A stretch of DNA of 64,000 bases. It comes from Sphingobacteriales bacterium. GTDB taxonomy: Bacteria > Bacteroidota > Bacteroidia > Sphingobacteriales > Sphingobacteriaceae. Every line of letters starts with the position of its first letter. The first letter of the stretch is position 1. The stretch is from the NCBI GenBank assembly GCA_025353765.1, contig JANXOD010000035.1, forward strand, positions 1 through 64,000, given 5' to 3'. This document shows, piece by piece, positions 1 through 64,000 of the stretch. The position numbers and the translations under genes are program-made. A model generated the notes under the pieces. It was given only the letters and a program-made list of their open reading frames with translations. It did no database searches and was not told the DNA's origin.

Positions 1-71
1 AGGATGAGGAAGTTCTAGAGGATATAAATGGAGTGATTGGGGTTTTAGAGGATTGGATGGAAGGAAGGTGA
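1..71 (+). CDS. C-terminal end of a gene starting outside the window (tentative)
   Basis: Reading from base 3 the frame stays open to a TGA at 69-71. It encodes the acidic, helical-looking tail DEEVLEDINGVIGVLEDWME plus two residues. With only about 22 codons visible no family can be named. The reading is supported by a protein-like composition and by the other two forward frames closing within the first 20 bases. It could still be chance. Confidence 0.3.
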   Translation, partial: DEEVLEDINGVIGVLEDWMEGR

Positions 72-82
72 TTTAGTTTAAT

Positions 83-222
83 GCTTAACCACCTCCGTCT
101 TGTTCCGCTGCACTGCACAATCCACCTCCGCCAGCGGAGGACAAACTTTTCTCTCCTCCGGAGGCGGAGGTGCCGGAGGCGGAGGTGCCGGAGGCGGAGG
201 TGCCGGAGGCGGAGGTGGTTAA
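83..222. repeat. Palindromic intergenic repeat, copy 1, with expanded 15-bp units
   Basis: The element begins GCTTAACCACCTCCG and ends CGGAGGTGGTTAA, so its ends are inverted repeats. It shares its left about 80 bp, apart from one A/G difference, with the copy at 269-362. The right arm differs: a 15-bp unit CGGAGGCGGAGGTGC occurs four times in tandem (163-222, the last unit ending GTGG) where copy 2 has one. In one frame this gives an Arg/Cys-rich ORF that I regard as spurious. Short CCTCCGCCAGCGGAGG palindromes of this kind look like dispersed, non-coding Bacteroidota repeats; that last point is inference. Confidence 0.8.
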
Positions 223-268
223 ACGATATGCCAACAAATAAACATAATACCAATTCTTTTTGAATCAT

Positions 269-362
269 GCTTAACCACCTCCGTCTTGTTCCGCTGCGCT
301 GCACAATCCACCTCCGCCAGCGGAGGACAAACTTTTCTCTCCTCCGCTGGCGGAGGTGGTTA
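269..362. repeat. Palindromic intergenic repeat, copy 2
   Basis: Same element as at 83-222 in unexpanded form. Bases 308-327 (CCACCTCCGCCAGCGGAGGA) and 340-359 are a perfect 20-bp inverted repeat around a 12-nt loop. The outer CTTAACCACCTCCG also pairs with the right end. The two copies are direct repeats separated by about 46 bp of AT-rich DNA, and together they fill most of the gene-free stretch before the Nfu gene. Confidence 0.8.
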
Positions 363-439
363 GACAGAGCAGATTGCAAAATACAAGGGGATAACAAATT
401 TTTAAATTTTGTATCTTTATAGCCTGATAAAACATCATC

Positions 440-718
440 ATGGATTTGTTAAAAAGAGTTGAAAGTGCGTTAGATACTATTCGTCCCTATTTGGAAACGG
501 ACGGTGGAAATGTTTCTGTGGAAGAAATTACTGCTGACAATATTGTGCGATTACGTTTACTGGGGTCATGCGGATCATGCCCGATGAGTATAATGACTTT
601 AAAAGCCGGAATTGAACAAGCTATTAAACGGGCGGTGCCTGAAATACAAGGAATTGAAGCCATTAACTTAACCGATATAGATGATCCTAATGCCGTACTG
701 CCGGAGCGCTTGCAATAA
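440..718 (+). CDS. NifU-like C-terminal (Nfu) domain Fe-S protein
   Basis: This 92-residue protein is a stand-alone Nfu domain. Such proteins carry a labile 4Fe-4S cluster at a CxxC motif, shared between two subunits, and pass it to client apo-proteins in the cytoplasm. The motif is Cys44-Gly-Ser-Cys47 followed by PMS, as expected for the family, and the N-terminal TDGGNVSVEEI strand is also typical. The length is usual for the single-domain form. It stands alone, after the repeat pair and before an unrelated secreted-protein gene. No Shine-Dalgarno sequence precedes the ATG. Identification is firm; the specific client is unknown. Confidence 0.93.
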   Translation: MDLLKRVESALDTIRPYLETDGGNVSVEEITADNIVRLRLLGSCGSCPMSIMTLKAGIEQAIKRAVPEIQGIEAINLTDIDDPNAVLPERLQ

Positions 719-800
719 TAATTTTAATTAAACAATACAGATTTAATCATCTGCCGAAATTGTTTAACACAATTTAACAAGTGCTTAGCACGATTTTTGG

Positions 801-808
801 TAATTTTG
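801..808 (+). promoter_or_regulatory. Candidate -7 box TAATTTTG
   Basis: A perfect TAnnTTTG match ends 4 bases before the ATG at 813. If used, the transcript would start at or beside the start codon, giving a leaderless mRNA. No TTTG is found at the usual distance upstream, so support is partial. Confidence 0.35.
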
Positions 809-812
809 TTTT

Positions 813-1448
813 ATGCGCATTGGATTATTAGTCTTACTTCTTTTTATTTCTGCGGTTGGATTTGCACAAAATCCGGATAAGAAATTAGTGCAATTTTCTG
901 GCGTGGTTATGAATCCGGATAGTAATACCGTTGTTCCTTATGTTAACATTACAAATGTTACCCGCCATAATCAGGTGTTTTCTGCTAATTATAAGGGATA
1001 TTTTTCTTTTGTAGCCCATGAAGGCGATACACTAGTTTTTAGTGCGATAGGCTACAAGCATGATGGCATTATCATCCCAGCCAATATTTCAGATAGCAAA
1101 TACACCGTCATTGTAAAATTAAAACAGGAAATCATCAATCTTCCTACCGTACAGGTATATCCATGGGCGAGTGCAGATGAGTTTAAGAAAGAGTTTCTAA
1201 CTATGAAGTTTGCCGATGACGATCTGGAAATTGCCAAAAAAAATGTATCCCGTGAAAAACTTTCTGCTTTAGCAATGGCATTAGCACGGGATGGGCAGGA
1301 AATGCAGGGTTATAACTTCCAGAATAACCATAATGCCCTGGTTAATAAAAATATCAATCAGAAGTTTGCTAATCCTTTATTAAATCCCTTTGCCTGGGCA
1401 GCTTTTTTACAACAAATTACGCAGGGCGATAAAAGCCGGGATAAATAG
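813..1448 (+). CDS. Secreted CarboxypepD_reg-like domain protein
   Basis: A 211-residue exported protein. A signal peptide covers residues 1-19 (hydrophobic LLVLLLFISAVGFA, then AQ). Residues about 25-110 resemble the carboxypeptidase regulatory-like fold seen at the start of TonB-dependent receptors (QFSGVVMNPDSNTVVPYVNI, later GYFSFVAHEGDTLVFSAIGY). The remaining about 100 residues are helical and rich in Lys, Asn and Gln, with no motif I recognise. Such stand-alone proteins are common in Bacteroidota and probably sit in the periplasm or on the outer membrane; their function is not established. It converges on peptide deformylase with a 7-bp gap. Confidence 0.75.
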   Translation: MRIGLLVLLLFISAVGFAQNPDKKLVQFSGVVMNPDSNTVVPYVNITNVTRHNQVFSANYKGYFSFVAHEGDTLVFSAIGYKHDGIIIPANISDSKYTVIVKLKQEIINLPTVQVYPWASADEFKKEFLTMKFADDDLEIAKKNVSREKLSALAMALARDGQEMQGYNFQNNHNALVNKNINQKFANPLLNPFAWAAFLQQITQGDKSRDK

Positions 1449-1455
1449 GTATAGA

Positions 1456-2058
1456 CTACTGCTTATTTTTTTTCTTTCCATTAGTCCCCCGATTGTTGGG
1501 TTTCATAGCCGGAAATTTCATTTTATAATCTACTTTAACCAGGCCTTTAGAAATGCAATCAAGCTTATTTTTTAGCATTGCTTTTCGCAAGGGAGTTAAT
1601 CTATCTGTAAAGAGTTTGCCTTCTATATGGTCGTATTCATGTTGAACAATACGTGCAGCTAAACCGCTGTATGTTTCTTCATGGTGTTTCCAGTTTTCGT
1701 CATAATAAGAAATCACAATGGAATCCTGCCTGCTGATATTTTCGCGAACATCCGGAATGCTTAAACAACCTTCATTGAAATTCCATTTATCACCGCTTTC
1801 CTGAGTAATTTTAGCGTTTATAAAAATCCTTTTAAAGTTTTTTAAAGTTTCATCGTCTTCTGCAAAAGGTTTGGCATCAATTACAAATAAACGGACAGAT
1901 AAACCAATTTGCGGAGCTGCTAATCCTACTCCATGTGCAGCATACATGGTTTCAAACATATTTGCTACCAAAGTATTCAATTCCGGATAATCAGCAGAAA
2001 TGTCTGTTGCTTTTTTTCTTAAAACCGGATCTCCGTAAGCGATAATGGGGAATTTCAT
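1456..2058 (-). CDS. def: Peptide deformylase
   Basis: Removes the formyl group from the N-terminal methionine of new proteins. All three family motifs are present: GVGLAAPQ (43-50), EGCLS (96-100, with metal ligand Cys98) and QHEYDH (139-144, with ligands His140 and His144 and catalytic Glu141). The 200-residue length is normal for the bacterial enzyme with a short basic C-terminal extension (NRGTNGKKKNKQ). The gene lies 24 bp downstream of the M16 peptidase gene on the same strand, so co-transcription is likely. Confidence 0.97.
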   Translation of the reverse strand: MKFPIIAYGDPVLRKKATDISADYPELNTLVANMFETMYAAHGVGLAAPQIGLSVRLFVIDAKPFAEDDETLKNFKRIFINAKITQESGDKWNFNEGCLSIPDVRENISRQDSIVISYYDENWKHHEETYSGLAARIVQHEYDHIEGKLFTDRLTPLRKAMLKNKLDCISKGLVKVDYKMKFPAMKPNNRGTNGKKKNKQ

Positions 2059-2082
2059 AATACAAAAATAGCAGTTTAGGGG

Positions 2083-3315
2083 TTAAGATTCCAGAGGATT
2101 AAAAAGAAGCGAAGTAAGTTGTTCTGGGTCAAACATTTGATTCGCGATTTCTAGTATTTGCGAAGCCGTAACAGCATTAATTTTAGCAAAAATTTCTTCA
2201 AGTGAATCTACCCGGCCATAATCCAACAAACTTTTAGCCATAGAAATAATTAGGCCCATACGGTTTTCTTCGCCTAAAGCAATCTGCCCTATAAATTTTT
2301 GTTTTGCCTGATGTAATTGTATTAATCCTAAGGTATTTTCTCTTAATTTTTTAAGTTCTTTGTGGACCAATTTTAATGCTTTATCAATTTTTTCTGCATC
2401 TGTGCCAAAATAAATAGAAAAAATTCCGCCATCACTCATGGGTGTATAGTTAGATTCTATCGTGTACGCAATACCATATTTTTCTCTAATTTCCAGGTTT
2501 AAACGCGAACTCATTCCCGTTCCGCCCAGTAAATTATTCAATAATAAAAACCCCACTTTATGCTCATGATGAGTAGAATAAGAGCGGTTGCCTAATACAC
2601 AATGTGATTGGTTTATAGGTTTTTTAAAACTAAATGTTTGGGGAATATAGGAATTGATCTTTTCTCGATTTCTGTTTGGGATATTAGTAGCTATTTTACC
2701 AAAGATCTTTTCTGAAATTCGAATTACTTTTTTAAAATCATAGTTCCCGCATATTCCTATTATAATTTCATCGGTACGGTAATTAGATTTTAGGAAATTG
2801 AAAACATCCTTTTGCTCAAAAGCTTTTACCGTTTCTGCTGTACCTAAAATATTTCTTCCCAATGGATGACCTTCAAAAAGCAAATCCTCAAAATCATCGT
2901 TAATAGCTTCATCCGGTTGATCCTGGTAAGAAGATATTTCGTCTAAAATCACATCCTTTTCTTTCAGCATTTCATCTTCCGGGAAAACAGAGTGGAATAC
3001 GATATCTTCAAAAAGATCTAAGGAGCGCTCTAAATGGGGATTTAAAAAAGAGGCATGAATGCAGGTATATTCTTTGGTGGTATATGCGTTAAGATCTGCT
3101 CCAACCAATTCCAGTCGGTTTAAAATCTGGCTGGTGTTTCGTCTTTCAGTCTTTTTAAATAATAAGTGTTCAATAAAATGTGCTAAACCATTTTTATCCA
3201 AAGTTTCATCCCGAGAACCGGCATTAATAATAATGCAGGCATGCGAAATGCTGGAAGGTGTGAGCTTATGTAAAATACGAATGCCGTTAGGCAGAGCATG
3301 TACCTGATAATCCAT
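2083..3315 (-). CDS. M16 family zinc metallopeptidase (processing-peptidase-like)
   Basis: A 410-residue single-unit M16 peptidase related to mitochondrial processing peptidase beta. The inverted zinc motif HFIEH is at 46-50 and the third ligand Glu126 follows 77 residues after Glu49, the family spacing. The C-terminal half has the expected GTGMSSRLNLEIREKYGIAY segment. No signal peptide is visible, so it is probably cytoplasmic, where relatives degrade or process peptides. The substrate is unknown. It is probably in one operon with def downstream. Confidence 0.93.
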   Translation of the reverse strand: MDYQVHALPNGIRILHKLTPSSISHACIIINAGSRDETLDKNGLAHFIEHLLFKKTERRNTSQILNRLELVGADLNAYTTKEYTCIHASFLNPHLERSLDLFEDIVFHSVFPEDEMLKEKDVILDEISSYQDQPDEAINDDFEDLLFEGHPLGRNILGTAETVKAFEQKDVFNFLKSNYRTDEIIIGICGNYDFKKVIRISEKIFGKIATNIPNRNREKINSYIPQTFSFKKPINQSHCVLGNRSYSTHHEHKVGFLLLNNLLGGTGMSSRLNLEIREKYGIAYTIESNYTPMSDGGIFSIYFGTDAEKIDKALKLVHKELKKLRENTLGLIQLHQAKQKFIGQIALGEENRMGLIISMAKSLLDYGRVDSLEEIFAKINAVTASQILEIANQMFDPEQLTSLLFNPLES

Positions 3316-3420
3316 ATAAGAGATAAGCTAATTTTTATAAACCCTACTTATGGAAGCAGAGGACTAATATTTCAACTCGTATTTTTGGGAGTTTATTTAA
3401 CCTTGAGATAAAAATTTAAA

Positions 3421-3798
3421 TTATAGTGGCCCTCCTATACTGAGTATGCGCAAAAAGAAGTACCATAAAAACAATATCCAAAACCACACTACAAATGAAT
3501 AAATGGCAATTAGTGCAAATTTGGAGAATTGACGTTTTGAAAAATAATTATATGCAATTGCTGCAAATCCCAAACCGAATGGCCAGAGTATGCTAATAAA
3601 AATTACTGTTGGCCAAACCCAATCCCCATGAAACGTACTCTCATCAGGGAAAGTAAATGGAAATATAGGTGAGATTAGATAGTAAGTAAATCCTCCAAGC
3701 ATTCCCAGACTCAAAAATCCAAGTCCTTCTGAGACACAAAAAGCAATAATGCTAAATTTTACAATGCCTGAGCGTGTCCTTATTTTCTCTGGGATCAT
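3421..3798 (-). CDS. Small integral membrane protein of unknown function
   Basis: A 125-residue protein with three or four hydrophobic segments: about 15-45 (FSIIAFCVSEGLGFLSLGML and on), about 63-85 (WPTVIFISILWPFGLGFAAI) and about 95-120. I do not recognise a family. It sits just downstream of the dihydrolipoyl acetyltransferase gene on the same strand (29 bp gap), so it may be transcribed with it, but nothing ties it to pyruvate metabolism. Confidence 0.7.
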   Translation of the reverse strand: MIPEKIRTRSGIVKFSIIAFCVSEGLGFLSLGMLGGFTYYLISPIFPFTFPDESTFHGDWVWPTVIFISILWPFGLGFAAIAYNYFSKRQFSKFALIAIYSFVVWFWILFLWYFFLRILSIGGPL

Positions 3799-3827
3799 TT
3801 TATATTATTTTTAGGTAATCAGGCGCT

Positions 3828-5534
3828 TTAAACAAGTAATCTCACTGGTTCTTCTAACAATGCTTTAAGTGTTTGCAAAAATGCAGAGCCTGTTGCACCA
3901 TCTACTACACGGTGATCACAACCTAAGGTTACCTTCATTATATTTCCTGGAACAATAGCCCCGTTTTTAACAACCGGAACCTGCTGGATGCCTCCAACGG
4001 CAAGTATACATGCGTCAGGCGGATTGATAATTGCTGTAAACTCATCAATGCCAAACATTCCTAAATTAGAAATAGTGAATGTAGACCCTTCCCAATCTGA
4101 TGGTTGTAATTTTTTAGCCTTCGCACGTTGCGCAAAATCTTTTACTTCCATAGAGATATGAGATAAAGATTTTCCATCTGCAAAGCGAACTACAGGTACA
4201 AGCAATCCGTCTTCAACAGCCACTGCCACACCAATATTTACATGTTCGTTATAACGGATTTTATCTCCTAACCAGGATGAATTTACATTTGGATGTTGTT
4301 TTAATGCCACAGCAACTGCTTTTAAAACCAGATCATTAAATGATATTTTAACAGAAGAAAACTCATTGATTTTTGTACGGGCCTGCATCGCACTATCCAT
4401 ATCAATTGACATGGTTAGATAAAAATGCGGAGCGGTAAATAAGCTTTCTGACAAACGCTTGGCAATTACCTTACGCATTTGAGACACCGGCTTCTCTGTA
4501 TATTTTTCTTCTCCTATAAATTGTGGAATAGTAACACTAGCGGATGCTTTTATATCTGCGGGTTGAGCAGGAGCTGTTTCAGCAATTTGCCTGGTAGAAG
4601 GCGTAAACCCTTCCACATCTTTTTTTACAATCCGGCCGCCTTCTGCACTTCCTTTTACCTGTTGGAGGTCAATGCCTTTATCTTTGGCTATTTTACGAGC
4701 CAGAGGTGATGCCTTCACGCGAGAATCTGAATCGCTATAATGCACTTCTTCTTCCGCTTTGGGAGCAGTTGAAACTTCGGCAGTTTTTTGTTCTTTTTTA
4801 TCTGCTTCGGCGGGTTTAGCTTCCGCTTTTTTGCCTGATCCTTGTTTTAATAAAGGAGTAACATCTGTACCTTCTTTACCCACAATGGCAATAATATCAT
4901 TTACTTTAGCTGCCTTTCCTTTTTCAACACCAATATATAATAATGTTCCTTCTGCATAAGCGGTGACTTCCATCGTAGCTTTATCAGTTTCTACATCAGC
5001 TAAAGCATCATCACTTTTCACTTTATCACCCACTTTTTTATGCCATTCAGCGATAATACCTTCAGTCATGGTATCACTAAGCAAAGGCATACGGATAACT
5101 GTAGCACCTATTGATTCCGGATCTACCGCCGGTTCTTCCTGCTCATCAGCTGGTTTAACAGTTTCGGGCTTATCTTTAGTTTCTGCTGTTGATTTTGCTT
5201 CTGTAAGATTTTCTTTTTTATTGTCTTCTGCTTTAGGTTCAGTTTTTTCTTTCTTACCAGCTGTTTCTCCTTCTAAAACTGATTTATAATCTTCACCTTC
5301 AGCACCAATTACAGCGATAACCGAGTCAACAGGAGCAGACTGACCTTCCTGAGCTCCAATGTACAATAGTGTTCCTTCCTGAAAAGATTCGAAATCCATA
5401 GTAGCTTTATCTGTTTCAATCTCGGCTACTAAATCGCCTGAGCTAACTTTATCACCTACTTTTTTATGCCATTTGGCGATAACGCCTTCGGTCATCGTAT
5501 CGCTCATTTTAGGCATTTTCACTACTTCAGCCAT
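3828..5534 (-). CDS. pdhC: Pyruvate dehydrogenase E2: dihydrolipoyllysine acetyltransferase
   Basis: Transfers the acetyl group from lipoyl arms to CoA at the core of the pyruvate dehydrogenase complex. The 568 residues hold two lipoyl domains (1-80 with Lys43 in ETDKATM; 145-225 with Lys185 in ETDKATM), charged Ala/Pro/Lys/Glu linkers, a peripheral subunit-binding domain (273-308, VKASPLARKIAKDKGIDL) and the catalytic acyltransferase domain (about 345-568) ending with the active-site motif DHRVVDG (His541, Asp545). The E1-alpha gene lies 37 bp upstream on the same strand. E1-beta is not here but at 33.6-34.6 kb. Confidence 0.96.
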   Translation of the reverse strand: MAEVVKMPKMSDTMTEGVIAKWHKKVGDKVSSGDLVAEIETDKATMDFESFQEGTLLYIGAQEGQSAPVDSVIAVIGAEGEDYKSVLEGETAGKKEKTEPKAEDNKKENLTEAKSTAETKDKPETVKPADEQEEPAVDPESIGATVIRMPLLSDTMTEGIIAEWHKKVGDKVKSDDALADVETDKATMEVTAYAEGTLLYIGVEKGKAAKVNDIIAIVGKEGTDVTPLLKQGSGKKAEAKPAEADKKEQKTAEVSTAPKAEEEVHYSDSDSRVKASPLARKIAKDKGIDLQQVKGSAEGGRIVKKDVEGFTPSTRQIAETAPAQPADIKASASVTIPQFIGEEKYTEKPVSQMRKVIAKRLSESLFTAPHFYLTMSIDMDSAMQARTKINEFSSVKISFNDLVLKAVAVALKQHPNVNSSWLGDKIRYNEHVNIGVAVAVEDGLLVPVVRFADGKSLSHISMEVKDFAQRAKAKKLQPSDWEGSTFTISNLGMFGIDEFTAIINPPDACILAVGGIQQVPVVKNGAIVPGNIMKVTLGCDHRVVDGATGSAFLQTLKALLEEPVRLLV

Positions 5535-5571
5535 GTTCTTTTACAGATTAGTATTTTAGATTTAAAAAGGA

Positions 5572-6567
5572 TTAATCGCGGATGTATGGATAATCATTCT
5601 GAACATATACATCATTATATAATTCAGATGGATCTGGCCATGGAGATTCTTCAGCATATTTTACAGATTCATCTACAATAGCTTTTACTTTCTGATTAAT
5701 TTCTTCAAACCATGCCTCATCGGCGTATTTTTTATCTTCGATAGCAGCCTTAATAATTTCAATCGGGTCTTTTGCTTTATAAGCATCTACCTCTTCTTTG
5801 GTACGATACTTAGCCGGATCTGACATCGAATGGCCTTTATAACGATAAGTGCGTATTTCCAGAAAAGTCGGCCCCTCACCGCGACGGGCACGTTGAACCG
5901 ATTCGTCCATGGCATTATGAACAGCTACCGGGTCCATTCCATCAACAGGAGCACAAGGCATATCAAAACCTAAGCCGATCTTGTAAATATCAATCATATT
6001 GGTAGTACGTGCTACGGATGTTCCCATGGCATAACCGTTGTTCTCACAAACAAAAACAACAGGTAATTTCCATAACATAGCCATGTTAAACGTTTCATGC
6101 AAAGCACCTTGTCGTACGGCGCCATCACCCATATAGCATACACAAACACTATCTGTGCCGTTATATTTTTCTGCAAATGCAATACCCGCACCTAAGGGAA
6201 TTTGTCCCCCAACAATACCGTGCCCACCAAAAAACTTGTGTTCTTTGCTAAACATATGCATGGAACCACCTTTTCCTTTAGAACACCCGGTTGCTTTGCC
6301 ATATAACTCGGCCATCACTTCATTCGCACTCATGCCTTTTGCAATAGCATGTGCATGATCGCGATAAGCAGTGATCATTGAATCTTCCGGCTTCAGCACA
6401 GATATAGCACCAGCCAATACTGCTTCCTGACCAATATACAAGTGGCAAAAGCCTCTTATTTTTTGTTGTCCGTAAAGTTGCCCTGCTTTTTCTTCAAACT
6501 TACGCATCAGGAGCATGGATTCATACCATTGTAAATAGGTATCTTTAGTTATTTCTACTGAACTCAT
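5572..6567 (-). CDS. pdhA: Pyruvate dehydrogenase E1 component, alpha subunit
   Basis: Binds thiamine diphosphate and, with E1-beta, decarboxylates pyruvate and acetylates the lipoyl arm of E2. The ThDP motif runs from GDG (147-149) to NN (176-177). The YRYKGHSMSDP loop around residue 245 matches the region phosphorylated in eukaryotic E1-alpha. The 331-residue length is usual for two-subunit E1. It is the first gene of a pdhA-pdhC operon. The matching beta subunit is encoded about 27 kb away. Confidence 0.96.
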   Translation of the reverse strand: MSSVEITKDTYLQWYESMLLMRKFEEKAGQLYGQQKIRGFCHLYIGQEAVLAGAISVLKPEDSMITAYRDHAHAIAKGMSANEVMAELYGKATGCSKGKGGSMHMFSKEHKFFGGHGIVGGQIPLGAGIAFAEKYNGTDSVCVCYMGDGAVRQGALHETFNMAMLWKLPVVFVCENNGYAMGTSVARTTNMIDIYKIGLGFDMPCAPVDGMDPVAVHNAMDESVQRARRGEGPTFLEIRTYRYKGHSMSDPAKYRTKEEVDAYKAKDPIEIIKAAIEDKKYADEAWFEEINQKVKAIVDESVKYAEESPWPDPSELYNDVYVQNDYPYIRD

Positions 6568-6592
6568 TCGTGTTAGTATCTTTTTAGGATGA

Positions 6593-6600
6593 CAAATCTA
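6593..6600 (-). promoter_or_regulatory. Candidate -7 box upstream of pdhA
   Basis: The minus strand reads TAGATTTG, a perfect TAnnTTTG match, 26 bases upstream of the pdhA ATG. No clear TTTG lies at the -33 distance, so this is a partial promoter call. Confidence 0.35.
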
Positions 6601-6696
6601 ACCATATCTTCCTAAAAAAAGAATAAGCTAAGTGTTTTGTTTACACGTTAATAAAGAGGTCTTTAGCGTTAAATAATGTTAAAAAAGGGTTAAAGG

Positions 6697-6728
6697 GTTG
6701 CATATAACCCCAAATTCTTTTAGTTTTG
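6697..6728 (+). promoter_or_regulatory. Candidate promoter TTG-N20-TAGTTTTG
   Basis: A TTG at 6698-6700 and a perfect TAnnTTTG box at 6721-6728 are 20 bp apart, the spacing of Bacteroidota housekeeping promoters. It would give a leader of about 70 nt for the NlpC/P60 gene at 6804. Confidence 0.5.
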
Positions 6729-6803
6729 AAACATTCTGAAATAATTTCAGGTATAAAGGCGTTGATAGTCTTTGCTGTTTTACACTATTAAACGAGTTTA
6801 GTA

Positions 6804-7349
6804 ATGGGGAAAAAAATAATTGTAGCACTGCTACTTACAATTTCTTTTGTGTCGACTCAGGCGCAAACCAATAATAAGGAACAAAAACCAACAACTACTA
6901 AAACTGAAGATCCGGATAATTTAGTAACCGAATATTTCTCTCAGATTATGGGTGTGGCATTATCTACAACATCTAATCTAAAATTATACCAATTTGTGTA
7001 CGATTGGATAGGCACCCCTTATCGTTTTGGGGGCGAATCCCGTAAGGGTATTGATTGCTCTGCCTTTACCAAGGAGATTTATGCCAAGGTTTTCAACACA
7101 GTTATACATCGTAACTCCCGTGATATTTTCAGTATGTCTATTCCAATAAGCAGAGAAGACTTGCAGGAAGGTGATTTGGTATTCTTTAAAATTAAGAGCC
7201 GATCTATAACCCACATGGGAATTTATTTAGGAAATAACCGCTTTGCGCATGCTTCTTCCTCACGCGGAGTGGTATTGAGCAACTTGGAAGAGCCTTATTA
7301 TAAGCGTTATTTTTACAAAGGCGGACGCGTAAGTGAGCTTTTAAAATAA
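6804..7349 (+). CDS. Secreted NlpC/P60 family peptidase
   Basis: A 181-residue C40 cysteine peptidase that probably cleaves D-glutamyl-diamino acid bonds in peptidoglycan stem peptides, as Spr-type endopeptidases do. A signal peptide covers 1-20 (IIVALLLTISFVSTQAQ). The NlpC domain spans about 60-181 with catalytic Cys85 in GIDCSAF, His137 in ITHMGIY and His149 in FAHASSS. There is no lipobox, so it should be soluble in the periplasm. It has its own candidate promoter and a terminator 22 bp after the stop. Confidence 0.93.
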   Translation: MGKKIIVALLLTISFVSTQAQTNNKEQKPTTTKTEDPDNLVTEYFSQIMGVALSTTSNLKLYQFVYDWIGTPYRFGGESRKGIDCSAFTKEIYAKVFNTVIHRNSRDIFSMSIPISREDLQEGDLVFFKIKSRSITHMGIYLGNNRFAHASSSRGVVLSNLEEPYYKRYFYKGGRVSELLK

Positions 7350-7370
7350 CGATAAAATTAACTATCTTTT

Positions 7371-7402
7371 ATAAAGATCCTGTTTTAACAGGGTCTTTTT
7401 TT
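7371..7402 (+). terminator. Intrinsic terminator after the NlpC/P60 gene
   Basis: GATCCTGTT and AACAGGGTC form a 9-bp stem with one G-U pair and a very short loop, followed by seven T. It ends only 11 bp before the next start codon. Confidence 0.8.
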
Positions 7403-7413
7403 ATATCTGCTTA

Positions 7414-8505
7414 ATGACTAAATGGATCCTATCTCTTTGCTTTTTAATTCTGGTTTTAGTAGGCTATTACCAGATGAAGCCCAACTATCTTGCTAAAGTT
7501 TATTCTAAACCGATTACTCAAAAAATAGCTTCAGATACAATAACGATAGCTGCTGTAGGTGATATTATGATGGGATCAGCATTTCCATCAATAGGGAATT
7601 TACCTACCGATGATGCTAAAGGAAGTTTTACTGCCACAGAAGAATATTTAAAATCTGCTGACATCACATTTGGAAATTTAGAAGGAGTTTTTCTTAATCA
7701 GGGTAATTCTGATAAATGTAAAAATTCTAAAGCGTGTTATGCATTTCGTATGCCGGAGCGATATATACATAATTTAGTTGAGGCCGGATTTGATGTGATG
7801 AGTGTAGCTAATAATCATTCCGGTGATTTTAATACCGTGGGGCGTAAACGTACCGCTGAAATATTAGATTCCGTTGGGATTAGCTTTGCAGGTTTTAAAA
7901 CACATCCAACTGCTATATTTAAAAAAAATGGAATAACTTATGGATTTTGTGCATTTGCTCCAAATGAGGGAACGGTTTCTATAAACGATTTAGAGAATGC
8001 TAAAATGATTGTATCTGACCTTAAAACTAAAGTAGACATCGTTGTTGTTTCCTTTCATGGTGGTGCAGAGGGTTCAAAATATCAACATGTAACACGTAAG
8101 TCGGAGTTTTTTTATGGAGAAAATCGTGGCAATGTATATCAGTTTGCTCATGCTGTAATTGATGCCGGTGCAGATTTAGTTTTAGGACAAGGCCCTCATG
8201 TTACCAGAGCGTTAGAACTATATAAAAAGAAATTTATCGCTTATAGCCTTGGTAATTTTTGTACCTATGGTATGTTTAATTTGGATGGAGCTAATGGAAC
8301 ATCTCCATTAATGCAGATTAAAATCTCGAAACAGGGAGACTTCCTTTCTGCAAATGTTATTTCTATTTTGCAACGTAAAAATGAACATCAAATAATTGAT
8401 CCTCAAGTAACAGCATTACATTATCTCCAGGAGCTAACAATTTCTGATTTCCCGGAATCAAGCCTCCAAATTTTGAATACTGGGATAGTTACTCCAAAAC
8501 AATAA
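7414..8505 (+). CDS. CapA family (poly-gamma-glutamate capsule type) metallophosphatase-like protein
   Basis: A 363-residue CapA-fold protein. Residues 5-21 form an N-terminal membrane anchor or uncleaved signal. The calcineurin-like fold is shown by AAVGDIMMGS (about 45), FGNLEGVF (about 87), SVANNHSGDF (about 129), VVSFHGGAEG (about 210) and GQGPHVTRALE followed by YSLGNF (about 255-280). CapA relatives act in poly-gamma-glutamate synthesis or export, but many stand-alone copies have no PGA genes nearby, as here, and their substrate is unknown. Strong family call, weak functional call. Confidence 0.85.
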   Translation: MTKWILSLCFLILVLVGYYQMKPNYLAKVYSKPITQKIASDTITIAAVGDIMMGSAFPSIGNLPTDDAKGSFTATEEYLKSADITFGNLEGVFLNQGNSDKCKNSKACYAFRMPERYIHNLVEAGFDVMSVANNHSGDFNTVGRKRTAEILDSVGISFAGFKTHPTAIFKKNGITYGFCAFAPNEGTVSINDLENAKMIVSDLKTKVDIVVVSFHGGAEGSKYQHVTRKSEFFYGENRGNVYQFAHAVIDAGADLVLGQGPHVTRALELYKKKFIAYSLGNFCTYGMFNLDGANGTSPLMQIKISKQGDFLSANVISILQRKNEHQIIDPQVTALHYLQELTISDFPESSLQILNTGIVTPKQ

Positions 8506-8686
8506 CTTTATTAGCTTATTAGATCATATTTCCTTCTAACTAATCTATTCATAAAGAAGAAATTATTCTTTTTAAATCCCCCAATCTCTTTGCAACAATC
8601 TTGATACAGTTAAGGAAATAACCCAATATTATTTATGTTTTAACTAAAATTGCGAAAATTTATTAACCTTTAATCAAAACAATAGT

Positions 8687-10675
8687 ATGACTCAAACAAT
8701 ACCAAAGCTATCAAACGATCTGGCCTCAAATGGTATAAACCAAAACCAGCAGAAACCGAACAGATTCAAAATAAAACTAAAAAATTCTTTAGCGTTTACT
8801 TTTTTATTATGTATTGCAGGACTAAACAGCTTGCATGCACAGACATGGCTTTACGCTGAACAAGATGGAGGTGACAAAACATACGTGAACTGTAAAGACA
8901 TTGCAGCAGATAATAGCCCGATGGGTACAGGTAATCACTATACTACCGGAGACTGGGTAGGAGGGGAGATTACTTTAAGTGGTAAAGTATTATCTTCAGA
9001 GGAATCTTCTTTTTATGTGGCAAAATATGGCCCTATGAGTAACAAGGGTGACATAAAATGGGTAGTTCAGGGATCTATGAAGACAGACCCGGCACAAACT
9101 CCAGCTGGTGGCCCAGGGGGGCAAATTTTACCTGGTAATAAATTAACCAGTTCAGTAACAGTAAAAAATATCGAGGTGGATAAAGCTGGTAACTCCTACG
9201 TTGTAGGAGAGTTCGTAGGAAATGGTATCCTATCTATAAAGGGAGGTCCTAGCTTAATCGGATTTTTTTCAAAATCAAATTTCATTGCAAAATTTGATCC
9301 GGATGGAAAATGCATGTATTTGCGATATATTGCAACTCAAATCAACAAACAAGGTGCCGGCCCTGATTTGGGGGGATTAGCTGTAGATGACGCTGGCAAT
9401 GCTTATGTTAGTGGGCTATTTTTGGGCGATACTGCTTTTGGCGGGTTTTATGGTGGTGCTGGCAGTATAGTGATAAGTGATGGAGCTCTTACCAGTGCAT
9501 GGGGCACCTATATAGCAAAGTTTAATACCATAGGACTTATAGAATGGGTGCATCAATCGGGATCTCCATCTGTTGGAACTGGCTCTAGTAGTAAAGTTTC
9601 AGCCAGTCCTTCCGGCGATTGTTATCTTACGGGATCTTTTTATAATAATGCATATTTTGGTGCTTTAGTTTATATTAATGCAGTAGGCATAGGAGGAACT
9701 ACCTTAGTGGCCGGTGATAATAAAGATGGTTATTTAGCTAAATATGACACCAAGGGGAATTTCAAATGGGTACAACAAATTCAGAATGTAAATCTAAAGA
9801 GCGTACTTAATCCCAGTTCAATTGTAACAGGCGCAGATACAGACGGAAATATATATACATATATAAGCGGTACTATAGGGGATCAATATTCAAACCCAGA
9901 CCCTGTCGATTTTGGTGGCATTGTTGTAATACCGAATGAGAATTCCGCATCTTTTCTTGCAAAATACGATGAATCAGGAGCTGTGCAATGGGCTAAAATT
10001 GTGGGAGGAATTTTGTATCCGGATGCTCTTTCTATAGACAATAAATACTCCACTCTTTATATGGCAGGCTATAACTATAAGGAAGCAACTTTTGATTTTA
10101 AAACATTTTTAAACCCCGATGAGCAAACGTATTCAAGTCCTTATACGGGTTATGTAGTAGGGTATAATACAAAGGGAGCCTTTTCTTCTTGGTATAAATC
10201 ATTTGATGCTAAGGAGGCAGGTGCGTTCCGATTAGCTTCAGACAATCATAATAGTTGCTATATGAGTGGTACCACTCACAAAGTAGATGGTGCTATGGTA
10301 TATTACGAAACTAGCGGAGACTTGTCTCTGGACGATAATAATACATATAAGCAATGTGTTGCTTTGCTTAATATTAATGAGAAGGCTCCTGCTCCCAATC
10401 CTCCAGGAGGAGGAACTGAACCTGGTAAAAAAACTGCTGGTTCTAATATGGGAGATTCTGGCATTGACCAACGGGTGAGTGTATACCCTAACCCGGTTAT
10501 CGATTTACTGAAATTGAGTAATGTAAAAGAAGGTTCTGCCGTGAGCATTGTTAATTCTGATGGTCGCGTAATGTACCAAGATAAGGCATTTGAACAATTA
10601 GATGTATCACGCTGGCCTTCGGGAGTTTATGTAGTAACCGCCAACGAACAACAGGTTAAGTTCATTAAACAGTAA
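8687..10675 (+). CDS. Type IX secreted SBBP-like beta-propeller protein
   Basis: A 662-residue surface or secreted protein. The signal peptide is preceded by an unusually long polar N-region: the hydrophobic core (LAFTFLLCIAGLNSLHAQ) is at about 35-52. Residues about 55-560 hold repeated blades with the signature (F/Y)xAKYD..G..xWVxQ and D..GNxYVxG, as in SBBP/TIGR03803-like propellers. The C-terminal about 75 residues are a type A sorting domain (VSVYPNPVIDLLKLSN, then GVYVV and KFIKQ), which directs export through the type IX system and is normally removed. The gene ends in a strong terminator. Ligand or enzyme activity is unknown. Confidence 0.88.
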   Translation: MTQTIPKLSNDLASNGINQNQQKPNRFKIKLKNSLAFTFLLCIAGLNSLHAQTWLYAEQDGGDKTYVNCKDIAADNSPMGTGNHYTTGDWVGGEITLSGKVLSSEESSFYVAKYGPMSNKGDIKWVVQGSMKTDPAQTPAGGPGGQILPGNKLTSSVTVKNIEVDKAGNSYVVGEFVGNGILSIKGGPSLIGFFSKSNFIAKFDPDGKCMYLRYIATQINKQGAGPDLGGLAVDDAGNAYVSGLFLGDTAFGGFYGGAGSIVISDGALTSAWGTYIAKFNTIGLIEWVHQSGSPSVGTGSSSKVSASPSGDCYLTGSFYNNAYFGALVYINAVGIGGTTLVAGDNKDGYLAKYDTKGNFKWVQQIQNVNLKSVLNPSSIVTGADTDGNIYTYISGTIGDQYSNPDPVDFGGIVVIPNENSASFLAKYDESGAVQWAKIVGGILYPDALSIDNKYSTLYMAGYNYKEATFDFKTFLNPDEQTYSSPYTGYVVGYNTKGAFSSWYKSFDAKEAGAFRLASDNHNSCYMSGTTHKVDGAMVYYETSGDLSLDDNNTYKQCVALLNINEKAPAPNPPGGGTEPGKKTAGSNMGDSGIDQRVSVYPNPVIDLLKLSNVKEGSAVSIVNSDGRVMYQDKAFEQLDVSRWPSGVYVVTANEQQVKFIKQ

Positions 10676-10698
10676 ACTACTTCTTTAAATTTAATATT

Positions 10699-10747
10699 AC
10701 TCTTTCTGCAAGTCAATTTTAAGATTTTGCAGGAAGAGTATTTTTTT
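10699..10747 (+). terminator. Intrinsic terminator after the propeller gene
   Basis: A 13-bp stem (ACTCTTTCTGCAA with TTGCAGGAAGAGT, one G-U pair) and a 15-nt loop are followed by seven T. Confidence 0.85.
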
Positions 10748-10777
10748 GATTAGACCTGGTAACAAGGTATATTCATA

Positions 10778-10966
10778 CTACTTCGCCTGATCAGTTGTGT
10801 TTCTTACCAGACTGATACCTGTAAGAAAAAATATTAGTCCCAATACTGCATAAACAATTAATCCTTTGGCTCCTTCTGAGCTTTGTACAAACCCAATCGC
10901 TGCATATACTAATCCGACAATTCCAAGAATTGTTAAAATGGTTCCGAAAATACGTTTCACATTCAT
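10778..10966 (-). CDS. Small two-helix membrane protein
   Basis: A 62-residue protein with two transmembrane helices (about 6-27, IFGTILTILGIVGLVYAAIG, and about 36-54, GLIVYAVLGLIFFLTGISLV) joined by a short polar loop, and a charged tail. It resembles the many short conserved membrane proteins of Bacteroidota. No function can be assigned. It lies downstream of the YdcZ-like gene on the same strand with a 56-bp gap. Confidence 0.7.
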   Translation of the reverse strand: MNVKRIFGTILTILGIVGLVYAAIGFVQSSEGAKGLIVYAVLGLIFFLTGISLVRNTTDQAK

Positions 10967-11022
10967 AATTTATATTTACTCCCTTAATTACAAATAATCT
11001 GCCATTTATATTTATTATAGAT

Positions 11023-11472
11023 TTAGTTGCGAAGAATCATAAATACACCTGCAATAAGTAGAGCTGCTCCGGCTAAACGCATCATATTAAAAGTATGTTG
11101 AATAAAGCCAAGCAAACCAAAATGATCTAAAAATAAGGCGAAAAGTATTTGCCCCGCTACAATTAATGCCGCCGTATTTGCAGCTCCAATTTTAGGAGCA
11201 ATAATAATTACACTTGTTATAAATAGAGCTCCAATTAACCCTCCTGTCCATTTATACCATGAAATAGATTGAAGATTTGTTAATACTTCTATGCTTTCGC
11301 GTTGGAATAGTAGAACATAAATCATTAAAGCAAAAGTGCCTATCATGAATGAAATGAGGGCTGCCATAACAGGGTTTCCTAATGAAGTTCTCAACTGCGA
11401 ATTAACACCCGCTTGTGCTGTCAATGCAAGGCCTGCACATATTGCTAAAATATAATAAATAGAATTAGTCAT
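11023..11472 (-). CDS. DMT-superfamily transporter, YdcZ/DUF606 type
   Basis: A 149-residue inner-membrane protein with five hydrophobic helices, the size and layout of the half-length YdcZ (DUF606) exporters. Supporting features are QAGVNSQLRTSLGNPVMAAL near the N-terminus and GAANTAALIVAGQILFALFLDHFG in the fourth and fifth helices, typical of the family. Substrate unknown. The start follows a -7 box by 16 bp. Confidence 0.85.
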   Translation of the reverse strand: MTNSIYYILAICAGLALTAQAGVNSQLRTSLGNPVMAALISFMIGTFALMIYVLLFQRESIEVLTNLQSISWYKWTGGLIGALFITSVIIIAPKIGAANTAALIVAGQILFALFLDHFGLLGFIQHTFNMMRLAGAALLIAGVFMILRN

Positions 11473-11488
11473 GCTTTTAATTTGATTT

Positions 11489-11496
11489 CAAATGTA
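11489..11496 (-). promoter_or_regulatory. Candidate -7 box for the YdcZ-like gene
   Basis: The minus strand reads TACATTTG, a perfect TAnnTTTG match 16 bp before the ATG at 11472. No matching TTTG at -33. Confidence 0.35.
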
Positions 11497-11549
11497 ATAA
11501 AATCATCTATTTGTTACTTCAGAAGAAATTTAATAAAGTACCTTAAACA

Positions 11550-11582
11550 AAAAATCCGGCAGTAATTCTGCCGGATTTTTTA
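11550..11582. terminator. Bidirectional intrinsic terminator (serves the M13 peptidase gene)
   Basis: AAAAATCCGGCAG and CTGCCGGATTTTT form a perfect 13-bp stem around a TAATT loop, with an A-tract on one side and a T-tract on the other. It lies 17 bp beyond the stop of the M13 gene, on the minus strand. Confidence 0.88.
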
Positions 11583-11598
11583 AATTATGAATTTGTAT

Positions 11599-13647
11599 TT
11601 ACCAAACTTTTACACGCTCATTTTCTGGACGATACATTTTATCACCAGGTTTAATGTTAAACGCTTTATAAAATTCAGGCATATTAGATAGAGGTCCGTT
11701 TACACGATACATTTCCGGAGAGTGAGGATCTGTTTGTACTCTCATCCTCATGGTTTCATCACGATCTTTAATACGCCAAACCTGTGCAAATGATAAGAAG
11801 AAACGCTGATCTGGTGTATAACCATCAATTTTTTTATCTCCTTTTCCCTGTTCGGTCATTTTAAATGCCTGGTATGCAATAGCCAAACCACCTATATCTG
11901 CCAGGTTTTCTCCTAAAGTTAAGCTTCCATTTACCTTCATATTATTGAGTACAGTAAATTTATTATACTGATCAACCACTGCCTGAGCTTTTGTTTTAAA
12001 TTTGGCGGCATCTGCTGCTGTCCACCAATCTTTTAAATTACCATCTTTATCATACTGGCGACCCTGATCATCGAAACCATGCGTCATTTCATGGCCTATT
12101 ACAGCACCTATTGCACCATAATTAATGGCATCATCCGCAGCAAAATCAAAGAATGGGAACTGTAAAATACCTGCCGGAAACACAATTTCATTAAAGCTTG
12201 GATTGTAATATGCATTTACGGTTGGAGGTGTCATTCCCCATTCTGTTTTATCAACGGGTTTACTCATTTTGTCGATCATGGTTTTATAATCATGTTTCGC
12301 TATAGATTGTAGGTTTTTGTAATAGCTGTTGCGATTGATCTCTACATCATCATATTTCTTCCATTTATCTGGATAGCCAATTTTTTTGGTAAAGGCTTGA
12401 AGCTTGGCAACCGCACGCTGTTTGGTTTCAGGACTCATCCAATCCAATTTCTCGATACGCGATTTGTAAACACTTTGCAGGTTATTTACTAAAGTGAGCA
12501 TCCGCTCTTTAGCTTCAGGTTTAAAATGTTTTTCGGTATATAACTGACCCAACAATTCGCCTAATCCACCATCAACGGCTTCAGCCATTTTCTTCCAGCG
12601 TTCTTCCTGCTGTTTCTGGCCGCTCAACGTTTTTCCATAAAATTGGAAACGGGTATCTCGGAAAATCTTGCTTAAAGCAGGAGCTGCATCACTTAGAGCT
12701 TTGAATTTTAATTTGCTCTTCCATACATCAATAGGTTGAGTTTTTAACAAAGTATTTAAGGCCTGATAGTATTTAGGCTGACCAACCAATACAGTATCCG
12801 TTTTAACCATCATGCGACTAAAGAGGTTATTCAGATCAATATCAGGAACTTGCTTTTGAAAATCAGCCACAGCAAATTTATTATAATTCTTAACAGGATC
12901 ACGTAGTTCTACAGGTGTAGAGTGAGATTTGGCAATTTCTGTTTCCAGTTTTAATATGGCATCTGCCTGTTTTGCAGCCATAGCCTGATCAGCACCTGTA
13001 AGAGTAAATAGTTTAGTCATATATTTTACATACTCTTTACGGATGTTTTGAGTAGCAGAATCATTATTGAAATAATAATCTCTGTTAGGTAATCCTATTC
13101 CTGCCTGAGAGAAATTTACAGCGTTTTTAGTGCTTATTTTATCATCCGGGCCAACGTAAAAGCCAAATAAAAATCCGTCGCCTTCTTTATAACCATCGGC
13201 ACATAAGTTAATTAACTCTTTATAATCCTTAACTGCATCTATTTTTGCTAAAAGAGGCTTCACCGGTTCATAGCCTAGTTTTTCTATAGCCATAGTATCC
13301 ATGCCACTTGCATATAAATCGCCTACTTTTTGATCCGGACTTCCTGCATCATTTTTATTTGCAGATACTTCTTCTAAAATTTTCCTTAAATTCTTCTGAT
13401 TATCATCATACAAGGTATAGAAGGATCCCCATCCGGTTTGAGATGCGGGAATTTCAGTTTTTTTCATCCAGGTTCCACTGGCATATAAAAAGAAATTTTC
13501 ACCTGGACTTACGGTTGTATCCATACCGGTTTTGTCAAAAAAAACGGTTCGCTGAGGAACATCGCTATTAGTTGAGGTACTTTTGTTTTTGCAGGCGGCA
13601 ACCATCAAAACAGGAACTGCCAACCATAAAGCATGCTTAAAATTCAT
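11599..13647 (-). CDS. M13 (neprilysin/PepO) family lipoprotein metallopeptidase
   Basis: A 682-residue zinc endopeptidase of the neprilysin family, anchored as a lipoprotein: the signal peptide ends in the lipobox VAAC at residues 16-19. The N-terminal PepO_N domain starts at DTTVSPGENFFLYASGTWM. The zinc site is HEMTH at about 520 with the third ligand in ENLADIGG about 60 residues later. The length and the C-terminal KMYRPENERVKVW match Bacteroidota M13 members, which cleave short peptides in the periplasm or at the cell surface. Monocistronic, with its own terminator. Confidence 0.95.
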   Translation of the reverse strand: MNFKHALWLAVPVLMVAACKNKSTSTNSDVPQRTVFFDKTGMDTTVSPGENFFLYASGTWMKKTEIPASQTGWGSFYTLYDDNQKNLRKILEEVSANKNDAGSPDQKVGDLYASGMDTMAIEKLGYEPVKPLLAKIDAVKDYKELINLCADGYKEGDGFLFGFYVGPDDKISTKNAVNFSQAGIGLPNRDYYFNNDSATQNIRKEYVKYMTKLFTLTGADQAMAAKQADAILKLETEIAKSHSTPVELRDPVKNYNKFAVADFQKQVPDIDLNNLFSRMMVKTDTVLVGQPKYYQALNTLLKTQPIDVWKSKLKFKALSDAAPALSKIFRDTRFQFYGKTLSGQKQQEERWKKMAEAVDGGLGELLGQLYTEKHFKPEAKERMLTLVNNLQSVYKSRIEKLDWMSPETKQRAVAKLQAFTKKIGYPDKWKKYDDVEINRNSYYKNLQSIAKHDYKTMIDKMSKPVDKTEWGMTPPTVNAYYNPSFNEIVFPAGILQFPFFDFAADDAINYGAIGAVIGHEMTHGFDDQGRQYDKDGNLKDWWTAADAAKFKTKAQAVVDQYNKFTVLNNMKVNGSLTLGENLADIGGLAIAYQAFKMTEQGKGDKKIDGYTPDQRFFLSFAQVWRIKDRDETMRMRVQTDPHSPEMYRVNGPLSNMPEFYKAFNIKPGDKMYRPENERVKVW

Positions 13648-13669
13648 ATATTTAATTTGATTTTTAAAT

Positions 13670-13677
13670 CAAATTTA
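13670..13677 (-). promoter_or_regulatory. Candidate -7 box for the M13 peptidase gene
   Basis: The minus strand reads TAAATTTG, a perfect TAnnTTTG match 22 bp before the ATG at 13647; no good -33 partner was found. Confidence 0.35.
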
Positions 13678-13765
13678 AACAATTGTTAATTAGATATTTG
13701 TAAAATATTGCTTGCAAATTCTAAATGATTAAAATACTTGTTTATCTTCATCAAAAAAATTCAAT

Positions 13766-14716
13766 ATGATTTCTTATTCTCTAATAATATTTGGTTTTAT
13801 TGCATTAGTTATTCTTCTCAGTTCGTTTGTAACTGTAAAACAGGGTACTATCGCCGTTATAACGGTTTTTGGCAAATATCGCCGTATTCTTACTCCCGGA
13901 TTAAATTTTAAAATTCCGCTTATCGAATTTATTTATTCCCGAATATCTATTCAAAATCGCTCTGTAGAATTAGAATTTCAGGCTGTTACTATAGATCAGG
14001 CGAATGTTTATTTTAAATCGATGTTACTTTATTCTGTAAATAATCAGAATGAAGAAACGATTAAAAACGTTGCTTTTAAGTTTGTAAACGATCAGAACTT
14101 AATGCAGGCTTTGATCCGGACTATTGAAGGAACAATCCGGTCATTCGTGGCAACTAAAAAACAATCGGAAGTTCTTAGCTTACGCAAGGATATTGTAGAA
14201 CATGTAAAGGATCAGATTGATGCGGTTCTAGAAAGCTGGGGTTATCATTTACAAGATCTGCAAATTAATGATATCACTTTTGATGAGGTAATTTTAACCT
14301 CTATGAGTCGTGTAGTTGCTTCTAATAACTTAAAAGCTGCTGCCGAAAATGAAGGCCAGGCTTTACTAATTACTAAAACTAAAGCTGCTGAGGCGGAAGG
14401 AAATGCCATTAAAATTTCTGCAAATGCAGAGCGAGAAGCAGCGCAGTTACGCGGACAAGGAATTGCCTTATTCCGCGAGGAAGTTGCTAAGGGTATGACC
14501 CAGGCTGCCAAAGAAATGCAAACAGCAAATTTAGATACTTCTGTTATTTTATTTACCATGTGGACCGAAGCGATCAAACATTTTTCTGAAAATGGGAAAG
14601 GAAATGTAATTTTTCTGGATGGATCTTCTGATGGTATGAAGCGTACGATGGAGCAAATGATGAGTATTAATATGCTGGACAGAACGGGCAACTTTGAAGA
14701 TAAAAAGAAGAAATAG
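13766..14716 (+). CDS. SPFH/Band 7 domain membrane protein
   Basis: A 316-residue SPFH protein. One N-terminal transmembrane helix (4-24, YSLIIFGFIALVILLSSFVT) is followed by the Band 7 domain (TVKQGTIAVITVFGKYRRIL to about 200) and an Ala/Glu-rich coiled coil (about 195-270, AAENEGQALLITKTKAAEAE and on). Relatives form ring-like cages at the inner membrane and modulate membrane proteases or microdomains. No NfeD-type partner gene lies beside it; the neighbours are divergent M13 and an unrelated outer-membrane gene. The exact subfamily (prohibitin-like or HflK/C-like) is not certain. Confidence 0.9.
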   Translation: MISYSLIIFGFIALVILLSSFVTVKQGTIAVITVFGKYRRILTPGLNFKIPLIEFIYSRISIQNRSVELEFQAVTIDQANVYFKSMLLYSVNNQNEETIKNVAFKFVNDQNLMQALIRTIEGTIRSFVATKKQSEVLSLRKDIVEHVKDQIDAVLESWGYHLQDLQINDITFDEVILTSMSRVVASNNLKAAAENEGQALLITKTKAAEAEGNAIKISANAEREAAQLRGQGIALFREEVAKGMTQAAKEMQTANLDTSVILFTMWTEAIKHFSENGKGNVIFLDGSSDGMKRTMEQMMSINMLDRTGNFEDKKKK

Positions 14717-14785
14717 TTTAAGAACTGTTCGGTATATAATTACTAATCGTCTTTTTTCTACTGCCAACATTTTAATTTACCCATA

Positions 14786-14818
14786 AGACCCTGCATTTTT
14801 ATTTAAAATGCGGGGTTT
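14786..14818 (+). terminator. Intrinsic terminator after the SPFH gene
   Basis: CCCTGCATTTT pairs with AAAATGCGGGG (one G-U) to form an 11-bp stem, followed by a short T run (TTTCT). Confidence 0.65.
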
Positions 14819-14946
14819 CTGCTTATTTATTCTTCTCATTTACTTGGCACTTATAAAAGTGCCGCCTTACCAGTTATTGATTCCCTAATCCGTTCATTTG
14901 TACTGTATAAATATCATGTTTTGCTCATTTTAAAAATAAGTTCATG

Positions 14947-14981
14947 TTTGTTTTTATTTATACTAAATCTAAATAGCTTTG
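14947..14981 (+). promoter_or_regulatory. Candidate promoter TTTG-N23-TAGCTTTG
   Basis: TTTG at 14947-14950 and TAGCTTTG at 14974-14981, 23 bp apart (long end of the accepted range), lie 16 bp before the ATG at 14998. Confidence 0.5.
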
Positions 14982-14997
14982 ACCAAAATATATAAAC

Positions 14998-15786
14998 ATG
15001 AAAAAACTATTATTTATTGCTTTTATAGCATTCGCCTCAATCCATATAAGCCAGGCGCAAGACCGTGTATTTACATACACTTATCAAACAAACGTTTTAA
15101 ATAAGGGTGACCGCGAAATCGAGGTTTGGAATACCATCCATTGGGGAAAAGCAGATTTTTATAGAGCTTTTAAACATCGTGTAGAGTATGAATTAGGTTT
15201 AGGAAGCAATTTGCAAACGGCTTTTTATTTAAACTTAACTACCTCCTCTCAAAAGGAAGGGGCAGACATCATTTCCGGATCTGAAATTAATTTTTCAAAC
15301 GAATGGAAATATAAATTGAGTGATGCCACAGCAAATTCAATTGGTTCAGCCTTATATGCTGAAGTTGAAATAGGAAAAGAAAATGTAGAATTCGAGGGAA
15401 AACTGTTGTTGGATAAGAATATTGGCAAATCCAGTCATGCCTTAAACCTCGTTGGAGCTATAGAGCATGTAAAGGGTACTGAAAATGGTAATTTAATAAC
15501 AGAGAAAGAAACTACTTTTGCTGCTTATTATGGCTTTTCGCATAAGGTTGGGGAGAACTTAAATTTAGGATTTGAAGCAAGAGAGACTAATGCCATTAAA
15601 GATGGAGACATAGAATTCGCTACCTTATTTGCAGGACCTGGCTTGTCTTATTATGGTGATAAATACTGGATTAATTTTACTTTGTTCCCTCAAATTTATA
15701 GTTTTAAAGGCGCAACTCAAGGCCACTTAAATTTAGATGGTCATGAGAAGATAGAAACCAGGTTACTGTTTTCCTTTCAGCTGTAA
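14998..15786 (+). CDS. Outer-membrane beta-barrel-like secreted protein
   Basis: A 262-residue protein with a signal peptide (1-20, LLFIAFIAFASIHISQAQ). The rest alternates hydrophobic and polar residues as beta-strands do, with aromatic strand ends and a C-terminal strand ending in Phe-x-Leu (RLLFSFQL). No enzyme motif is visible. It is followed after 22 bp by a monohaem lipoprotein cytochrome gene and the two share promoter and terminator, so they probably act together, perhaps in outer-membrane or periplasmic electron transfer. That role is inference. Confidence 0.75.
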   Translation: MKKLLFIAFIAFASIHISQAQDRVFTYTYQTNVLNKGDREIEVWNTIHWGKADFYRAFKHRVEYELGLGSNLQTAFYLNLTTSSQKEGADIISGSEINFSNEWKYKLSDATANSIGSALYAEVEIGKENVEFEGKLLLDKNIGKSSHALNLVGAIEHVKGTENGNLITEKETTFAAYYGFSHKVGENLNLGFEARETNAIKDGDIEFATLFAGPGLSYYGDKYWINFTLFPQIYSFKGATQGHLNLDGHEKIETRLLFSFQL

Positions 15787-15808
15787 TAAAATTTATAAAA
15801 ACTACTAA

Positions 15809-16102
15809 ATGCAAATCAAACACATATTGGCAGGGTTCGGCATTTTAATGATAGGGCTTATTGCCTGTAGTGAGGCCTTATATACTCCCACACTTGAAAA
15901 GGCGGGTAGTACAGAACACTTAAATTCTTTATTGGAAGGGCGTAAATTATACGTTAATTCTTGTGGCAGTTGTCATAGTTTGCATAGACTGGATGAATAT
16001 AATTCTGTCGAATGGCAAAAGAATGTAGATAGAATGCAAAGAAAGGCAAAGATAAATGATAGTCAAAAGCAGCTTATTCTGGAATATTTGAACTCGAAAT
16101 AA
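15809..16102 (+). CDS. Small monohaem c-type cytochrome lipoprotein
   Basis: A 97-residue protein. A lipoprotein signal ends at the lipobox LIAC (residues 17-20). One haem-attachment motif CGSCH lies at about 52-56 within GRKLYVNSCGSCHSLHRLDE, and Met75 in DRMQRKAK is a candidate distal ligand. The domain is short for a class I cytochrome but complete from haem site to final helix (KQLILEYLNSK). Export plus lipid anchoring places it in the periplasm on a membrane. It is the second gene of a two-gene operon with an outer-membrane-type protein. Confidence 0.87.
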   Translation: MQIKHILAGFGILMIGLIACSEALYTPTLEKAGSTEHLNSLLEGRKLYVNSCGSCHSLHRLDEYNSVEWQKNVDRMQRKAKINDSQKQLILEYLNSK

Positions 16103-16115
16103 ACCAACTACATAT

Positions 16116-16156
16116 AAATCAAGAAAGAACTCTGCGATAGAGTTCTTTCTTGATTT
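16116..16156. terminator. Bidirectional terminator hairpin between convergent genes
   Basis: Bases 16116-16133 and 16139-16156 are a perfect 18-bp inverted repeat around a GCGAT loop. It separates the cytochrome gene (+) from the S41 protease gene (-) and can serve both. Confidence 0.87.
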
Positions 16157-16173
16157 ATTGATATGTTAAACGG

Positions 16174-18330
16174 CTAATTTTTCAACAAAACAAAATCAGT
16201 CATTATTTGCAAACTTTCATCCTGTACAAAGTCTATCTGATCTTTCGGTTTCACCTCGTCTTTTTTGAGCGGAGGTAATCCTTTTATTGCACGACGCTGG
16301 TTATCACGAGCCAGGGTTTTAACTTCCTGTTCATCTCGCTCTTTTTTAAGCTGTGCCTCATTTAATGTTATAGAAGTTTCTAAAGCACGCTTACGAAGTT
16401 GCGCAATATCTTCTTCCAAGTTCTTAAACTCACTCGAATTTTTCATACGCTCTTCATGCTTGGCAATCAAAGTTTTTTTAGCATCTGTTAAATTGGCAAA
16501 AGCCTGATACCTACTTGGAGCAATGGTATCCCATGGTAAAGCTGAGGGCTCAGAACTTTCTCCATATTTATCAGCCGGATAAATCATCGGAAATTGAATA
16601 TCCGGCATAACACCTTTATGTTGTGTGCTGCTTCCATTTACACGATAAAATTTAGCCATTGTTAAATTAACCTGGCCAAATTGAGGTGTATTTGCTCCGC
16701 TTCCGGTATCCTTTCCATCCTTACCTTTTGTGGCAGCCATGAGCATTAACTTATCAGCCGGCCCAATTACTTTAGACATATCAATGCCCTGTTGAACGGT
16801 ACCTTTTCCATACGTTTGAGTTCCCATAATTATACCCCGTCCGTAATCCTGAATAGCGCCGGCAAAAATTTCGGACGCAGAAGCACTAAAACGGTCAACC
16901 ATTACGCCCAATGGGCCATCCCATGCTATGGAAGGATCTTCATCTTCATCAACTTCTACACGATTTCTGGCATCACGTACTTGTACTACAGGTCCAGATT
17001 TTATAAATAAGCCGGTAAGACTAATTGCTTCCGGAAGTGAGCCTCCACCATTGCTGCGCAAATCCATTATTACAGCATCTACCTTTTCTTGCTTTAAGGT
17101 ATCCAGTAATAACTTCACATCGCGGGTGGTGCTTTTATAATTGGGATCGCCGGATTGCATGGCTTTAAAGTCTGCATAAAAAGCCGGCAATTGAATGATT
17201 CCAATCTTGTATGTTTTGCCGCCAGAAGTAATAGTTTTCACAATCTTTTTGGCAGACTGATCTTCCAATACTACTTTATCCCGCATCAGTTCTATAATTT
17301 TGGGCGTAGAGGACAGTTTCTGTCCGGCAGGGATTATTTTTAAACGAACCATTGTTCCCTTGGGGCCCTTGATTTTTGTTACGGTTACATCCAATCTCCA
17401 TCCAACAACATCTACGAATTCTCCATCTTTACCTTGTGCTACTGCAATAATCCGGTCGCCTACGTTTAGAGTTTTAGCTTTAAAAGCAGGTCCGCCTGGA
17501 ATAATATCGGTGATTTTTACCACCTCGTCTTCCAATTGTAATCGTGCACCTATTCCTTCAAATGTACGAGCAAGCTCTTCATTAAATTCCTGTGCCTTAG
17601 TAGGAACAAAATAATTAGTATGTGGATCTACTGCACCTGTGAATGCATTCATAAATATTTGAAAAACATCCTGATTGTTAAATTTGGAAGATTGAGCAAT
17701 CAAATTTTCATAACGCTTTTTTAATATCCCTGTATTTTTTGTTGGTGTTGACACCTCACTTTTCTCCGGCTTTTTTTCATTACCCATTGAGTCCAGCCCG
17801 GCGATTTTAAGATTAAGCAACTCGTATTTTACACGCTTTCTCCATAAATCGTTTGCTTCTGTTGTAGATGCTAGCCAAGGCATTTTTTCACGGTCATAGG
17901 TATAGGTTTCATTTTTGGTGAAATCAAATTGACCATTTATTTGACTTAGAACATATTTTATGCGTTCGTTATATCTTTTCTGATATACATTAAATATATA
18001 AAACGGCGCACTTAGATCTCCGGTACGCAAATCATCATCCATGGTATTACGGAATCTTTCAAAATCTTTAATATCGCTTTGCAGGAAATAGTTTTTTCCA
18101 CCATCCAATGCTTTAATATAGTTGTCTAAAATTAGTGATGATAAAGAATCATTGACAGCAACTTTTTTATAATGAAAGTTCTCAATCAGTTTAACCATTT
18201 CTTTGGCTACTACAGCTTGTTGGGCATCCGGTTTGAGATCAGATGCGGTAACAACTGCTTTTATGCGGGGGGCGGCATTGCAGGATAGGGCTGCAACTAT
18301 AAATAAGGCCAGACATATTTTTTTAAGCAT
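16174..18330 (-). CDS. prc: Tail-specific (C-terminal processing) protease, S41 family
   Basis: A periplasmic serine protease of the Prc/Tsp type, which degrades or trims proteins from their C-terminal ends. I chose the ATG at 18330 (MLKKICLALFIVAALSCNAA) because it starts a normal signal peptide; the frame extends 14 codons further upstream. From this start it has 718 residues: an N-terminal helical domain, a PDZ domain (about 235-325, GARLQLEDEVVKITDIIPGG), the S41 core with the catalytic Ser in SASASEIFAG (about 480) and Lys in TYGKGTVQ (about 507), and a C-terminal DUF3340-like helical tail. Monocistronic. Confidence 0.94.
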   Translation of the reverse strand: MLKKICLALFIVAALSCNAAPRIKAVVTASDLKPDAQQAVVAKEMVKLIENFHYKKVAVNDSLSSLILDNYIKALDGGKNYFLQSDIKDFERFRNTMDDDLRTGDLSAPFYIFNVYQKRYNERIKYVLSQINGQFDFTKNETYTYDREKMPWLASTTEANDLWRKRVKYELLNLKIAGLDSMGNEKKPEKSEVSTPTKNTGILKKRYENLIAQSSKFNNQDVFQIFMNAFTGAVDPHTNYFVPTKAQEFNEELARTFEGIGARLQLEDEVVKITDIIPGGPAFKAKTLNVGDRIIAVAQGKDGEFVDVVGWRLDVTVTKIKGPKGTMVRLKIIPAGQKLSSTPKIIELMRDKVVLEDQSAKKIVKTITSGGKTYKIGIIQLPAFYADFKAMQSGDPNYKSTTRDVKLLLDTLKQEKVDAVIMDLRSNGGGSLPEAISLTGLFIKSGPVVQVRDARNRVEVDEDEDPSIAWDGPLGVMVDRFSASASEIFAGAIQDYGRGIIMGTQTYGKGTVQQGIDMSKVIGPADKLMLMAATKGKDGKDTGSGANTPQFGQVNLTMAKFYRVNGSSTQHKGVMPDIQFPMIYPADKYGESSEPSALPWDTIAPSRYQAFANLTDAKKTLIAKHEERMKNSSEFKNLEEDIAQLRKRALETSITLNEAQLKKERDEQEVKTLARDNQRRAIKGLPPLKKDEVKPKDQIDFVQDESLQIMTDFVLLKN

Positions 18331-18400
18331 TTCTTTGAACGATTTTAAATCCAGTGGTGAAACAATATCCATCTATTTTAATACCAAAATTTTCAATAAC

Positions 18401-18431
18401 AAAAAAGAGACAGTTTTTCACTGCCTCTTTG
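18401..18431 (-). terminator. Terminator for the cyanophycin-degradation operon
   Basis: On the minus strand AAAGAGGCAGT and ACTGTCTCTTT form a 10-bp stem with one mismatch, followed by a T-tract (TTTTTT). It lies about 150 bp beyond the isoaspartyl peptidase stop and before the S41 gene. Confidence 0.7.
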
Positions 18432-18583
18432 TAAATAACTTATGCAAAAATAACACAAATTTTTATTCCAAAACGATTTATCATAAGGCTGATACATGAG
18501 TAAACGTAAAAAGTGCAGAATAGTTGGCAGTCCCTGAAATTATTTTAATTATTTGACAAAAAAAGTAGTTGAATAATTATTTA

Positions 18584-19435
18584 TCAATCAAAAACAGCAA
18601 ATTCTGTATCATAAGATGCCCATACCATATAGGGATGAGAGTCAGCATGGTATACTTCGCCTTTGGCAGATATGCCTATTACACCTGCAAAGCCTTCATA
18701 GGGTTTTAATTCTTCAAAAGATTTATCTGTAGCATTTTTAAGAGAAGAACCATCTGTTACCCGCGTAACAATTTTTACAGCTAAAGCTCCGCTTACAATA
18801 TCTTCTCCCACCCCTGTACAGGAAATTCCGGCAAAAGGGTTAGCATAATTACCTGCTACTGTTGCTGAATCACTCACACGGCATGGAATTTCAAATCCTT
18901 TACCCCCTGTAGATGTGGCAGCAGCGAGATTTCCATGTTGATCTAAAGCTACACAACCCACTGTTCCTAAACGGATAGATTCGTTTAATTTCTTTTCATA
19001 TTCTTCCCGCCGTTGTGGGGTTTCTGGATTGTAGTATTCAAATCCATTGTGCCGGGCAAAATCTAAGGCTCCTGAACCACTCAATACACGATCATCGTAA
19101 GCCAGTAATTTATCGGCAATTTGAATTGGGTTTTTAACATCCTCAATATTAATCACACCCGAAAACTTTTGTGTAGTGCCGTCCATTAATCCGGCACTTA
19201 ACCTGATCTTGCCATCACTTTGAATTTGAGAACCAATACCAGCATTAAACAGTTCACAATCTTCCAGTAATGAAACAGCATAAACAACGGTTTCTAAAGC
19301 GGTGTGGGTTTTTAAAAAAACATAAGCATCTTTCACTATTTCTGAAAGTGCATCTTGTTTAGCTTTTTTAACCTCCTGGTTCGTATGCGATTCGCTGAAA
19401 AACCCACCGTGTATTATAATTTTAGGCTGCATCAA
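18584..19435 (-). CDS. iaaA: Isoaspartyl peptidase / L-asparaginase (Ntn hydrolase)
   Basis: A 283-residue plant-type asparaginase that hydrolyses beta-aspartyl dipeptides after cleaving itself into two chains. The N-terminal nucleophile is Thr158 in GTVGCVALD, with the second conserved Thr and Gly residues in AAATSTGG (173-178). In this setting the natural substrate is probably beta-Asp-Arg, the dipeptide released from cyanophycin by cyanophycinase, whose gene overlaps it by 4 bp (stop/start ATGA) immediately upstream. That substrate assignment is from context. The enzyme is slightly shorter than the E. coli homologue (about 320 residues), mainly in the linker before Thr158. Confidence 0.93.
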   Translation of the reverse strand: MMQPKIIIHGGFFSESHTNQEVKKAKQDALSEIVKDAYVFLKTHTALETVVYAVSLLEDCELFNAGIGSQIQSDGKIRLSAGLMDGTTQKFSGVINIEDVKNPIQIADKLLAYDDRVLSGSGALDFARHNGFEYYNPETPQRREEYEKKLNESIRLGTVGCVALDQHGNLAAATSTGGKGFEIPCRVSDSATVAGNYANPFAGISCTGVGEDIVSGALAVKIVTRVTDGSSLKNATDKSFEELKPYEGFAGVIGISAKGEVYHADSHPYMVWASYDTEFAVFD

Positions 19436-20337
19436 TTTCCCTGATCCTTTAAATAAACACCATCTTCCACTTTAATGGCTTTGTTAATAATTAACTGATG
19501 CTTCTCCAAATCATATTTATCAAAAATAGACATGACATGTACTCTTAAACCCTCTATTGAAACCGGTGTTCCCATTTCTACATCGTAAATGCTGGTTTTA
19601 CTAATATAACGCCCATCTACCAAAATGGTTAGTCCGGAGCCGATGGCTTCCATGCAATTTCCTTCTGTTACCAGTAAGCCTGCATCTTCCCCTAAACCTA
19701 TGCCCAACATTCCCGGATTACTCGCTACTGCATAAAATAATCGTCCTATCCGGCCACGCTGAACAAAATGGGTATCAATAATGACGGAATCTATAAAACC
19801 CAAACCGCCCGTAATCTGTACTTCTCCTTTCACCAATGCCTCGCTGCTGCTTCCGCGATAAATCATGTTAGTAGAAGCGGCTGCCGCACCGGCAGAAGTA
19901 CCTGCAATAAGAAAATTTTCTTCCTGGTACTTTTTCTTCAAAATTTGCAAAAATGGAGTGCCTCCGAAAATAGAGCTTAATCGCAATTGATCGCCACCGG
20001 AGAACATAATTACATCGGCTTTACTTATCCGTTTTAAATACTCTTCTTTATTGGCATCTTCCCGGGAACGGATATCCAACACATTCACATTATGAACCTG
20101 TAATTGCTCAAATGATTTAATATAGGCTGCACCAACAATATCGGGTATTTGGGAGGCTGTGGTAATAACCTCCACAATGGATGTTTCTGCCTTGGCAGAT
20201 TCCATAATAATACGCTTTAGAATTCCCCGTTCAAAAAATTTAATATAATGGGGCTGGTTGATGTTTTCGTTATAGTTTAAGGAGCTTCCCAAATCAACAG
20301 CACCACCAATAATAACAAGTTTACCTTTTGGAACCAT
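19432..20337 (-). CDS. cphB: Cyanophycinase
   Basis: A 301-residue serine peptidase of the S51 family, which cleaves cyanophycin (multi-L-arginyl-poly-L-aspartate) to beta-Asp-Arg. The nucleophile elbow is GTSAGA with Ser148. KLVIIGGAVDLGSS at the N-terminus and MFSGGDQLRL at 111-120 are typical. No signal peptide is visible, so it should act on intracellular granules. It is first in an operon with isoaspartyl peptidase and divergent from the synthetase gene (157 bp between starts), which makes the assignment firm. Confidence 0.95.
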   Translation of the reverse strand: MVPKGKLVIIGGAVDLGSSLNYNENINQPHYIKFFERGILKRIIMESAKAETSIVEVITTASQIPDIVGAAYIKSFEQLQVHNVNVLDIRSREDANKEEYLKRISKADVIMFSGGDQLRLSSIFGGTPFLQILKKKYQEENFLIAGTSAGAAAASTNMIYRGSSSEALVKGEVQITGGLGFIDSVIIDTHFVQRGRIGRLFYAVASNPGMLGIGLGEDAGLLVTEGNCMEAIGSGLTILVDGRYISKTSIYDVEMGTPVSIEGLRVHVMSIFDKYDLEKHQLIINKAIKVEDGVYLKDQGN

Positions 20338-20366
20338 AATCTTTTATTAATTTATTTCTCAGCGCT

Positions 20367-20374
20367 CAAATATA
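20367..20374 (-). promoter_or_regulatory. Candidate -7 box for cphB
   Basis: The minus strand reads TATATTTG, a perfect TAnnTTTG match about 30 bp before the cphB ATG, inside the divergent cphB/cphA intergenic region. No -33 TTTG was seen. Confidence 0.4.
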
Positions 20375-20494
20375 TAACCTCGCTATTATAAGTTTAAAGA
20401 TTACTTTCTAAACTTTTCCACAAAAACTTTATATATTGACGCTCCTTAATGTTAAAATTAATTTTATATTCAACAATCATTCCCATAATAGTAT

Positions 20495-23110
20495 ATGAAA
20501 ATTCTTAGCTTACAGGTTCTAAAAGGTCCGAATATTTGGTCGATACGGCGTAAGAAATTAATACAGATGCGTCTCAACCTGGAAGAGCTTGAACAACTTC
20601 CAACCAATAAAATACCCGGCTTCAGAGAGCGGATTGAGCAATTAATGCCCAGTTTGTATGTGCATCGTTGTTCTCCCGGTCATGAAGGAGGTTTTTTTGA
20701 ACGTATTGATGATGGTACCTGGATGGGTCATGTGATTGAACATATTGCGCTTGAGATACAAACTTTAGCAGGAATGGAAACGGGTTTTGGCCGTACCCGG
20801 GAAACTAAAACCAAGGGAATATATAATGTCGTATTTAATTATATTGAGGAAAAAGTAGGTGTTTATGCTGCTGAAGCTGCCGTCCGAATTGCGGAAGCAT
20901 TAATTGCAGGGATTGAATATGATATTGAGAATGATATCATGACGATGAAAAAAATACGTGAACGTGAGCGGTTTGGTCCGAGTACAGGTTCGATTGTGGA
21001 TGAAGCAGTAGCCCGAAAAATTCCTTTCATCCGGTTAAATACAAGTTCATTGGTACAACTGGGTTATGGAAAAAATCAGGTTCGTTTCCGTGCCACCATG
21101 ACTGATAAAACCAGCAGTATTGCGGTAGACCTTGCCGGGAATAAAGATGAAACCAAACGCATTTTGCAAGAACAAGCTATTCCCGTAGCTAAGGGTTTAA
21201 CCATTTCTACAACCGAAGGTTTAGATGAGGTATTAGATAAAGTTGGGTTCCCATTGGTATTTAAACCTTTAAATGGCAATCATGGTAAAGGAGCCAGCAT
21301 TAATGTAAAAACAAGGGAAGAGGCTGTTGAAGCATTTGCCTTTGCCCAGCAATACTCCAGCCGTGTTATTGCAGAGCGTTTTATCACTGGTCATGATTTT
21401 AGAGTTTTAGTTATTGATAATCGCATGGTTGCTGCTGCCCAGCGGGTTCCGGCTAACGTTGTGGGAGATGGTGTACAGACGGTCCAGCAATTGATTGATA
21501 CTGAAAATAGTGACCCTCGTCGCGGATATGGGCATGAGAATGTGTTAACTGAAATTACGGTTGACCGCGATACGCTAGACCTTTTAGAGAAAAAAGGATA
21601 TAACCTGGAAAGCATCCCATCTAAAAAAGAGATCGTTTTTTTAAAATCTACTGCCAATTTAAGTACGGGCGGTACATCCATAGACGTAACGGATATGGTA
21701 CATCCACAAAATGTATTTATGTGCGAGCGCATTGCCCGTGTAATAGGTTTGGATATCTGCGGGATTGATATTATGGCTAATAACCTCAGCCAACCATTAA
21801 CAGAAAACGGAGGGGTTGTTTTAGAGGTAAACGCTGCGCCGGGTTTCCGTATGCATTTGGCCCCAAGTGAAGGATTGCCCCGTAATGTGGCCGCCCCTGT
21901 GATTGATATGTTGTATCCTCCGGGAAAATCGGCACGTATTCCAATTATTGCCGTTACCGGAACCAATGGGAAAACGACTACCACCCGTTTAATTGCCCAT
22001 ATTGTTAAAAATAATGGTTATAGAGTTGGTTTTACCACATCAGACGGGGTTTATATTCAAAACTCCATGTTGCTGAAAGGTGATACGACCGGGCCAATCA
22101 GTGCTGAATTTGTATTAAAGGACCCAACTGTTGAATTTGCGGTATTAGAAACTGCCCGTGGTGGTATTTTAAGGTCGGGTTTGGGTTTTGGCTATTGTGA
22201 TATCGCGGTGGTTACCAATATCCAGGAAGATCATTTGGGAATATCAGATATTCATTCTTTGGATGATTTAGCACGTGTAAAAGAAGTAGTTGTTGGTGCA
22301 GTAAAACGCGATGGCTGGGCAATTTTAAATGCCGATAATAAGCATTGTGTGAAAATGGGAAAGGATGTACGTTGTAATGTTGCTTATTTCACCTTAGACG
22401 AAAAAAATCCGGTTGTAAAAGACCATTGCCGCAAAGGCGGAATAGCCGCTGTGTATGAAAGCGGATTCATCACCATCAAAAAGGGCGATTGGAAAATACG
22501 AATTGGAAAGGTTACTCATATTCCGATCACGTTTAATGGCACCGTTAGTTTTATGACCCAGAATGTGTTGGCTGCTAGTTTAGCCACTTTTGTTTGGGGA
22601 TTTAAAACGGAAGATATCCGATTATCGCTTGAAACATTCATCCCATCAGCCGCACAAACGCCTGGTCGCATGAATATTTTCGACCTGAAAGACTTTAAGG
22701 TAATGGTAGATTTTGCTCATAATCCGGATGGCTTAAATGGTATTAAAGATTTTTTGGCAACCCTGGATGCGACACATCATACGGGTATCATTTCAGGAAC
22801 AGGTGACCGTCGGGATGAAGATTTGCGGGAGATTGGACGAATTTCTGCCCGCATGTTTGATAATGTCATTATTTGCCAGGAAAAATATCTTCGAGGACGC
22901 ACAGCCGAAAATATCATTGGCCTTTTAGAAGAAGGCTTAAAAGAAGTGAAACCGGGTATTGATATTCAACTAATTCATAAAGCAAAAGAAGCCGCAACCT
23001 ATGCTTTTAAGCATGCTAAGCAAGGTTCTTTTATTACCATAGTTGGCGATTCTGTGACGAATGCGATAGAATTAGTTCAGGATTACCAGGATAAGGAAAT
23101 GGGGCTATAG
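20495..23110 (+). CDS. cphA: Cyanophycin synthetase
   Basis: An 871-residue ligase that builds cyanophycin from Asp and Arg with ATP. The three-part layout is complete: an N-terminal domain (1-160) with the histidine/acidic stretch HVIEHIALE (79-87), an ATP-grasp domain (about 205-480, with FKPLNGNHGKGASIN and VLEVNAAPGFRMH), and a Mur-ligase domain (about 485-871) with the P-loop GTNGKTTT (about 490). The intact Mur P-loop points to the CphA1 type, which uses free amino acids, rather than CphA2. In some CphA1 enzymes the N-domain trims primers; HVIEH could be such a site, but that is inference. Confidence 0.95.
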   Translation: MKILSLQVLKGPNIWSIRRKKLIQMRLNLEELEQLPTNKIPGFRERIEQLMPSLYVHRCSPGHEGGFFERIDDGTWMGHVIEHIALEIQTLAGMETGFGRTRETKTKGIYNVVFNYIEEKVGVYAAEAAVRIAEALIAGIEYDIENDIMTMKKIRERERFGPSTGSIVDEAVARKIPFIRLNTSSLVQLGYGKNQVRFRATMTDKTSSIAVDLAGNKDETKRILQEQAIPVAKGLTISTTEGLDEVLDKVGFPLVFKPLNGNHGKGASINVKTREEAVEAFAFAQQYSSRVIAERFITGHDFRVLVIDNRMVAAAQRVPANVVGDGVQTVQQLIDTENSDPRRGYGHENVLTEITVDRDTLDLLEKKGYNLESIPSKKEIVFLKSTANLSTGGTSIDVTDMVHPQNVFMCERIARVIGLDICGIDIMANNLSQPLTENGGVVLEVNAAPGFRMHLAPSEGLPRNVAAPVIDMLYPPGKSARIPIIAVTGTNGKTTTTRLIAHIVKNNGYRVGFTTSDGVYIQNSMLLKGDTTGPISAEFVLKDPTVEFAVLETARGGILRSGLGFGYCDIAVVTNIQEDHLGISDIHSLDDLARVKEVVVGAVKRDGWAILNADNKHCVKMGKDVRCNVAYFTLDEKNPVVKDHCRKGGIAAVYESGFITIKKGDWKIRIGKVTHIPITFNGTVSFMTQNVLAASLATFVWGFKTEDIRLSLETFIPSAAQTPGRMNIFDLKDFKVMVDFAHNPDGLNGIKDFLATLDATHHTGIISGTGDRRDEDLREIGRISARMFDNVIICQEKYLRGRTAENIIGLLEEGLKEVKPGIDIQLIHKAKEAATYAFKHAKQGSFITIVGDSVTNAIELVQDYQDKEMGL

Positions 23111-23199
23111 CTTAAATAAAAACTAGCAGTAAGGCATAAGAATCAAGATTTTAAATTACTTTAATATCATAGGTTTAAAATCAGCGTTTATTCTTTAAA

Positions 23200-24480
23200 A
23201 TGGCAACAGTTCCTCCTTTAGCAGAACGTATGCGTCCGGCTTTGCTGGATGATTATGTGGGGCAACAACATTTGGTTGGGTCCCAAGCTATTCTGCGTCT
23301 TGCCATTGAAAGCGGTAACTTGCCTTCGCTTATTTTATGGGGACCCCCGGGAGTTGGAAAAACAACCTTGGCTTATATCATTTCTCACCAGTTGCAACGG
23401 CCGTTTTTTAGCTTAAGTGCTATTAATTCGGGAGTGAAGGATATTCGGGAGGTGATTGATAAAGCCTCCAAACTAAAGGAAGGAAATGAAAACCTGCCTG
23501 TTTTGTTTATTGATGAGATTCATCGTTTTTCTAAATCGCAACAAGATTCTTTATTGGGTGCCGTGGAACGGGGCTTGGTTACGCTTATTGGTGCTACAAC
23601 TGAAAACCCATCGTTTGAAGTGATCTCCGCTTTACTTTCGCGATGTCAGGTTTATATTTTAAAACATTTAAGTGAGGATGACCTGCTGCAACTTCTTGCT
23701 AAAGCTATTGTAGAAGATGAATATCTCAAAAAGAAAAAAATCACGATAAAGGAACATGAAGCCTTGCTTCGCCTTTCCGGCGGAGATGCCAGAAAACTAC
23801 TGAATGTTTTAGAGCTGGTTGTAAATGCAGTTAATAAACCGGAGATCACGATAACTAATGATCTTGTTCTGAAACATGTTCAGCAGAATATGGCTATTTA
23901 TGATAAAGCCGGTGAACAGCATTATGATATCATTTCTGCTTTTATCAAATCTATCCGTGGCAGCGATCCTAATGCTGCCGTTTACTGGCTGGCTCGTATG
24001 ATTGCTGGCGGAGAAGATCCATCCTTTATTGCCCGCAGGTTACTTATTTTGGCTTCTGAAGATATTGGAAATGCAAATCTGAATGCCTTACTTTTAGCCA
24101 ATACCTGTTTCCAAGCAGTTAATGTAATAGGCTGGCCCGAGTCGCGAATCATTTTATCACAAACCGTAACCTATTTGGCTTCCTCTCCTAAAAGCAACGC
24201 CAGTTATGAAGCAATTAATAAAGCACAACAGTTGATTTCAGAAACAGGCGATCAGTCGGTGCCTTTGCATTTAAGAAATGCTCCTACCAAGTTGATGAAG
24301 AACCTGGGTTATGGTAAGGAATATCAATACTCGCATTCGCACGTCGGTAACTTTTCTCCACAGGAATATTTTCCGGAGAAACTTAGCGGGACGTTATTGT
24401 ATGATCCTGGAGAAAATGCGGCTGAAGAAAAGCTTAGGGAACGATTAAAATCTCTTTGGAAAGAGAAATATAAGTATTAA
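23200..24480 (+). CDS. rarA: Replication-associated recombination protein A (RarA/MgsA)
   Basis: A 426-residue AAA+ ATPase acting at stalled replication forks. Walker A GPPGVGKTT (about 48-56) and Walker B LFIDEIHRF (about 104-112) are followed by sensor 1 (LIGATTENPSF) and the C-terminal tetramerisation region (GSDPNAAVYWLARMIAGGED, SHSHVGNFSPQEYFPE). Length and motif order match bacterial RarA. It lies 89 bp downstream of cphA on the same strand, but the gap and lack of functional link suggest independent use. Confidence 0.96.
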   Translation: MATVPPLAERMRPALLDDYVGQQHLVGSQAILRLAIESGNLPSLILWGPPGVGKTTLAYIISHQLQRPFFSLSAINSGVKDIREVIDKASKLKEGNENLPVLFIDEIHRFSKSQQDSLLGAVERGLVTLIGATTENPSFEVISALLSRCQVYILKHLSEDDLLQLLAKAIVEDEYLKKKKITIKEHEALLRLSGGDARKLLNVLELVVNAVNKPEITITNDLVLKHVQQNMAIYDKAGEQHYDIISAFIKSIRGSDPNAAVYWLARMIAGGEDPSFIARRLLILASEDIGNANLNALLLANTCFQAVNVIGWPESRIILSQTVTYLASSPKSNASYEAINKAQQLISETGDQSVPLHLRNAPTKLMKNLGYGKEYQYSHSHVGNFSPQEYFPEKLSGTLLYDPGENAAEEKLRERLKSLWKEKYKY

Positions 24481-24564
24481 TATCTGCCTATTAGGCCTAC
24501 ATTCATAAATACATCTTTAAAGTCTGTTAAGCTTAATTTAACGTAAATGTGCTAAAATGCTTTT

Positions 24565-25536
24565 ATGAAAAAATGGCTTCTATTTATAGTCTGTAATTCT
24601 TTAATTATTCCTGTAGCTTTTGCACAGAAATCTCATTCAAATCTTGCCGATACTGCGGCAAGCCGGGCTAATCAGCAATATATTGAACGGTATAAAGAAA
24701 ATGGCGAATTATCCTATACATCACCTTTAGGTGAGATTGGCGCCCCATCTAAGTATGTGCTGGAAGGTAAGTTAACCACTATTTATATGCTATTAGGTAC
24801 AAAAAAATTGCCTATCGCTTTTGCTGTAATTCCTGATTTTACGGTACGGGTAAGAAATGAAAGATCTGCCGGAGTGAGGACACCCAGTTTCCGGCTCGGA
24901 GGACTTGCTTATTTTCGGCTAAATGAAGATTCAGAGCATTATAAATATGCAGAACTCGGGTTTACACATCACTCTAATGGCCAGGATGGAGATTTTTTAA
25001 ATCCAGATCAATCTATCAATACGGTTAATGGGAATTTTAGCACAAATTATCTCACTGTTTCTTATCGTTATGGAAATTTTACCCGGCATGCTTCCGAAAG
25101 CCGGTTGTATTACTCTTTTAATAACCGTTTTGGTTTAGAGTGGCATAAATGGTTTAACTATGAACAAGGCTTAAAAAACGATTATGGTTTTACACGATTT
25201 CTTTATAATTTTTCTTTACGACGATACATCCGATATGGTCAAAAAGATGAGAAATACCAACAAAACAACTCTGTTAACAGGACACTTGAAAAAGAAGCTC
25301 TTCGATTAAGCCTAGAGATTTCATATGCGGTAAATAAAATGGCGGATTATGAACTTCTGTCTGCCCAAAAAAGGTTGAATACAGAAGTTTCTGTCAATTA
25401 TAGCTTCCCATTTATGCATAATGCTTTTTTTATGCTTGCCAGTGGATATTATGGCGAAGATCCTTATAATATATACTATCGTGATAGATATGGTTATGTT
25501 CGTTTTGGAATATCTACAGGATTAAAGCAGGATTAA
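24565..25536 (+). CDS. pldA: Outer-membrane phospholipase A-like protein
   Basis: A 323-residue barrel with a signal peptide (1-21, LLFIVCNSLIIPVAFAQ). The motif THHSNGQDG puts His135 and Ser137 in the H-x-S arrangement of OmpPLA, the outer-membrane enzyme that removes phospholipids misplaced in the outer leaflet; downstream Asn residues near NGNFSTNYLTVSYRYG may supply the third residue. The C-terminus is a beta-strand ending near GISTGLKQD. Strand-rich throughout. Identification rests on this motif and the architecture. Confidence 0.8.
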   Translation: MKKWLLFIVCNSLIIPVAFAQKSHSNLADTAASRANQQYIERYKENGELSYTSPLGEIGAPSKYVLEGKLTTIYMLLGTKKLPIAFAVIPDFTVRVRNERSAGVRTPSFRLGGLAYFRLNEDSEHYKYAELGFTHHSNGQDGDFLNPDQSINTVNGNFSTNYLTVSYRYGNFTRHASESRLYYSFNNRFGLEWHKWFNYEQGLKNDYGFTRFLYNFSLRRYIRYGQKDEKYQQNNSVNRTLEKEALRLSLEISYAVNKMADYELLSAQKRLNTEVSVNYSFPFMHNAFFMLASGYYGEDPYNIYYRDRYGYVRFGISTGLKQD

Positions 25537-25586
25537 AATAGTAAATTAAGCAGATCAAATTAAGTGTAAGCTTATTTTTATATTTG

Positions 25587-26090
25587 ATGATGGACATTGC
25601 CGGACCCGTATCTTTTACCGCCTACCTTTCTCCCATTGACGGGCCGATGATCCATCATTTGATTATATTGCCGGAAGAAGTTGCGAAAATTTTCAGACAG
25701 CCAAAAGGTGCTGTTCGAATACTATGCTCTATAAAAGGACAAGCAGAATTTCCATGTGCCCTGAATCCAAGAGGAAAAGATTATGTGATTATAGCCAGCC
25801 TCATACTAATTAAGCAGCATGGGTTGCTTTCTGATACCCCTTTCCAAATTACAATTCGCACAGATTTAAATAATGGCTTGCTACTACCCGAAGAATTAGA
25901 GGAAGTTTTGGAACAGGATGATTGGGGAAAACAACTCTTTGAAGCCATGCTGCCAGGCAGAAAAAGAGGTTTTATTTATTATATCCGAACTGCTAAAAGT
26001 GTAGATGTCCGCATTAAACGTGCTTTAGATATTATAGAAAGGCTAAAGAACGGAACATTGTATGTAAACAAAAGTGATACAATGAAGTAA
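25587..26090 (+). CDS. DUF1905 / YdeI-like (OmpD-associated) domain protein
   Basis: A 167-residue cytoplasmic protein. Residues about 5-95 match the DUF1905 beta-barrel fold (VSFTAYLSP..., AVRILCSIKGQAEFPCALNP, PFQITIRTD), and residues about 100-160 match the YdeI/OmpD-associated helical region (LFEAMLPGRKRGFIYYIRTAK, then IKRALDIIERL). The family is common but uncharacterised. Two ATGs stand in tandem at 25587 and 25590; a TTG just upstream is in frame but unnecessary. Confidence 0.85.
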   Translation: MMDIAGPVSFTAYLSPIDGPMIHHLIILPEEVAKIFRQPKGAVRILCSIKGQAEFPCALNPRGKDYVIIASLILIKQHGLLSDTPFQITIRTDLNNGLLLPEELEEVLEQDDWGKQLFEAMLPGRKRGFIYYIRTAKSVDVRIKRALDIIERLKNGTLYVNKSDTMK

Positions 26091-26254
26091 AATATGCGGT
26101 TTCCCTCCTCCCAAAAGAGAATAAAATTCCTGCCCTTTTTAAAAAAGTATGTTTTAAGCATTAATTTAACCTTTTCTATCCGGAATTCAATTTCTGCTTC
26201 CGATAAATTATGAGACCTTAATAAAAGTTTATAATATAAAAATCTATCGCTCAT
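25979..26254 (-). CDS. Possible small gene or remnant, overlapping the DUF1905 gene 3' end
   Basis: From the ATG at 26254 the frame encodes 91 residues. The first about 40 (MSDRFLYYKLLLRSHNLSEA and on) look like a real amphipathic helical protein and lie outside any other gene. The C-terminal half runs antisense through the end of the DUF1905 gene and looks like a shadow translation. It may be the intact start of a gene whose end was lost, or chance. Confidence 0.25.
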   Translation of the reverse strand: MSDRFLYYKLLLRSHNLSEAEIEFRIEKVKLMLKTYFFKKGRNFILFWEEGNRIFYFIVSLLFTYNVPFFSLSIISKARLMRTSTLLAVRI

Positions 26255-26298
26255 ATTTTTTGTTATCATATGATAAATTACATTAAAAGCATACTCTT

Positions 26299-26553
26299 AT
26301 GAAATTAAAACTCTTAACAATCCTACTGGTTGCCGGAATGGCATTTATGGGATGTAATTCTAAAAACAGAAATAATCAAAGTGGAGATTCTACCACAGAC
26401 AACAACAGCACAACTGATACAGTTGGCCAGGGTCAGGGTAGCACAACAAATTCCAGTGGCCAAGCAGGACAAAGGCAAGGAGGGCAACAAACTGACACGA
26501 GTAGAAGGAATAATAATACTACAGATACTACTATGAGGAGAAATAATAAATAA
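26299..26553 (+). CDS. Small low-complexity lipoprotein
   Basis: An 84-residue protein. A signal peptide with lipobox FMGC (residues 16-19) is followed by a tail made almost only of Asn, Ser, Thr, Gly, Gln, Asp and Arg (NNQSGDSTTDNNSTTDT and on). No domain is present; it is probably a disordered membrane-anchored peptide. The clean signal and lipobox support a real gene despite the composition. Confidence 0.65.
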   Translation: MKLKLLTILLVAGMAFMGCNSKNRNNQSGDSTTDNNSTTDTVGQGQGSTTNSSGQAGQRQGGQQTDTSRRNNNTTDTTMRRNNK

Positions 26554-26602
26554 AGTATCTATTTAATTTTAACCACTTACATTGGTTAAGCTACAAATAA
26601 AA

Positions 26603-26629
26603 ATCCCGTTCTGCAATGCAGAACGGGAT
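26603..26629 (-). terminator. Terminator of the first porin-like gene
   Basis: ATCCCGTTCTGCA and TGCAGAACGGGAT are a perfect inverted repeat with an A-tract on the left, so the U-run follows the hairpin on the minus strand, 26 bp beyond the stop at 26655. Confidence 0.8.
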
Positions 26630-26654
26630 AACTAAATTATTACTAAACTATTTT

Positions 26655-27302
26655 TTAAAACTTGTATCCTAAGCCCACCTGAAATACTTGGTTTTTGTAT
26701 TTGGGTGTTTCAGAGGTTCCATTTTCATTGTTCTTTTGAAAGTCTAAAGCGTAACGTGCATTTAAACTAAGTTGTGATGCTATATCAAATTCGGCGCCTA
26801 TAACTCCACCAACTAGGCTTTTCTTTAATTTTTTATTATCCTCATTAACGGTGTTTTGATAAGCGCTAGAGCCTTGTTTAAACGTCTCTGTAGTTGAAGT
26901 AAGGAATGAAACCTGAGGGCCTAATACAATACTGAAACTATCTGCAGCTTGTATTTTGGCTAAAATAGGTACTTCAACAAAATTAGAAGTTAGAGAATAC
27001 TCTGTTGGTTCGTTAAAGAATGTACTAGTTCCGGTATGTTTATAACCCTTCTGTGAGTAAACTATTTCTGGTGCAAAAGATAAACGATCCACAATAGGAA
27101 TTTCTAAAGTTAAACCAACATGGAAACCTGGTTTATATTCGGTTTTAAAATTGTCGTCTCCGGTTTTTATAATGTTGGAGAGATTGGCACCAGCCTTAAT
27201 GCCAAATTTTACATCACCAGATGTTGATGCGTTTGTTTGTGTTTGTGCATTAGCTACTCCAGCAACTAATACACCTATGGCTAAAATCAATACTTTTTTC
27301 AT
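26655..27302 (-). CDS. Porin-like outer-membrane beta-barrel protein, paralogue 1
   Basis: A 215-residue protein of the OMP_b-brl_2 type. A signal peptide (1-19, VLILAIGVLVAGVANAQ) is followed by VKFGIKAGANLSNIIKTGDD, a typical first strand, and the protein ends in a strand closing with Phe (QVFQVGLGYKF). It is clearly paralogous to the gene at 29463-30116: the same strand order, the same YSQ.GYK and LGPQVSFL motifs, and the same last residues. Function unknown; proteins of this type are abundant in Bacteroidota outer membranes. Confidence 0.88.
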   Translation of the reverse strand: MKKVLILAIGVLVAGVANAQTQTNASTSGDVKFGIKAGANLSNIIKTGDDNFKTEYKPGFHVGLTLEIPIVDRLSFAPEIVYSQKGYKHTGTSTFFNEPTEYSLTSNFVEVPILAKIQAADSFSIVLGPQVSFLTSTTETFKQGSSAYQNTVNEDNKKLKKSLVGGVIGAEFDIASQLSLNARYALDFQKNNENGTSETPKYKNQVFQVGLGYKF

Positions 27303-27639
27303 GAGTTCTGTTTTTATTTAATTAACACTCTTCTTAGAAAAACTATGCCAATTTTAGTCTGTGGAAGTTTATTTAATTGTTAAAAGTATACCCTAAAGCA
27401 TTGAAGAACACACTTTATATACATTTTTTAAAATTAGTTCACTTCTGTATGAAAATATGCTAGCTCGGGACATAAACCCTGACATAACTGTACTTTTTTC
27501 AATACACATTGATTGATTTTATTTTGAAAAACAAAATGAAAATAAGTTTATATAAGAGGATGTATAGTATAATTTCTACTTTAGTTATCGGCTAAGAACA
27601 TAGGAGTTCTTAAAACAAATATCGTTTATGCATATTTTT
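27303..27639. other. Gene-free divergent intergenic region
   Basis: About 337 bp of AT-rich DNA between the divergent porin-like gene and the GH3 gene. I see no RNA gene, coding frame or full-consensus promoter. A short hairpin ATTTTG-AAAAA-CAAAAT lies near 27519-27535. The 5' leader of the porin-like gene (TAAATAAAAACAGAACTC before its ATG) resembles that of its paralogue. Confidence 0.6.
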
Positions 27640-29349
27640 ATGAATAAAATTAAACTACTGCTTTTTCTATTGTTTGTCATCCCTTTTATCAGCTTTGCGC
27701 AAAGTAAAAAGCCATTTGTTGAAACCTTAAATGATCCTAATCTGTGGGTAGATTCTGTTTTCAAAAAACTAAGTAAGCATGATCGTATTGCTCAGCTTTT
27801 TATGATTCGGGCCCATACAGATAAAGGCAAGCGTTTTGAAGATTCAATTGCCAAGGTGATTCGGAAACAACATATAGGAGGCTTAGTTTTTTTCCAGGGT
27901 GGTCCAGGCAGGCAAGCTGCACTTACAAATCAATATCAGTCTATATCAAAAGTTCCATTACTGATTGCCATGGATGGAGAATGGGGTTTAGGTATGCGCT
28001 TAGATAGCACGATATCTTATCCTTATCAAATGACATTAGGTGCCATACAGGATAACAGCTTGATTTATGAGATGGGGAAACAGATCGCCTCAGATTTTAA
28101 ACGACTTGGAATGCATGTAAATTTTGCTCCAGATGCCGATATCAATAATAATCCTAAAAATCCGGTCATTGGCTTTCGTTCTTTTGGAGATAATAAATAT
28201 AATGTAACAGCTAAGGTCGGCGCTTATATGAAAGGTTTGCAGGATCAAAACATCCTGGTAAGCTTAAAGCATTTTCCCGGACACGGTGATACGGATGTAG
28301 ACTCTCATTTGGATCTTCCACAATTACCATTTACAAGAGCCCGTTTAGATTCCTTAGAAATATACCCTTTTCGAGAGTTGATCAAACAAGGCGCATCCGG
28401 AATTATGGTTGCACATATGAGCATTCCGGTTATGGATAATACGCCACATTTACCCTCTACATTATCTCAACCTATAGTTACCGGTGTTCTTAAAAATGAA
28501 CTGGGATTTAAAGGGATAGTTTTTTCTGATGCGATGGAGATGAAAGGAGTGATTAAATTTTTCCCTAATGGGGAAGCAGATGTACGTGGAATTATTGCCG
28601 GAAATGACGTATTAGAGCTTTCCCAAAATACAAAACGGGCTATAAAAATGATCCGAAAAGCTATTCGTCATAAACAAATTACCTGGGAACGGATCAATGA
28701 AAGTGTAAAAAAAGTGTTAAATGCTAAATATTGGGTCGGTTTGGATAGTGTTAAACCTGTCAATTTAAATAACATTATTCCAGATCTTAACGGCCCGGAA
28801 GCCCAGGCTTTAAATCAACGTTTAGCAGATGCTGCGGTAACCATTTTAAATAGCGACAGCCTGATTAAAGGGATTGATTTTTCGAAAAAAACAGCTCTTG
28901 TTAGTATTGGTAATGCTGATTTGAGCATACTTCAAAAAGAATTAAAGCCTCAGTTTAGTAATTCATTGAATTTTATTTTAGCCAAAGATGCTTCCGGAAA
29001 GGATATTTTAAATGTGAGTAAGGAACTAAAGGATTATGAACAGATCATTGTAGAACTCCATGATATGCGTAAGCGTCCGCAAAACGTATTAGATTATTCC
29101 ACAGGAGTGAAGATATTTATTGCAAATCTGGCCAAAATGAACACTATGGTCTGTGTATTTGCAAATCCCTATTCCATTGCAGGTTTACCGGGTATAGAGC
29201 AAAGCAAAACATTAATTATGAATTATCAGCAAAATGATGAATTGCAAAAAGCCACTGCCAAAGTAATCCTGGGCCAATTAAAAGCAAGCGGTAAATTGCC
29301 AGTTAATATCAATGCTTTTTTTAAGTATGGGGATGGGATAACTCAATAG
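27640..29349 (+). CDS. Glycoside hydrolase family 3, NagZ-like, periplasmic
   Basis: A secreted GH3 enzyme, probably a beta-N-acetylglucosaminidase acting on muropeptides. I prefer the ATG at 27640 (MNKIKLLLFLLFVIPFISFA) because it opens a normal signal peptide; an in-frame ATG lies 12 bp upstream. From it the protein has 569 residues. The NagZ signature KHFPGHGDTDVDSHLDLP is at about 205-222, and the Asp nucleophile is in VFSDAMEMKGV (about 290). The C-terminal about 170 residues form the GH3 accessory alpha/beta domain. Many Bacteroidota homologues carry a fused serine hydrolase; this one does not. Confidence 0.92.
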   Translation: MNKIKLLLFLLFVIPFISFAQSKKPFVETLNDPNLWVDSVFKKLSKHDRIAQLFMIRAHTDKGKRFEDSIAKVIRKQHIGGLVFFQGGPGRQAALTNQYQSISKVPLLIAMDGEWGLGMRLDSTISYPYQMTLGAIQDNSLIYEMGKQIASDFKRLGMHVNFAPDADINNNPKNPVIGFRSFGDNKYNVTAKVGAYMKGLQDQNILVSLKHFPGHGDTDVDSHLDLPQLPFTRARLDSLEIYPFRELIKQGASGIMVAHMSIPVMDNTPHLPSTLSQPIVTGVLKNELGFKGIVFSDAMEMKGVIKFFPNGEADVRGIIAGNDVLELSQNTKRAIKMIRKAIRHKQITWERINESVKKVLNAKYWVGLDSVKPVNLNNIIPDLNGPEAQALNQRLADAAVTILNSDSLIKGIDFSKKTALVSIGNADLSILQKELKPQFSNSLNFILAKDASGKDILNVSKELKDYEQIIVELHDMRKRPQNVLDYSTGVKIFIANLAKMNTMVCVFANPYSIAGLPGIEQSKTLIMNYQQNDELQKATAKVILGQLKASGKLPVNINAFFKYGDGITQ

Positions 29350-29410
29350 TGTTTAATTTTCCGGTGTTTCCACCTGACAACACAGGCGGGTTAAAGCCAT
29401 CAAATAAAAA

Positions 29411-29440
29411 AATCCTGCTTTATTTATGCAAAGCAGGATT
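29411..29440 (-). terminator. Terminator of the second porin-like gene
   Basis: AATCCTGCTTT and AAAGCAGGATT form an 11-bp stem, flanked on the left by an A-tract that gives the U-run on the minus strand, 22 bp beyond the stop at 29463. Confidence 0.78.
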
Positions 29441-29462
29441 AATGAAGCAAAAAGAAACTGTA

Positions 29463-30116
29463 TTAAAATTTGTACCCTAAACCCAACTGAAAGCTTTGGT
29501 TTGCATATCGAGGGATTTCTGAACCTGCCTTTTTAGTATTCTTTTGAAAATCTAAAGCATAACGTCCATTAATGTTAAATTCTGGTGTAATGTCATACCC
29601 TGCACCTATAACACCTCCGGCATAAACTTTATTTAAGTTTTTATTTTCCTCTTTAAAAGTAGCCTGATATTCTGGAGAACCTTGTTTAAAAACAGCCTTT
29701 GGAGTGGAGAGAAGAAATGAAACCTGTGGACCTAATACCACATTAAAATCATCAACAACCTTTATTTTGGCTAAAAGAGGTACTTCAATAAAGTTTGAAG
29801 TAACAGAATATGCAACGGGTTCCTTAAGTACTAAACTGTTACCGGTTCGTTTATAACCCGTTTGTGAATACACCACTTCCGGAGCAAACGCTAAACCATT
29901 TGTGACAGGAATTTCTGCAAATAAACCAACATTGAAACCGGGTTTAAATGAAGTTTTAAAATCGTCATTCCCTACCTTTATAATGTTAGAGAAATTAGCC
30001 CCAGCCTTTATGCCAAATTGGACATCATCAGATGTGGATGAAGTAGATGTTGTTGTTTGTGCCTTGGTTACTCCTGCAACTAATATACACGCAGCTAAAA
30101 ATAATGCCTTTTTCAT
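29463..30116 (-). CDS. Porin-like outer-membrane beta-barrel protein, paralogue 2
   Basis: A 217-residue outer-membrane barrel with a signal peptide (1-19, ALFLAACILVAGVTKAQ). VQFGIKAGANFSNIIKVGND, EVVYSQTGYKRTG, NFIEVPLLAKIKV, LGPQVSFLLSTP and the terminal SFQLGLGYKF align without large gaps to paralogue 1 at 26655-27302. The two lie on either side of the GH3 gene, both on the minus strand, so the pair arose by duplication. Substrate or ligand unknown. Confidence 0.88.
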   Translation of the reverse strand: MKKALFLAACILVAGVTKAQTTTSTSSTSDDVQFGIKAGANFSNIIKVGNDDFKTSFKPGFNVGLFAEIPVTNGLAFAPEVVYSQTGYKRTGNSLVLKEPVAYSVTSNFIEVPLLAKIKVVDDFNVVLGPQVSFLLSTPKAVFKQGSPEYQATFKEENKNLNKVYAGGVIGAGYDITPEFNINGRYALDFQKNTKKAGSEIPRYANQSFQLGLGYKF

Positions 30117-30265
30117 GAATTGAGTTTTTATTTAATATTATTGGTAAGACAATACTAAATGCAACATTCCCCTATGTTGAGGCATATTTTAAATTTATTG
30201 GGCTGCTGGTTTTAGTTTATCGTGTGTTTTCGGTTGTTTCTGGCCCGGTCAAAAATTGTATAAGC

Positions 30266-30333
30266 ACTGTACGAAATCTTACCCTGCCATTTCCCAACCT
30301 GCGAGTACTGTGCGAAATTTTACCCTGCCATTT
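30266..30333. repeat. Pair of 27-bp direct repeats, 41-bp period (possible IS21-like end)
   Basis: Bases 30266-30292 and 30307-30333 both read ACTGTrCGAAATyTTACCCTGCCATTT in IUPAC code, with only two differences. They lie in the 268-bp gene-free stretch before the helicase gene. Closely spaced subterminal repeats of this sort occur at IS21-family ends, so this may be a solo transposon end, but no transposase gene is present. Confidence 0.6.
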
Positions 30334-30384
30334 ATCAACTTTTGTGCTTCCACCTGACAACAAAAAGCAGTACCTTCAACACCT

Positions 30385-33300
30385 ATGCAAATCAGATCTA
30401 AATACAACGATAACTTCCTTCAAGCGCTTGAGCGCCTGAATGAAAATCAGCTGAAAGCAGTCAACCAAATCGAAGGCCCTGTACTGGTTATTGCCGGGCC
30501 TGGAACTGGCAAAACGCAAATTCTGGCTGCACGCATCGGGAAAATATTGCTGGATACCGATACCCAACCTCACAATATTTTATGTCTTACCTATACAGAT
30601 GCTGGTGCAGTTGCCATGCGAAAACGCCTTTTCGATTTTATTGGTCCGGAGGCTTATCGTGTGAATATTTACACATTCCATGCTTTTTGTAATGATATTA
30701 TCCAGGAAAATCTGGACTATTTCGGCAAGATGGAATTGGATGCCATTTCAGACCTGGAACGTATGGACCTGTTTCGCAAACTGGTGGATAGCTTCGGGAA
30801 AGATCATCCGCTTAAGCGTTATCGTGGTGATGTGTATTATGAAGTAAGCCGTTTACAGCAGTTATTTTCAGTAATGAAACGGGAAGATTGGACACCAGAA
30901 TATGTGAACGAAAAGATCGATGAATTTATTTGTCTGGTTGAAGATTGCGATGCAGGCTCAGATTATTATAAAGAATATAAATACGCAAAAAAATATCTTA
31001 ATAAAGAAGCGGGATCTCTAAAACCTGCTTTTGATATCTTAAAAGAAAACCTCGAAAAACTAAGTGTCGCCGTTAATGAGTTTCCAAAATATCAGCAGAT
31101 GATGCGTGATATGGGCCGTTATGATTATGACGATATGATCCTTTGGGTACTCAATGCTTTTAAAACTGACGAGCAATTTCTGTTGAACTACCAGGAACGT
31201 TTTCTTTATGTTTTGGTAGATGAATACCAGGATACGAGTGGTGCGCAAAACGAACTAATTCAATTGCTGATTAGCTATTGGGAAACACCTAATATTTTTG
31301 TAGTTGGCGATGATGATCAGTCTATATTTCGTTTTCAGGGTGCAAATATTCAGAATATAGAAGAATACAATTCCCGTTATGCTAATGATCTATATCACGT
31401 CATGCTTACCGATAATTATCGCTCATCACAGCATATTCTGGATACGGCGCAGGTTTTAATTGAGAACAATACAGAACGAATTAAACTCCCGGGCTTAAGT
31501 AAAAACTTAACAGCACGCCATGAATCACATGGAAATACCATCATCCGCCCACAAATTAAAGCATATCCCAGCCAATTCCATGAATTTGCAGCTATTACAG
31601 ATGAAATTGATACACTTTTACAGGATGGTGTTGCACCGCAAGATATCGCAGTAATTTATAAAGAGCATCGCTCGGGCGAAGAATTAGCCAGGTATTTTCA
31701 TTTAAAAGGTATTCCGGTTAATACAAAACGGAAGGTTAACATTTTAAAAGAGCCTTTCGGGATGAAGATGATTAATATCCTGCGTTACCTGGTTATGGAA
31801 AATGAATTTTCATATAGTGGCGATGAATTACTGTTTGAGATTATGCATTATGATTTTTATAGCATTGAACCTATGGATACCGCAAAAATCAGCGTAGAGA
31901 TAAATGAATATAACAGACACCATAAAGATAAAATATCAATTCGTTCAAAGATCTATGATTTAGCACGAAAAACAGGAACCACCTTATTTGATACCGAAAG
32001 CCATAAACACCTGAAGCGCTTAAGTGATGATCTTGAATTCTGGATTAAAGAAGTAAGCAATCTCACTTTACAGGGTTTATTTGAAAAGATTATGGTGCGG
32101 GGCGGAATTTTAGCTTATATCCTAAAATCACCTGATAAAACCTGGTTGATGCAAGTCCTGTCATCCTTATTCAACTTTTTAAAAGAAGAAAGCCGTAAAA
32201 AACCGGATCTTAAATTGAAAGAATTTGTGATGCTGCTAGATCTGCTGAAAGAAAACGATCTTTCTTTAGAACTGAACCAGCATATTTTTAATGAACAGGG
32301 TGTAAACTTCCTTACCTGCCACGGTTCTAAAGGTTTGGAGTTTGAATATGTTTATTTAATTGGCAGCACTAAAAATGTTTGGGAGAAAAAACGGAAAATG
32401 AATTCCGGCTATAAAATGCCCGATACCATGTTTTCATCTTTACCATCATCCAAAGATGAAGAAGAGTTACGCCGCTTGTTCTATGTAGCCTTAACCCGTG
32501 CTAAAAAGCATTTATACATCTCTTATCCCGAACAGGATACAAAAGGAAAAGAATTAGAACCTACTGTTTTTATTGGTGAGATATTGGCTGCAACCGATAT
32601 GGAAATAAAATATCCAGTGGTTTCTGAAGATGTTTTAACCGATTTCTTTGTTCTTCAATTCACACAAGATGAGCGTCCGAATATCGGATTGGTAGATACA
32701 CAATACATCAATCATCTTCTTGAAAATTATTCATTAAGTGTTACCCATTTAAATAATTACCTGGATTGCCCTCTTAAATTTTACTTCCAAAATCTTATAC
32801 AGGTTCCAAGTGGTAAAAATGATACCATGACATTTGGTTCGGCGGCACATTGGGCGTTAAATAAATTGTTTCGGTCTTTGCCGGATAATAATAATGAATT
32901 TCATAGTCTCAAACAATTCATGGATGATTTTAACTGGTACATGCGTCGTAACCGTGAGGCATTTACCAACGAGCAGTTTAAACGCCGAATGGAATATGGA
33001 GAAAAAATCCTGCCTGAATATTATAATAAATATATCCATACCTGGGAAAAATTTACGGTGACTGAATATGCCATTAAGAATGTAGAAGTAGATGGTATTC
33101 CTGTAAAAGGTGTTTTAGATAAGATAGAATTTAGAGGTACCGATGTAAATGTGGTAGATTATAAGACCGGAAGTTATGAACGGGCAAAACCCAAATTCAA
33201 ACGTCCGGATGAGAAATTACCCAACGGCGGAGATTATTGGCGGCAGGGAGTTTATTATAAATTGCTGGTAGATAATGACAGGCGTAAAGATTGGCGGGTG

Positions 33301-33558
33301 GTAAGTACAGAATTCGATTTCTTAGAACCGGAAAAAGGAGAATATATCAAGCAGAAAGTAGTCATCACACCAGAAGATTTAGATATTGTAAGATCGCAGA
33401 TTAAAGATACATACACTCGGATTAAAAATCATGAATTTACTCAGGGTTGCGGAAAAGAAGATTGCAATTGGTGCACATTTGTGCGCACAAACTTTCAGCA
33501 ACCCTTAAATCTACTTGAAAAAGCAGAAGGCGAGGAAGAGGATCAATCTAAGTCTTAA
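30385..33558 (+). CDS. UvrD/PcrA-type helicase fused to a RecB-family nuclease with Fe-S cysteines
   Basis: A 1057-residue DNA repair or defence-type protein. Superfamily 1 motifs are all present: Walker A GPGTGKT (38-44), LVDEYQDT (about 277), GDDDQSIFRFQGA (about 308), CHGSKGLEFEYVY (about 645) and ALTRAKKHLYI (about 703). The C-terminal about 270 residues form a PD-(D/E)XK nuclease (GVLDKIEF then NVVDYKTG). One Cys before the nuclease (YLDCPLKFYF, about 795) and three after it (CGKEDCNWC, about 1022-1030) match the Fe-S staple of AddB and Cas4-like nucleases. It therefore combines AddA-like and AddB-like features in one chain. No partner gene is adjacent. Role inferred: end resection or repair. 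Confidence 0.9.
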   Translation: MQIRSKYNDNFLQALERLNENQLKAVNQIEGPVLVIAGPGTGKTQILAARIGKILLDTDTQPHNILCLTYTDAGAVAMRKRLFDFIGPEAYRVNIYTFHAFCNDIIQENLDYFGKMELDAISDLERMDLFRKLVDSFGKDHPLKRYRGDVYYEVSRLQQLFSVMKREDWTPEYVNEKIDEFICLVEDCDAGSDYYKEYKYAKKYLNKEAGSLKPAFDILKENLEKLSVAVNEFPKYQQMMRDMGRYDYDDMILWVLNAFKTDEQFLLNYQERFLYVLVDEYQDTSGAQNELIQLLISYWETPNIFVVGDDDQSIFRFQGANIQNIEEYNSRYANDLYHVMLTDNYRSSQHILDTAQVLIENNTERIKLPGLSKNLTARHESHGNTIIRPQIKAYPSQFHEFAAITDEIDTLLQDGVAPQDIAVIYKEHRSGEELARYFHLKGIPVNTKRKVNILKEPFGMKMINILRYLVMENEFSYSGDELLFEIMHYDFYSIEPMDTAKISVEINEYNRHHKDKISIRSKIYDLARKTGTTLFDTESHKHLKRLSDDLEFWIKEVSNLTLQGLFEKIMVRGGILAYILKSPDKTWLMQVLSSLFNFLKEESRKKPDLKLKEFVMLLDLLKENDLSLELNQHIFNEQGVNFLTCHGSKGLEFEYVYLIGSTKNVWEKKRKMNSGYKMPDTMFSSLPSSKDEEELRRLFYVALTRAKKHLYISYPEQDTKGKELEPTVFIGEILAATDMEIKYPVVSEDVLTDFFVLQFTQDERPNIGLVDTQYINHLLENYSLSVTHLNNYLDCPLKFYFQNLIQVPSGKNDTMTFGSAAHWALNKLFRSLPDNNNEFHSLKQFMDDFNWYMRRNREAFTNEQFKRRMEYGEKILPEYYNKYIHTWEKFTVTEYAIKNVEVDGIPVKGVLDKIEFRGTDVNVVDYKTGSYERAKPKFKRPDEKLPNGGDYWRQGVYYKLLVDNDRRKDWRVVSTEFDFLEPEKGEYIKQKVVITPEDLDIVRSQIKDTYTRIKNHEFTQGCGKEDCNWCTFVRTNFQQPLNLLEKAEGEEEDQSKS

Positions 33559-33590
33559 ATAGCCCAATAGTGCAGAGCCTTGCACACAAT

Positions 33591-33619
33591 TTTGTTTTCA
33601 AACATTAAACTTATATTTG
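33591..33619 (+). promoter_or_regulatory. Promoter TTTG-N17-TATATTTG for pdhB
   Basis: Both elements match the Bacteroidota consensus exactly: TTTG at 33591-33594 and TATATTTG at 33612-33619, 17 bp apart. The box overlaps an in-frame TTG at 33617, which argues that the true start is the ATG at 33641. Confidence 0.7.
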
Positions 33620-33640
33620 CGTTCCAAAATTGAATTATAC

Positions 33641-34627
33641 ATGAGAGAAATACAGTTTAGAGAAGCACTTCGCGAAGCATTAAATGAAGAAATGCGCAAA
33701 AATGAGAAAATTTTTTTAATGGGAGAGGAAGTTGCCGAATATAATGGTGCTTATAAAGTAAGTCAGGGAATGTTGGATGAGTTTGGTGCGAAACGTGTGA
33801 TTGATACACCTATTGCCGAATTAGGTTTTGCAGGGATTGGCGTGGGAGCTGCCATGAATGGTTTAATCCCCATTATAGAATTCATGACGTTTAATTTCTC
33901 TCTTGTTGCTATAGATCAGGTAGTGAATTCTGCCGCCAAAATTCTTTCTATGAGTGGCGGTCAGTTTTCATGCCCCATCGTTTTCCGTGGCCCGACTGGT
34001 AATGCTGGTCAGCTTGGGGCACAACATTCGCAAAATTTCGAAAGCTGGTATGCCAACTGTCCGGGTCTAAAAGTAGTTATTCCATCTAGTCCATATGAAG
34101 CCAAAGGTTTATTAAAGCAATCTATTATCGATCCGGATCCTGTTATTTTTATGGAATCTGAAGTCATGTATGGTGATAAAGGCGAAGTACCCGAAGAAGA
34201 ATATTACATCCCATTAGGTAAAGCAAACATTGTAAAAGAAGGAACAGATGTAACCATTGTAACTTTTGGTAAAATGCTTTCGCGAGTGGTTATGCCCGCT
34301 GTGGAAGAATTAACAAAAGAAGGAATTAATTCAGAAGTAATTGATTTGCGTACCGTTCGCCCCATTGATTATGAAACCGTAATTAATTCTGTAAAGAAAA
34401 CAAACCGAATGGTTTTTGTAGAAGAAGCATGGCCATTAGGCTCTATTGCTACAGAAGTTACGTTTAAAGTCCAAAAAGATGCATTCGATTTTCTGGATGC
34501 ACCCGTTTTACGTATAGCTTGTGCTGATGTACCCTTGCCTTATGCACCTACACTAATTAAAGAAGCATTACCCAATGCCGAACGTGTAATTAAAGCCGTA
34601 AAAAGTGTATTATACGTAGAGAAATAG
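33641..34627 (+). CDS. pdhB: Pyruvate dehydrogenase E1 component, beta subunit
   Basis: The 328-residue partner of PdhA. MREIQFREALREALNEEMRK is the usual start of bacterial E1-beta, so I use the ATG at 33641; an upstream TTG in frame would fall inside the promoter. Hallmarks are FLMGEEVAEYNGAYKVSQGM, RVIDTPIAELGFAGIGVGAA, PIVFRGPTGNAG and the C-terminal transketolase domain (VIDLRTVRPIDYETV). The gene has its own near-perfect promoter and stands about 27 kb from pdhA-pdhC, so subunit balance must be set by two promoters. Confidence 0.96.
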   Translation: MREIQFREALREALNEEMRKNEKIFLMGEEVAEYNGAYKVSQGMLDEFGAKRVIDTPIAELGFAGIGVGAAMNGLIPIIEFMTFNFSLVAIDQVVNSAAKILSMSGGQFSCPIVFRGPTGNAGQLGAQHSQNFESWYANCPGLKVVIPSSPYEAKGLLKQSIIDPDPVIFMESEVMYGDKGEVPEEEYYIPLGKANIVKEGTDVTIVTFGKMLSRVVMPAVEELTKEGINSEVIDLRTVRPIDYETVINSVKKTNRMVFVEEAWPLGSIATEVTFKVQKDAFDFLDAPVLRIACADVPLPYAPTLIKEALPNAERVIKAVKSVLYVEK

Positions 34628-34723
34628 AATACGAGTTTTGGCTAAAGACTGTCGGGATGCAATAAAATATTACTCTTGTTATTCTTAAATTACCTAAAAT
34701 AATCTTAAAAATTAAGCCATTAA

Positions 34724-34747
34724 GTAGGGGTAAACCCTTGTAGGGGT
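34724..34747. promoter_or_regulatory. Direct repeat GTAGGGGT, 16-bp period, possible operator
   Basis: GTAGGGGT occurs at 34724-34731 and 34740-34747, with AAACCC between them. The arrangement lies about 50-70 bp upstream of the secreted-protein gene at 34796 and resembles a tandem regulator site. The regulator is unknown. Confidence 0.35.
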
Positions 34748-34795
34748 GTCTTAGTTATAATTAATTATTTAATATAAACCTTATCCAAATTAAAA

Positions 34796-35677
34796 ATGAA
34801 AAAATTAAACTATCTATTCTTGTTACTCTTCGCATGCGTTCTTTCTTTTAGTGCCCTAGCGCAAGATAAAATTTACAAAAAAGGTGGAGATGTTGTGGAT
34901 GCCAAAGTAACAGAAGTAGGAACCAATGAAGTAAAATACATTATTTATGCTGATCAAAATGGTCCGATCTACTCTTTAGACAAGGGCAAGATTTTAAAGA
35001 TTGTTTATCAAAATGGCCGCACAGAATCTTTTCAAAGTAATTTAAAAGATCCAGAACTGTATGCAGACCAATCTAAGAATGCAATAAAACTTAATTTTTT
35101 AGCTCCTTTATTAGGCTACACTCAAATAAACTTCGAACATAATATGCGACCTGGAAGAAGTTATGAGCTAGCATTAGGTATAATAGGCTTGGGAAAGCGC
35201 CAGGAGCTTGATAATTACTATGGTACTGAAGTTAAATATCGTAATGCTGCCGGAGCCTTTTTGGGTGCAGGTTATAAGTTTTCTAAAATCCCTGATTTTG
35301 TAAATAATACTGAAAAATACAGTCATGTATTACAAGGGCTTTATGCCAAACCAGAAGTAATATTGGGCGTATACGGAGAAGATGAAAGTAATTCTACCTT
35401 TTTCGATCCGCAAACTACCGAGGTAATAACACGTAAAACGGTAGTTTTCGGAGGTTTTTTGGTAAATGGAGGTAAACAATGGGTTTTAGGTGATGCCTTT
35501 CTAATTGACGTTTATGTGGGATTAGGTTATGCATTTGATAATAACAGTAGAGACAGTAATCTTTTGCCTGAGAATCATTTTGCATTGGTCGGTGGTGGAG
35601 ATTCCGGATTGGGATATACCGCAGGTATAAAAATTGGTGTTCTGTTAAACAACAAGAAAAGGACTACACAGGATTAA
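34796..35677 (+). CDS. Secreted or outer-membrane protein of unknown function
   Basis: A 293-residue exported protein with a signal peptide (1-22, YLFLLLFACVLSFSALAQ). Residues 23-80 form a small beta domain (KIYKKGGDVVDAKVTEVGTN, then YSLDKGKILKIVYQNGRTE) that recurs in many Bacteroidota outer-membrane proteins. Residues about 95-293 look like a beta-barrel with alternating hydrophobic strands and Gly/aromatic turns. No catalytic motif. It is preceded by a possible operator and followed by a hairpin. Confidence 0.75.
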   Translation: MKKLNYLFLLLFACVLSFSALAQDKIYKKGGDVVDAKVTEVGTNEVKYIIYADQNGPIYSLDKGKILKIVYQNGRTESFQSNLKDPELYADQSKNAIKLNFLAPLLGYTQINFEHNMRPGRSYELALGIIGLGKRQELDNYYGTEVKYRNAAGAFLGAGYKFSKIPDFVNNTEKYSHVLQGLYAKPEVILGVYGEDESNSTFFDPQTTEVITRKTVVFGGFLVNGGKQWVLGDAFLIDVYVGLGYAFDNNSRDSNLLPENHFALVGGGDSGLGYTAGIKIGVLLNNKKRTTQD

Positions 35678-35684
35678 AGAATCA

Positions 35685-35726
35685 AGAGCAAAGAATAAAG
35701 ATCTATAAATCCTTATTCTTTGCTCT
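35685..35726. terminator. Hairpin between convergent genes (probable terminator)
   Basis: AGAGCAAAGAATAA (35685-35698) and TTATTCTTTGCTCT (35713-35726) are a perfect 14-bp inverted repeat. No T-run follows on either strand, so termination activity is uncertain. Confidence 0.45.
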
Positions 35727-35791
35727 AAAATTAAACCATTTACAGTTTTTGTTAAACATAAATTATCCTGATACTCTTGCTAATCGATACT

Positions 35792-36265
35792 TTATACCAG
35801 ACTAACCTGCCGCTTAATACTCTCTTCCAGAGAAATAAATGTTTCGGTACGCTGAATGCCCTTTATAGCCTGAATCTCTTCATTTAATACATGCCTTAAA
35901 TGATTGGTATCTCGGCAAATGATTTTAGCAAACATGCTGTATGCACCTGTACAATAATGTAGCTCAACAATTTCTTTAACCTGTTTTAAGTTTTCAACGG
36001 CATCTTTATAATGCGACCCCTTTTCAAGGAAGATTCCCAGAAAGGCGCACACGTCATATCCCAGTTTCTGTGGATTAATGAGTAAATGAGATCCTTGTAT
36101 CACGCCTAAATCCTGCATTTTCTTCATTCGTACATGAATAGTACCACCGGATACGATTAGTTTTTTTGCTATTTCAGTGTAGGGAATAGTGGCATCTTCC
36201 ATAAGGATGCAAAGAATCTGAATATCCAGATTATCAAGTTGGGAATTTTGAGTACTATTTTGCAT
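35792..36265 (-). CDS. Lrp/AsnC family transcriptional regulator
   Basis: A 157-residue regulator. The N-terminal winged helix (about 10-60, LDIQILCILMEDATIPYTEI and IVSGGTIHVRMKKMQDLGVI) binds DNA, and the C-terminal RAM domain (about 70-150) forms octamers and binds amino acids. Length and motif order are standard. Lrp proteins respond to amino-acid supply; the targets here cannot be read from the sequence. It lies on the opposite strand to the tRNA-like gene, upstream regions facing each other. Confidence 0.94.
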   Translation of the reverse strand: MQNSTQNSQLDNLDIQILCILMEDATIPYTEIAKKLIVSGGTIHVRMKKMQDLGVIQGSHLLINPQKLGYDVCAFLGIFLEKGSHYKDAVENLKQVKEIVELHYCTGAYSMFAKIICRDTNHLRHVLNEEIQAIKGIQRTETFISLEESIKRQVSLV

Positions 36266-36293
36266 ATCGAATTATGATTATATTAAAATTAAT

Positions 36294-36301
36294 CAAATAT
36301 A
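36294..36301 (-). promoter_or_regulatory. Candidate -7 box for the Lrp/AsnC gene
   Basis: The minus strand reads TATATTTG, a perfect TAnnTTTG match about 29 bp before the ATG at 36265. No -33 TTTG seen. Confidence 0.4.
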
Positions 36302-36341
36302 AATACGATATACATAAAAATTATCTTTTTTGTTTAAAATA

Positions 36342-36373
36342 TTTGCAGTGAATATGTAATTCCTTTACATTTG
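36342..36373 (+). promoter_or_regulatory. Distal promoter of the tRNA-like gene, TTTG-N20-TACATTTG
   Basis: TTTG at 36342-36345 and TACATTTG at 36366-36373, 20 bp apart, both perfect. Transcription would begin about 30 bp before the tRNA-like structure. Confidence 0.6.
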
Positions 36374-36399
36374 TATCAAGCAATTAAGAAATATATTTG
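36370..36399 (+). promoter_or_regulatory. Proximal promoter of the tRNA-like gene, TTTG-N18-TATATTTG
   Basis: TTTG at 36370-36373 (shared with the end of the distal -7 box) and TATATTTG at 36392-36399, 18 bp apart, both perfect. The start would fall about 5 bp before the first base of the acceptor stem. Confidence 0.7.
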
Positions 36400-36408
36400 C
36401 TTACACAC

Positions 36409-36527
36409 TGTAGGGTGGTGAAATTTGGCAGACACACCTCCTTGTCTCGGTGGCGAAGGTTCGGGAAATAGGATGCTTAGGCAGAATACATAACTACTTC
36501 GTGAAGGTTCGACTCCTTCCCCTACAG
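36409..36527 (+). tRNA. Unusual 119-nt class II tRNA-like gene (Leu-like body)
   Basis: The acceptor stem is a perfect 7 bp (TGTAGGG 36409-36415 with CCCTACA 36520-36526; base 73 is G). The T-arm is perfect (GAAGG-TTCGACT-CCTTC, 36503-36519). The D-arm is Leu-like: GTG/CAC stem and a 12-nt loop with GG. The anticodon arm fits worse: CCTCC/GGTGG (36437-36441, 36449-36453) has a T-T mismatch, and its loop TTGTCTC would give anticodon GTC with T at position 37. The variable region is 49 nt (36454-36502), about three times normal, and closes with CGAAG/CTTCG. CCA is not encoded. Two consensus promoters and a terminator flank it, so it is expressed as its own unit. Amino-acid identity is undecided. 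Confidence 0.7.
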
Positions 36528-36564
36528 CAAACCTCATTTTTAATGGGTTTATAATTGGTTAGGT

Positions 36565-36604
36565 TAAACAAGTTTCTGCTCATCAGAAACTTGTTTATTT
36601 TTAT
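36565..36604 (+). terminator. Intrinsic terminator of the tRNA-like gene
   Basis: TAAACAAGTTTCTG (36565-36578) and its exact complement (36584-36597) form a perfect 14-bp stem around CTCAT, followed by a T-rich run. It lies 37 bp after the tRNA-like structure. Confidence 0.85.
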
Positions 36605-36796
36605 AGCTACCATATTTCTGTGTAAAAGCGGCTTTAAATGTAAAATTTTGAATACACAGCAAAATATTTAACTCTAATATTGCTTCTCTTATAAATAAAG
36701 TTGTAATTTAGCACAATATATTTTTTAAAATACGCTCAGTTTGATTTCAATTATTCTTAATACTTTCTCTAACCTAAAAACCAATCTTAAAAAATC

Positions 36797-39700
36797 ATGA
36801 AAAAAATTTTACTGAAAACAATTAAAAACAAATGGCTCCTGGCAATATTGCTGGCAGCTCCTTTGTTATCATTTGCACAGCTTACGGGTGTAAAAGGAAT
36901 AGGTAGTCTTCCAAGTGATAGTTATACTTCAGTTGAATTAGCTATTGCGGCTTTAAACACTCAGGGCGTTGGTGGTGGTGGTGTTACATTCAATATATCT
37001 GCTAACTATGCAAATCTGTCAGAAAGTCCTAGTGCTCCACTTGCTATAACTGCAACAGGAACGAATGCTAATCCTATTAAGTTTGTAAATGCTAGTGGAG
37101 GTACATATACTATTATTGCACCTTCAGGGGGTACAGCTACTCCTACTACTACTACAGCTCAAAACGGTATTTGGAATTTACAGGGATCTGATTTTGTAAC
37201 TATTGATGGATTTACCTTGAAAGATAATAATTCAGGTAATGCAAGTATGGAATATGGTTTTGCTTTATATAAAGCAAGCGCAAGTAATGGTGCTCAAAAT
37301 AACCTCATTCAAAATTGTACGATTACTTTAGATAGAAATAATAATACCGCAGGTACAGCTCCGTTTGCAGATGGTTCTGTAGGTATTGCTGTTGTAAATG
37401 CGTTGGTATCAGCCCCTACAACGGCACTTTCCTCTACAACTTCCCCGGGTGGAAATGCGAATAACGGATTTTACAAAAATACCATACAAAATTGTAATGT
37501 AGGTATTGCTTTAATTGGTTGTACTACTAATGTATCACCATATATTGGATCTGATTCTGGAAATGGAATTGGAAATCCTTCAGTATCAACAAGTGGTAAT
37601 ATTATCCAAAACTTTGGGAATGGTGGAGTTTCATCTCCAGCTGCTGGTATTGTTACCTTGGCACAATACAATTCATATATTGTTAATAATACGATCAATA
37701 ATATTGCAGGCAGTGGTATTGCCCACCATAGTGCCTTATACGGCATTCGTAACAATGCAGCTGCTGGTGCTAGTTTTAATATAGTGCAGAATACTATAAG
37801 CTTGACATCCGGCGCAACGTCTAGTCCTTTGACTGCTATTGAAAATTCGGCAGGTAGCGGAGGCGCTTCTAATTTGATTTCTATTTCTAATAATGTGATT
37901 AAAAATTGCTCCTATTTAACTTCAACTACTGGAAGTTTTACTGGTATTAGTAATACAGCTAACCCCGCAACCGTTGATATGGCAGGTAATAACATATTTA
38001 GCAATGCTATTACTTCCACAAGTAGCGGAGACTTTACAGCTGTTAGTAATACGGGCAGCCCTTCAACTCTTAATATTACGAGTACTAATATATACAGCAA
38101 TACGGCTTCATTAAGCACCGGAGACTTTATGGGTATTAGTAATACAGGCAGTTCTACAGTTGCTAATATAAACGGCAATCAGGTTGGTGTAAGTGCTTCT
38201 GGAAATACTGTAACTTCAACTAGCGGAACTTTTACTGGTATTAGTAATAGCGGTAATCCTACATTTTTTACTATTGGAACTGTTGGGGCAAATAATTCAG
38301 TACTTAATAATACACTTTCAGGAACAGGTTTACTTGTAGGTATTAATGCCGGAGATTCACAAACTCTTTCATTAAATAATAATAATATATCAAATAACGC
38401 AAAAACCGGATCAGGGGGTTTTTATTGTATTATTACAGGAGTATCAGCTGTTAACTGTGCAAATAATACACTTACTAATAATACTTTTTCCAATTCTACA
38501 GGTGGTACTACAGCACTACTTGTGGGATTTGTGAATGCTACATCTCCAACATCAGAAACATACGATAGTAATACTATTAGTGGTTTAACTGTTACAGCAA
38601 GTAGTACTGTCACAGGGAATATCTATGGCATATATGCAAATTCAGCTGTTAATACAGCTACAATAAGCAATAATAAAATTAACGGACTTAATTTTACTAC
38701 AACTGGTACTGGCTCGGCAACTGTAAATGCAATATATCGTCAAGGCGCTAGTGCTACCGTTAATATTTCGAAAAATGAAATACGCAATTTAAGCGCTGAT
38801 GGTGCAGTTGGTTTGGCAGAAGGTATTTCTCTTAATAATGGTACAACCTGGAATATAAGTAATAACTTAATTGGTGATTTGAAATCACCTAGTAGTGGTC
38901 AAGGAGTATTCGGGATACTTATATCAGGTAATTCTACAATTAATGCGTATTATAATACAATTCATCTAAATGCAACTAGCACCGGAGCCAATTTCGGGTC
39001 TGCTGATATTTTAGCTCAAAATACAGCAACATTAAATTTAAGAAATAATATTTTTGTAAATAACAGTACAAATAATGGGACTGGTATAACAGTAGCTTTT
39101 CAAAGGACAGGTGGTGTAGATAAAACAAAATATGCTGCTACCTCTAATACTAACTTGTTTTATGCAGGTACCGGATCAGGCCATTTTATTTTTAATGATG
39201 GCACGAACCAATCCAGTAATTTAGCATCATTCAAAAGTGTGTTTACTACGGGCAACGGAGGCCAAAATCAAGATCAGGCTTCAGTTACAGAAAACCCTCC
39301 TTTTCTAGCTACATCTGGTACAACTAATTTTCTTCATATCAATACGAGTACTCCTACCTTAGTTGAAGGTAACGGACTACCTATTTCTGGTTATGCTGAT
39401 GACTATGATGCTGTTGGCTCAAGGAATGGTTCAACGCCGGATATTGGTGCCGATGAAGGAAACTTTACAGCCATTGATAATAACGGCCCTGTTATTTCAT
39501 ATACTGCGCTTAGTGACTCACCTTCTGGAACAAGTGTGACTCTAACAGCAACTATTAGTGATGCTTCGGGTGTGTCAACTACTACAGGTCCCACTGGTGG
39601 TATGCCTGTTTTGTATTATAAAATTAATAATGCAGCTTCTTATACAGCTGTGCAAGGAGCAAATCCAGCAGGCAATACGTTTACCTTTACATTTAACCCG

Positions 39701-41980
39701 GCAACAAGTGGCGTTACAGGCACTGATCAGGTTAAATATTATGTTGTTGCACAAGATTTAGTTGCTACTCCAAACGTATCTGTATACACCAGTGCAGGTC
39801 AGGATATTGTATCAACCGGATTAAATTCAAATCCACCTATCACAAATAATTATGCCGGTACACCGGATGTATATACGAGTACGGGTACTATGTCGGGATT
39901 GTATACAGTTGGTTCTGGAAAATTTTACCCATCATTAACAGCTGCTGTTACTCAATTAAATCAGAGAAAAATAGTGGGTGCGGTAACCTTTGATCTATAT
40001 GCACCAGCCCAAACAGAAACTTATCCAATTGTAATTAATGCAAATGTAGGAAGTAGTGCAACAAATACAGTCACTATTAAGCCTGCAAGTGCTAATGTTT
40101 TAACGTTTACCAGCACTAACACTACTGCTAGTAGTCTTATCCAATTAAATGGTGTTGATTATGTAACTATTAATGGTTCAAATAGTGGAAGTAATTCACA
40201 AGACTTAACTTTTGTAGGTGGAAATTCGAATACATCAGGCATGATTTGGATTTCAAGCAACGCTGGTAATGCGGCAACTAATAACACCGTTAAAAACTGT
40301 GTTATAACGGGAAAATCTAATATTACAAACTATGGTATAGTTAGCAGCGATAATAGCAGTATTAATGCAATACCAGTGGTGGCAAATAATAATACTACGA
40401 TACAAAATAATCTAATTAGCACGTGTTTATATGGAATATATACTAAAGGAAATGCGACTACTAAAAATACAGGAACGAATATTACACTCAATAGCATGGG
40501 TCAAGGTGCACCTGCTAATGTAAGTAATGGTATTGCTGTATTTAATGAAGATGGTGTACAAATAACTAAAAATGTTATTAAAAATATTGTTAACAGTACT
40601 AATAGTTTCGATAATATAGCCATTAATGCAGGATTTCCTTCAGGAATTGTTACTAACTCAACTGCTGTTAGTGGTTTTGAAGTGATCAATGCGGTTATTA
40701 CCGGTAATACTATTGATAATGTTGTTAATAGTAACAGCTATTCTGCCAGTGGCATTGCATATGCAAGTGTTCCATCAGGTACCAGTACCATAGCTAATAA
40801 TATGATAGCTGGTGTTAACAGTAATGGGACTTCCCCTGATTTTGCTTCTGGAATCTTTTTGGGAGGAACTACTGGTGTTACCGGTGCTGCTGTAAAGGTT
40901 TACTATAATTCGGTAGCTATGGTTGGCGCTCATGGAACTGTAACTGCTCCTAATTTTGCTCTTGCTATTAATGGTAGTGACCCTAACGTAGATGTACGGA
41001 ATAATATATTATATAATACAAGTACAGCTACAAATCAATCTGCAATTTTAAGAAGTACTGCTATCGGGTTAGGTTATGCCGCTCCTTTTGCAAACCTGAC
41101 TCTTAATAATAATATTTATTATGTAACTGCAGGTAATACAGGTTTTGCCGTTGGATCTATAAATAGTTTAACATCTGCTGCTGCAGTACCAAGTCAAACT
41201 CTGGCTGCATGGAAAACTAATTCAGGAAAAGATGCTGTATCTGTAAGTTTTCTTCCAGAGTTTTTTCAAGTTACTCCGGGCTTTCAAGCTAATTTACATT
41301 TAAACCCGGCAGTAAAAGATATTAATTATGCAGGAGCTGCGATAGCAGGTGTTGATTTTGATGACCAGGCTCGTCCGGCATCTTCGCCATATATTGGTGC
41401 CGATGAGGTAACTACACTTGCATTACCATTAGATTTAGTTTCCTTTAGCGGTAAAGCATCAGAACATGCTAATCATTTAGCCTGGAGTACTGCAAATGAA
41501 TCTAATACGTCTCATTTCGATGTAGAGCGTATGGTAAACGGTGTTGATTTTGTGAAGATCAATGTAGTTGCTGCCGCAGGAGATAGCAAAAAAGTGTTAG
41601 ACTATAGCTTTACAGATAATAACTTAGTAAGCAGTGTAAACACCTATTACTACCGTCTTAAAATGGTAGACCAAAATGGTGACTTTACCTACTCTAAGAT
41701 TGTGGATGTAAGCGGAGCCTTAAAAAGCACATTTGATGCTTTTGTTTCTCCAAATCCAAGCAATGGTTCTGTAGCAGTTAGTATACTAAACCCAGATAAA
41801 GAAAATGCAAGTGTTGATGTATTTAATTTATCCGGAAAGAAAGTAGCCAATGTACAGATCACTAACCAGGATGCTTTTTACACACAAACATGTGATTGGA
41901 GTAACTTACCAAAAGGAGTTTATGTGGTTAAAGTAAGTACAGCATCGAATGTTAAAACCATGAAAATGATTATTGAATAA
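36797..41980 (+). CDS. Giant type IX secreted protein with two beta-helix modules
   Basis: A 1727-residue surface or secreted protein. A signal peptide (about 1-28, WLLAILLAAPLLSFAQ) is followed by module 1 (about 30-890), a right-handed parallel beta-helix built of short N/S/T/G-rich turns (repeated SGTFTGISN, TNNTISN forms). An Ig-like domain (about 893-1010, GPVISYTALSDSPSGTSVTL) links to module 2 (about 1040-1595), which starts like module 1 (YTVGSGKFYPSLTAAVTQLN) and, like it, ends in an IGADE motif. A type A sorting domain closes the protein (VSPNPSNGSVAVSILNP, then PKGVYVVKVS). Probably an adhesin or carbohydrate-interacting surface protein; no catalytic residues were identified. Confidence 0.88.
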   Translation: MKKILLKTIKNKWLLAILLAAPLLSFAQLTGVKGIGSLPSDSYTSVELAIAALNTQGVGGGGVTFNISANYANLSESPSAPLAITATGTNANPIKFVNASGGTYTIIAPSGGTATPTTTTAQNGIWNLQGSDFVTIDGFTLKDNNSGNASMEYGFALYKASASNGAQNNLIQNCTITLDRNNNTAGTAPFADGSVGIAVVNALVSAPTTALSSTTSPGGNANNGFYKNTIQNCNVGIALIGCTTNVSPYIGSDSGNGIGNPSVSTSGNIIQNFGNGGVSSPAAGIVTLAQYNSYIVNNTINNIAGSGIAHHSALYGIRNNAAAGASFNIVQNTISLTSGATSSPLTAIENSAGSGGASNLISISNNVIKNCSYLTSTTGSFTGISNTANPATVDMAGNNIFSNAITSTSSGDFTAVSNTGSPSTLNITSTNIYSNTASLSTGDFMGISNTGSSTVANINGNQVGVSASGNTVTSTSGTFTGISNSGNPTFFTIGTVGANNSVLNNTLSGTGLLVGINAGDSQTLSLNNNNISNNAKTGSGGFYCIITGVSAVNCANNTLTNNTFSNSTGGTTALLVGFVNATSPTSETYDSNTISGLTVTASSTVTGNIYGIYANSAVNTATISNNKINGLNFTTTGTGSATVNAIYRQGASATVNISKNEIRNLSADGAVGLAEGISLNNGTTWNISNNLIGDLKSPSSGQGVFGILISGNSTINAYYNTIHLNATSTGANFGSADILAQNTATLNLRNNIFVNNSTNNGTGITVAFQRTGGVDKTKYAATSNTNLFYAGTGSGHFIFNDGTNQSSNLASFKSVFTTGNGGQNQDQASVTENPPFLATSGTTNFLHINTSTPTLVEGNGLPISGYADDYDAVGSRNGSTPDIGADEGNFTAIDNNGPVISYTALSDSPSGTSVTLTATISDASGVSTTTGPTGGMPVLYYKINNAASYTAVQGANPAGNTFTFTFNPATSGVTGTDQVKYYVVAQDLVATPNVSVYTSAGQDIVSTGLNSNPPITNNYAGTPDVYTSTGTMSGLYTVGSGKFYPSLTAAVTQLNQRKIVGAVTFDLYAPAQTETYPIVINANVGSSATNTVTIKPASANVLTFTSTNTTASSLIQLNGVDYVTINGSNSGSNSQDLTFVGGNSNTSGMIWISSNAGNAATNNTVKNCVITGKSNITNYGIVSSDNSSINAIPVVANNNTTIQNNLISTCLYGIYTKGNATTKNTGTNITLNSMGQGAPANVSNGIAVFNEDGVQITKNVIKNIVNSTNSFDNIAINAGFPSGIVTNSTAVSGFEVINAVITGNTIDNVVNSNSYSASGIAYASVPSGTSTIANNMIAGVNSNGTSPDFASGIFLGGTTGVTGAAVKVYYNSVAMVGAHGTVTAPNFALAINGSDPNVDVRNNILYNTSTATNQSAILRSTAIGLGYAAPFANLTLNNNIYYVTAGNTGFAVGSINSLTSAAAVPSQTLAAWKTNSGKDAVSVSFLPEFFQVTPGFQANLHLNPAVKDINYAGAAIAGVDFDDQARPASSPYIGADEVTTLALPLDLVSFSGKASEHANHLAWSTANESNTSHFDVERMVNGVDFVKINVVAAAGDSKKVLDYSFTDNNLVSSVNTYYYRLKMVDQNGDFTYSKIVDVSGALKSTFDAFVSPNPSNGSVAVSILNPDKENASVDVFNLSGKKVANVQITNQDAFYTQTCDWSNLPKGVYVVKVSTASNVKTMKMIIE

Positions 41981-41998
41981 GTTCTTTAATAAAATTCT

Positions 41999-42038
41999 AA
42001 ACAAAAAGGAGCTCCAATTTTGGAGCTCCTTTTTGTTT
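41999..42038. terminator. Strong terminator after the beta-helix gene
   Basis: AAACAAAAAGGAGCTCCA and its exact complement form an 18-bp stem around ATTT, with a T-run inside the right arm. It can act in both directions. Confidence 0.9.
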
Positions 42039-42085
42039 AGAAACTTTCTTTATTTAATAAATAGACCATCGTAGTCTACCGTAAG

Positions 42086-42117
42086 AAAAGACAGAACTAT
42101 TTTCTCTGTCTTTTTTT
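42086..42117 (+). terminator. Second terminator-like hairpin
   Basis: AAAAGACAGA (42086-42095) pairs with TCTGTCTTTT (42105-42114) and more T follow. No gene lies between this and the previous terminator, so it is either a backup or the remains of a lost transcription unit. Confidence 0.6.
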
Positions 42118-42227
42118 AATTATCTATCATACTAGTTTCTGTATTTTGAATTTTACATTCCATTTTTACAGTCTTGCTTTCCATTAGCTTTTAAAATGAG
42201 GGAATAGAAAATGTCTATACGGCAGTG

Positions 42228-42524
42228 ATGAAAGCAGGAGGTACACCCCATAGTGCAAATAACCTGCTTAACAATAAAATTAGGAATATACGTTTTGATC
42301 ATCTGGAAAAGATCTGCATCCTACTAAACTGTACACCTAACGACCTGATGGCCTGGCAAGAAAATGCTCATACCATTTTACACAATAATCATCCCTTAAA
42401 ACAAATGCAGCATAAACCGGAAGAGGATAACCTGTATCATACACTCAGAGGCCTTCCCCTGCAAGAACTAAAACATATAGCCGGTCTTGTGCATAATAGC
42501 GTTAATAATCTTTCGGATGAATAA
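42228..42524 (+). pseudogene. 5'-truncated Cro/C1-type helix-turn-helix regulator
   Basis: From the ATG at 42228 (a GTG is one codon earlier) about 98 residues remain of a small Bacteroidota HTH protein. SANNLLNNKIRNIRFDHLEK followed by ICILLNCTPNDLMAW is the family core. Homology-like sequence continues upstream in frame (NEGIENVYTAV, the usual RGIENPY region) but runs into TAA at 42192-42194, and no start codon is in frame. The first about 12-15 codons are therefore missing or frameshifted. It could still make a shortened protein from the internal start. Confidence 0.6.
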
Positions 42525-42541
42525 GAAAAAAGACAAACCTC

Positions 42542-43813
42542 TTAATGCGGGTTAATCTGTTTTAAACTGAGCGGGATTAAGCGTTTTGTTTTCAGGTAAG
42601 TAACTGCTACTACGGCTAAGGTCATGGTTCCGCCAAATAATACAGAGGGTATGGTTCCCATTAAGCGGGCGGTAACACCAGATTCAAAAGCGCCAATCTC
42701 GTTGGAAGATCCAATAAACATAGAGTTTACAGCAGATACCCGTCCACGCATTTCATCGGGAGTTAATAATTGCAGAATAGTGGAACGGATAATAACACTC
42801 ACACTATCAAAGGCTCCTTCAAAAAATAAGAATATGAGCGAGAGGTAGAAATTTTTGGATAAGCCAAAAGCAATAATAGAAAGCCCGAACCCGGTAACGG
42901 CAAATAGCAAATTACGCCAGGGTTTACCCATAGGAGGATATCTGGTCATCATAAACATGGTGATGACAGCACCAGCTGCCGGAGCGGCACGCATAATGCC
43001 CAAACCTTCTGAGCCTACTTTCAAAATATCGTGTGCAAATACAGGCATTAGAGCCACTGCTCCGCCAAAAAATACAGAAAATAAGTCCAGGCTTAAAGCC
43101 CCTAATAACATACGACTTTTAAAAACAAAACGAATCCCTTCAGAAAGACTGTTATAAATATTTTCCCTGGGAATAAAATGAGGATGATGGTTGTCTACAA
43201 AAAACACAATACAAACCAATGATAAAAGCATAAATACGATAATAGTTACAAAACAAGATGTAACGCCACTAAACCCATATAATAAGCCGCCAACTGCAGG
43301 ACCAATAATAGATGCCGTTTGCCAGCTTCCGCTGTTCCAGGTAGATGAATTAGGGTAATGTTCTTTGGGAATGATCTGGGCCATTAAGGAGAAGGCTGCG
43401 GGCGAATAAAAGCCACGGGCAATACCAATTCCAAATATCATTACATATATCAGGATAATAAGAGATCCTTGAGACGCATAATGTGTTGCCTGAGGCATGG
43501 TGATCAGAAAAAGGATACAAGAACAAAATGTCATAGCCGAGATAATCCAGATGAGCAATTTTTTCTTGTCAGATTTATCGGCCACATATCCGCCATAAAG
43601 TGCGATGGTGATAGACGGAATAGCTTCTGCCAAACCAATAAGCCCCAATGATAAGGGATCTTTGGTAAGCTGGTAAATATGCCAGCCAATTACAACGGCT
43701 TGTATTTGATAGGCAAATGTTAAGAAGAACCGCATTCCGATATAGGAACGAAATTCACGAAATCGTAATGCTATATATGGATCATTCTTAATAACAGGTT
43801 CTAGGTTTTCCAA
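42542..43813 (-). CDS. Major facilitator superfamily exporter (EntS/MFS_3 type)
   Basis: A 423-residue inner-membrane transporter with about twelve hydrophobic helices. The loop between helices 2 and 3 carries GGYVADKSDKKKLLI, the MFS motif A variant of the EntS/YjjL group, and LRFREFRSYIGMRFFLTFAY at the start is typical of the same group. Members export siderophores or drugs; the substrate here is unknown. It stands alone between the HTH remnant and the M28 peptidase gene. Confidence 0.92.
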   Translation of the reverse strand: MENLEPVIKNDPYIALRFREFRSYIGMRFFLTFAYQIQAVVIGWHIYQLTKDPLSLGLIGLAEAIPSITIALYGGYVADKSDKKKLLIWIISAMTFCSCILFLITMPQATHYASQGSLIILIYVMIFGIGIARGFYSPAAFSLMAQIIPKEHYPNSSTWNSGSWQTASIIGPAVGGLLYGFSGVTSCFVTIIVFMLLSLVCIVFFVDNHHPHFIPRENIYNSLSEGIRFVFKSRMLLGALSLDLFSVFFGGAVALMPVFAHDILKVGSEGLGIMRAAPAAGAVITMFMMTRYPPMGKPWRNLLFAVTGFGLSIIAFGLSKNFYLSLIFLFFEGAFDSVSVIIRSTILQLLTPDEMRGRVSAVNSMFIGSSNEIGAFESGVTARLMGTIPSVLFGGTMTLAVVAVTYLKTKRLIPLSLKQINPH

Positions 43814-43890
43814 GTTGATTAGTTTATGTCTTACAGATCATAGTTAATTTCATCACAGGGGTCTATCAACCATAATCTATGATCTATCTC

Positions 43891-45273
43891 TTATTTCATC
43901 CTATGCTGATCAATTAAATAAATAAATGCTGCCATAGAGGCTCCACCTAATTCAAGCTCTCTTCGGTTTACGTTTTCAAAAATATCCAGCGCAGAATGAT
44001 GGATATCAAAATATCGCTGACTATCCGGACGGTATTCCATTAATACGATACCGGGATTATTCTCTTTTAATGGGCCAATATCTGCTCCGCTACCACCCGA
44101 AACGATATCATCAACTTTATAAGGTTCTAATAGCGATTTCCAGTTGGCTTGTATATAGCTTAGGGCCTTGGGCGAGTCGTCTACTGTAAAGCCCCTTGGT
44201 GTAAAGCCCCCTTCATCAGATTCTAACGCTGCTATATGAATTTCCTTATTTTGTTTAGCTAATTCAGCATATTTTAATCCGCCGCGTAAACCATTTTCTT
44301 CGTTCATGAATAACACAGCACGTATAGTATGCTTGGGTTTGTAATTTATGGTTTTTAATAAGCGCAAAACTTCTACAGATTGCATTACTCCAGTACCATC
44401 ATCATGTGCACCTTCCGCTAAATCCCACGAATCTAAATGCCCGCCAACGCTTATAATTTCTTCTGGTTTTTCGCTTCCGCGGATTTCACCTATCACGTTA
44501 TATGATAATACATCCGGCAAGGTTTTACAGTTTTGCTTGAAGTAGAACTGGATATTGCTATTTGCAAATTTCAACAGATCACTAAGCATATTAGCGGCTT
44601 TGGTGCTTATAGCTGCCGCTGGTATTTTTGTAATATCATCTGCATAACGCATGGCTCCTGTATGCGGATGGTCATCCAAAGCATGTGTCATAGAGCGAAC
44701 AATGACACCAACAGCTCCCAGTTTTGCAGCTTCAATAGCTCCTTGTCCGCGTTGATTAACCGCTCCTGAATAAGATGGAAAAGTTTCTATTGATTTTTGG
44801 TCAAAGGCACGATTGAAGAAAACAATTTTTCCTTTTATCACACTAGCGCCCAAAGCCTTTAATTCCTCAAAACTTCGAACCTCTATTATTTGAGCAGTAA
44901 TTCCGTTTACAGGAGTTGATACAGACCCACCCAATGCAGCTATGGGAACAGCGATACGCTTTTTACCTCCTACAATATAAGCAACTTCTTTATCGCCTCG
45001 CACCCAATGCGGAACCATTACTTCCTGAAGAAAAACATGGTCAAATCCATAGCCATCCATTAATTTTTTAGTCCATTCAACTGCCTTTTGTGCATTGCCA
45101 GATCCGCTTAACCGGGGACCAATTTGCTTACATAGATATTCTAAATTTTGATAACTGTGGCCATTAACTAAGGCTTCATCATAAAGTTTCCGAATGAATA
45201 CCGAGTCGGCATTTTGTGCGATGGATGATTGAACGATGAATAAAAAAGCAATCAGGAGTTTTAGTGATTTCAT
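43891..45273 (-). CDS. Secreted M28 family aminopeptidase-like zinc peptidase
   Basis: A 460-residue exported peptidase. A signal peptide covers 1-19 (LLIAFLFIVQSSIAQ). The M28 metal site is visible as GGHLDSWDLAEGAHDDGTG (His and the bridging Asp, about 270-285), the catalytic Glu pair in MNEENGLRGG (about 318), an Asp in ALESDEGGF (about 345) and a C-terminal His in IHHSALD (about 430). A PA-type insert lies between about 110 and 240. This layout matches M28 carboxy- or aminopeptidases that release amino acids in the periplasm. A candidate -7 box lies 18 bp upstream. Confidence 0.93.
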   Translation of the reverse strand: MKSLKLLIAFLFIVQSSIAQNADSVFIRKLYDEALVNGHSYQNLEYLCKQIGPRLSGSGNAQKAVEWTKKLMDGYGFDHVFLQEVMVPHWVRGDKEVAYIVGGKKRIAVPIAALGGSVSTPVNGITAQIIEVRSFEELKALGASVIKGKIVFFNRAFDQKSIETFPSYSGAVNQRGQGAIEAAKLGAVGVIVRSMTHALDDHPHTGAMRYADDITKIPAAAISTKAANMLSDLLKFANSNIQFYFKQNCKTLPDVLSYNVIGEIRGSEKPEEIISVGGHLDSWDLAEGAHDDGTGVMQSVEVLRLLKTINYKPKHTIRAVLFMNEENGLRGGLKYAELAKQNKEIHIAALESDEGGFTPRGFTVDDSPKALSYIQANWKSLLEPYKVDDIVSGGSGADIGPLKENNPGIVLMEYRPDSQRYFDIHHSALDIFENVNRRELELGGASMAAFIYLIDQHRMK

Positions 45274-45290
45274 ACTATAATGGGTTTAGG

Positions 45291-45298
45291 CAAATTTA
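45291..45298 (-). promoter_or_regulatory. Candidate -7 box for the M28 peptidase gene
   Basis: The minus strand reads TAAATTTG, a perfect TAnnTTTG match, 18 bp before the ATG at 45273. Confidence 0.4.
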
Positions 45299-45384
45299 AT
45301 TTTTTTGGGATAAGAATGAGGAAAAATGCATTTAAATAAATCAGCCTATGGGTTAAAAGAAAACGAAAGTCTTGGCGTATTTAT

Positions 45385-45599
45385 GGTAGTCGCTACCGCG
45401 AGTCATACTTTTTTTCTACAGGGGAAAAAAGTATGCATGCCGACCAACGGGAGACCATGAATACCATTAAAATATAAACACTTATGAATAACAACCCCGC
45501 GGCTGAGTTTGCTGCTTTGAAGGTTTCTGTCGGGGCTTTGACTGTGCTAAACGCAGCAAACAAGGCCGAAAATAGTAAAATGTAGGGTTTGTCCGTTGG
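45385..45599. repeat. Gene-free region with nested inverted repeats (possible interspersed element)
   Basis: The 405-bp stretch 45274-45678 has no convincing gene. It holds GGTAG-TCG-CTACC (45385-45397), CATACTTTTTT paired with AAAAAAGTATG (45404-45414, 45425-45435), CCAACGG (45444-45450) paired with CCGTTGG (45593-45599), and inside that GTTTGCTGC (45507-45515) paired with GCAGCAAAC (45553-45561). The nesting suggests a long imperfect hairpin of about 156 bp, like a MITE or dispersed intergenic repeat. A 33-codon frame at 45484-45585 lies inside it. Confidence 0.5.
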
Positions 45600-45678
45600 G
45601 TACTGCTGATGACTAATGCATTAGTAAAAGAGAGAATAAATTCATCATTTCAATATTCAGCATTCAATATTACAACCC

Positions 45679-47790
45679 TCAGGAAATTTTATCCCAACTA
45701 ATACCACCGGCCTTACGTTCAAAATAATCATGCAATAGTTGGTTGCTTTCATCTTTAAGCTCCGGATCTTTTTCAAAGATATCGATAACCGTTTGGCGGG
45801 CTTGTTGTAAAATATGCTGATCGTGTGCTAAGTCAGCCAGTTTAAGATCCAAAACTCCGCTTTGCTGCGTTCCTTCAATATTACCCGGCCCTCTAAGTTC
45901 CAGGTCAATCTCCGATATTTCAAATCCATCATTGGTACGAACCATCGTATTTAAACGCAATTTGGCATCATTACCCAGCTTATTGCCTGACATTAAAATA
46001 CAAAAAGATTGATCTGCTCCACGTCCAACCCGGCCCCTTAGCTGGTGCAGTTGTGATAAGCCGAAGCGTTCTGCATTTTCAATGATCATCACACTTGCAT
46101 TAGGGACATTTACACCTACTTCGATCACCGTAGTAGCTACCATAATTTGTGTTTCACTTTTTACAAAGCGCTGCATTTCAAATTCTTTATCCTTAGGTTT
46201 TAGTTTCCCATGAACAATGCTGATGCGATATTCAGGTAATGGAAACTCAATCGAAATATCTTCTATTCCGGCTTCTAAGTAAAGCAGATCTAATTTTTCA
46301 CTTTCTTTGATTAGAGGATAAACGATGTATATCTGCCGCCCTTTTGCTATCTCTTCCCGCATAAAACCAAACATCCGCAAGCGCTGACTATGGTATAAAT
46401 GAATGGTTTTAATAGGTTTTCTTCCTGCCGGGAGCTCATTAATGACTGATATATCCAGATCCCCATACAAAGTCATGGCTAAAGTTCGTGGGATGGGTGT
46501 AGCCGTCATTACTAAAACGTGTGGAGGAGTGCTATTTTTGCGCCATAATTTGGCACGTTGTTCCACACCAAACCGATGTTGCTCATCTATCACCACTAAA
46601 CCTAAATTTTGAAATTGAACAACATCCTCAATTAAGGCATGAGTGCCAATTAAAATATTCAGACTTCCATTTTCGAGTTGTTCATGCAGTATTCTGCGTT
46701 TCTTTTTAGGAGTGGAACCTGTAAGGAGTTCTACGGTTACAAAACCTTCTGTATTTCCAATAAGTTCTTTAATAGAATGATAATGCTGATTAGCCAATAT
46801 TTCAGTCGGAGCCATGATACAGGCCTGAAAACCGTTATCAATGGCCAATAGCATGATCATTAATGCGACAACAGTTTTACCGCTTCCTACATCACCTTGC
46901 AAAAGCCGGTTCATTTGTATACCGCGTTGGGTATCCAGCCGGATTTCTTTAATGACTCTTTTTTGGGCATCTGTTAATTCAAAAGGCAATTTTTCGGAGT
47001 AGAAAGCATTGAACTTATCACCCACTTTATCAAAAATATTGCCTTTGTATTTTTGAGTGCGTAGTAATTTATTTTTGAGAAGTTTAAGCTGTATAAAGAA
47101 TAATTCTTCGAACTTTAACCGGTTTTTCGCCTCCTGCAATAATGGAACATCTGCCGGGAAATGAATGTTATATAATGCTTTTCGTTTACTAATCAGTTGA
47201 TGTTTTTTTAATAAATGATCAGGAAGCGATTCTTCGATCTCATTAATAACGGTATCAATCAACGTAGCTTGTAAACACTGAATTCCTTTACTATCCAGTG
47301 AAAACTGTTTCAATTTTTCTGTTGAACTGTAAACAGGCTGAAGGGTCAAATTGCCCTGCGTTATGGCATTGGCTTTATAAGGTTCTATTTCGGGATGAGA
47401 TATCGAAATACGTCCGCTATAGATACTGGGTTTCCCAAATACTATAAAAACTAATCCTGGTCGGATAATCTTTTCCATCCAGCGGATACTTTGAAACCAA
47501 ACTAATTCGATGACTCCGGTTTCATCTTTTAGCTGAGCTACAAGTCTCTTTGTATTTTTCTGACCTAAAATTTCTATGGAAAGAATTCGCCCAATAATTT
47601 GTACGGCAGGCAGATCGCCATTCAGCTCCCTGATCTTATAAAATTTGGTGCGATCTATATAACGGAAAGGATAATGTTGTAGAAGAGCCAGGTAGGTAAA
47701 AATGTTCAGTTCTTTCTTAAGTACATCTGCCCTTTGCGGGCCAACGCCTTTTAAATACTCAATAGGTGTTTTTAAAACCTGCTCTGTCAA
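45679..47790 (-). CDS. recG: ATP-dependent DNA helicase RecG
   Basis: A 703-residue branch-migration helicase that remodels stalled forks and Holliday junctions. The N-terminal wedge/OB domain (about 55-160) is followed by superfamily 2 motifs: Walker A GDVGSGKT (about 300), DEQH in VVIDEQHRFGVEQR (about 400), MTATPIPRTLAMT (about 430), and the QxxGRxGR motif in QLRGRVGRG (about 590). Complete and of normal length. It lies 6 bp downstream of the EamA gene on the same strand, in an apparent operon with RidA. Confidence 0.97.
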   Translation of the reverse strand: MTEQVLKTPIEYLKGVGPQRADVLKKELNIFTYLALLQHYPFRYIDRTKFYKIRELNGDLPAVQIIGRILSIEILGQKNTKRLVAQLKDETGVIELVWFQSIRWMEKIIRPGLVFIVFGKPSIYSGRISISHPEIEPYKANAITQGNLTLQPVYSSTEKLKQFSLDSKGIQCLQATLIDTVINEIEESLPDHLLKKHQLISKRKALYNIHFPADVPLLQEAKNRLKFEELFFIQLKLLKNKLLRTQKYKGNIFDKVGDKFNAFYSEKLPFELTDAQKRVIKEIRLDTQRGIQMNRLLQGDVGSGKTVVALMIMLLAIDNGFQACIMAPTEILANQHYHSIKELIGNTEGFVTVELLTGSTPKKKRRILHEQLENGSLNILIGTHALIEDVVQFQNLGLVVIDEQHRFGVEQRAKLWRKNSTPPHVLVMTATPIPRTLAMTLYGDLDISVINELPAGRKPIKTIHLYHSQRLRMFGFMREEIAKGRQIYIVYPLIKESEKLDLLYLEAGIEDISIEFPLPEYRISIVHGKLKPKDKEFEMQRFVKSETQIMVATTVIEVGVNVPNASVMIIENAERFGLSQLHQLRGRVGRGADQSFCILMSGNKLGNDAKLRLNTMVRTNDGFEISEIDLELRGPGNIEGTQQSGVLDLKLADLAHDQHILQQARQTVIDIFEKDPELKDESNQLLHDYFERKAGGISWDKIS

Positions 47791-47796
47791 TCAATC

Positions 47797-48732
47797 CTAG
47801 TTTATGGGTAATTCTTTAACCGCTGTTTTATCAACTCTTTTAGTGAATAATTCGCGTATAATCCCCCAATTAAAAACGACTACAGCAGCCATCAATAAGG
47901 AGTATGCATATAATTGATGCGGGCTAATTTCTTCATCAAAATAAAAAAATGCTACTGCAAAAGCAACAATGGGATTTACGTAAATTATAATTCCTAAAGT
48001 TGAAGAAGGCAGTCCGATTAATGCATATAAACTTAAAAATAAAGGTATAATGGTAAATACAACAGCAATAATTAGAATATGGATCCAGAAATAAATATCT
48101 GTAGGGAAGGACTTAAAATGATATATAAAAAGCGGCAGCATAATAATTGTTGAAATTATCAATTGCACTCCCAACATATTAAACTTATCTATTTTGGTGA
48201 TTACACGTTGAATAATAAGGTAAAATGCATATAAGGTTGCTATAAAAACGGACCATAAAACATCTGTTACAGAGCCTTGCGCTAAAATGAGAATACTGAT
48301 AACTGCTATTCCAATGGCTGTTAATTTGACTGTGGTAAGATGCTCCTTTAATATTAAAAATCCACCCATTGCAGTAATTAACGGGCATACCATATAAGCA
48401 AATGCAGCCGATTTTAAACTCACATGATTAACAGCATAAATAAAAGAAAACCAATTGCTGGTAACTAATAAGCCCGCCAGTAAAGTGAGTCTAAATAGTT
48501 TTTTTTGGTTTGCTTTGGTTTCTGTTTTGAGATAATCAATATCTGCTTTAAGTTTACTCCGCCTGAATAAGAATATAACCAGCCAAGTGATTACTAATGA
48601 GGTAAAAATCCGGTAATGCAAAATTTCATCAGAGGGATAATTTTTTAAATGGCGAAGCGGGATAGAAAAAAATCCCCATATAGCCACAGATATGAATGCA
48701 GCTAAAAAATATTTAAATCGTCCCTTGTTCAA
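47797..48732 (-). CDS. EamA/DMT family transporter (RarD-like)
   Basis: A 311-residue inner-membrane protein with ten predicted helices in two EamA repeats. The N-terminal FLAAFISVAIWGFFSIPLRH and the following YRIFTSLVITW resemble RarD-type permeases; ASTLGIIIYVNPIVAFAVA-like sequence appears in the second repeat (SSTLGIIIYVNPIVAFAVAF). Substrate unknown. It lies between ridA (5 bp upstream) and recG (6 bp downstream). Confidence 0.88.
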   Translation of the reverse strand: MNKGRFKYFLAAFISVAIWGFFSIPLRHLKNYPSDEILHYRIFTSLVITWLVIFLFRRSKLKADIDYLKTETKANQKKLFRLTLLAGLLVTSNWFSFIYAVNHVSLKSAAFAYMVCPLITAMGGFLILKEHLTTVKLTAIGIAVISILILAQGSVTDVLWSVFIATLYAFYLIIQRVITKIDKFNMLGVQLIISTIIMLPLFIYHFKSFPTDIYFWIHILIIAVVFTIIPLFLSLYALIGLPSSTLGIIIYVNPIVAFAVAFFYFDEEISPHQLYAYSLLMAAVVVFNWGIIRELFTKRVDKTAVKELPIN

Positions 48733-48737
48733 AAAGA

Positions 48738-49118
48738 TTAGGATTTATAGGCAGTAATAGAAATTTCGACATTTACATTTTTAGGTAATCCGGCTACGGC
48801 TACTGTTTCTCGTGCCGGGAAATTGGAATTGAAGTAGGAGCCATAAACCCCATTCACTTTAGCAAAATGTGCCATATCACTTAAAAATATAGTGGTTTTA
48901 ACTACATCGTTAAAGGTATAATTTGCTTGTTTTAATAAAGATGCTATGTTCTTCATTACCTGATCTGCTTCTTTACTAATATCTCCATCAATCAATTCAT
49001 TATTTGATGGATCAATTGCAATTTGCCCGGATATGAAAAGCATATTCCCTGCAATTACCGCCTGACTGTATGGTCCTATTGGAGCGGGTGCCTGTGTTGT
49101 ATGTATGATTTCTTTCAT
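48738..49118 (-). CDS. RidA family reactive-imine deaminase
   Basis: A 126-residue member of the YjgF/YER057c/UK114 family. RidA hydrolyses reactive enamine/imine intermediates made by PLP-dependent enzymes such as threonine dehydratase. APIGPYSQAV, LFISGQIA and the catalytic Arg in PARETVAVAGLP (about 105) are all conserved, as is the closing EISITAY. Its start overlaps the stop of a 47-codon gene by 4 bp (ATGA), implying translational coupling. Confidence 0.95.
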   Translation of the reverse strand: MKEIIHTTQAPAPIGPYSQAVIAGNMLFISGQIAIDPSNNELIDGDISKEADQVMKNIASLLKQANYTFNDVVKTTIFLSDMAHFAKVNGVYGSYFNSNFPARETVAVAGLPKNVNVEISITAYKS

Positions 49119-49258
49119 TTCTTAAGTATGAACCAATCTATCAATTTATAAATAATGCCTGCTAAGAACATCAGGATGGCTATAGCATTTATATAATGCA
49201 TTACCTTCAGATTAAAATTTGCCGGTCGGTTAGGATCTTTTTTTCTAAAAAAATACAT
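49115..49258 (-). CDS. Small conserved-looking membrane protein (DUF6728-like), 47 residues
   Basis: The frame from ATG at 49258 encodes 47 residues: a basic start (MYFFRKKDPNRPANFNLKVM), one transmembrane helix (about 22-38, YINAIAILMFLAGIIYKL) and a DWFILKK end. The KKDPNRPxNFNLKVMH pattern matches, from memory, a short Bacteroidota family of unknown function. Its TGA overlaps the ridA ATG by 4 bp, typical of a real first cistron. It is easy to miss because of its size. Confidence 0.75.
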   Translation of the reverse strand: MYFFRKKDPNRPANFNLKVMHYINAIAILMFLAGIIYKLIDWFILKK

Positions 49259-49278
49259 AGTGTAAAGTTAATAAACAA

Positions 49279-49311
49279 AAAAAGAGTCTCGGTACTACCG
49301 AGACTCTTTTT
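49279..49311. terminator. Terminator of the OmpA lipoprotein gene
   Basis: AAAAAGAGTCTCGGT and ACCGAGACTCTTTTT form a perfect 15-bp stem around a three-base loop. It lies 20 bp beyond the stop at 49331, with the U-run on the minus strand. Confidence 0.87.
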
Positions 49312-49330
49312 ACAATATTACTTGTTTAGT

Positions 49331-49918
49331 TTATTGTTTTTTTACTTCTACGCGTCTATTTAAAGCACGACCGTCTTCAGTTTTATTAGATGCTACAGGA
49401 TTAGATTCACCATAGCCTTTTGTTGAAACTTTATTAGCATCAACACCTGCATTTACCAAATACGTTTTCACAGCGTTTGCTCTGTCGTTTGATAATTGCA
49501 TATTATGTTCATCTGTTCCTTCAGATGAAGCATATCCATCTAATTGAATACCTGAAATTGCATTTGCTTTTAAATTGGCAACAGCTTTATCTAAAACAGA
49601 ATAAGCAGATGTCATTAAAACAGAAGAATTAAATTCAAATTGAAGAGTAGCATTCTCAAAAGGAGGAATTACCGGAGCCGGGCAACCGTTTAATTCTACA
49701 GTACCTTTTTCTGTAGGACATGCATCTTGTGAATCAGGGATACCATCGCCATCAGTATCTACAGGAGCTACAGGCTTTGGTGGCTCAGGAGCTTTTACTA
49801 CAGTATCAACAGGAGGAGGAGTTACAACTGCTTTTTTTGCTTTACATGAACTGAACAACAGTGCTATAACTGCAAAAGCAATTGTTAATGTTGTTAATTT
49901 TAGTTTTAAAAATTTCAT
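49331..49918 (-). CDS. OmpA-family lipoprotein with a type-3 thrombospondin repeat
   Basis: A 195-residue outer-membrane lipoprotein. The lipobox FSSC is at 22-25. A Pro/Val/Lys linker leads to a calcium-binding repeat (DTDGDGIPDSQDACPTEKG) and an OmpA_C peptidoglycan-binding domain (about 90-195) with LDGYASSEGTDEHNMQLSND and GYGESNPVASN followed by R..NRRVEV. It should tether the outer membrane to the cell wall. The neighbouring gene encodes a longer relative sharing the repeat and domain. Confidence 0.93.
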   Translation of the reverse strand: MKFLKLKLTTLTIAFAVIALLFSSCKAKKAVVTPPPVDTVVKAPEPPKPVAPVDTDGDGIPDSQDACPTEKGTVELNGCPAPVIPPFENATLQFEFNSSVLMTSAYSVLDKAVANLKANAISGIQLDGYASSEGTDEHNMQLSNDRANAVKTYLVNAGVDANKVSTKGYGESNPVASNKTEDGRALNRRVEVKKQ

Positions 49919-49946
49919 ATTTATGCTTTTTAGTTTGATTTATTGC

Positions 49947-49954
49947 CAAAAATA
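49947..49954 (-). promoter_or_regulatory. Candidate -7 box for the OmpA lipoprotein gene
   Basis: The minus strand reads TATTTTTG, a perfect TAnnTTTG match 28 bp before the ATG at 49918; no TTTG at -33. Confidence 0.35.
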
Positions 49955-50126
49955 GTCACAATATTTTAAATTACGTAAAATAGACACAATTTCAAGTAAG
50001 TTAAAATAAAGATTAAGTCTAAAATATGGTTACAAATTGCATAAAAATAGATTATGGACTTTAATAGAGCGTATTATTCTCTATTAAACTCCATAACCTC
50101 TATAGATTAAATTACTCTTTACTTTT

Positions 50127-51533
50127 TTATTTTTTTACAAATTCAACTCTACGGTTCTTTTCACGACCCTCCTCCGTTGCATTAGAAGCAATTGGACGAG
50201 TTTCACCGAAACCTTTAGTAGTAATTTTATTCGCACTTACACCAGAGTTCACTAAGTAAGTTTTTACTGAGTTTGCTCTGTCTTTAGATAATTGCATATT
50301 ATACTCTTCTGTACCTTCTGCAGACGCAAATCCATCTAATTCCATGTGCATATTAGGATTAGATTTCAATTCTGCGGACATTCTATCTAAAGTAGGATAT
50401 GCTGATGTTCTTAATACTGAAGAATCAAATTCAAACTGAATATTGTCAGTTACAGCAGAAGCCGTTGCGGGGCAACCGTTTAATTCTGCAGTACCTTTTT
50501 CTGTAGGACATGCATCTTTTGAATCAGGAATACCATCACCATCAACATCTAAAGGACAACCTGAACCATCAACCTTAATACCAGCTTCAGTATTAGGGCA
50601 TTTATCAAATTTATCTGGAACACCATCACCATCACTATCTTTCGACAAATCACTAACATTGGTTTCAATAGTTGATACACGGCCTTTTAAAGCTTCCACT
50701 TCCTGACGTAATGTTGGATCCTTTAATTCGTCATACATCATGGCTACCGGATTAACCCAATCCAGATTTGGTTTTGCAGAAGAACCTAAAGAGAACTCAA
50801 TACCACCATAACCATATGACCATTTATCTTTTGAAGTGCCTTTTGCATAAGTTCCATCCAAATCGTCGCCATCTAAGAAGTACATATTGTATCCTAAATC
50901 GAAATTAACGCGGTCAGATAGTTTAAATTTAACTCCAACTCCTACCGGGATAAACTGCTTATTAATATGGCTTTCATTGCCAGCGGTACCGTACTTACCA
51001 CTATAATCAGTAGTTACATCATTAGCATCAGTAAGTTTATAAGAATAGCCACTATAACCATAACCAGCTTTAACAAGGAAATTTACACTATTTTCTCTCC
51101 TAAGAAAATCAATAGTTGCTACATTAACAACTCCCATTATACTACCAGAATAACTTAACTCAGTTTCAAATGATTTTAATCCATTCTGAACTCCTCCTAC
51201 TGCATTTGTGTTATTTCCCGATAGTTTACCACGAAGAAAACCTAATTCTAAACCAAAAGAATGGCCTAATTGCTTACGTAGGGTAGCGCCATAACCTAGA
51301 TTTACATCCCAGTTAGTAAAATCGTTTGAGCCACCAATAAATACTAGGGGAGCTAATACTCCAGCATTAAGACCAAATGACCAGGTTCTGTACTGTCCTC
51401 TACCACCAAATACCTTGGCAGTGGGATTCATCGTTGCTTTGTTTGCTGTAGTATCTTGTGCATTTACGGCAGTAAAGCCTAACACAGCTACCAAAGAAAA
51501 CGCAACGGCTTTCTTGATTGTAGAATAATTCAT
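50127..51533 (-). CDS. OmpA-type outer-membrane protein: barrel, calcium-binding repeats and peptidoglycan anchor
   Basis: I take the ATG at 51533 (MNYSTIKKAVAFSLVAVLGF) because it starts a standard signal peptide; the frame extends 19 codons upstream. The 468 residues contain an eight-strand-type barrel (about 40-260), a short helical linker, type-3 thrombospondin repeats (DSDGDGVPDKFDKCPNTEAG and DVDGDGIPDSKDACPTEKG) and an OmpA_C domain (LDGFASAEGTEEYNMQLSKD, GFGETRPIASN, REKNRRVEF). Probably an abundant structural outer-membrane protein. It shares near-identical DNA in the last repeat with the adjacent lipoprotein gene. Confidence 0.93.
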   Translation of the reverse strand: MNYSTIKKAVAFSLVAVLGFTAVNAQDTTANKATMNPTAKVFGGRGQYRTWSFGLNAGVLAPLVFIGGSNDFTNWDVNLGYGATLRKQLGHSFGLELGFLRGKLSGNNTNAVGGVQNGLKSFETELSYSGSIMGVVNVATIDFLRRENSVNFLVKAGYGYSGYSYKLTDANDVTTDYSGKYGTAGNESHINKQFIPVGVGVKFKLSDRVNFDLGYNMYFLDGDDLDGTYAKGTSKDKWSYGYGGIEFSLGSSAKPNLDWVNPVAMMYDELKDPTLRQEVEALKGRVSTIETNVSDLSKDSDGDGVPDKFDKCPNTEAGIKVDGSGCPLDVDGDGIPDSKDACPTEKGTAELNGCPATASAVTDNIQFEFDSSVLRTSAYPTLDRMSAELKSNPNMHMELDGFASAEGTEEYNMQLSKDRANSVKTYLVNSGVSANKITTKGFGETRPIASNATEEGREKNRRVEFVKK

Positions 51534-51691
51534 ACCCATTGTTTTAATAGTTAACATTTTTAAATTGTGTAATTTTTGTAAAATATTCATAGGTTTGATT
51601 TTACCAGATAAACAAATACTGTTCCACGTTTTTTATTGTTCAACATTTGTTTTCTTAAAAAGTTTTAATTAATTCTAAATTTTATAGAATC

Positions 51692-52981
51692 ATGAAATAT
51701 TCTTCCATAGATCAAAATCTATTTCAAACCAACAGAAAAAACTTCATTAATAAACTAAAGGTTAAATCTATAGCTATTTTTCATGCTAATGATGAGTTTA
51801 CAAGGAGTGGCGATCAAACCTATATCTTTAAACAGAATCCAGATTTATTCTATTTAACAGGAATAGATCAAGAACAAACGATATTAATTTTATTTCCAGG
51901 CTGCCCTAATCCTTTATATAGAGAGGTGTTGTTTTTGAGACAAACTAATGAGCATATTGCAGTATGGGAAGGCCATAAATATACCATAGAGGAGGCTAAG
52001 AAGGCATCGGGCATCGAAAATGTGTATTGGCTTGATGAATTTTGGAATATAGTGCCAAGCATCATTCATTATGCTGAAACCATATATCTTAACACAAACG
52101 AAAATGATAGATACGTTCATCAGGTTCCCTATCGAGATTTAAGATTTATTAAAGAATTAAAAGATCGATATCCTTTACATTATTATGAAAGGGCTGCTCT
52201 TATTTTGCGTGATTTGAGGCCGGTTAAATCTACTATTGAAATAGAATTAACTCAAAAGGCATGTAATATTACCAGAGATGCATTTATACGTGTTTTAAAA
52301 TTTGTAAAACCCGGAGTGAATGAATATGAGATTGAAGCAGAGATCATTCATGAATTTATCAAGCAAGGTGGTACCGGCCATGCTTACAACCCGATAATAG
52401 CTTCCGGACGTAATGCAAACATTCTTCATTATAATGATAACAATCAGATTTGTAAGGATGGGGATGTTATTTTGTTTGACTTTGGTGCCGAATACGCCAA
52501 TTATAATGCAGATTTAAGTCGTTCTGTGCCGGTAAACGGGAAATTTACTAAACGTCAAAAAGATGTTTATAATTCTGTTTTACATGTGATGAAAGAAGCA
52601 AAAAAAATGCTTGTTGCAGGAACTATATGGAACGAATACCATGAAGAAGTAGGCAAGATCATGGAAAGTGAATTAATTAAACTGGGTTTATTAGCTAAGC
52701 ATGATGTAGCTAAGCAAAACCCGGCTATGCCGCTTTATAAAAAATACTTCATGCATGGCACATCCCACCATTTGGGTTTAGATGTGCATGATTTTGCAAG
52801 TAGATATAAGCCCTTTGAAGTTGGTAATATATTAACCTGTGAACCTGGAATCTATATTCAGGAAGAAGGATTGGGAATACGTTTAGAAAACGATATTTTA
52901 ATTACAAAAGATGGAAATATCGATTTAATGGCAGATATTCCTATTGAAGCAGATGAGATTGAAGATATTATGAATTCTTAA
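51692..52981 (+). CDS. Xaa-Pro aminopeptidase (aminopeptidase P, M24B)
   Basis: A 429-residue cytoplasmic metallopeptidase that removes the N-terminal residue before proline. The AMP_N domain (about 5-135) is followed by the pita-bread M24 domain with metal ligands in LFDFGAEYANYNADLSRSVP (two Asp), HGTSHHLGLDVHD (His), CEPGIYI (Glu) and GLGIRLENDIL (Glu). It is complete and of usual length. Its 3' end overlaps the convergent meaB gene by 14 bp. Confidence 0.95.
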   Translation: MKYSSIDQNLFQTNRKNFINKLKVKSIAIFHANDEFTRSGDQTYIFKQNPDLFYLTGIDQEQTILILFPGCPNPLYREVLFLRQTNEHIAVWEGHKYTIEEAKKASGIENVYWLDEFWNIVPSIIHYAETIYLNTNENDRYVHQVPYRDLRFIKELKDRYPLHYYERAALILRDLRPVKSTIEIELTQKACNITRDAFIRVLKFVKPGVNEYEIEAEIIHEFIKQGGTGHAYNPIIASGRNANILHYNDNNQICKDGDVILFDFGAEYANYNADLSRSVPVNGKFTKRQKDVYNSVLHVMKEAKKMLVAGTIWNEYHEEVGKIMESELIKLGLLAKHDVAKQNPAMPLYKKYFMHGTSHHLGLDVHDFASRYKPFEVGNILTCEPGIYIQEEGLGIRLENDILITKDGNIDLMADIPIEADEIEDIMNS

Positions 52982-53885
52982 TTTCTTTATCCTGTATAAG
53001 AGAATATTTATCTATAAATAGATATAAATTAAAGCCTGGCTTTTGAGAAGCTTCAGCAATATCTTGCTGAAGCTTTATTTTGTTTATTCCACTCATGCGC
53101 TTATGCTGGATAAGTTTCCATGCTTTCTCGCTTAGCAAAAACTGTTTTCTTGTATTTTTATGCTTTGTTTGTTTATTGATAGCGGTTATCAGGTCAGCAA
53201 TTCCTTCATTTTTATCAGCAATAGTTTTAATTACAGGAATTTGAATAGTTTTTTGATGAACCAACTTTTTTAAATTATTGGCAAATCTTTCTGCACCTTC
53301 CCGATCTGCTTTATTAACTACGAAAATATCAGCTACTTCCATCAACCCAGATTTAATGCTCTGGATTTCATCGCCGGCTTCAGGTACTAAAACAACTATG
53401 GTAACATCTGCTAGGCCGGCTATTTCTACTTCAGATTGCCCTACGCCTACGGTTTCAACCAAAATATAATCAAATCCCGCGGCTTTAAGAACATCAACTA
53501 TTTCAATAGTTTTAGCTGATAATCCACCTAAAGATCCACGTGTAGCTAAAGAACGGATATACACATTAGGCTTATTAAAATGTTCTGCCATCCGGATACG
53601 ATCTCCCAGCAAAGAGCCCAAATTAAAAGGAGATGTTGGATCAATTGCAATGACTGCAATTCGTTTATCCTCTGCAAGAAATAAATTTATTAAAGAATTA
53701 ACTAAGGTACTTTTGCCAGCTCCTGGCGGACCTGTAATTCCGATCACAGGAATATTGTGTATAGTTTTTAGGTCTTTTAAAATCTCTTCTGCTCCTGTAA
53801 GATCATTTTCAACCAGAGTTAAAACTCGTGCAAGCAATCTAAAATCACCAGCTTTTGTTTTTTTCTCTAAATCTAAATTTTCCAT
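52968..53885 (-). CDS. meaB: Methylmalonyl-CoA mutase-associated GTPase MeaB
   Basis: A 305-residue G3E-family GTPase that protects and reloads methylmalonyl-CoA mutase with adenosylcobalamin. The ATG at 53885 (MENLDLEKKTKAGDFRLLAR) gives the usual N-terminus; an ATG five codons upstream is also possible. Walker A GPPGAGKST lies at about 54-62, followed by IDPTSPFNLGSLLGDRIRM, ILVETVGVGQSEVEIAGLAD (switch II) and NKADREGAERFA (base specificity). The mutase genes are not in this window. Confidence 0.95.
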   Translation of the reverse strand: MENLDLEKKTKAGDFRLLARVLTLVENDLTGAEEILKDLKTIHNIPVIGITGPPGAGKSTLVNSLINLFLAEDKRIAVIAIDPTSPFNLGSLLGDRIRMAEHFNKPNVYIRSLATRGSLGGLSAKTIEIVDVLKAAGFDYILVETVGVGQSEVEIAGLADVTIVVLVPEAGDEIQSIKSGLMEVADIFVVNKADREGAERFANNLKKLVHQKTIQIPVIKTIADKNEGIADLITAINKQTKHKNTRKQFLLSEKAWKLIQHKRMSGINKIKLQQDIAEASQKPGFNLYLFIDKYSLIQDKEIKNS

Positions 53886-53948
53886 TGATACAAAAAACAC
53901 AATTTTAATTAGTATTCCTAATTATGACACTCTTTTATCTGATCTTAA

Positions 53949-53956
53949 TACATTTG
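53949..53956 (+). promoter_or_regulatory. Candidate -7 box for the first glycosyltransferase gene
   Basis: TACATTTG, a perfect TAnnTTTG match, ends 20 bp before the ATG at 53977. No clear -33 TTTG. It supports 53977 rather than the much longer upstream frame that runs antisense through meaB. Confidence 0.45.
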
Positions 53957-53976
53957 TAAATTATCAAACTGCATGT

Positions 53977-54852
53977 ATGAAGATCGCCGGATTTACTTTT
54001 ATTGCCAATGCTATTAAAAATGACTACCCCATAGTTGAAGCGATAAAATCTATTTTACCCATCTGTGATGAGTTTATTATTGCTGTTGGAAAATCTGAAG
54101 ATGATACACTTTCATTGATACAAAATATTAATTCTCCTAAGATTAGGATTATAGAAACCGTTTGGGATAATACCCTGCGGGAAGGAGGGCGTACTTTTGC
54201 ACTCGAGACTGATAAAGCTTACAACGAAATTTCTGATGATACAGACTGGGCATTTTATATACAAGGTGACGAATGTGTTCATGAAAAATATCTACCAGTA
54301 ATAAAAAAAGCTATGGAAGATAATTTATCTAATTCGGAAGTAGAGGGTTTATTATTCAAGTATCTGCACTTTTATGGTTCGTATGATTATGTGGCATCAT
54401 CCAGAAGGTGGTATAGAAATGAGATTAGAGTTTTGAAATTTGATAGAAACGCAAAGTCCTACCGGGATGCGCAGGGTTTTAGAAAAAGCGGAAGAAAAAT
54501 TCAGGCAAAGCCCATTGATGCTTATATTTATCATTATGGTTGGGTTAAACCTCCAAATGGACTATCTCATAAAGTGAGGAATTTTAATACATTTTATCAT
54601 GATAAAGAATGGGTGGAATCAAATTTACCTTCTAATTTTGAATTTGATTTTGGCAACGCGGACAGATTATTAAAATTCCAGGATTCTCATCCAGAAGTGA
54701 TGCGACAAAGAATTAAGGAAGTAAACTGGAAATTTGATTTTGATTTAACGACCTTGAAAAACAAAATGACTTTAAGACGCAAAATTTTACAAAAAATTGA
54801 AGACTGGACAGGCTGGTGTATAGGGGAGTATAAAAATTATAAAGTGATTTGA
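53977..54852 (+). CDS. Family 2-like glycosyltransferase
   Basis: A 291-residue transferase with a GT-A fold. MKIAGFTFIANAIKNDYPIV and EAIKSILPICDEFIIAVGKS open the nucleotide-binding fold, and WAFYIQGDECVHEKYLP carries the acidic motif in place of DxD. The open frame extends 109 codons upstream but that part is antisense to meaB, so I start at 53977. It is the first gene of a run of three same-strand glycosyltransferases. The acceptor is unknown; the setting suggests surface glycan assembly. Confidence 0.85.
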   Translation: MKIAGFTFIANAIKNDYPIVEAIKSILPICDEFIIAVGKSEDDTLSLIQNINSPKIRIIETVWDNTLREGGRTFALETDKAYNEISDDTDWAFYIQGDECVHEKYLPVIKKAMEDNLSNSEVEGLLFKYLHFYGSYDYVASSRRWYRNEIRVLKFDRNAKSYRDAQGFRKSGRKIQAKPIDAYIYHYGWVKPPNGLSHKVRNFNTFYHDKEWVESNLPSNFEFDFGNADRLLKFQDSHPEVMRQRIKEVNWKFDFDLTTLKNKMTLRRKILQKIEDWTGWCIGEYKNYKVI

Positions 54853-54856
54853 TTTT

Positions 54857-55657
54857 ATGACCCGCCCAAGTTCATCTCTAATTATCTCCACCTATAACTG
54901 GCCAGAAGCTCTCGAACTTTGTTTACTTAGTATTCAAAAGCAACACACTTTGCCCGATGAAGTGCTGATAGCAGATGATGGTTCGGGTAATGACACCCGG
55001 AAACTGATTGAAAAATTTCAGGAGGGCTTTCCTGTTCCTTTAATTCATATATGGCATTCGGATGATGGATTTAAACTGGCTAAGATTCGAAATAAAGCCA
55101 TCGCGGCCGCAAAAGGCGATTACATTATTCAAATAGATGGAGATTTAATTTTACATCCTTATTTTATAGATGACCATCTACGCTTTGCAAAACCGGATAT
55201 TTTTGTGAGAGCAAGCCGCATCTATCTGAATCAGTCATTATCATCAATTCTTTTTAGTAAAAAAGATATAGGTGTTTCTGTTTTTACTTCAGGATTATCC
55301 AATAAATTCAGTGCACTCAGGATTCCTTTTTTATGGCGTTTTTTTGAAAGCGGCTATAAAGCCCATGAACTTTATGAAATACATGGATGTAATATGGCCT
55401 ATTGGCGGCAAAATATTATAAGTGTGAACGGATACAATGAAAGCTTTCAGGGTTGGGGTCCGGAGGATAAAGAATTAGTTGTTCGGTTATTAAATAAGGG
55501 CTATAAAAAACGATTTATAAAAATGGGTGCATTGGTGTTTCATCTCTGGCATCCAGAAAATTTGAAAAACAACCTTGTAAATAATGAACGTGAGTTCCAT
55601 TTATCCATTTCAGAAAAACGAACTTTTTGTGAGTTGGGACTTAATCAATATCTCTAA
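54857..55657 (+). CDS. Family 2 glycosyltransferase with galactosyltransferase-like C-terminus, paralogue A
   Basis: A 266-residue GT2 enzyme. SLIISTYNWPEALELCLLSI and LIADDGSGNDTR form the nucleotide-sugar fold, DYIIQIDGDLILHP gives the metal-binding DGD, and GCNMAYWRQNIISVNGYNE with GWGPEDKEL is the Glyco_transf_7C acceptor side. It lies 4 bp after the previous gene and 2 bp before its closest relative, with which it shares the layout and most motifs. Confidence 0.92.
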   Translation: MTRPSSSLIISTYNWPEALELCLLSIQKQHTLPDEVLIADDGSGNDTRKLIEKFQEGFPVPLIHIWHSDDGFKLAKIRNKAIAAAKGDYIIQIDGDLILHPYFIDDHLRFAKPDIFVRASRIYLNQSLSSILFSKKDIGVSVFTSGLSNKFSALRIPFLWRFFESGYKAHELYEIHGCNMAYWRQNIISVNGYNESFQGWGPEDKELVVRLLNKGYKKRFIKMGALVFHLWHPENLKNNLVNNEREFHLSISEKRTFCELGLNQYL

Positions 55658-55659
55658 AT

Positions 55660-56460
55660 ATGCAGGTCAGAGCTTCTTTGCTTATTTCTACTTATAACTG
55701 GCCTGAAGCTTTAGATTTAGTTTTCAGAAGTTTACTATTACAAAAAAAACTCCCATTAGAAATAGTTATTGCTGATGATGGTTCCGGATCAGAAACCCGC
55801 ACACTAATTGATAGTTATCGTAATCAATTTTCAATTCCTATAAAGCATGTTTGGCATGAGGATAATGATTTCCGTAAAACAATCATTATGAATCAGGCGG
55901 TTCAGCAAATTGATGGAGATTATATTATTCAAATTGATGGAGATATGATTTTGCATCCCAGATTTATTGAAGACCATTTGCAGCAGGCTCAACCCGGATT
56001 TTTTATTAAAGGCAGTAGAGGTATGTTAAGTAAGGAGAAATCAGAAGAAATTCTTAGAACTAAACATATACAAATGTCTCCTTTTGATAAAGGTCTTAAA
56101 TCTAAGATAAATGGAACCCGTTTTACCTTCGCCAGCAGATTTTTTTATGGAGATCCTAAAAAAACAAGTGACTTGAGAGGGTGTAATTTTGCAGTGTGGA
56201 AGAAAGATTTTATAGCTGTAAACGGCTATAATAATTCGCTCACCGGTTGGGGACATGAGGATATTGAACTGGCCGCACGATTGGTAAATTCTGGTATTAA
56301 ACGTAAACAGCTCAAAATGATGGCTGTTTGTTATCATCTATATCATCCGCTCAATTCTCGTCAGCAAGAAGACAGCAACTACCGGGTTTATGAAAATGCA
56401 GTAGAGAAAAAAATAGAGTATTGTGAAAACGGATACTTGCAAGTATTAAAAACAGAATAA
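55660..56460 (+). CDS. Family 2 glycosyltransferase with galactosyltransferase-like C-terminus, paralogue B
   Basis: A 266-residue copy of the preceding gene type, of identical length. SLLISTYNWPEALDLVFRSL, IADDGSGSETR, DYIIQIDGDMILHP, GCNFAVWKKDFIAVNGYNN and GWGHEDIELAARL correspond motif for motif. Tandem duplication followed by divergence is likely, giving two linked but different sugar-transfer steps. The 3' end overlaps the convergent gene at 56446 by 15 bp. Confidence 0.92.
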   Translation: MQVRASLLISTYNWPEALDLVFRSLLLQKKLPLEIVIADDGSGSETRTLIDSYRNQFSIPIKHVWHEDNDFRKTIIMNQAVQQIDGDYIIQIDGDMILHPRFIEDHLQQAQPGFFIKGSRGMLSKEKSEEILRTKHIQMSPFDKGLKSKINGTRFTFASRFFYGDPKKTSDLRGCNFAVWKKDFIAVNGYNNSLTGWGHEDIELAARLVNSGIKRKQLKMMAVCYHLYHPLNSRQQEDSNYRVYENAVEKKIEYCENGYLQVLKTE

Positions 56461-57549
56461 GAGGAATCCTAAGATTAACACTAAACTCATTTTAATAATC
56501 TTCCATTTATTTAATCTGAAAGGTGATGGATTAGGCTTATTAAAACCAACATCAATCCGTTTACCTATATTTAATAGCCTACCATGACTTAGGCATCCCC
56601 ACAAAAAACCTGCTTCATAAGCATTTTTATGCCATATCATTTGCCAGGCGAGAGGTATAGAAAATGACTTTGAAAATGCTATGGATCTAATCATATTGGT
56701 TAGAAATTCTGAAATTATAATGATGAAAGCCAATGTACAAATCCAATAAATATTTCCATTAAAAAGCAGAGCTAATAAAGCAGATAGAATCAGGATGAAA
56801 AGCGTTTCGCTGGTATTCGTAAAATCGCGGTAGCTGTACAATTTTATATGTGGGATGTCTACAATTTCACTTGCTCCTAAACCATAGCGGAACATTCGCC
56901 TGGTTTGAATTTTTCCATCATTCCACCAGGGATGAGTAACCATAGCATCAGGTACAGCACGGTATTTTTTATTGTTTTCTAAGCTGTTTCTAAATAGCAG
57001 TTCAATATCCTCGCCACCATTTACCAATTGCGGAAGAAACCTTCGATTACCCAGTAGACTGCGGTTAAACATTACATTGGCAGTAGGTGCCCACGATAGT
57101 TCTTCCTGATCTAACCCGGATTTGAAATGACTTACTGATCCATTGAGAGCTAAAGCCTTGGTAATAGTATTAAACGGTTGTGGAAAATGAGTTATACCAA
57201 TAAATCCTAGGCTTTCAGGATGGTTTTTAATAGCTTCGGCATATGAAATTAGCAGGTTTTCTTCAGGTACAATATCATCATCCAGGAATAATATCCAATC
57301 GCCGGAACCAGCCTCAATGCCCTTATTGCGTGTTTTAGAAAAACCAAGATTTATTGCATTAATGAGCAAATTCACCTTATTTGAGTTAACCATTTCCATA
57401 ATACTATCAGAAACTGTGATAGCAGGATTATCTGCAATAAGAAAAAAGTTTATATCAACATTTGCAGGTTTTTTTAAATTAAAGATGCGAATTAAAATCT
57501 CTTCATCTAATCTAAAAGAAGGTATAATCACATCAATACTGTACTGCAT
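56446..57549 (-). CDS. Membrane-anchored family 2 glycosyltransferase
   Basis: From the ATG at 57549 (MQYSIDVIIPSFRLDEEILI) the protein has 367 residues; six codons upstream are also open. The GT2 domain carries DWILFLDDDIVPEENLL (DxD) and NGGEDIELLFRN (the catalytic ED region). The C-terminal about 120 residues contain two or three transmembrane helices (LFILILSALLALLFNGNIYW, then LAFIIIISEFLTNMI, and a final KMSLVLILGFLLFCF). It is transcribed against its neighbours and diverges from the next glycosyltransferase gene with 52 bp between starts. Confidence 0.9.
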   Translation of the reverse strand: MQYSIDVIIPSFRLDEEILIRIFNLKKPANVDINFFLIADNPAITVSDSIMEMVNSNKVNLLINAINLGFSKTRNKGIEAGSGDWILFLDDDIVPEENLLISYAEAIKNHPESLGFIGITHFPQPFNTITKALALNGSVSHFKSGLDQEELSWAPTANVMFNRSLLGNRRFLPQLVNGGEDIELLFRNSLENNKKYRAVPDAMVTHPWWNDGKIQTRRMFRYGLGASEIVDIPHIKLYSYRDFTNTSETLFILILSALLALLFNGNIYWICTLAFIIIISEFLTNMIRSIAFSKSFSIPLAWQMIWHKNAYEAGFLWGCLSHGRLLNIGKRIDVGFNKPNPSPFRLNKWKIIKMSLVLILGFLLFCF

Positions 57550-57601
57550 AGCTTTAATTTTCTGCAAAATAAGTTAATTTTAGAAAATCATCAGGCACTA
57601 T

Positions 57602-58369
57602 ATGCAAAGTAAAAAATCAGGAGGAAGTCGGGAATATTTTTTTCCTGTTATTGATAACAAATCTTTGATAAGCATTATTATAGTTACCTATAATGCTGGT
57701 GAATACATTAAAGGTTGTATTGAATCTATCATTAATCAACCATTTAAGAATATTGATCTGGTGATTATTGATGGCAATAGTACTGACCAAACTTTAGAAA
57801 TCATTAAAACATACGATCAGTATATTAGTTATTGGCAGAGTGAGCCCGATAACGGAATTTACGATGCAATGAATAAAGCTGTTAAATTTGCTCGCGGTCA
57901 ATGGATTCTATTTTTGGGTGCAGATGATCGCTTGCTGGATGGCTTTAGCAGATTAGCAGAAAAATTGGAGGATAAGGATACATTATATTACGGGGATTGC
58001 ATAGTTAACGATCAACCTTTGGGAGGAGAGTTTTCTGCTTATAAATTGGCTAAAATGAATATCTGTCACCAGGCATTATTTTATCCCGTAAAGGTTTTTA
58101 GTAAATATCAGTATCCTGTTAAATATCAGGTTTTTGCTGATTATGTACTAAACATTCAATGTTGGGGAGATTCATCCATTAAAAGAAAGTATTTCCCATA
58201 TCCAATTACCAGCTATAATCCTGGTGGTTTTTCTGCAATAACTGCAGATAATCTGTTTAAAACAGATAAGTCGCAATGGATTAAAAAATATCTTGGCCGG
58301 ATAATTTATATTCGGTATTGTATCCGTAAATGGAAGGAAGCAAGAAAGAATGGTAGCAAGTTTTTTTAA
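57602..58369 (+). CDS. Family 2 glycosyltransferase (colanic-acid WcaA/E type)
   Basis: A 255-residue enzyme. SIIIVTYNAGEYIKGCIESI, IDGNSTDQTLEI, SEPDNGIYDAMNKAVKFARG and WILFLGADDRL are the classic pattern of GT2 enzymes that build exopolysaccharide repeat units; the GADD replaces the usual DxD. There is no membrane anchor. It lies 6 bp upstream of the GT9 gene in the same transcription unit. Confidence 0.93.
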   Translation: MQSKKSGGSREYFFPVIDNKSLISIIIVTYNAGEYIKGCIESIINQPFKNIDLVIIDGNSTDQTLEIIKTYDQYISYWQSEPDNGIYDAMNKAVKFARGQWILFLGADDRLLDGFSRLAEKLEDKDTLYYGDCIVNDQPLGGEFSAYKLAKMNICHQALFYPVKVFSKYQYPVKYQVFADYVLNIQCWGDSSIKRKYFPYPITSYNPGGFSAITADNLFKTDKSQWIKKYLGRIIYIRYCIRKWKEARKNGSKFF

Positions 58370-58375
58370 AGAATA

Positions 58376-59515
58376 ATGCAGATTAAGAACAGAAATTTAT
58401 TCCGGCTAAGCCGGCTAGTTCTACTCAAGTTTCCTTACATATTTAGACTATTATCTCTATTCAGAAAAAATAAAAAAAGGTTATTGGTCATTAAACTGGA
58501 TGCAATAGGCGATTATATCCTATTCAGGAACTTTTTGGAAGTGCTAAAGCATTCTGAAAAATATAAAGATTATCAGATTGATTTATTAGGGAATGAATTA
58601 TGGAAAGACATAGCTTTAACCTATGATCAATCTTTTATTAGTAACTTTTATTTTACCAAACCACATAGCTTATATGATCAGCCTTTACAATGTCTGAAGT
58701 TAGGATGGAAGCTTTTTAAGAATAGTTACGAAATTGTTTTACAACCCACTTATACCAGAACACTAATTATTGATGGCTTGGCGGCCCTTACTGTGGGAAA
58801 AGAAATTATTGGGTTTGAAAGCGACAATGAACTTATACATCAGAAATACAAAAGGAAAACAGATAAATTCTATTCTCAAAAACTAAAATTACCTATAGAT
58901 ACGATTTTTGAGTTTGAAAGAAGTAGATATTTTTTTCAGGAAATAATAGGCGAACCCATTAATTTAAAGAAACCGTATTTCCCTATTAATCCCACTAAAA
59001 ATAATTACATTGTTGTTTTCCCGGGAGCCGGGTTTATTAAGCGAGAATGGGGAATAGAAAAATTTCTATTGCTTTGCGAATTAATAGTAGCACATACTAA
59101 CTTCATAATTGTTCTTGCTGGTGGGGAATCAGAACTTTCTCATGCAGAATCTCTGATGAAAAAACTTCCTCCGGATAGAATAATTAATCAAATAGGAAAA
59201 ACTACTTTGCCGGAGCTTATAAACCAGATAGCGGCATCACGTTGTGTAATATCTAATGATACCAGTGCAGTTCATATAGCGGCAGCCTGCAATACTCCTG
59301 CTATATGTATACATGGAGTTGCACACTATAAAAGGTTTATACCTTATCCGGAGCATATTTCAAGTAACCTGGTATTTATTTATGAAAAGATGCCTTGTTT
59401 TAATTGCAATTGGAACTGCATTTATGAGACAAAAGCAAATGAACCTTTTCCTTGTATTGCTATTAACACTGTTGAACAGGTATGGGAGGCATTTAATAAA
59501 TTAATGGAGAACTAA
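58376..59515 (+). CDS. Family 9 glycosyltransferase (heptosyltransferase-like)
   Basis: A 379-residue GT-B enzyme of the heptosyltransferase family. LLVIKLDAIGDYILFRNFLE starts the N-terminal Rossmann domain; VVFPGAGFIKREWGIEKFLL and CVISNDTSAVHIAAACNTPA mark the C-terminal nucleotide-sugar domain. Four Cys cluster near the end (CFNCNWNC... then C in FPCIAINTV), unusual for the family and possibly a metal-binding or disulphide site. Members act on lipid A-core or related surface glycans. Confidence 0.92.
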   Translation: MQIKNRNLFRLSRLVLLKFPYIFRLLSLFRKNKKRLLVIKLDAIGDYILFRNFLEVLKHSEKYKDYQIDLLGNELWKDIALTYDQSFISNFYFTKPHSLYDQPLQCLKLGWKLFKNSYEIVLQPTYTRTLIIDGLAALTVGKEIIGFESDNELIHQKYKRKTDKFYSQKLKLPIDTIFEFERSRYFFQEIIGEPINLKKPYFPINPTKNNYIVVFPGAGFIKREWGIEKFLLLCELIVAHTNFIIVLAGGESELSHAESLMKKLPPDRIINQIGKTTLPELINQIAASRCVISNDTSAVHIAAACNTPAICIHGVAHYKRFIPYPEHISSNLVFIYEKMPCFNCNWNCIYETKANEPFPCIAINTVEQVWEAFNKLMEN

Positions 59516-59531
59516 GAATTAGGCAGCTCCA

Positions 59532-60464
59532 CTAACTGTTCTTTACAAGCTCTTTAATCTTTTTCCAACTCCTGGAAAGGAATGTTTTTTTGGGTTTGTT
59601 AAAAATGCCAAGCTCAGTATTTAAGGTGAATAGATCAGCCTCTACATCCTGTAATATAAATGCAGGATGTATTATGTCTTTCATTTCTGCCAGAGGAATA
59701 TCTGCAAATGGATGATCACTTTGGGTATGGGTAGCCTCTGCATCACAGCCAATATTAGTAATTAAGTTGGTGTTTGGCAAAATAGCAAGCCGGTTGTTAA
59801 TAAGATGATGATAAGCATATTGGCTGTCCCAGGTATCAAAATTATCACTATGTACCCGCTCGAAACCTTGAAGCCAATATTCTGAAAATTCAGAATAGGC
59901 TGGAATGGTATAAATTAATCCGGAATCCTTAAATGCTGGCAAAGTTGGAATATTTACATCATATCCTTTCCATGCTCTTCGCCAGGATGCCCATCCCCAT
60001 ATATGCGGTATTCTGGAAAAATAATATGATCCATCTCCACGATGATTTCCAAATTGGAAGTTTGATCCTGCTATATGCCCTATGCGATCGTCATTGCGAT
60101 ATGTATTTAACATGGCTTCACAAAATGTAAAGAAGTCGGGATGTGGCAGACAATCGTCTTCCAATATAATTCCCTCTTCTTCCTGATCAAAAAACCAGCT
60201 AATCGCTGAACTTACAGCATGACGGCAGCCTAAATTTGGTTCTCTAAATAAAGTAAAGAGCTGACATGGCCAGTCAATCTGGCTTATAATTTCTTTAGTT
60301 TGCCGGCATTTTTTAAGTTCTCCCTCTTTTTCACTTCTTGGACCATCTGCAGCTATGTATAATTTCAAGGGTTTTATTCTGGCAATTTCATTAAAAATTT
60401 GAGCCGTTTGTTCCGGGCGATTAAATATTAATAGTAAAATGGGAGTATTAAATAAAGAGCTCAT
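59532..60464 (-). CDS. Nucleotide-diphospho-sugar transferase fold protein
   Basis: A 310-residue GT-A fold protein. PILLLIFNRPEQTAQIFNEI, LYIAADGPRSEKEGE, REPNLGCRHAVSSAISWFFD, GIILEDDCLPHPDFF (acidic metal motif) and IWGWASWRRAWKGYD are shared by a Bacteroidota/Proteobacteria group of glycosyltransferase-like proteins of uncharacterised specificity. It overlaps the upstream methyltransferase gene by 4 bp, so the two are translationally coupled, on the strand opposite to the GT9 gene. Confidence 0.85.
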   Translation of the reverse strand: MSSLFNTPILLLIFNRPEQTAQIFNEIARIKPLKLYIAADGPRSEKEGELKKCRQTKEIISQIDWPCQLFTLFREPNLGCRHAVSSAISWFFDQEEEGIILEDDCLPHPDFFTFCEAMLNTYRNDDRIGHIAGSNFQFGNHRGDGSYYFSRIPHIWGWASWRRAWKGYDVNIPTLPAFKDSGLIYTIPAYSEFSEYWLQGFERVHSDNFDTWDSQYAYHHLINNRLAILPNTNLITNIGCDAEATHTQSDHPFADIPLAEMKDIIHPAFILQDVEADLFTLNTELGIFNKPKKTFLSRSWKKIKELVKNS

Positions 60465-61273
60465 TTACCAATCTGATTTTTAGCTTCTTCCCAATCTTGC
60501 TGCAACAAACTTTGTCTGTTTCTTAATTTTTTTTGGTCAATTTTTTTAAGGTATTTGCGAATCTTCCTAATGAAAAAAGTTTCACGTTCTGCTATTAAAG
60601 GATTTTTCTCCAGCTTTTTAGCTGTAAATAAGTGCATGGATAATCCATTTGTACACAAATTTTTATTAAACTTTTTAGCAATGTATTCTAATGACTCAAT
60701 AGTATAAAATGAAACATGTTGGCCTATCTGCGGACTGAAATACCACCACTCGTTTGGATTTTTTATACCTAAAGGAGGCACCTCGGTAGAAAAAAGTACG
60801 TTTTCTGAATAACTTAGCATTTCCTCAATTTCAATATAAGGATCAGTAAGATGTTCAAACACCTCAAAAGCCGTTAATATTTCGAAAGATTTTTTTTCGA
60901 TGTTATTTACAAGATCAAAGTTTTCTGCAAAAATATTCTGGCAAAATTTATCTGTAGTATAAAAATCAAATCCTTCATCACGCATTAAACGAGTAAATAA
61001 TCCATATCCTCCGGCATAATCCAGGAAATATTTATCCGGATTATAATATTGAGCAATTAAGGGTGCTGTGATATTGGCAAATTCTATATTTCGTTTAAGT
61101 AATCCAAGGTCTAACTTTGTAATAGCCGAAGAATATGATTCTTCCAACCAATAAGGTTCCTCTGTTTGAATAAAGCCAGTTTCAGTGCATTGGAAATACT
61201 TTACATCATACTTATTTAGCACCTTTGCTGTAAAAAGGAGATGCGTGGTACCACCCGTAATTTTGCTTTTCAT
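60461..61273 (-). CDS. Class I SAM-dependent methyltransferase
   Basis: A 270-residue methyltransferase of the Methyltransf_23 type. The SAM-binding loop is FLDYAGGYGLFTRLM (about 105-119, motif I), followed by the acidic TDKF and by ILTAFEVFEHLTDP (motif III/IV). A short N-terminal segment (YFQCTETGFIQTEEPYWLEE) resembles the zinc-less start of some glycan methyltransferases. With the coupled glycosyltransferase it probably modifies or caps the surface glycan. Confidence 0.9.
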   Translation of the reverse strand: MKSKITGGTTHLLFTAKVLNKYDVKYFQCTETGFIQTEEPYWLEESYSSAITKLDLGLLKRNIEFANITAPLIAQYYNPDKYFLDYAGGYGLFTRLMRDEGFDFYTTDKFCQNIFAENFDLVNNIEKKSFEILTAFEVFEHLTDPYIEIEEMLSYSENVLFSTEVPPLGIKNPNEWWYFSPQIGQHVSFYTIESLEYIAKKFNKNLCTNGLSMHLFTAKKLEKNPLIAERETFFIRKIRKYLKKIDQKKLRNRQSLLQQDWEEAKNQIGK

Positions 61274-61737
61274 AATTGCAAAAATGCAAATTTTTCAAGT
61301 AATATTCGATAATGTAAATCTATGAGCATTAGGTCAAAATTTATGTTTTTAATGTATAAAAGTATCTTTATTGCAGCCAAAACTAAGTTTATGAAAGCTA
61401 AAATGATTTATAAATGGATAAATAACTCTTAGGTATAATTAAGTCAAGGAGATCGAATATTTAAGTAATAAACTTGAGCGGGTACATATCTATAAAAATG
61501 TTTTTAGCATCGCTTATAAGACTTAGCATTCAACCAATATTGATATCTGTAAAAGGTTATCTGCCCGAAATTAATTATATATATAATACAAAAAGATCTT
61601 TTTAAGATATATTTCTTTTATTGAAAAAATAAAACATTTTTTTTAAAATAAAATCTTAATTTGTGAATGTATCCATAATTGGTTAGAGGAAGCCGAAAAT
61701 CTATCATAGAGTAGGCAAAAATTGTATACGTAATAAT
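61274..61737. other. Gene-free divergent intergenic region
   Basis: About 464 bp of very AT-rich DNA between the methyltransferase (-) and metalloprotease (+) genes. A 14-bp palindrome AAAAAGATCTTTTT lies at 61590-61603. I see no complete promoter, RNA gene or supported coding frame. Confidence 0.6.
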
Positions 61738-63252
61738 ATGAGTTTTAAAAAATTTCAATTCAGAAAGGGACACCCTCTTTCCCCCATTTGCTTATTAACA
61801 TTATTTTTGGTTTTTAATTCTTGTACTAAAGAAAAATTATCCATTAATAACGTACAAGAGATAAAAACGGACAGTTCAATTCTTGCTTATATAAAAGAAC
61901 TAGGTTATAATGATTCAGACATAAAAGATTTAGGTGAAGAGTATTTGGTGGATGGGGATATAGTATTTTCTAAGAATACAATTATAAAAAATACTACCAA
62001 GGCAAAAGGATTGAAAGTTAGCCAATACGGTACTGGATCTCACACCAATGAAAATGTAGTTATCCAAATTGACCCTTCGATGAATAACTATATAAATGAG
62101 ATATATTCTGCTGTTACACATTGGAATAACGTTCTTGATTGTAGTTTAGATTTTAGTGTATACTCTCCTGGGCAAACTACTCCACCAAATATAATAATCA
62201 CTAATGCCAATTTGGGTTCAGGTGTCTGTGGTCAGTCATATTTCCCTGTTAATAATAAGCCTGGTAGTTTGATTCGAATAAATATTAATGAAATCTCCGG
62301 CCTTCCTTTTGAACAAAGGCAACGTACAATCACTCATGAACTTGGACATGCCATAGGACTTAGGCACACTAACTGGCAGGGACATGAGGCCACCACAGGA
62401 AATGATCCTTCTAATGGAGCCTATTATGATGCGATTCATATTCCCGGGACTCCAACAGGAATTGATGCCTCTTCATTAATGAATAGTGGAGAATGTGGAA
62501 CTGGTGCTACGTACTTGTCTGATTATGATAAAATTGCAATTCGATCTCTTTATTTTCAACCAACTCCCAATTGGCAGCAATTAAGTGGAGGAGCAAGAGA
62601 TATAAGTATAGGTGCAGATGGAAGTGTATTTATCATAGGAACGGATTATAATTATAATAATGGAGGTGCCAGAATATTTAAATGGGCGAATAATGACTGG
62701 ACACCAATTGGTGGATATGCAATTGCTATAGCAGTAGCACCCAATGGAGTGCCATGGGTAGTCAATTCATTTGGATCAATTTTTAGAAGAGATGGCAATG
62801 TTTGGACTCAAGTTCCTGGAGGGGCTAAAGATATTGGTATAGGCGCAGATGGAAGTATATTTATCATAGGAACGGATTATAATTATAATAATGGGGGTGC
62901 CAGAATATTTAAATGGGCGAATAATGACTGGACACCAATTGGTGGATATGCAATTGCTATAGCAGTAGCACCCAATGGAGTGCCATGGATGGTTAATTCA
63001 TTTGGATCAATTTGTAGGAGAGATGGTAATGTCTGGACTCAACTCTTTGGTGGTGCCAAAGATATTGGTATAGGCGCAGATGGAAAGGTTTATATAATAG
63101 GAACAGATACTTTAAATGGAGGATATGGCACTTTTACTTGGACAGGCAACTCTTGGAACAAATTTAGTGGCGCAGGCATTAAAATAGCTGGGGATCTTAA
63201 TGGAAAACCATGGTTAATAAACTCCTATAATGTAATATTTAAATATTTTTAA
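61738..63252 (+). CDS. Lipoprotein matrixin-type zinc protease with tectonin-like propeller repeats
   Basis: A 504-residue surface protein. The lipoprotein signal ends in FNSC (about 26-29). The protease domain (about 95-275) carries the metzincin site HELGHAIGLRHTNW (HExxHxxGxxH) and a downstream Met in SSLMNSGECG, the expected Met-turn. Residues about 279-504 hold three 77-residue propeller units (GGA(K/R)DI.IGADG.V.IIGTD..., then W....W..IGGYAIAIAVAP and SFGSI.RRDGNVWTQ), the first two nearly identical. Such repeats bind glycans or lipids in tectonins. Probably an outward-facing lipoprotein; the target is unknown. Confidence 0.9.
   Translation: MSFKKFQFRKGHPLSPICLLTLFLVFNSCTKEKLSINNVQEIKTDSSILAYIKELGYNDSDIKDLGEEYLVDGDIVFSKNTIIKNTTKAKGLKVSQYGTGSHTNENVVIQIDPSMNNYINEIYSAVTHWNNVLDCSLDFSVYSPGQTTPPNIIITNANLGSGVCGQSYFPVNNKPGSLIRININEISGLPFEQRQRTITHELGHAIGLRHTNWQGHEATTGNDPSNGAYYDAIHIPGTPTGIDASSLMNSGECGTGATYLSDYDKIAIRSLYFQPTPNWQQLSGGARDISIGADGSVFIIGTDYNYNNGGARIFKWANNDWTPIGGYAIAIAVAPNGVPWVVNSFGSIFRRDGNVWTQVPGGAKDIGIGADGSIFIIGTDYNYNNGGARIFKWANNDWTPIGGYAIAIAVAPNGVPWMVNSFGSICRRDGNVWTQLFGGAKDIGIGADGKVYIIGTDTLNGGYGTFTWTGNSWNKFSGAGIKIAGDLNGKPWLINSYNVIFKYF
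62590..63250 (+). repeat. 231-bp tandem repeat inside the metalloprotease gene
   Basis: The phrase GGAACrGAT recurs at 62638, 62869 and 63100, exactly 231 bp apart. Units 1 and 2 are almost identical over most of their length, whereas unit 3 has diverged and lost the Tyr/Asn stretch. The repeat keeps frame (77 codons). Confidence 0.85.
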
Positions 63253-63504
63253 ATAGTGTATAAAAGAGGTACTTACTAATTTAAAAGCTCTGAAAGAGGT
63301 TTTCAGATTTATGATAACACGAGTTGCGTGAGTAACTGGTGTTGTGTTTATAACGCTTTCTAGTATTTTATTGCCAAGACAGATGTAACCATAATTCTTG
63401 TATAATTTACAAATTTCTCCACTCATCTTTACTTCCCATAATCACAAAAATGCAAGTTTTTTCTACAATTAAACAGTAACCCTAAATATACGCTGGTTAA
63501 ATTA

Positions 63505-63512
63505 TAAATTTG
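63505..63512 (+). promoter_or_regulatory. Candidate -7 box for the ABC exporter gene
   Basis: TAAATTTG, a perfect TAnnTTTG match, ends 17 bp before the ATG at 63530. No TTTG at -33. Confidence 0.4.
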
Positions 63513-63529
63513 GAACTTAATAATCCTTA

Positions 63530-64000
63530 ATGAAGACTTATTTCAGACTATTATCTTTCGCAAAACCAATTGAAAAATTTGCTATACCCTATATTGTTGT
63601 AACTGCTATATCTCTAATTTTTAATACTCTGAACTTTGCTTTACTAGCGCCATTTCTAAATACTTTATTTTTTACCCAACATGCAGCTATTTTACCAACT
63701 GCTGTCCCCGAGTTCCATTCTATATTTGACATTATGGCTATGTTCAAATATTTTTCAAACTATGCTATTTTCTATTATGGACCATGGGGGGCGCTAAAAA
63801 TTGTAATTGCAATTATTGTAGGTTGCAATTTATTGAGTAATCTATTCAGATATTTTTCTCAGCGCATTATGGAAAATTTGCGTGTGCATACCTTATTAAA
63901 TCTTCGTAAAGCCGTATTTTTTAATGTAATGGATCTTCACCTGGGATACTTCAGTAATGAGCGAAAAGGGGATATCATTGCTAAAATTTCTTCAGATGTT
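63530..64000 (+). CDS. ABC exporter, N-terminal transmembrane part (runs off the window)
   Basis: The ATG at 63530 opens a frame (MKTYFRLLSFAKPIEKFAIP) that is still open at the last base, 157 codons in. Three transmembrane helices are visible (about 18-45, 84-108 and one beginning before 130), with the coupling-helix region NLRKAVFFNVMDLHLGYFSN and ERKGDIIAKISSDV, which are typical of MsbA-type exporters where the nucleotide-binding domain follows. Position next to the glycan cluster fits lipid or glycolipid flipping, but the substrate is inference. Confidence 0.88.
   Translation, partial: MKTYFRLLSFAKPIEKFAIPYIVVTAISLIFNTLNFALLAPFLNTLFFTQHAAILPTAVPEFHSIFDIMAMFKYFSNYAIFYYGPWGALKIVIAIIVGCNLLSNLFRYFSQRIMENLRVHTLLNLRKAVFFNVMDLHLGYFSNERKGDIIAKISSDV

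Follow-up and report, generated by a model that had tools for sequence, protein, structure and literature searches.

The question raised by this locus is what purpose is served by an RNA that looks like a tRNA, carries a giant variable arm and lies beside a regulator gene of the AsnC type. It lies within the window, by which we mean the whole stretch of 64,000 nt that was analysed, and an earlier note on this DNA had offered two answers: a tRNA-derived specialised RNA, or a decayed tRNA-Leu whose strong promoter persists. The parts of the RNA described there were all recovered by inspection of the sequence (Table 1): the acceptor stem, the T-arm and the D-arm, an anticodon arm with loop TTGTCTC whose stem, CCTCC/GGTGG, holds a single T-T mismatch, G73 and a variable region of 49 nt. 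Also present, as motifs, are the two promoter-like sites that had been reported, with TAnnTTTG boxes at 36366 and 36392 and TTTG boxes upstream of them at 36342 and 36370, and the perfect 14-bp terminator stem.

Table 1. Features of the locus in window coordinates, with the basis on which each was assigned
Feature	Position	Strand	Basis
Divergent regulator gene of AsnC/Lrp type (157 aa), 143-nt gap to the RNA	35792..36265	-	homology
Promoter-like site 1: TTTG 36342-36345, TACATTTG 36366-36373	36342..36373	+	motif only
Promoter-like site 2: TTTG 36370-36373, TATATTTG 36392-36399	36370..36399	+	motif only
tRNA-like RNA, 119 nt, base 1 to G73	36409..36527	+	Rfam tRNA 32 bits, family alignment, compensatory changes
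Acceptor stem, 5' strand TGTAGGG	36409..36415	+	pairs with CCCTACA 36520-36526, 7 bp
D-arm, Leu-like, 3-bp stem 36418-36420/36433-36435, without nucleotide 20a	36418..36435	+	alignment
Anticodon arm, loop TTGTCTC 36442-36448	36437..36453	+	alignment
Loop positions 34-36, GTC, then T37, C38	36444..36446	+	alignment
Variable region, 49 nt, stem 36454-36458/36497-36501, base 48 at 36502	36454..36502	+	alignment, covariation
T-arm, perfect	36503..36519	+	family alignment, covariation
Acceptor stem, 3' strand, and G73 (36527), CCA not encoded	36520..36527	+	sequence, alignment
Tail element GGTTTATAATTGGTTAG	36546..36562	+	exact copy in many relatives; also alone elsewhere
Terminator hairpin, perfect 14-bp stem 36565-36578/36584-36597	36565..36597	+	sequence

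The RNA was overlooked by ARAGORN, which reported no tRNA in the window, and was missed by the Rfam tRNA search with default filters, both in the whole window and in the genome to which the window belongs (the own genome). When a short stretch was searched with lax filters, the RNA reached 32 bits with RF00005 (tRNA), against a gathering score of 29, and beyond this weak match it resembled nothing in Rfam. The cloverleaf and the tertiary core positions of RF00005 are present in it. Its folding energy was about that of shuffled sequences (z 0.05), a value that is uninformative alone, so the case for the RNA rests on comparison. Elsewhere in the window, positions 61683-61717 of the + strand match the DUF805b RNA (RF02914; 45.3 bits, gathering score 35.6).

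Alignment across relatives, a check that had been proposed at the outset, brought out a conserved family with compensatory changes in its stems. A DNA search of 60 relatives gave matches in 35, some of them covering the tail or the terminator alone, while a pattern scan of named genomes gave at least 119 stretches, in genera that include Mucilaginibacter, Pedobacter, Daejeonella, Arcticibacter, Hufsiella, Pelobium, Solitalea, Desertivirga and others. The near loci, 147 in number and including some genomes twice (from two collections), hold 259 RNA copies or pieces; tandem pairs are common, and up to five copies were seen consecutively. The near alignment consists of 39 nonredundant rows, less than 93% alike, taken from 249 near-full copies scoring above 60 bits, with truncated and decayed copies excluded. 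The distant set holds 33 distinct copies among 41 matches, which gives 72 distinct copies altogether (39 near and 33 distant).

Of the 975 pair cells in the 39 nonredundant near copies, 93.6% are paired. Changes on both sides are seen at 9 of the 25 pairs, in 45 cells compared with 10.2 in shuffles. Four of five covariation measures beat 500/500 shuffles in these copies. The fifth, which concerns further pair types, was unexceptional (16 compared with 14.9, a value reached by 145/500 shuffles). Compensated variation is seen at acceptor pairs 4, 5 and 7 among the near copies. The anticodon stem, which has the T-T mismatch in 37/39 near copies, shows no double change in the 39 and varies with compensation in the distant copies. 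The core contacts T8-A14, A15-T48, G18-T55 and G19-C56 are present in 39/39 near copies. As judged from the alignment, selection maintains an L-shaped tRNA fold in the tRNA-like RNA, and the description of the RNA as a tRNA-derived specialised RNA is supported by both conservation and covariation. The variable region came out partly as first described: its length of 49 nt stood, but not its 8-bp stem, since the relatives support 4 pairs, with a fifth in 19/39 copies. Likewise, GAAGGTTCG does occur twice, but the duplication of part of the T-arm at which this had hinted is not retained in relatives, in most of which the variable arm reads otherwise.

The D-arm is close to that of the own tRNA-Leu(GAG), and by this arm the RNA probably derives from a Leu-type ancestor. 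It is like class II tRNA-Leu in its D-arm sequence and long variable arm, but unlike it in having G73 instead of A73, a different acceptor stem, no leucine anticodon and an arm that is 2-5 times longer. The Leu-like D-arm is also what speaks for a decayed tRNA-Leu under a strong promoter. That explanation is refuted by the compensatory changes and by the invariant ends across families, 72/72 distinct copies retaining the same acceptor end and core positions, with G73 in each of them where tRNA-Leu has A73, and we give it virtually no credence.

To describe the spread of the RNA, a family covariance model was applied to 395 genomes of the phylum, obtained by automatic draw. The model splits this set into 39 genomes at or above 73 bits, here called RNA-positive, and the rest at or below 63.7 bits. 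The RNAs of the 39 genomes are 108-174 nt long and fall in families f1, f15, f25, f27, f29, f30 and f68; the sub-threshold matches that were listed have ordinary class II tRNA length. RNA-positive and RNA-negative genomes likewise separate in an order sample of 300 genomes (best E at most 7.1e-27 and at least 4.1e-14, respectively), where the RNA was absent from the genomes drawn for genera g17, g4, g16 and g18. Three further sets used below, namely the chosen set for GatB, the synthetase set and the genomes with AsnC elsewhere, were picked by hand. An origin from phages or plasmids was rejected, there being no match in viral contigs (searched with one exact pattern), plasmids or phages. Beside AsnC in a 1.7-Mb genome lies a shortened and diverged tRNA-like remnant with a T-arm and tail (L296, G024:C3), which may be a reduced form or a case of ongoing decay.

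The anticodon had been called unclear; the loop is odd for decoding, as described below, and is better taken as an aspartate-type recognition loop. The available part of PMC9976931 gives bacterial aspartate identity as G73, G10, G34, U35, C36 and C38, and adds a contribution from the tRNA-Asp pairs 1-72 and 2-71, G1-C72 being called crucial. The window copy carries G73, G34, U35, C36 and C38, together with G10, which is found in 37/72 distinct copies. G34, U35 and C36 are present in 39/39 near copies and C38 in 38/39; the corresponding counts for the 33 distant copies are U35 33, C36 33, C38 33 and G34 30, and for all 72 distinct copies U35 72, C36 72, C38 71 and G34 69. The three distant copies with T or C at position 34 (L200, L204 and L208) break the aspartate set. 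The acceptor end is invariant, with U1-A72, G2-C71, U3-A70 and G73 in 72/72 distinct copies and G1-C72 hence absent, and a single base lies between G19 and A21 in 72/72, meaning that there is no 20a. By the account in the same part of PMC9976931, amidation of Asp-tRNA-Asn is conferred by U1-A72 and is blocked in tRNA-Asp by G1-C72 and U20a; under that rule, both features of a GatCAB substrate, U1-A72 and the lack of U20a, occur in 72/72 copies. Between G19 and A21, the own tRNA-Asp and the own tRNA-Asn each have two bases, which in tRNA-Asn are both T; the 1-72 pair is G1-C72 in the former and U1-A72 in the latter. Read against these partly available rules (PMC9976931), the sequence of the acceptor end and loop joins aspartate identity with the GatCAB amidation signal.

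Compared with tRNA-Asp, the RNA is alike in G73, G34, U35, C36, C38 and G2-C71, and unlike in U1-A72 (instead of G1-C72), the missing 20a, the giant arm and a mostly pyrimidine base 37. Among the near copies (n = 39), 33 have T at position 33, 4 have C and 2 have G; among the distant copies (n = 33), 22 have T, 7 have A, 3 have C and 1 has G there, so that U33 is found in 55/72 overall. Base 37 is T in 26, C in 11 and G in 2 of the near copies, with more G37 in the full near set, and T in 32 and C in 1 of the distant ones. The combination of U33 with a purine at 37 is not found in the window copy, which has U33 but T37, and G37 occurs in 2/72. The variable arm of the relatives spans ~40-125 nt. 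The giant arm and the often atypical bases 33 and 37 suggest that the RNA does not read codons. This argument is weakened by the G37 of some copies and the U33 of most, as not every copy looks incapable of decoding; given the copies with U33 and G37, the giant arm would have to do most of the work of exclusion from the ribosome.

The own genome also bears on decoding. Its fetched stretches hold 31 tRNAs, including tRNA-Asp(GTC) and four tRNA-Leu, so that no decoding task is apparent for the tRNA-like RNA; tRNA-Ile(GAT) and tRNA-Ala(TGC) were not seen in these stretches and were perhaps lost with the rRNA operons in assembly. If the RNA were nevertheless an unusual but translating tRNA-Asp, the GUC loop, G73 and U33 of the window copy and the full L-shaped core would be accounted for. 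We consider this very improbable given the normal tRNA-Asp(GTC) already in the genome and the relatives with C, G or A at 33, mostly a pyrimidine at 37 and arms of ~40-125 nt. Furthermore, U1-A72 would cause the aspartate of such a tRNA to be amidated where GatCAB is present (PMC9976931, available part).

In the distant families, the variable arm contains the motifs GGATAAAC ... GGGTTGACCACTAAA ... GCTAAC in most of 18 aligned rows, which suggests a separate function for the arm, possibly that of a scaffold or one in release. GGGTTGACCACTAAA is conserved between GGATAAAC and GCTAAC in L206, L207, L210, L211, L213-L220, L032, L074 and L116. Mimicry of an anti-Shine-Dalgarno sequence by CACCTCCTT in the anticodon arm was also considered, and was set aside because the distant stems differ (CCGTC, CCGCC, CCCGC) with compensation.

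Over 149 residues, the window regulator shares 45% identity with E. coli AsnC, and the same protein (2cg4) is its best relative among solved structures. AsnC is the first upstream gene, divergently oriented, in 119/147 near loci (median distance 154 nt), and a cut AsnC gene is present at 2 further near loci. Of the other near loci, 17 have less than 350 nt of upstream sequence and nine have flanking sequence without AsnC (L043, L046, L063, L077, L097, L104, L124, L139 and L157); at least two of these nine are extra loci of AsnC-linked genomes (L063 with L089, and L139 with L143). A divergent AsnC gene, encoding a protein of 47-63% identity, adjoins the RNA in 17/22 loci of the distant families. 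No adjoining AsnC gene was found at L201, L202, L205, L209 and L220, even in larger stretches; the genomes concerned have their best match to AsnC on a different contig. Neither does AsnC adjoin the RNA in five f27 genomes or in G443, G410, G524 and G601. No common gene was recognised by eye at the secondary loci. On the downstream side in the window, the next gene (36797-41980, + strand) codes for a repeat-rich protein of 1727 aa with a signal-like start; it is outside the shared neighbour clusters shown for relatives.

E. coli AsnC is an asparagine-sensing regulator. Its gene is divergent from asnA with 151 nt between the two, close in layout to the 143-nt gap in the window. The window locus is like the AsnC-controlled asnA of E. 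coli in that a divergent gene adjoins an AsnC regulator, but unlike it in that the partner is an RNA gene, not an asparagine synthetase gene, and control by AsnC here is putative.

Taken together, the aspartate-type identity, the GatCAB-type acceptor and the AsnC linkage predicted that the RNA requires GatCAB, and this prediction was then tested via GatB, by which alone the presence of GatCAB was judged. In the chosen set, GatB was found in 28/28 RNA-positive genomes, the own genome being among those with GatB, and in 1/12 RNA-negative genomes. In the phylum draw of 395 genomes, all 39 RNA-positive genomes have GatB. Within the class, the counts are 36/36 RNA-positive and 5/62 RNA-negative genomes, for which Fisher's test gives 9e-22 (a value that ignores kinship); the five are G055, G406 and G424, and, with weaker scores, G484 and G532. 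A GatB match is present in 332/395 phylum genomes overall, and beyond the class it is common to find GatB where the RNA is absent. In the phylum sample, then, the RNA implies GatB, whereas GatB does not imply the RNA.

Asparagine synthetases were sought in 33 chosen genomes with joined pieces of E. coli AsnA, AsnB, AsnRS and GlnRS, at a threshold of E 1e-30. AsnB was found in 0/20 RNA-positive and 10/13 RNA-negative genomes, using a 280-residue piece of the E. coli protein that distant synthetases could escape. AsnA was found in 1/20 RNA-positive (G492) and 3/13 RNA-negative genomes, and either enzyme in 1/20 and 11/13, respectively. At this threshold, therefore, 19/20 RNA-positive genomes, the own genome included, show no asparagine synthetase. 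AsnRS was found in 33/33 genomes, and GlnRS in 18/20 RNA-positive and 11/13 RNA-negative ones; where GlnRS is present, as in those 18 genomes, GatCAB is not needed for Gln-tRNA. The gene set is swapped in two genomes of the window's own genus (G012 and G015), which have no RNA, no GatB and a copy of AsnB. G406, with neither the RNA nor GlnRS, has AsnA and retains GatB.

On this evidence, we consider it likely that the tRNA-like RNA is a tRNA-derived carrier dedicated to the synthesis of asparagine. Rather more tentatively, we lean towards the view that its sole product would be free asparagine, the RNA replacing asparagine synthetase and acting off the ribosome while AsnC matches the supply. 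Alongside the conservation, structure, identity nucleotides, AsnC linkage, GatB co-occurrence and AsnB absence observed above, this scheme has steps that we infer, namely that the RNA is transcribed, charged, amidated and kept out of translation, that asparagine is released from it, and that AsnC controls it. An ordinary discriminating AspRS would charge the RNA with aspartate by way of its aspartate-type identity, and GatCAB would amidate Asp-RNA to Asn-RNA, as U1-A72 and the missing 20a would allow. Deacylation would free the asparagine, which would then be available to the ordinary AsnRS. Entry into the ribosome would be prevented by the variability of base 33, the predominance of pyrimidines at 37, the mismatch in the stem and the giant arm. 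A tRNA with a GUC loop that carried asparagine would misplace it at aspartate codons, which would explain the odd bases 33 and 37, the mismatch and the giant arm. The arm may block decoding, hold AspRS and GatCAB together, or promote the release of asparagine, and AsnC would match production of the RNA to need. Two genomes, G424 and G055, have GatB with neither AsnA nor AsnB and no RNA found, and do not fit the carrier model; G492, with the RNA and AsnA together, also counts against it.

Asparagine could instead be made, as in Bdellovibrio, by GatCAB and a non-discriminating AspRS acting on the ordinary tRNA-Asn, with the tRNA-like RNA as an accessory, either a scaffold for AspRS and GatCAB or a regulator reporting aspartate, asparagine or GatCAB. 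In a survey of 547 genera, 18, some of them Bacteroidetes, had AsnRS, GlnRS and GatCAB and no asparagine synthetase, and asparagine synthesis on tRNA-Asn was inferred for those 18 (PMC4206432, available part). This gene set accompanies a known route, also in Bacteroidetes genera whose tRNA-Asn has U1-A72, and the part of the survey available to us mentions no separate RNA beside it (PMC4206432). The own tRNA-Asn also carries U1-A72, the same GatB co-occurrence and AsnB absence would be expected, and a non-discriminating AspRS could suffice. However, the aspartate-type loop, G73, U1-A72 and missing 20a of the RNA itself would be left unexplained, and the own tRNA-Asn has the U20a that is published as an antideterminant (PMC9976931, available part). 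We judge this route with an accessory RNA unlikely. The dedicated carrier that we prefer is like tRNA-dependent asparagine synthesis in the presence of GatB and AsnRS, the absence of AsnB and mostly of AsnA, and the U1-A72 acceptor, but unlike it in having as its predicted carrier a separate RNA, distinguished by an aspartate-type loop and a giant variable arm. A separate carrier of this kind could be charged by a discriminating AspRS, and its product need not enter translation.

The remaining part of the locus is the tail. At many near loci the RNA gene is followed by GGTTTATAATTGGTTAG and a terminator; the exact 17-mer GGTTTATAATTGGTTAG is found in 127/259 loci, with Pedobacter-type loci carrying a variant. 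A 15-mer core of the tail is present in 118/151 family genomes, compared with ten matches in nine genomes for a reversed control, and up to 19 exact matches to this core were seen in one genome. The distant loci have other sequence at the tail position, often a plain terminator-like hairpin. There are also genomes that lack the tRNA-like part and still have the tail next to AsnC; we treat the tail as a separate small-RNA element joined to the RNA gene. Stand-alone tail units of ~60 nt, consisting of GGTTTATAATTGGTTAG and then a terminator-like hairpin and having a promoter-like motif of their own, were seen at L281, L282, L283, L286, L290 and others, each a putative small RNA; the stand-alone element matches nothing in Rfam. 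At L290, a Flavo-1 RNA (RF01705; 692-769 on the - strand, 48.7 bits against 42) lies upstream of the stand-alone element. At L280 (G014:C41, - strand), a promoter-terminator unit with CTAACCAATTGCAACC, nearly complementary to the tail, adjoins a tail unit and is a possible sponge or antisense partner of it. Within family f29, ATCTGGGTGGGTG occurs twice downstream of the RNA in L204 and L208, and a similar string adjoins AsnC in G406, where the RNA was not found.

If the tail acted by base-pairing, sites complementary to it might be expected before start codons. In the own genome, CTAACCAATT precedes ATG in 5 places, compared with 7 for the reversed control. Counts exceed the control in the tail-rich genomes G022 (25 compared with 5), G020 (16 compared with 6) and G030 (10 compared with 0), but the tail's own reverse strand is counted there, and these excesses give no clean support for targets. 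At L294 and L295 the tail complement precedes a start codon, which is anecdotal. These results bear on the possibility that the whole is a regulatory small RNA on a tRNA scaffold, controlled by AsnC, with the fold serving processing and stability and the RNA or its tail pairing with targets. The AsnC-type neighbour and the conserved tail and terminator, which exist also as a stand-alone unit, are in keeping with such a regulator. Against it, the distant families lack the tail, G012 and the g17 genomes retain tail-type units without the tRNA-like part, clear enrichment of targets is lacking, and the link to GatB and AsnB is not predicted. We regard a regulatory small RNA as decidedly improbable.

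Transfer RNAs that do not serve translation exist, for example the glycine tRNAs for cell-wall synthesis. The tRNA-like RNA resembles these in employing the tRNA fold outside decoding, but differs in that its use here would be for amino acid synthesis, with a recognition loop that is still of aspartate type. Among the literature matches listed by a full-text search, which covers few subscription papers, no description of such an RNA was recognised.

If the carrier role proposed here is true, the RNA would be a tRNA that serves amino acid synthesis instead of decoding, with the recognition signals of two enzymes combinable in one RNA. It would also explain the supply of asparagine in those Bacteroidota in which AsnRS, GlnRS and GatCAB are encoded but an asparagine synthetase is not. 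Such an RNA would be overlooked by tRNA annotation and by metabolic reconstruction. The RNA is found in many soil and water bacteria, where it probably takes no part in decoding and appears to serve asparagine synthesis in place of the usual enzyme.
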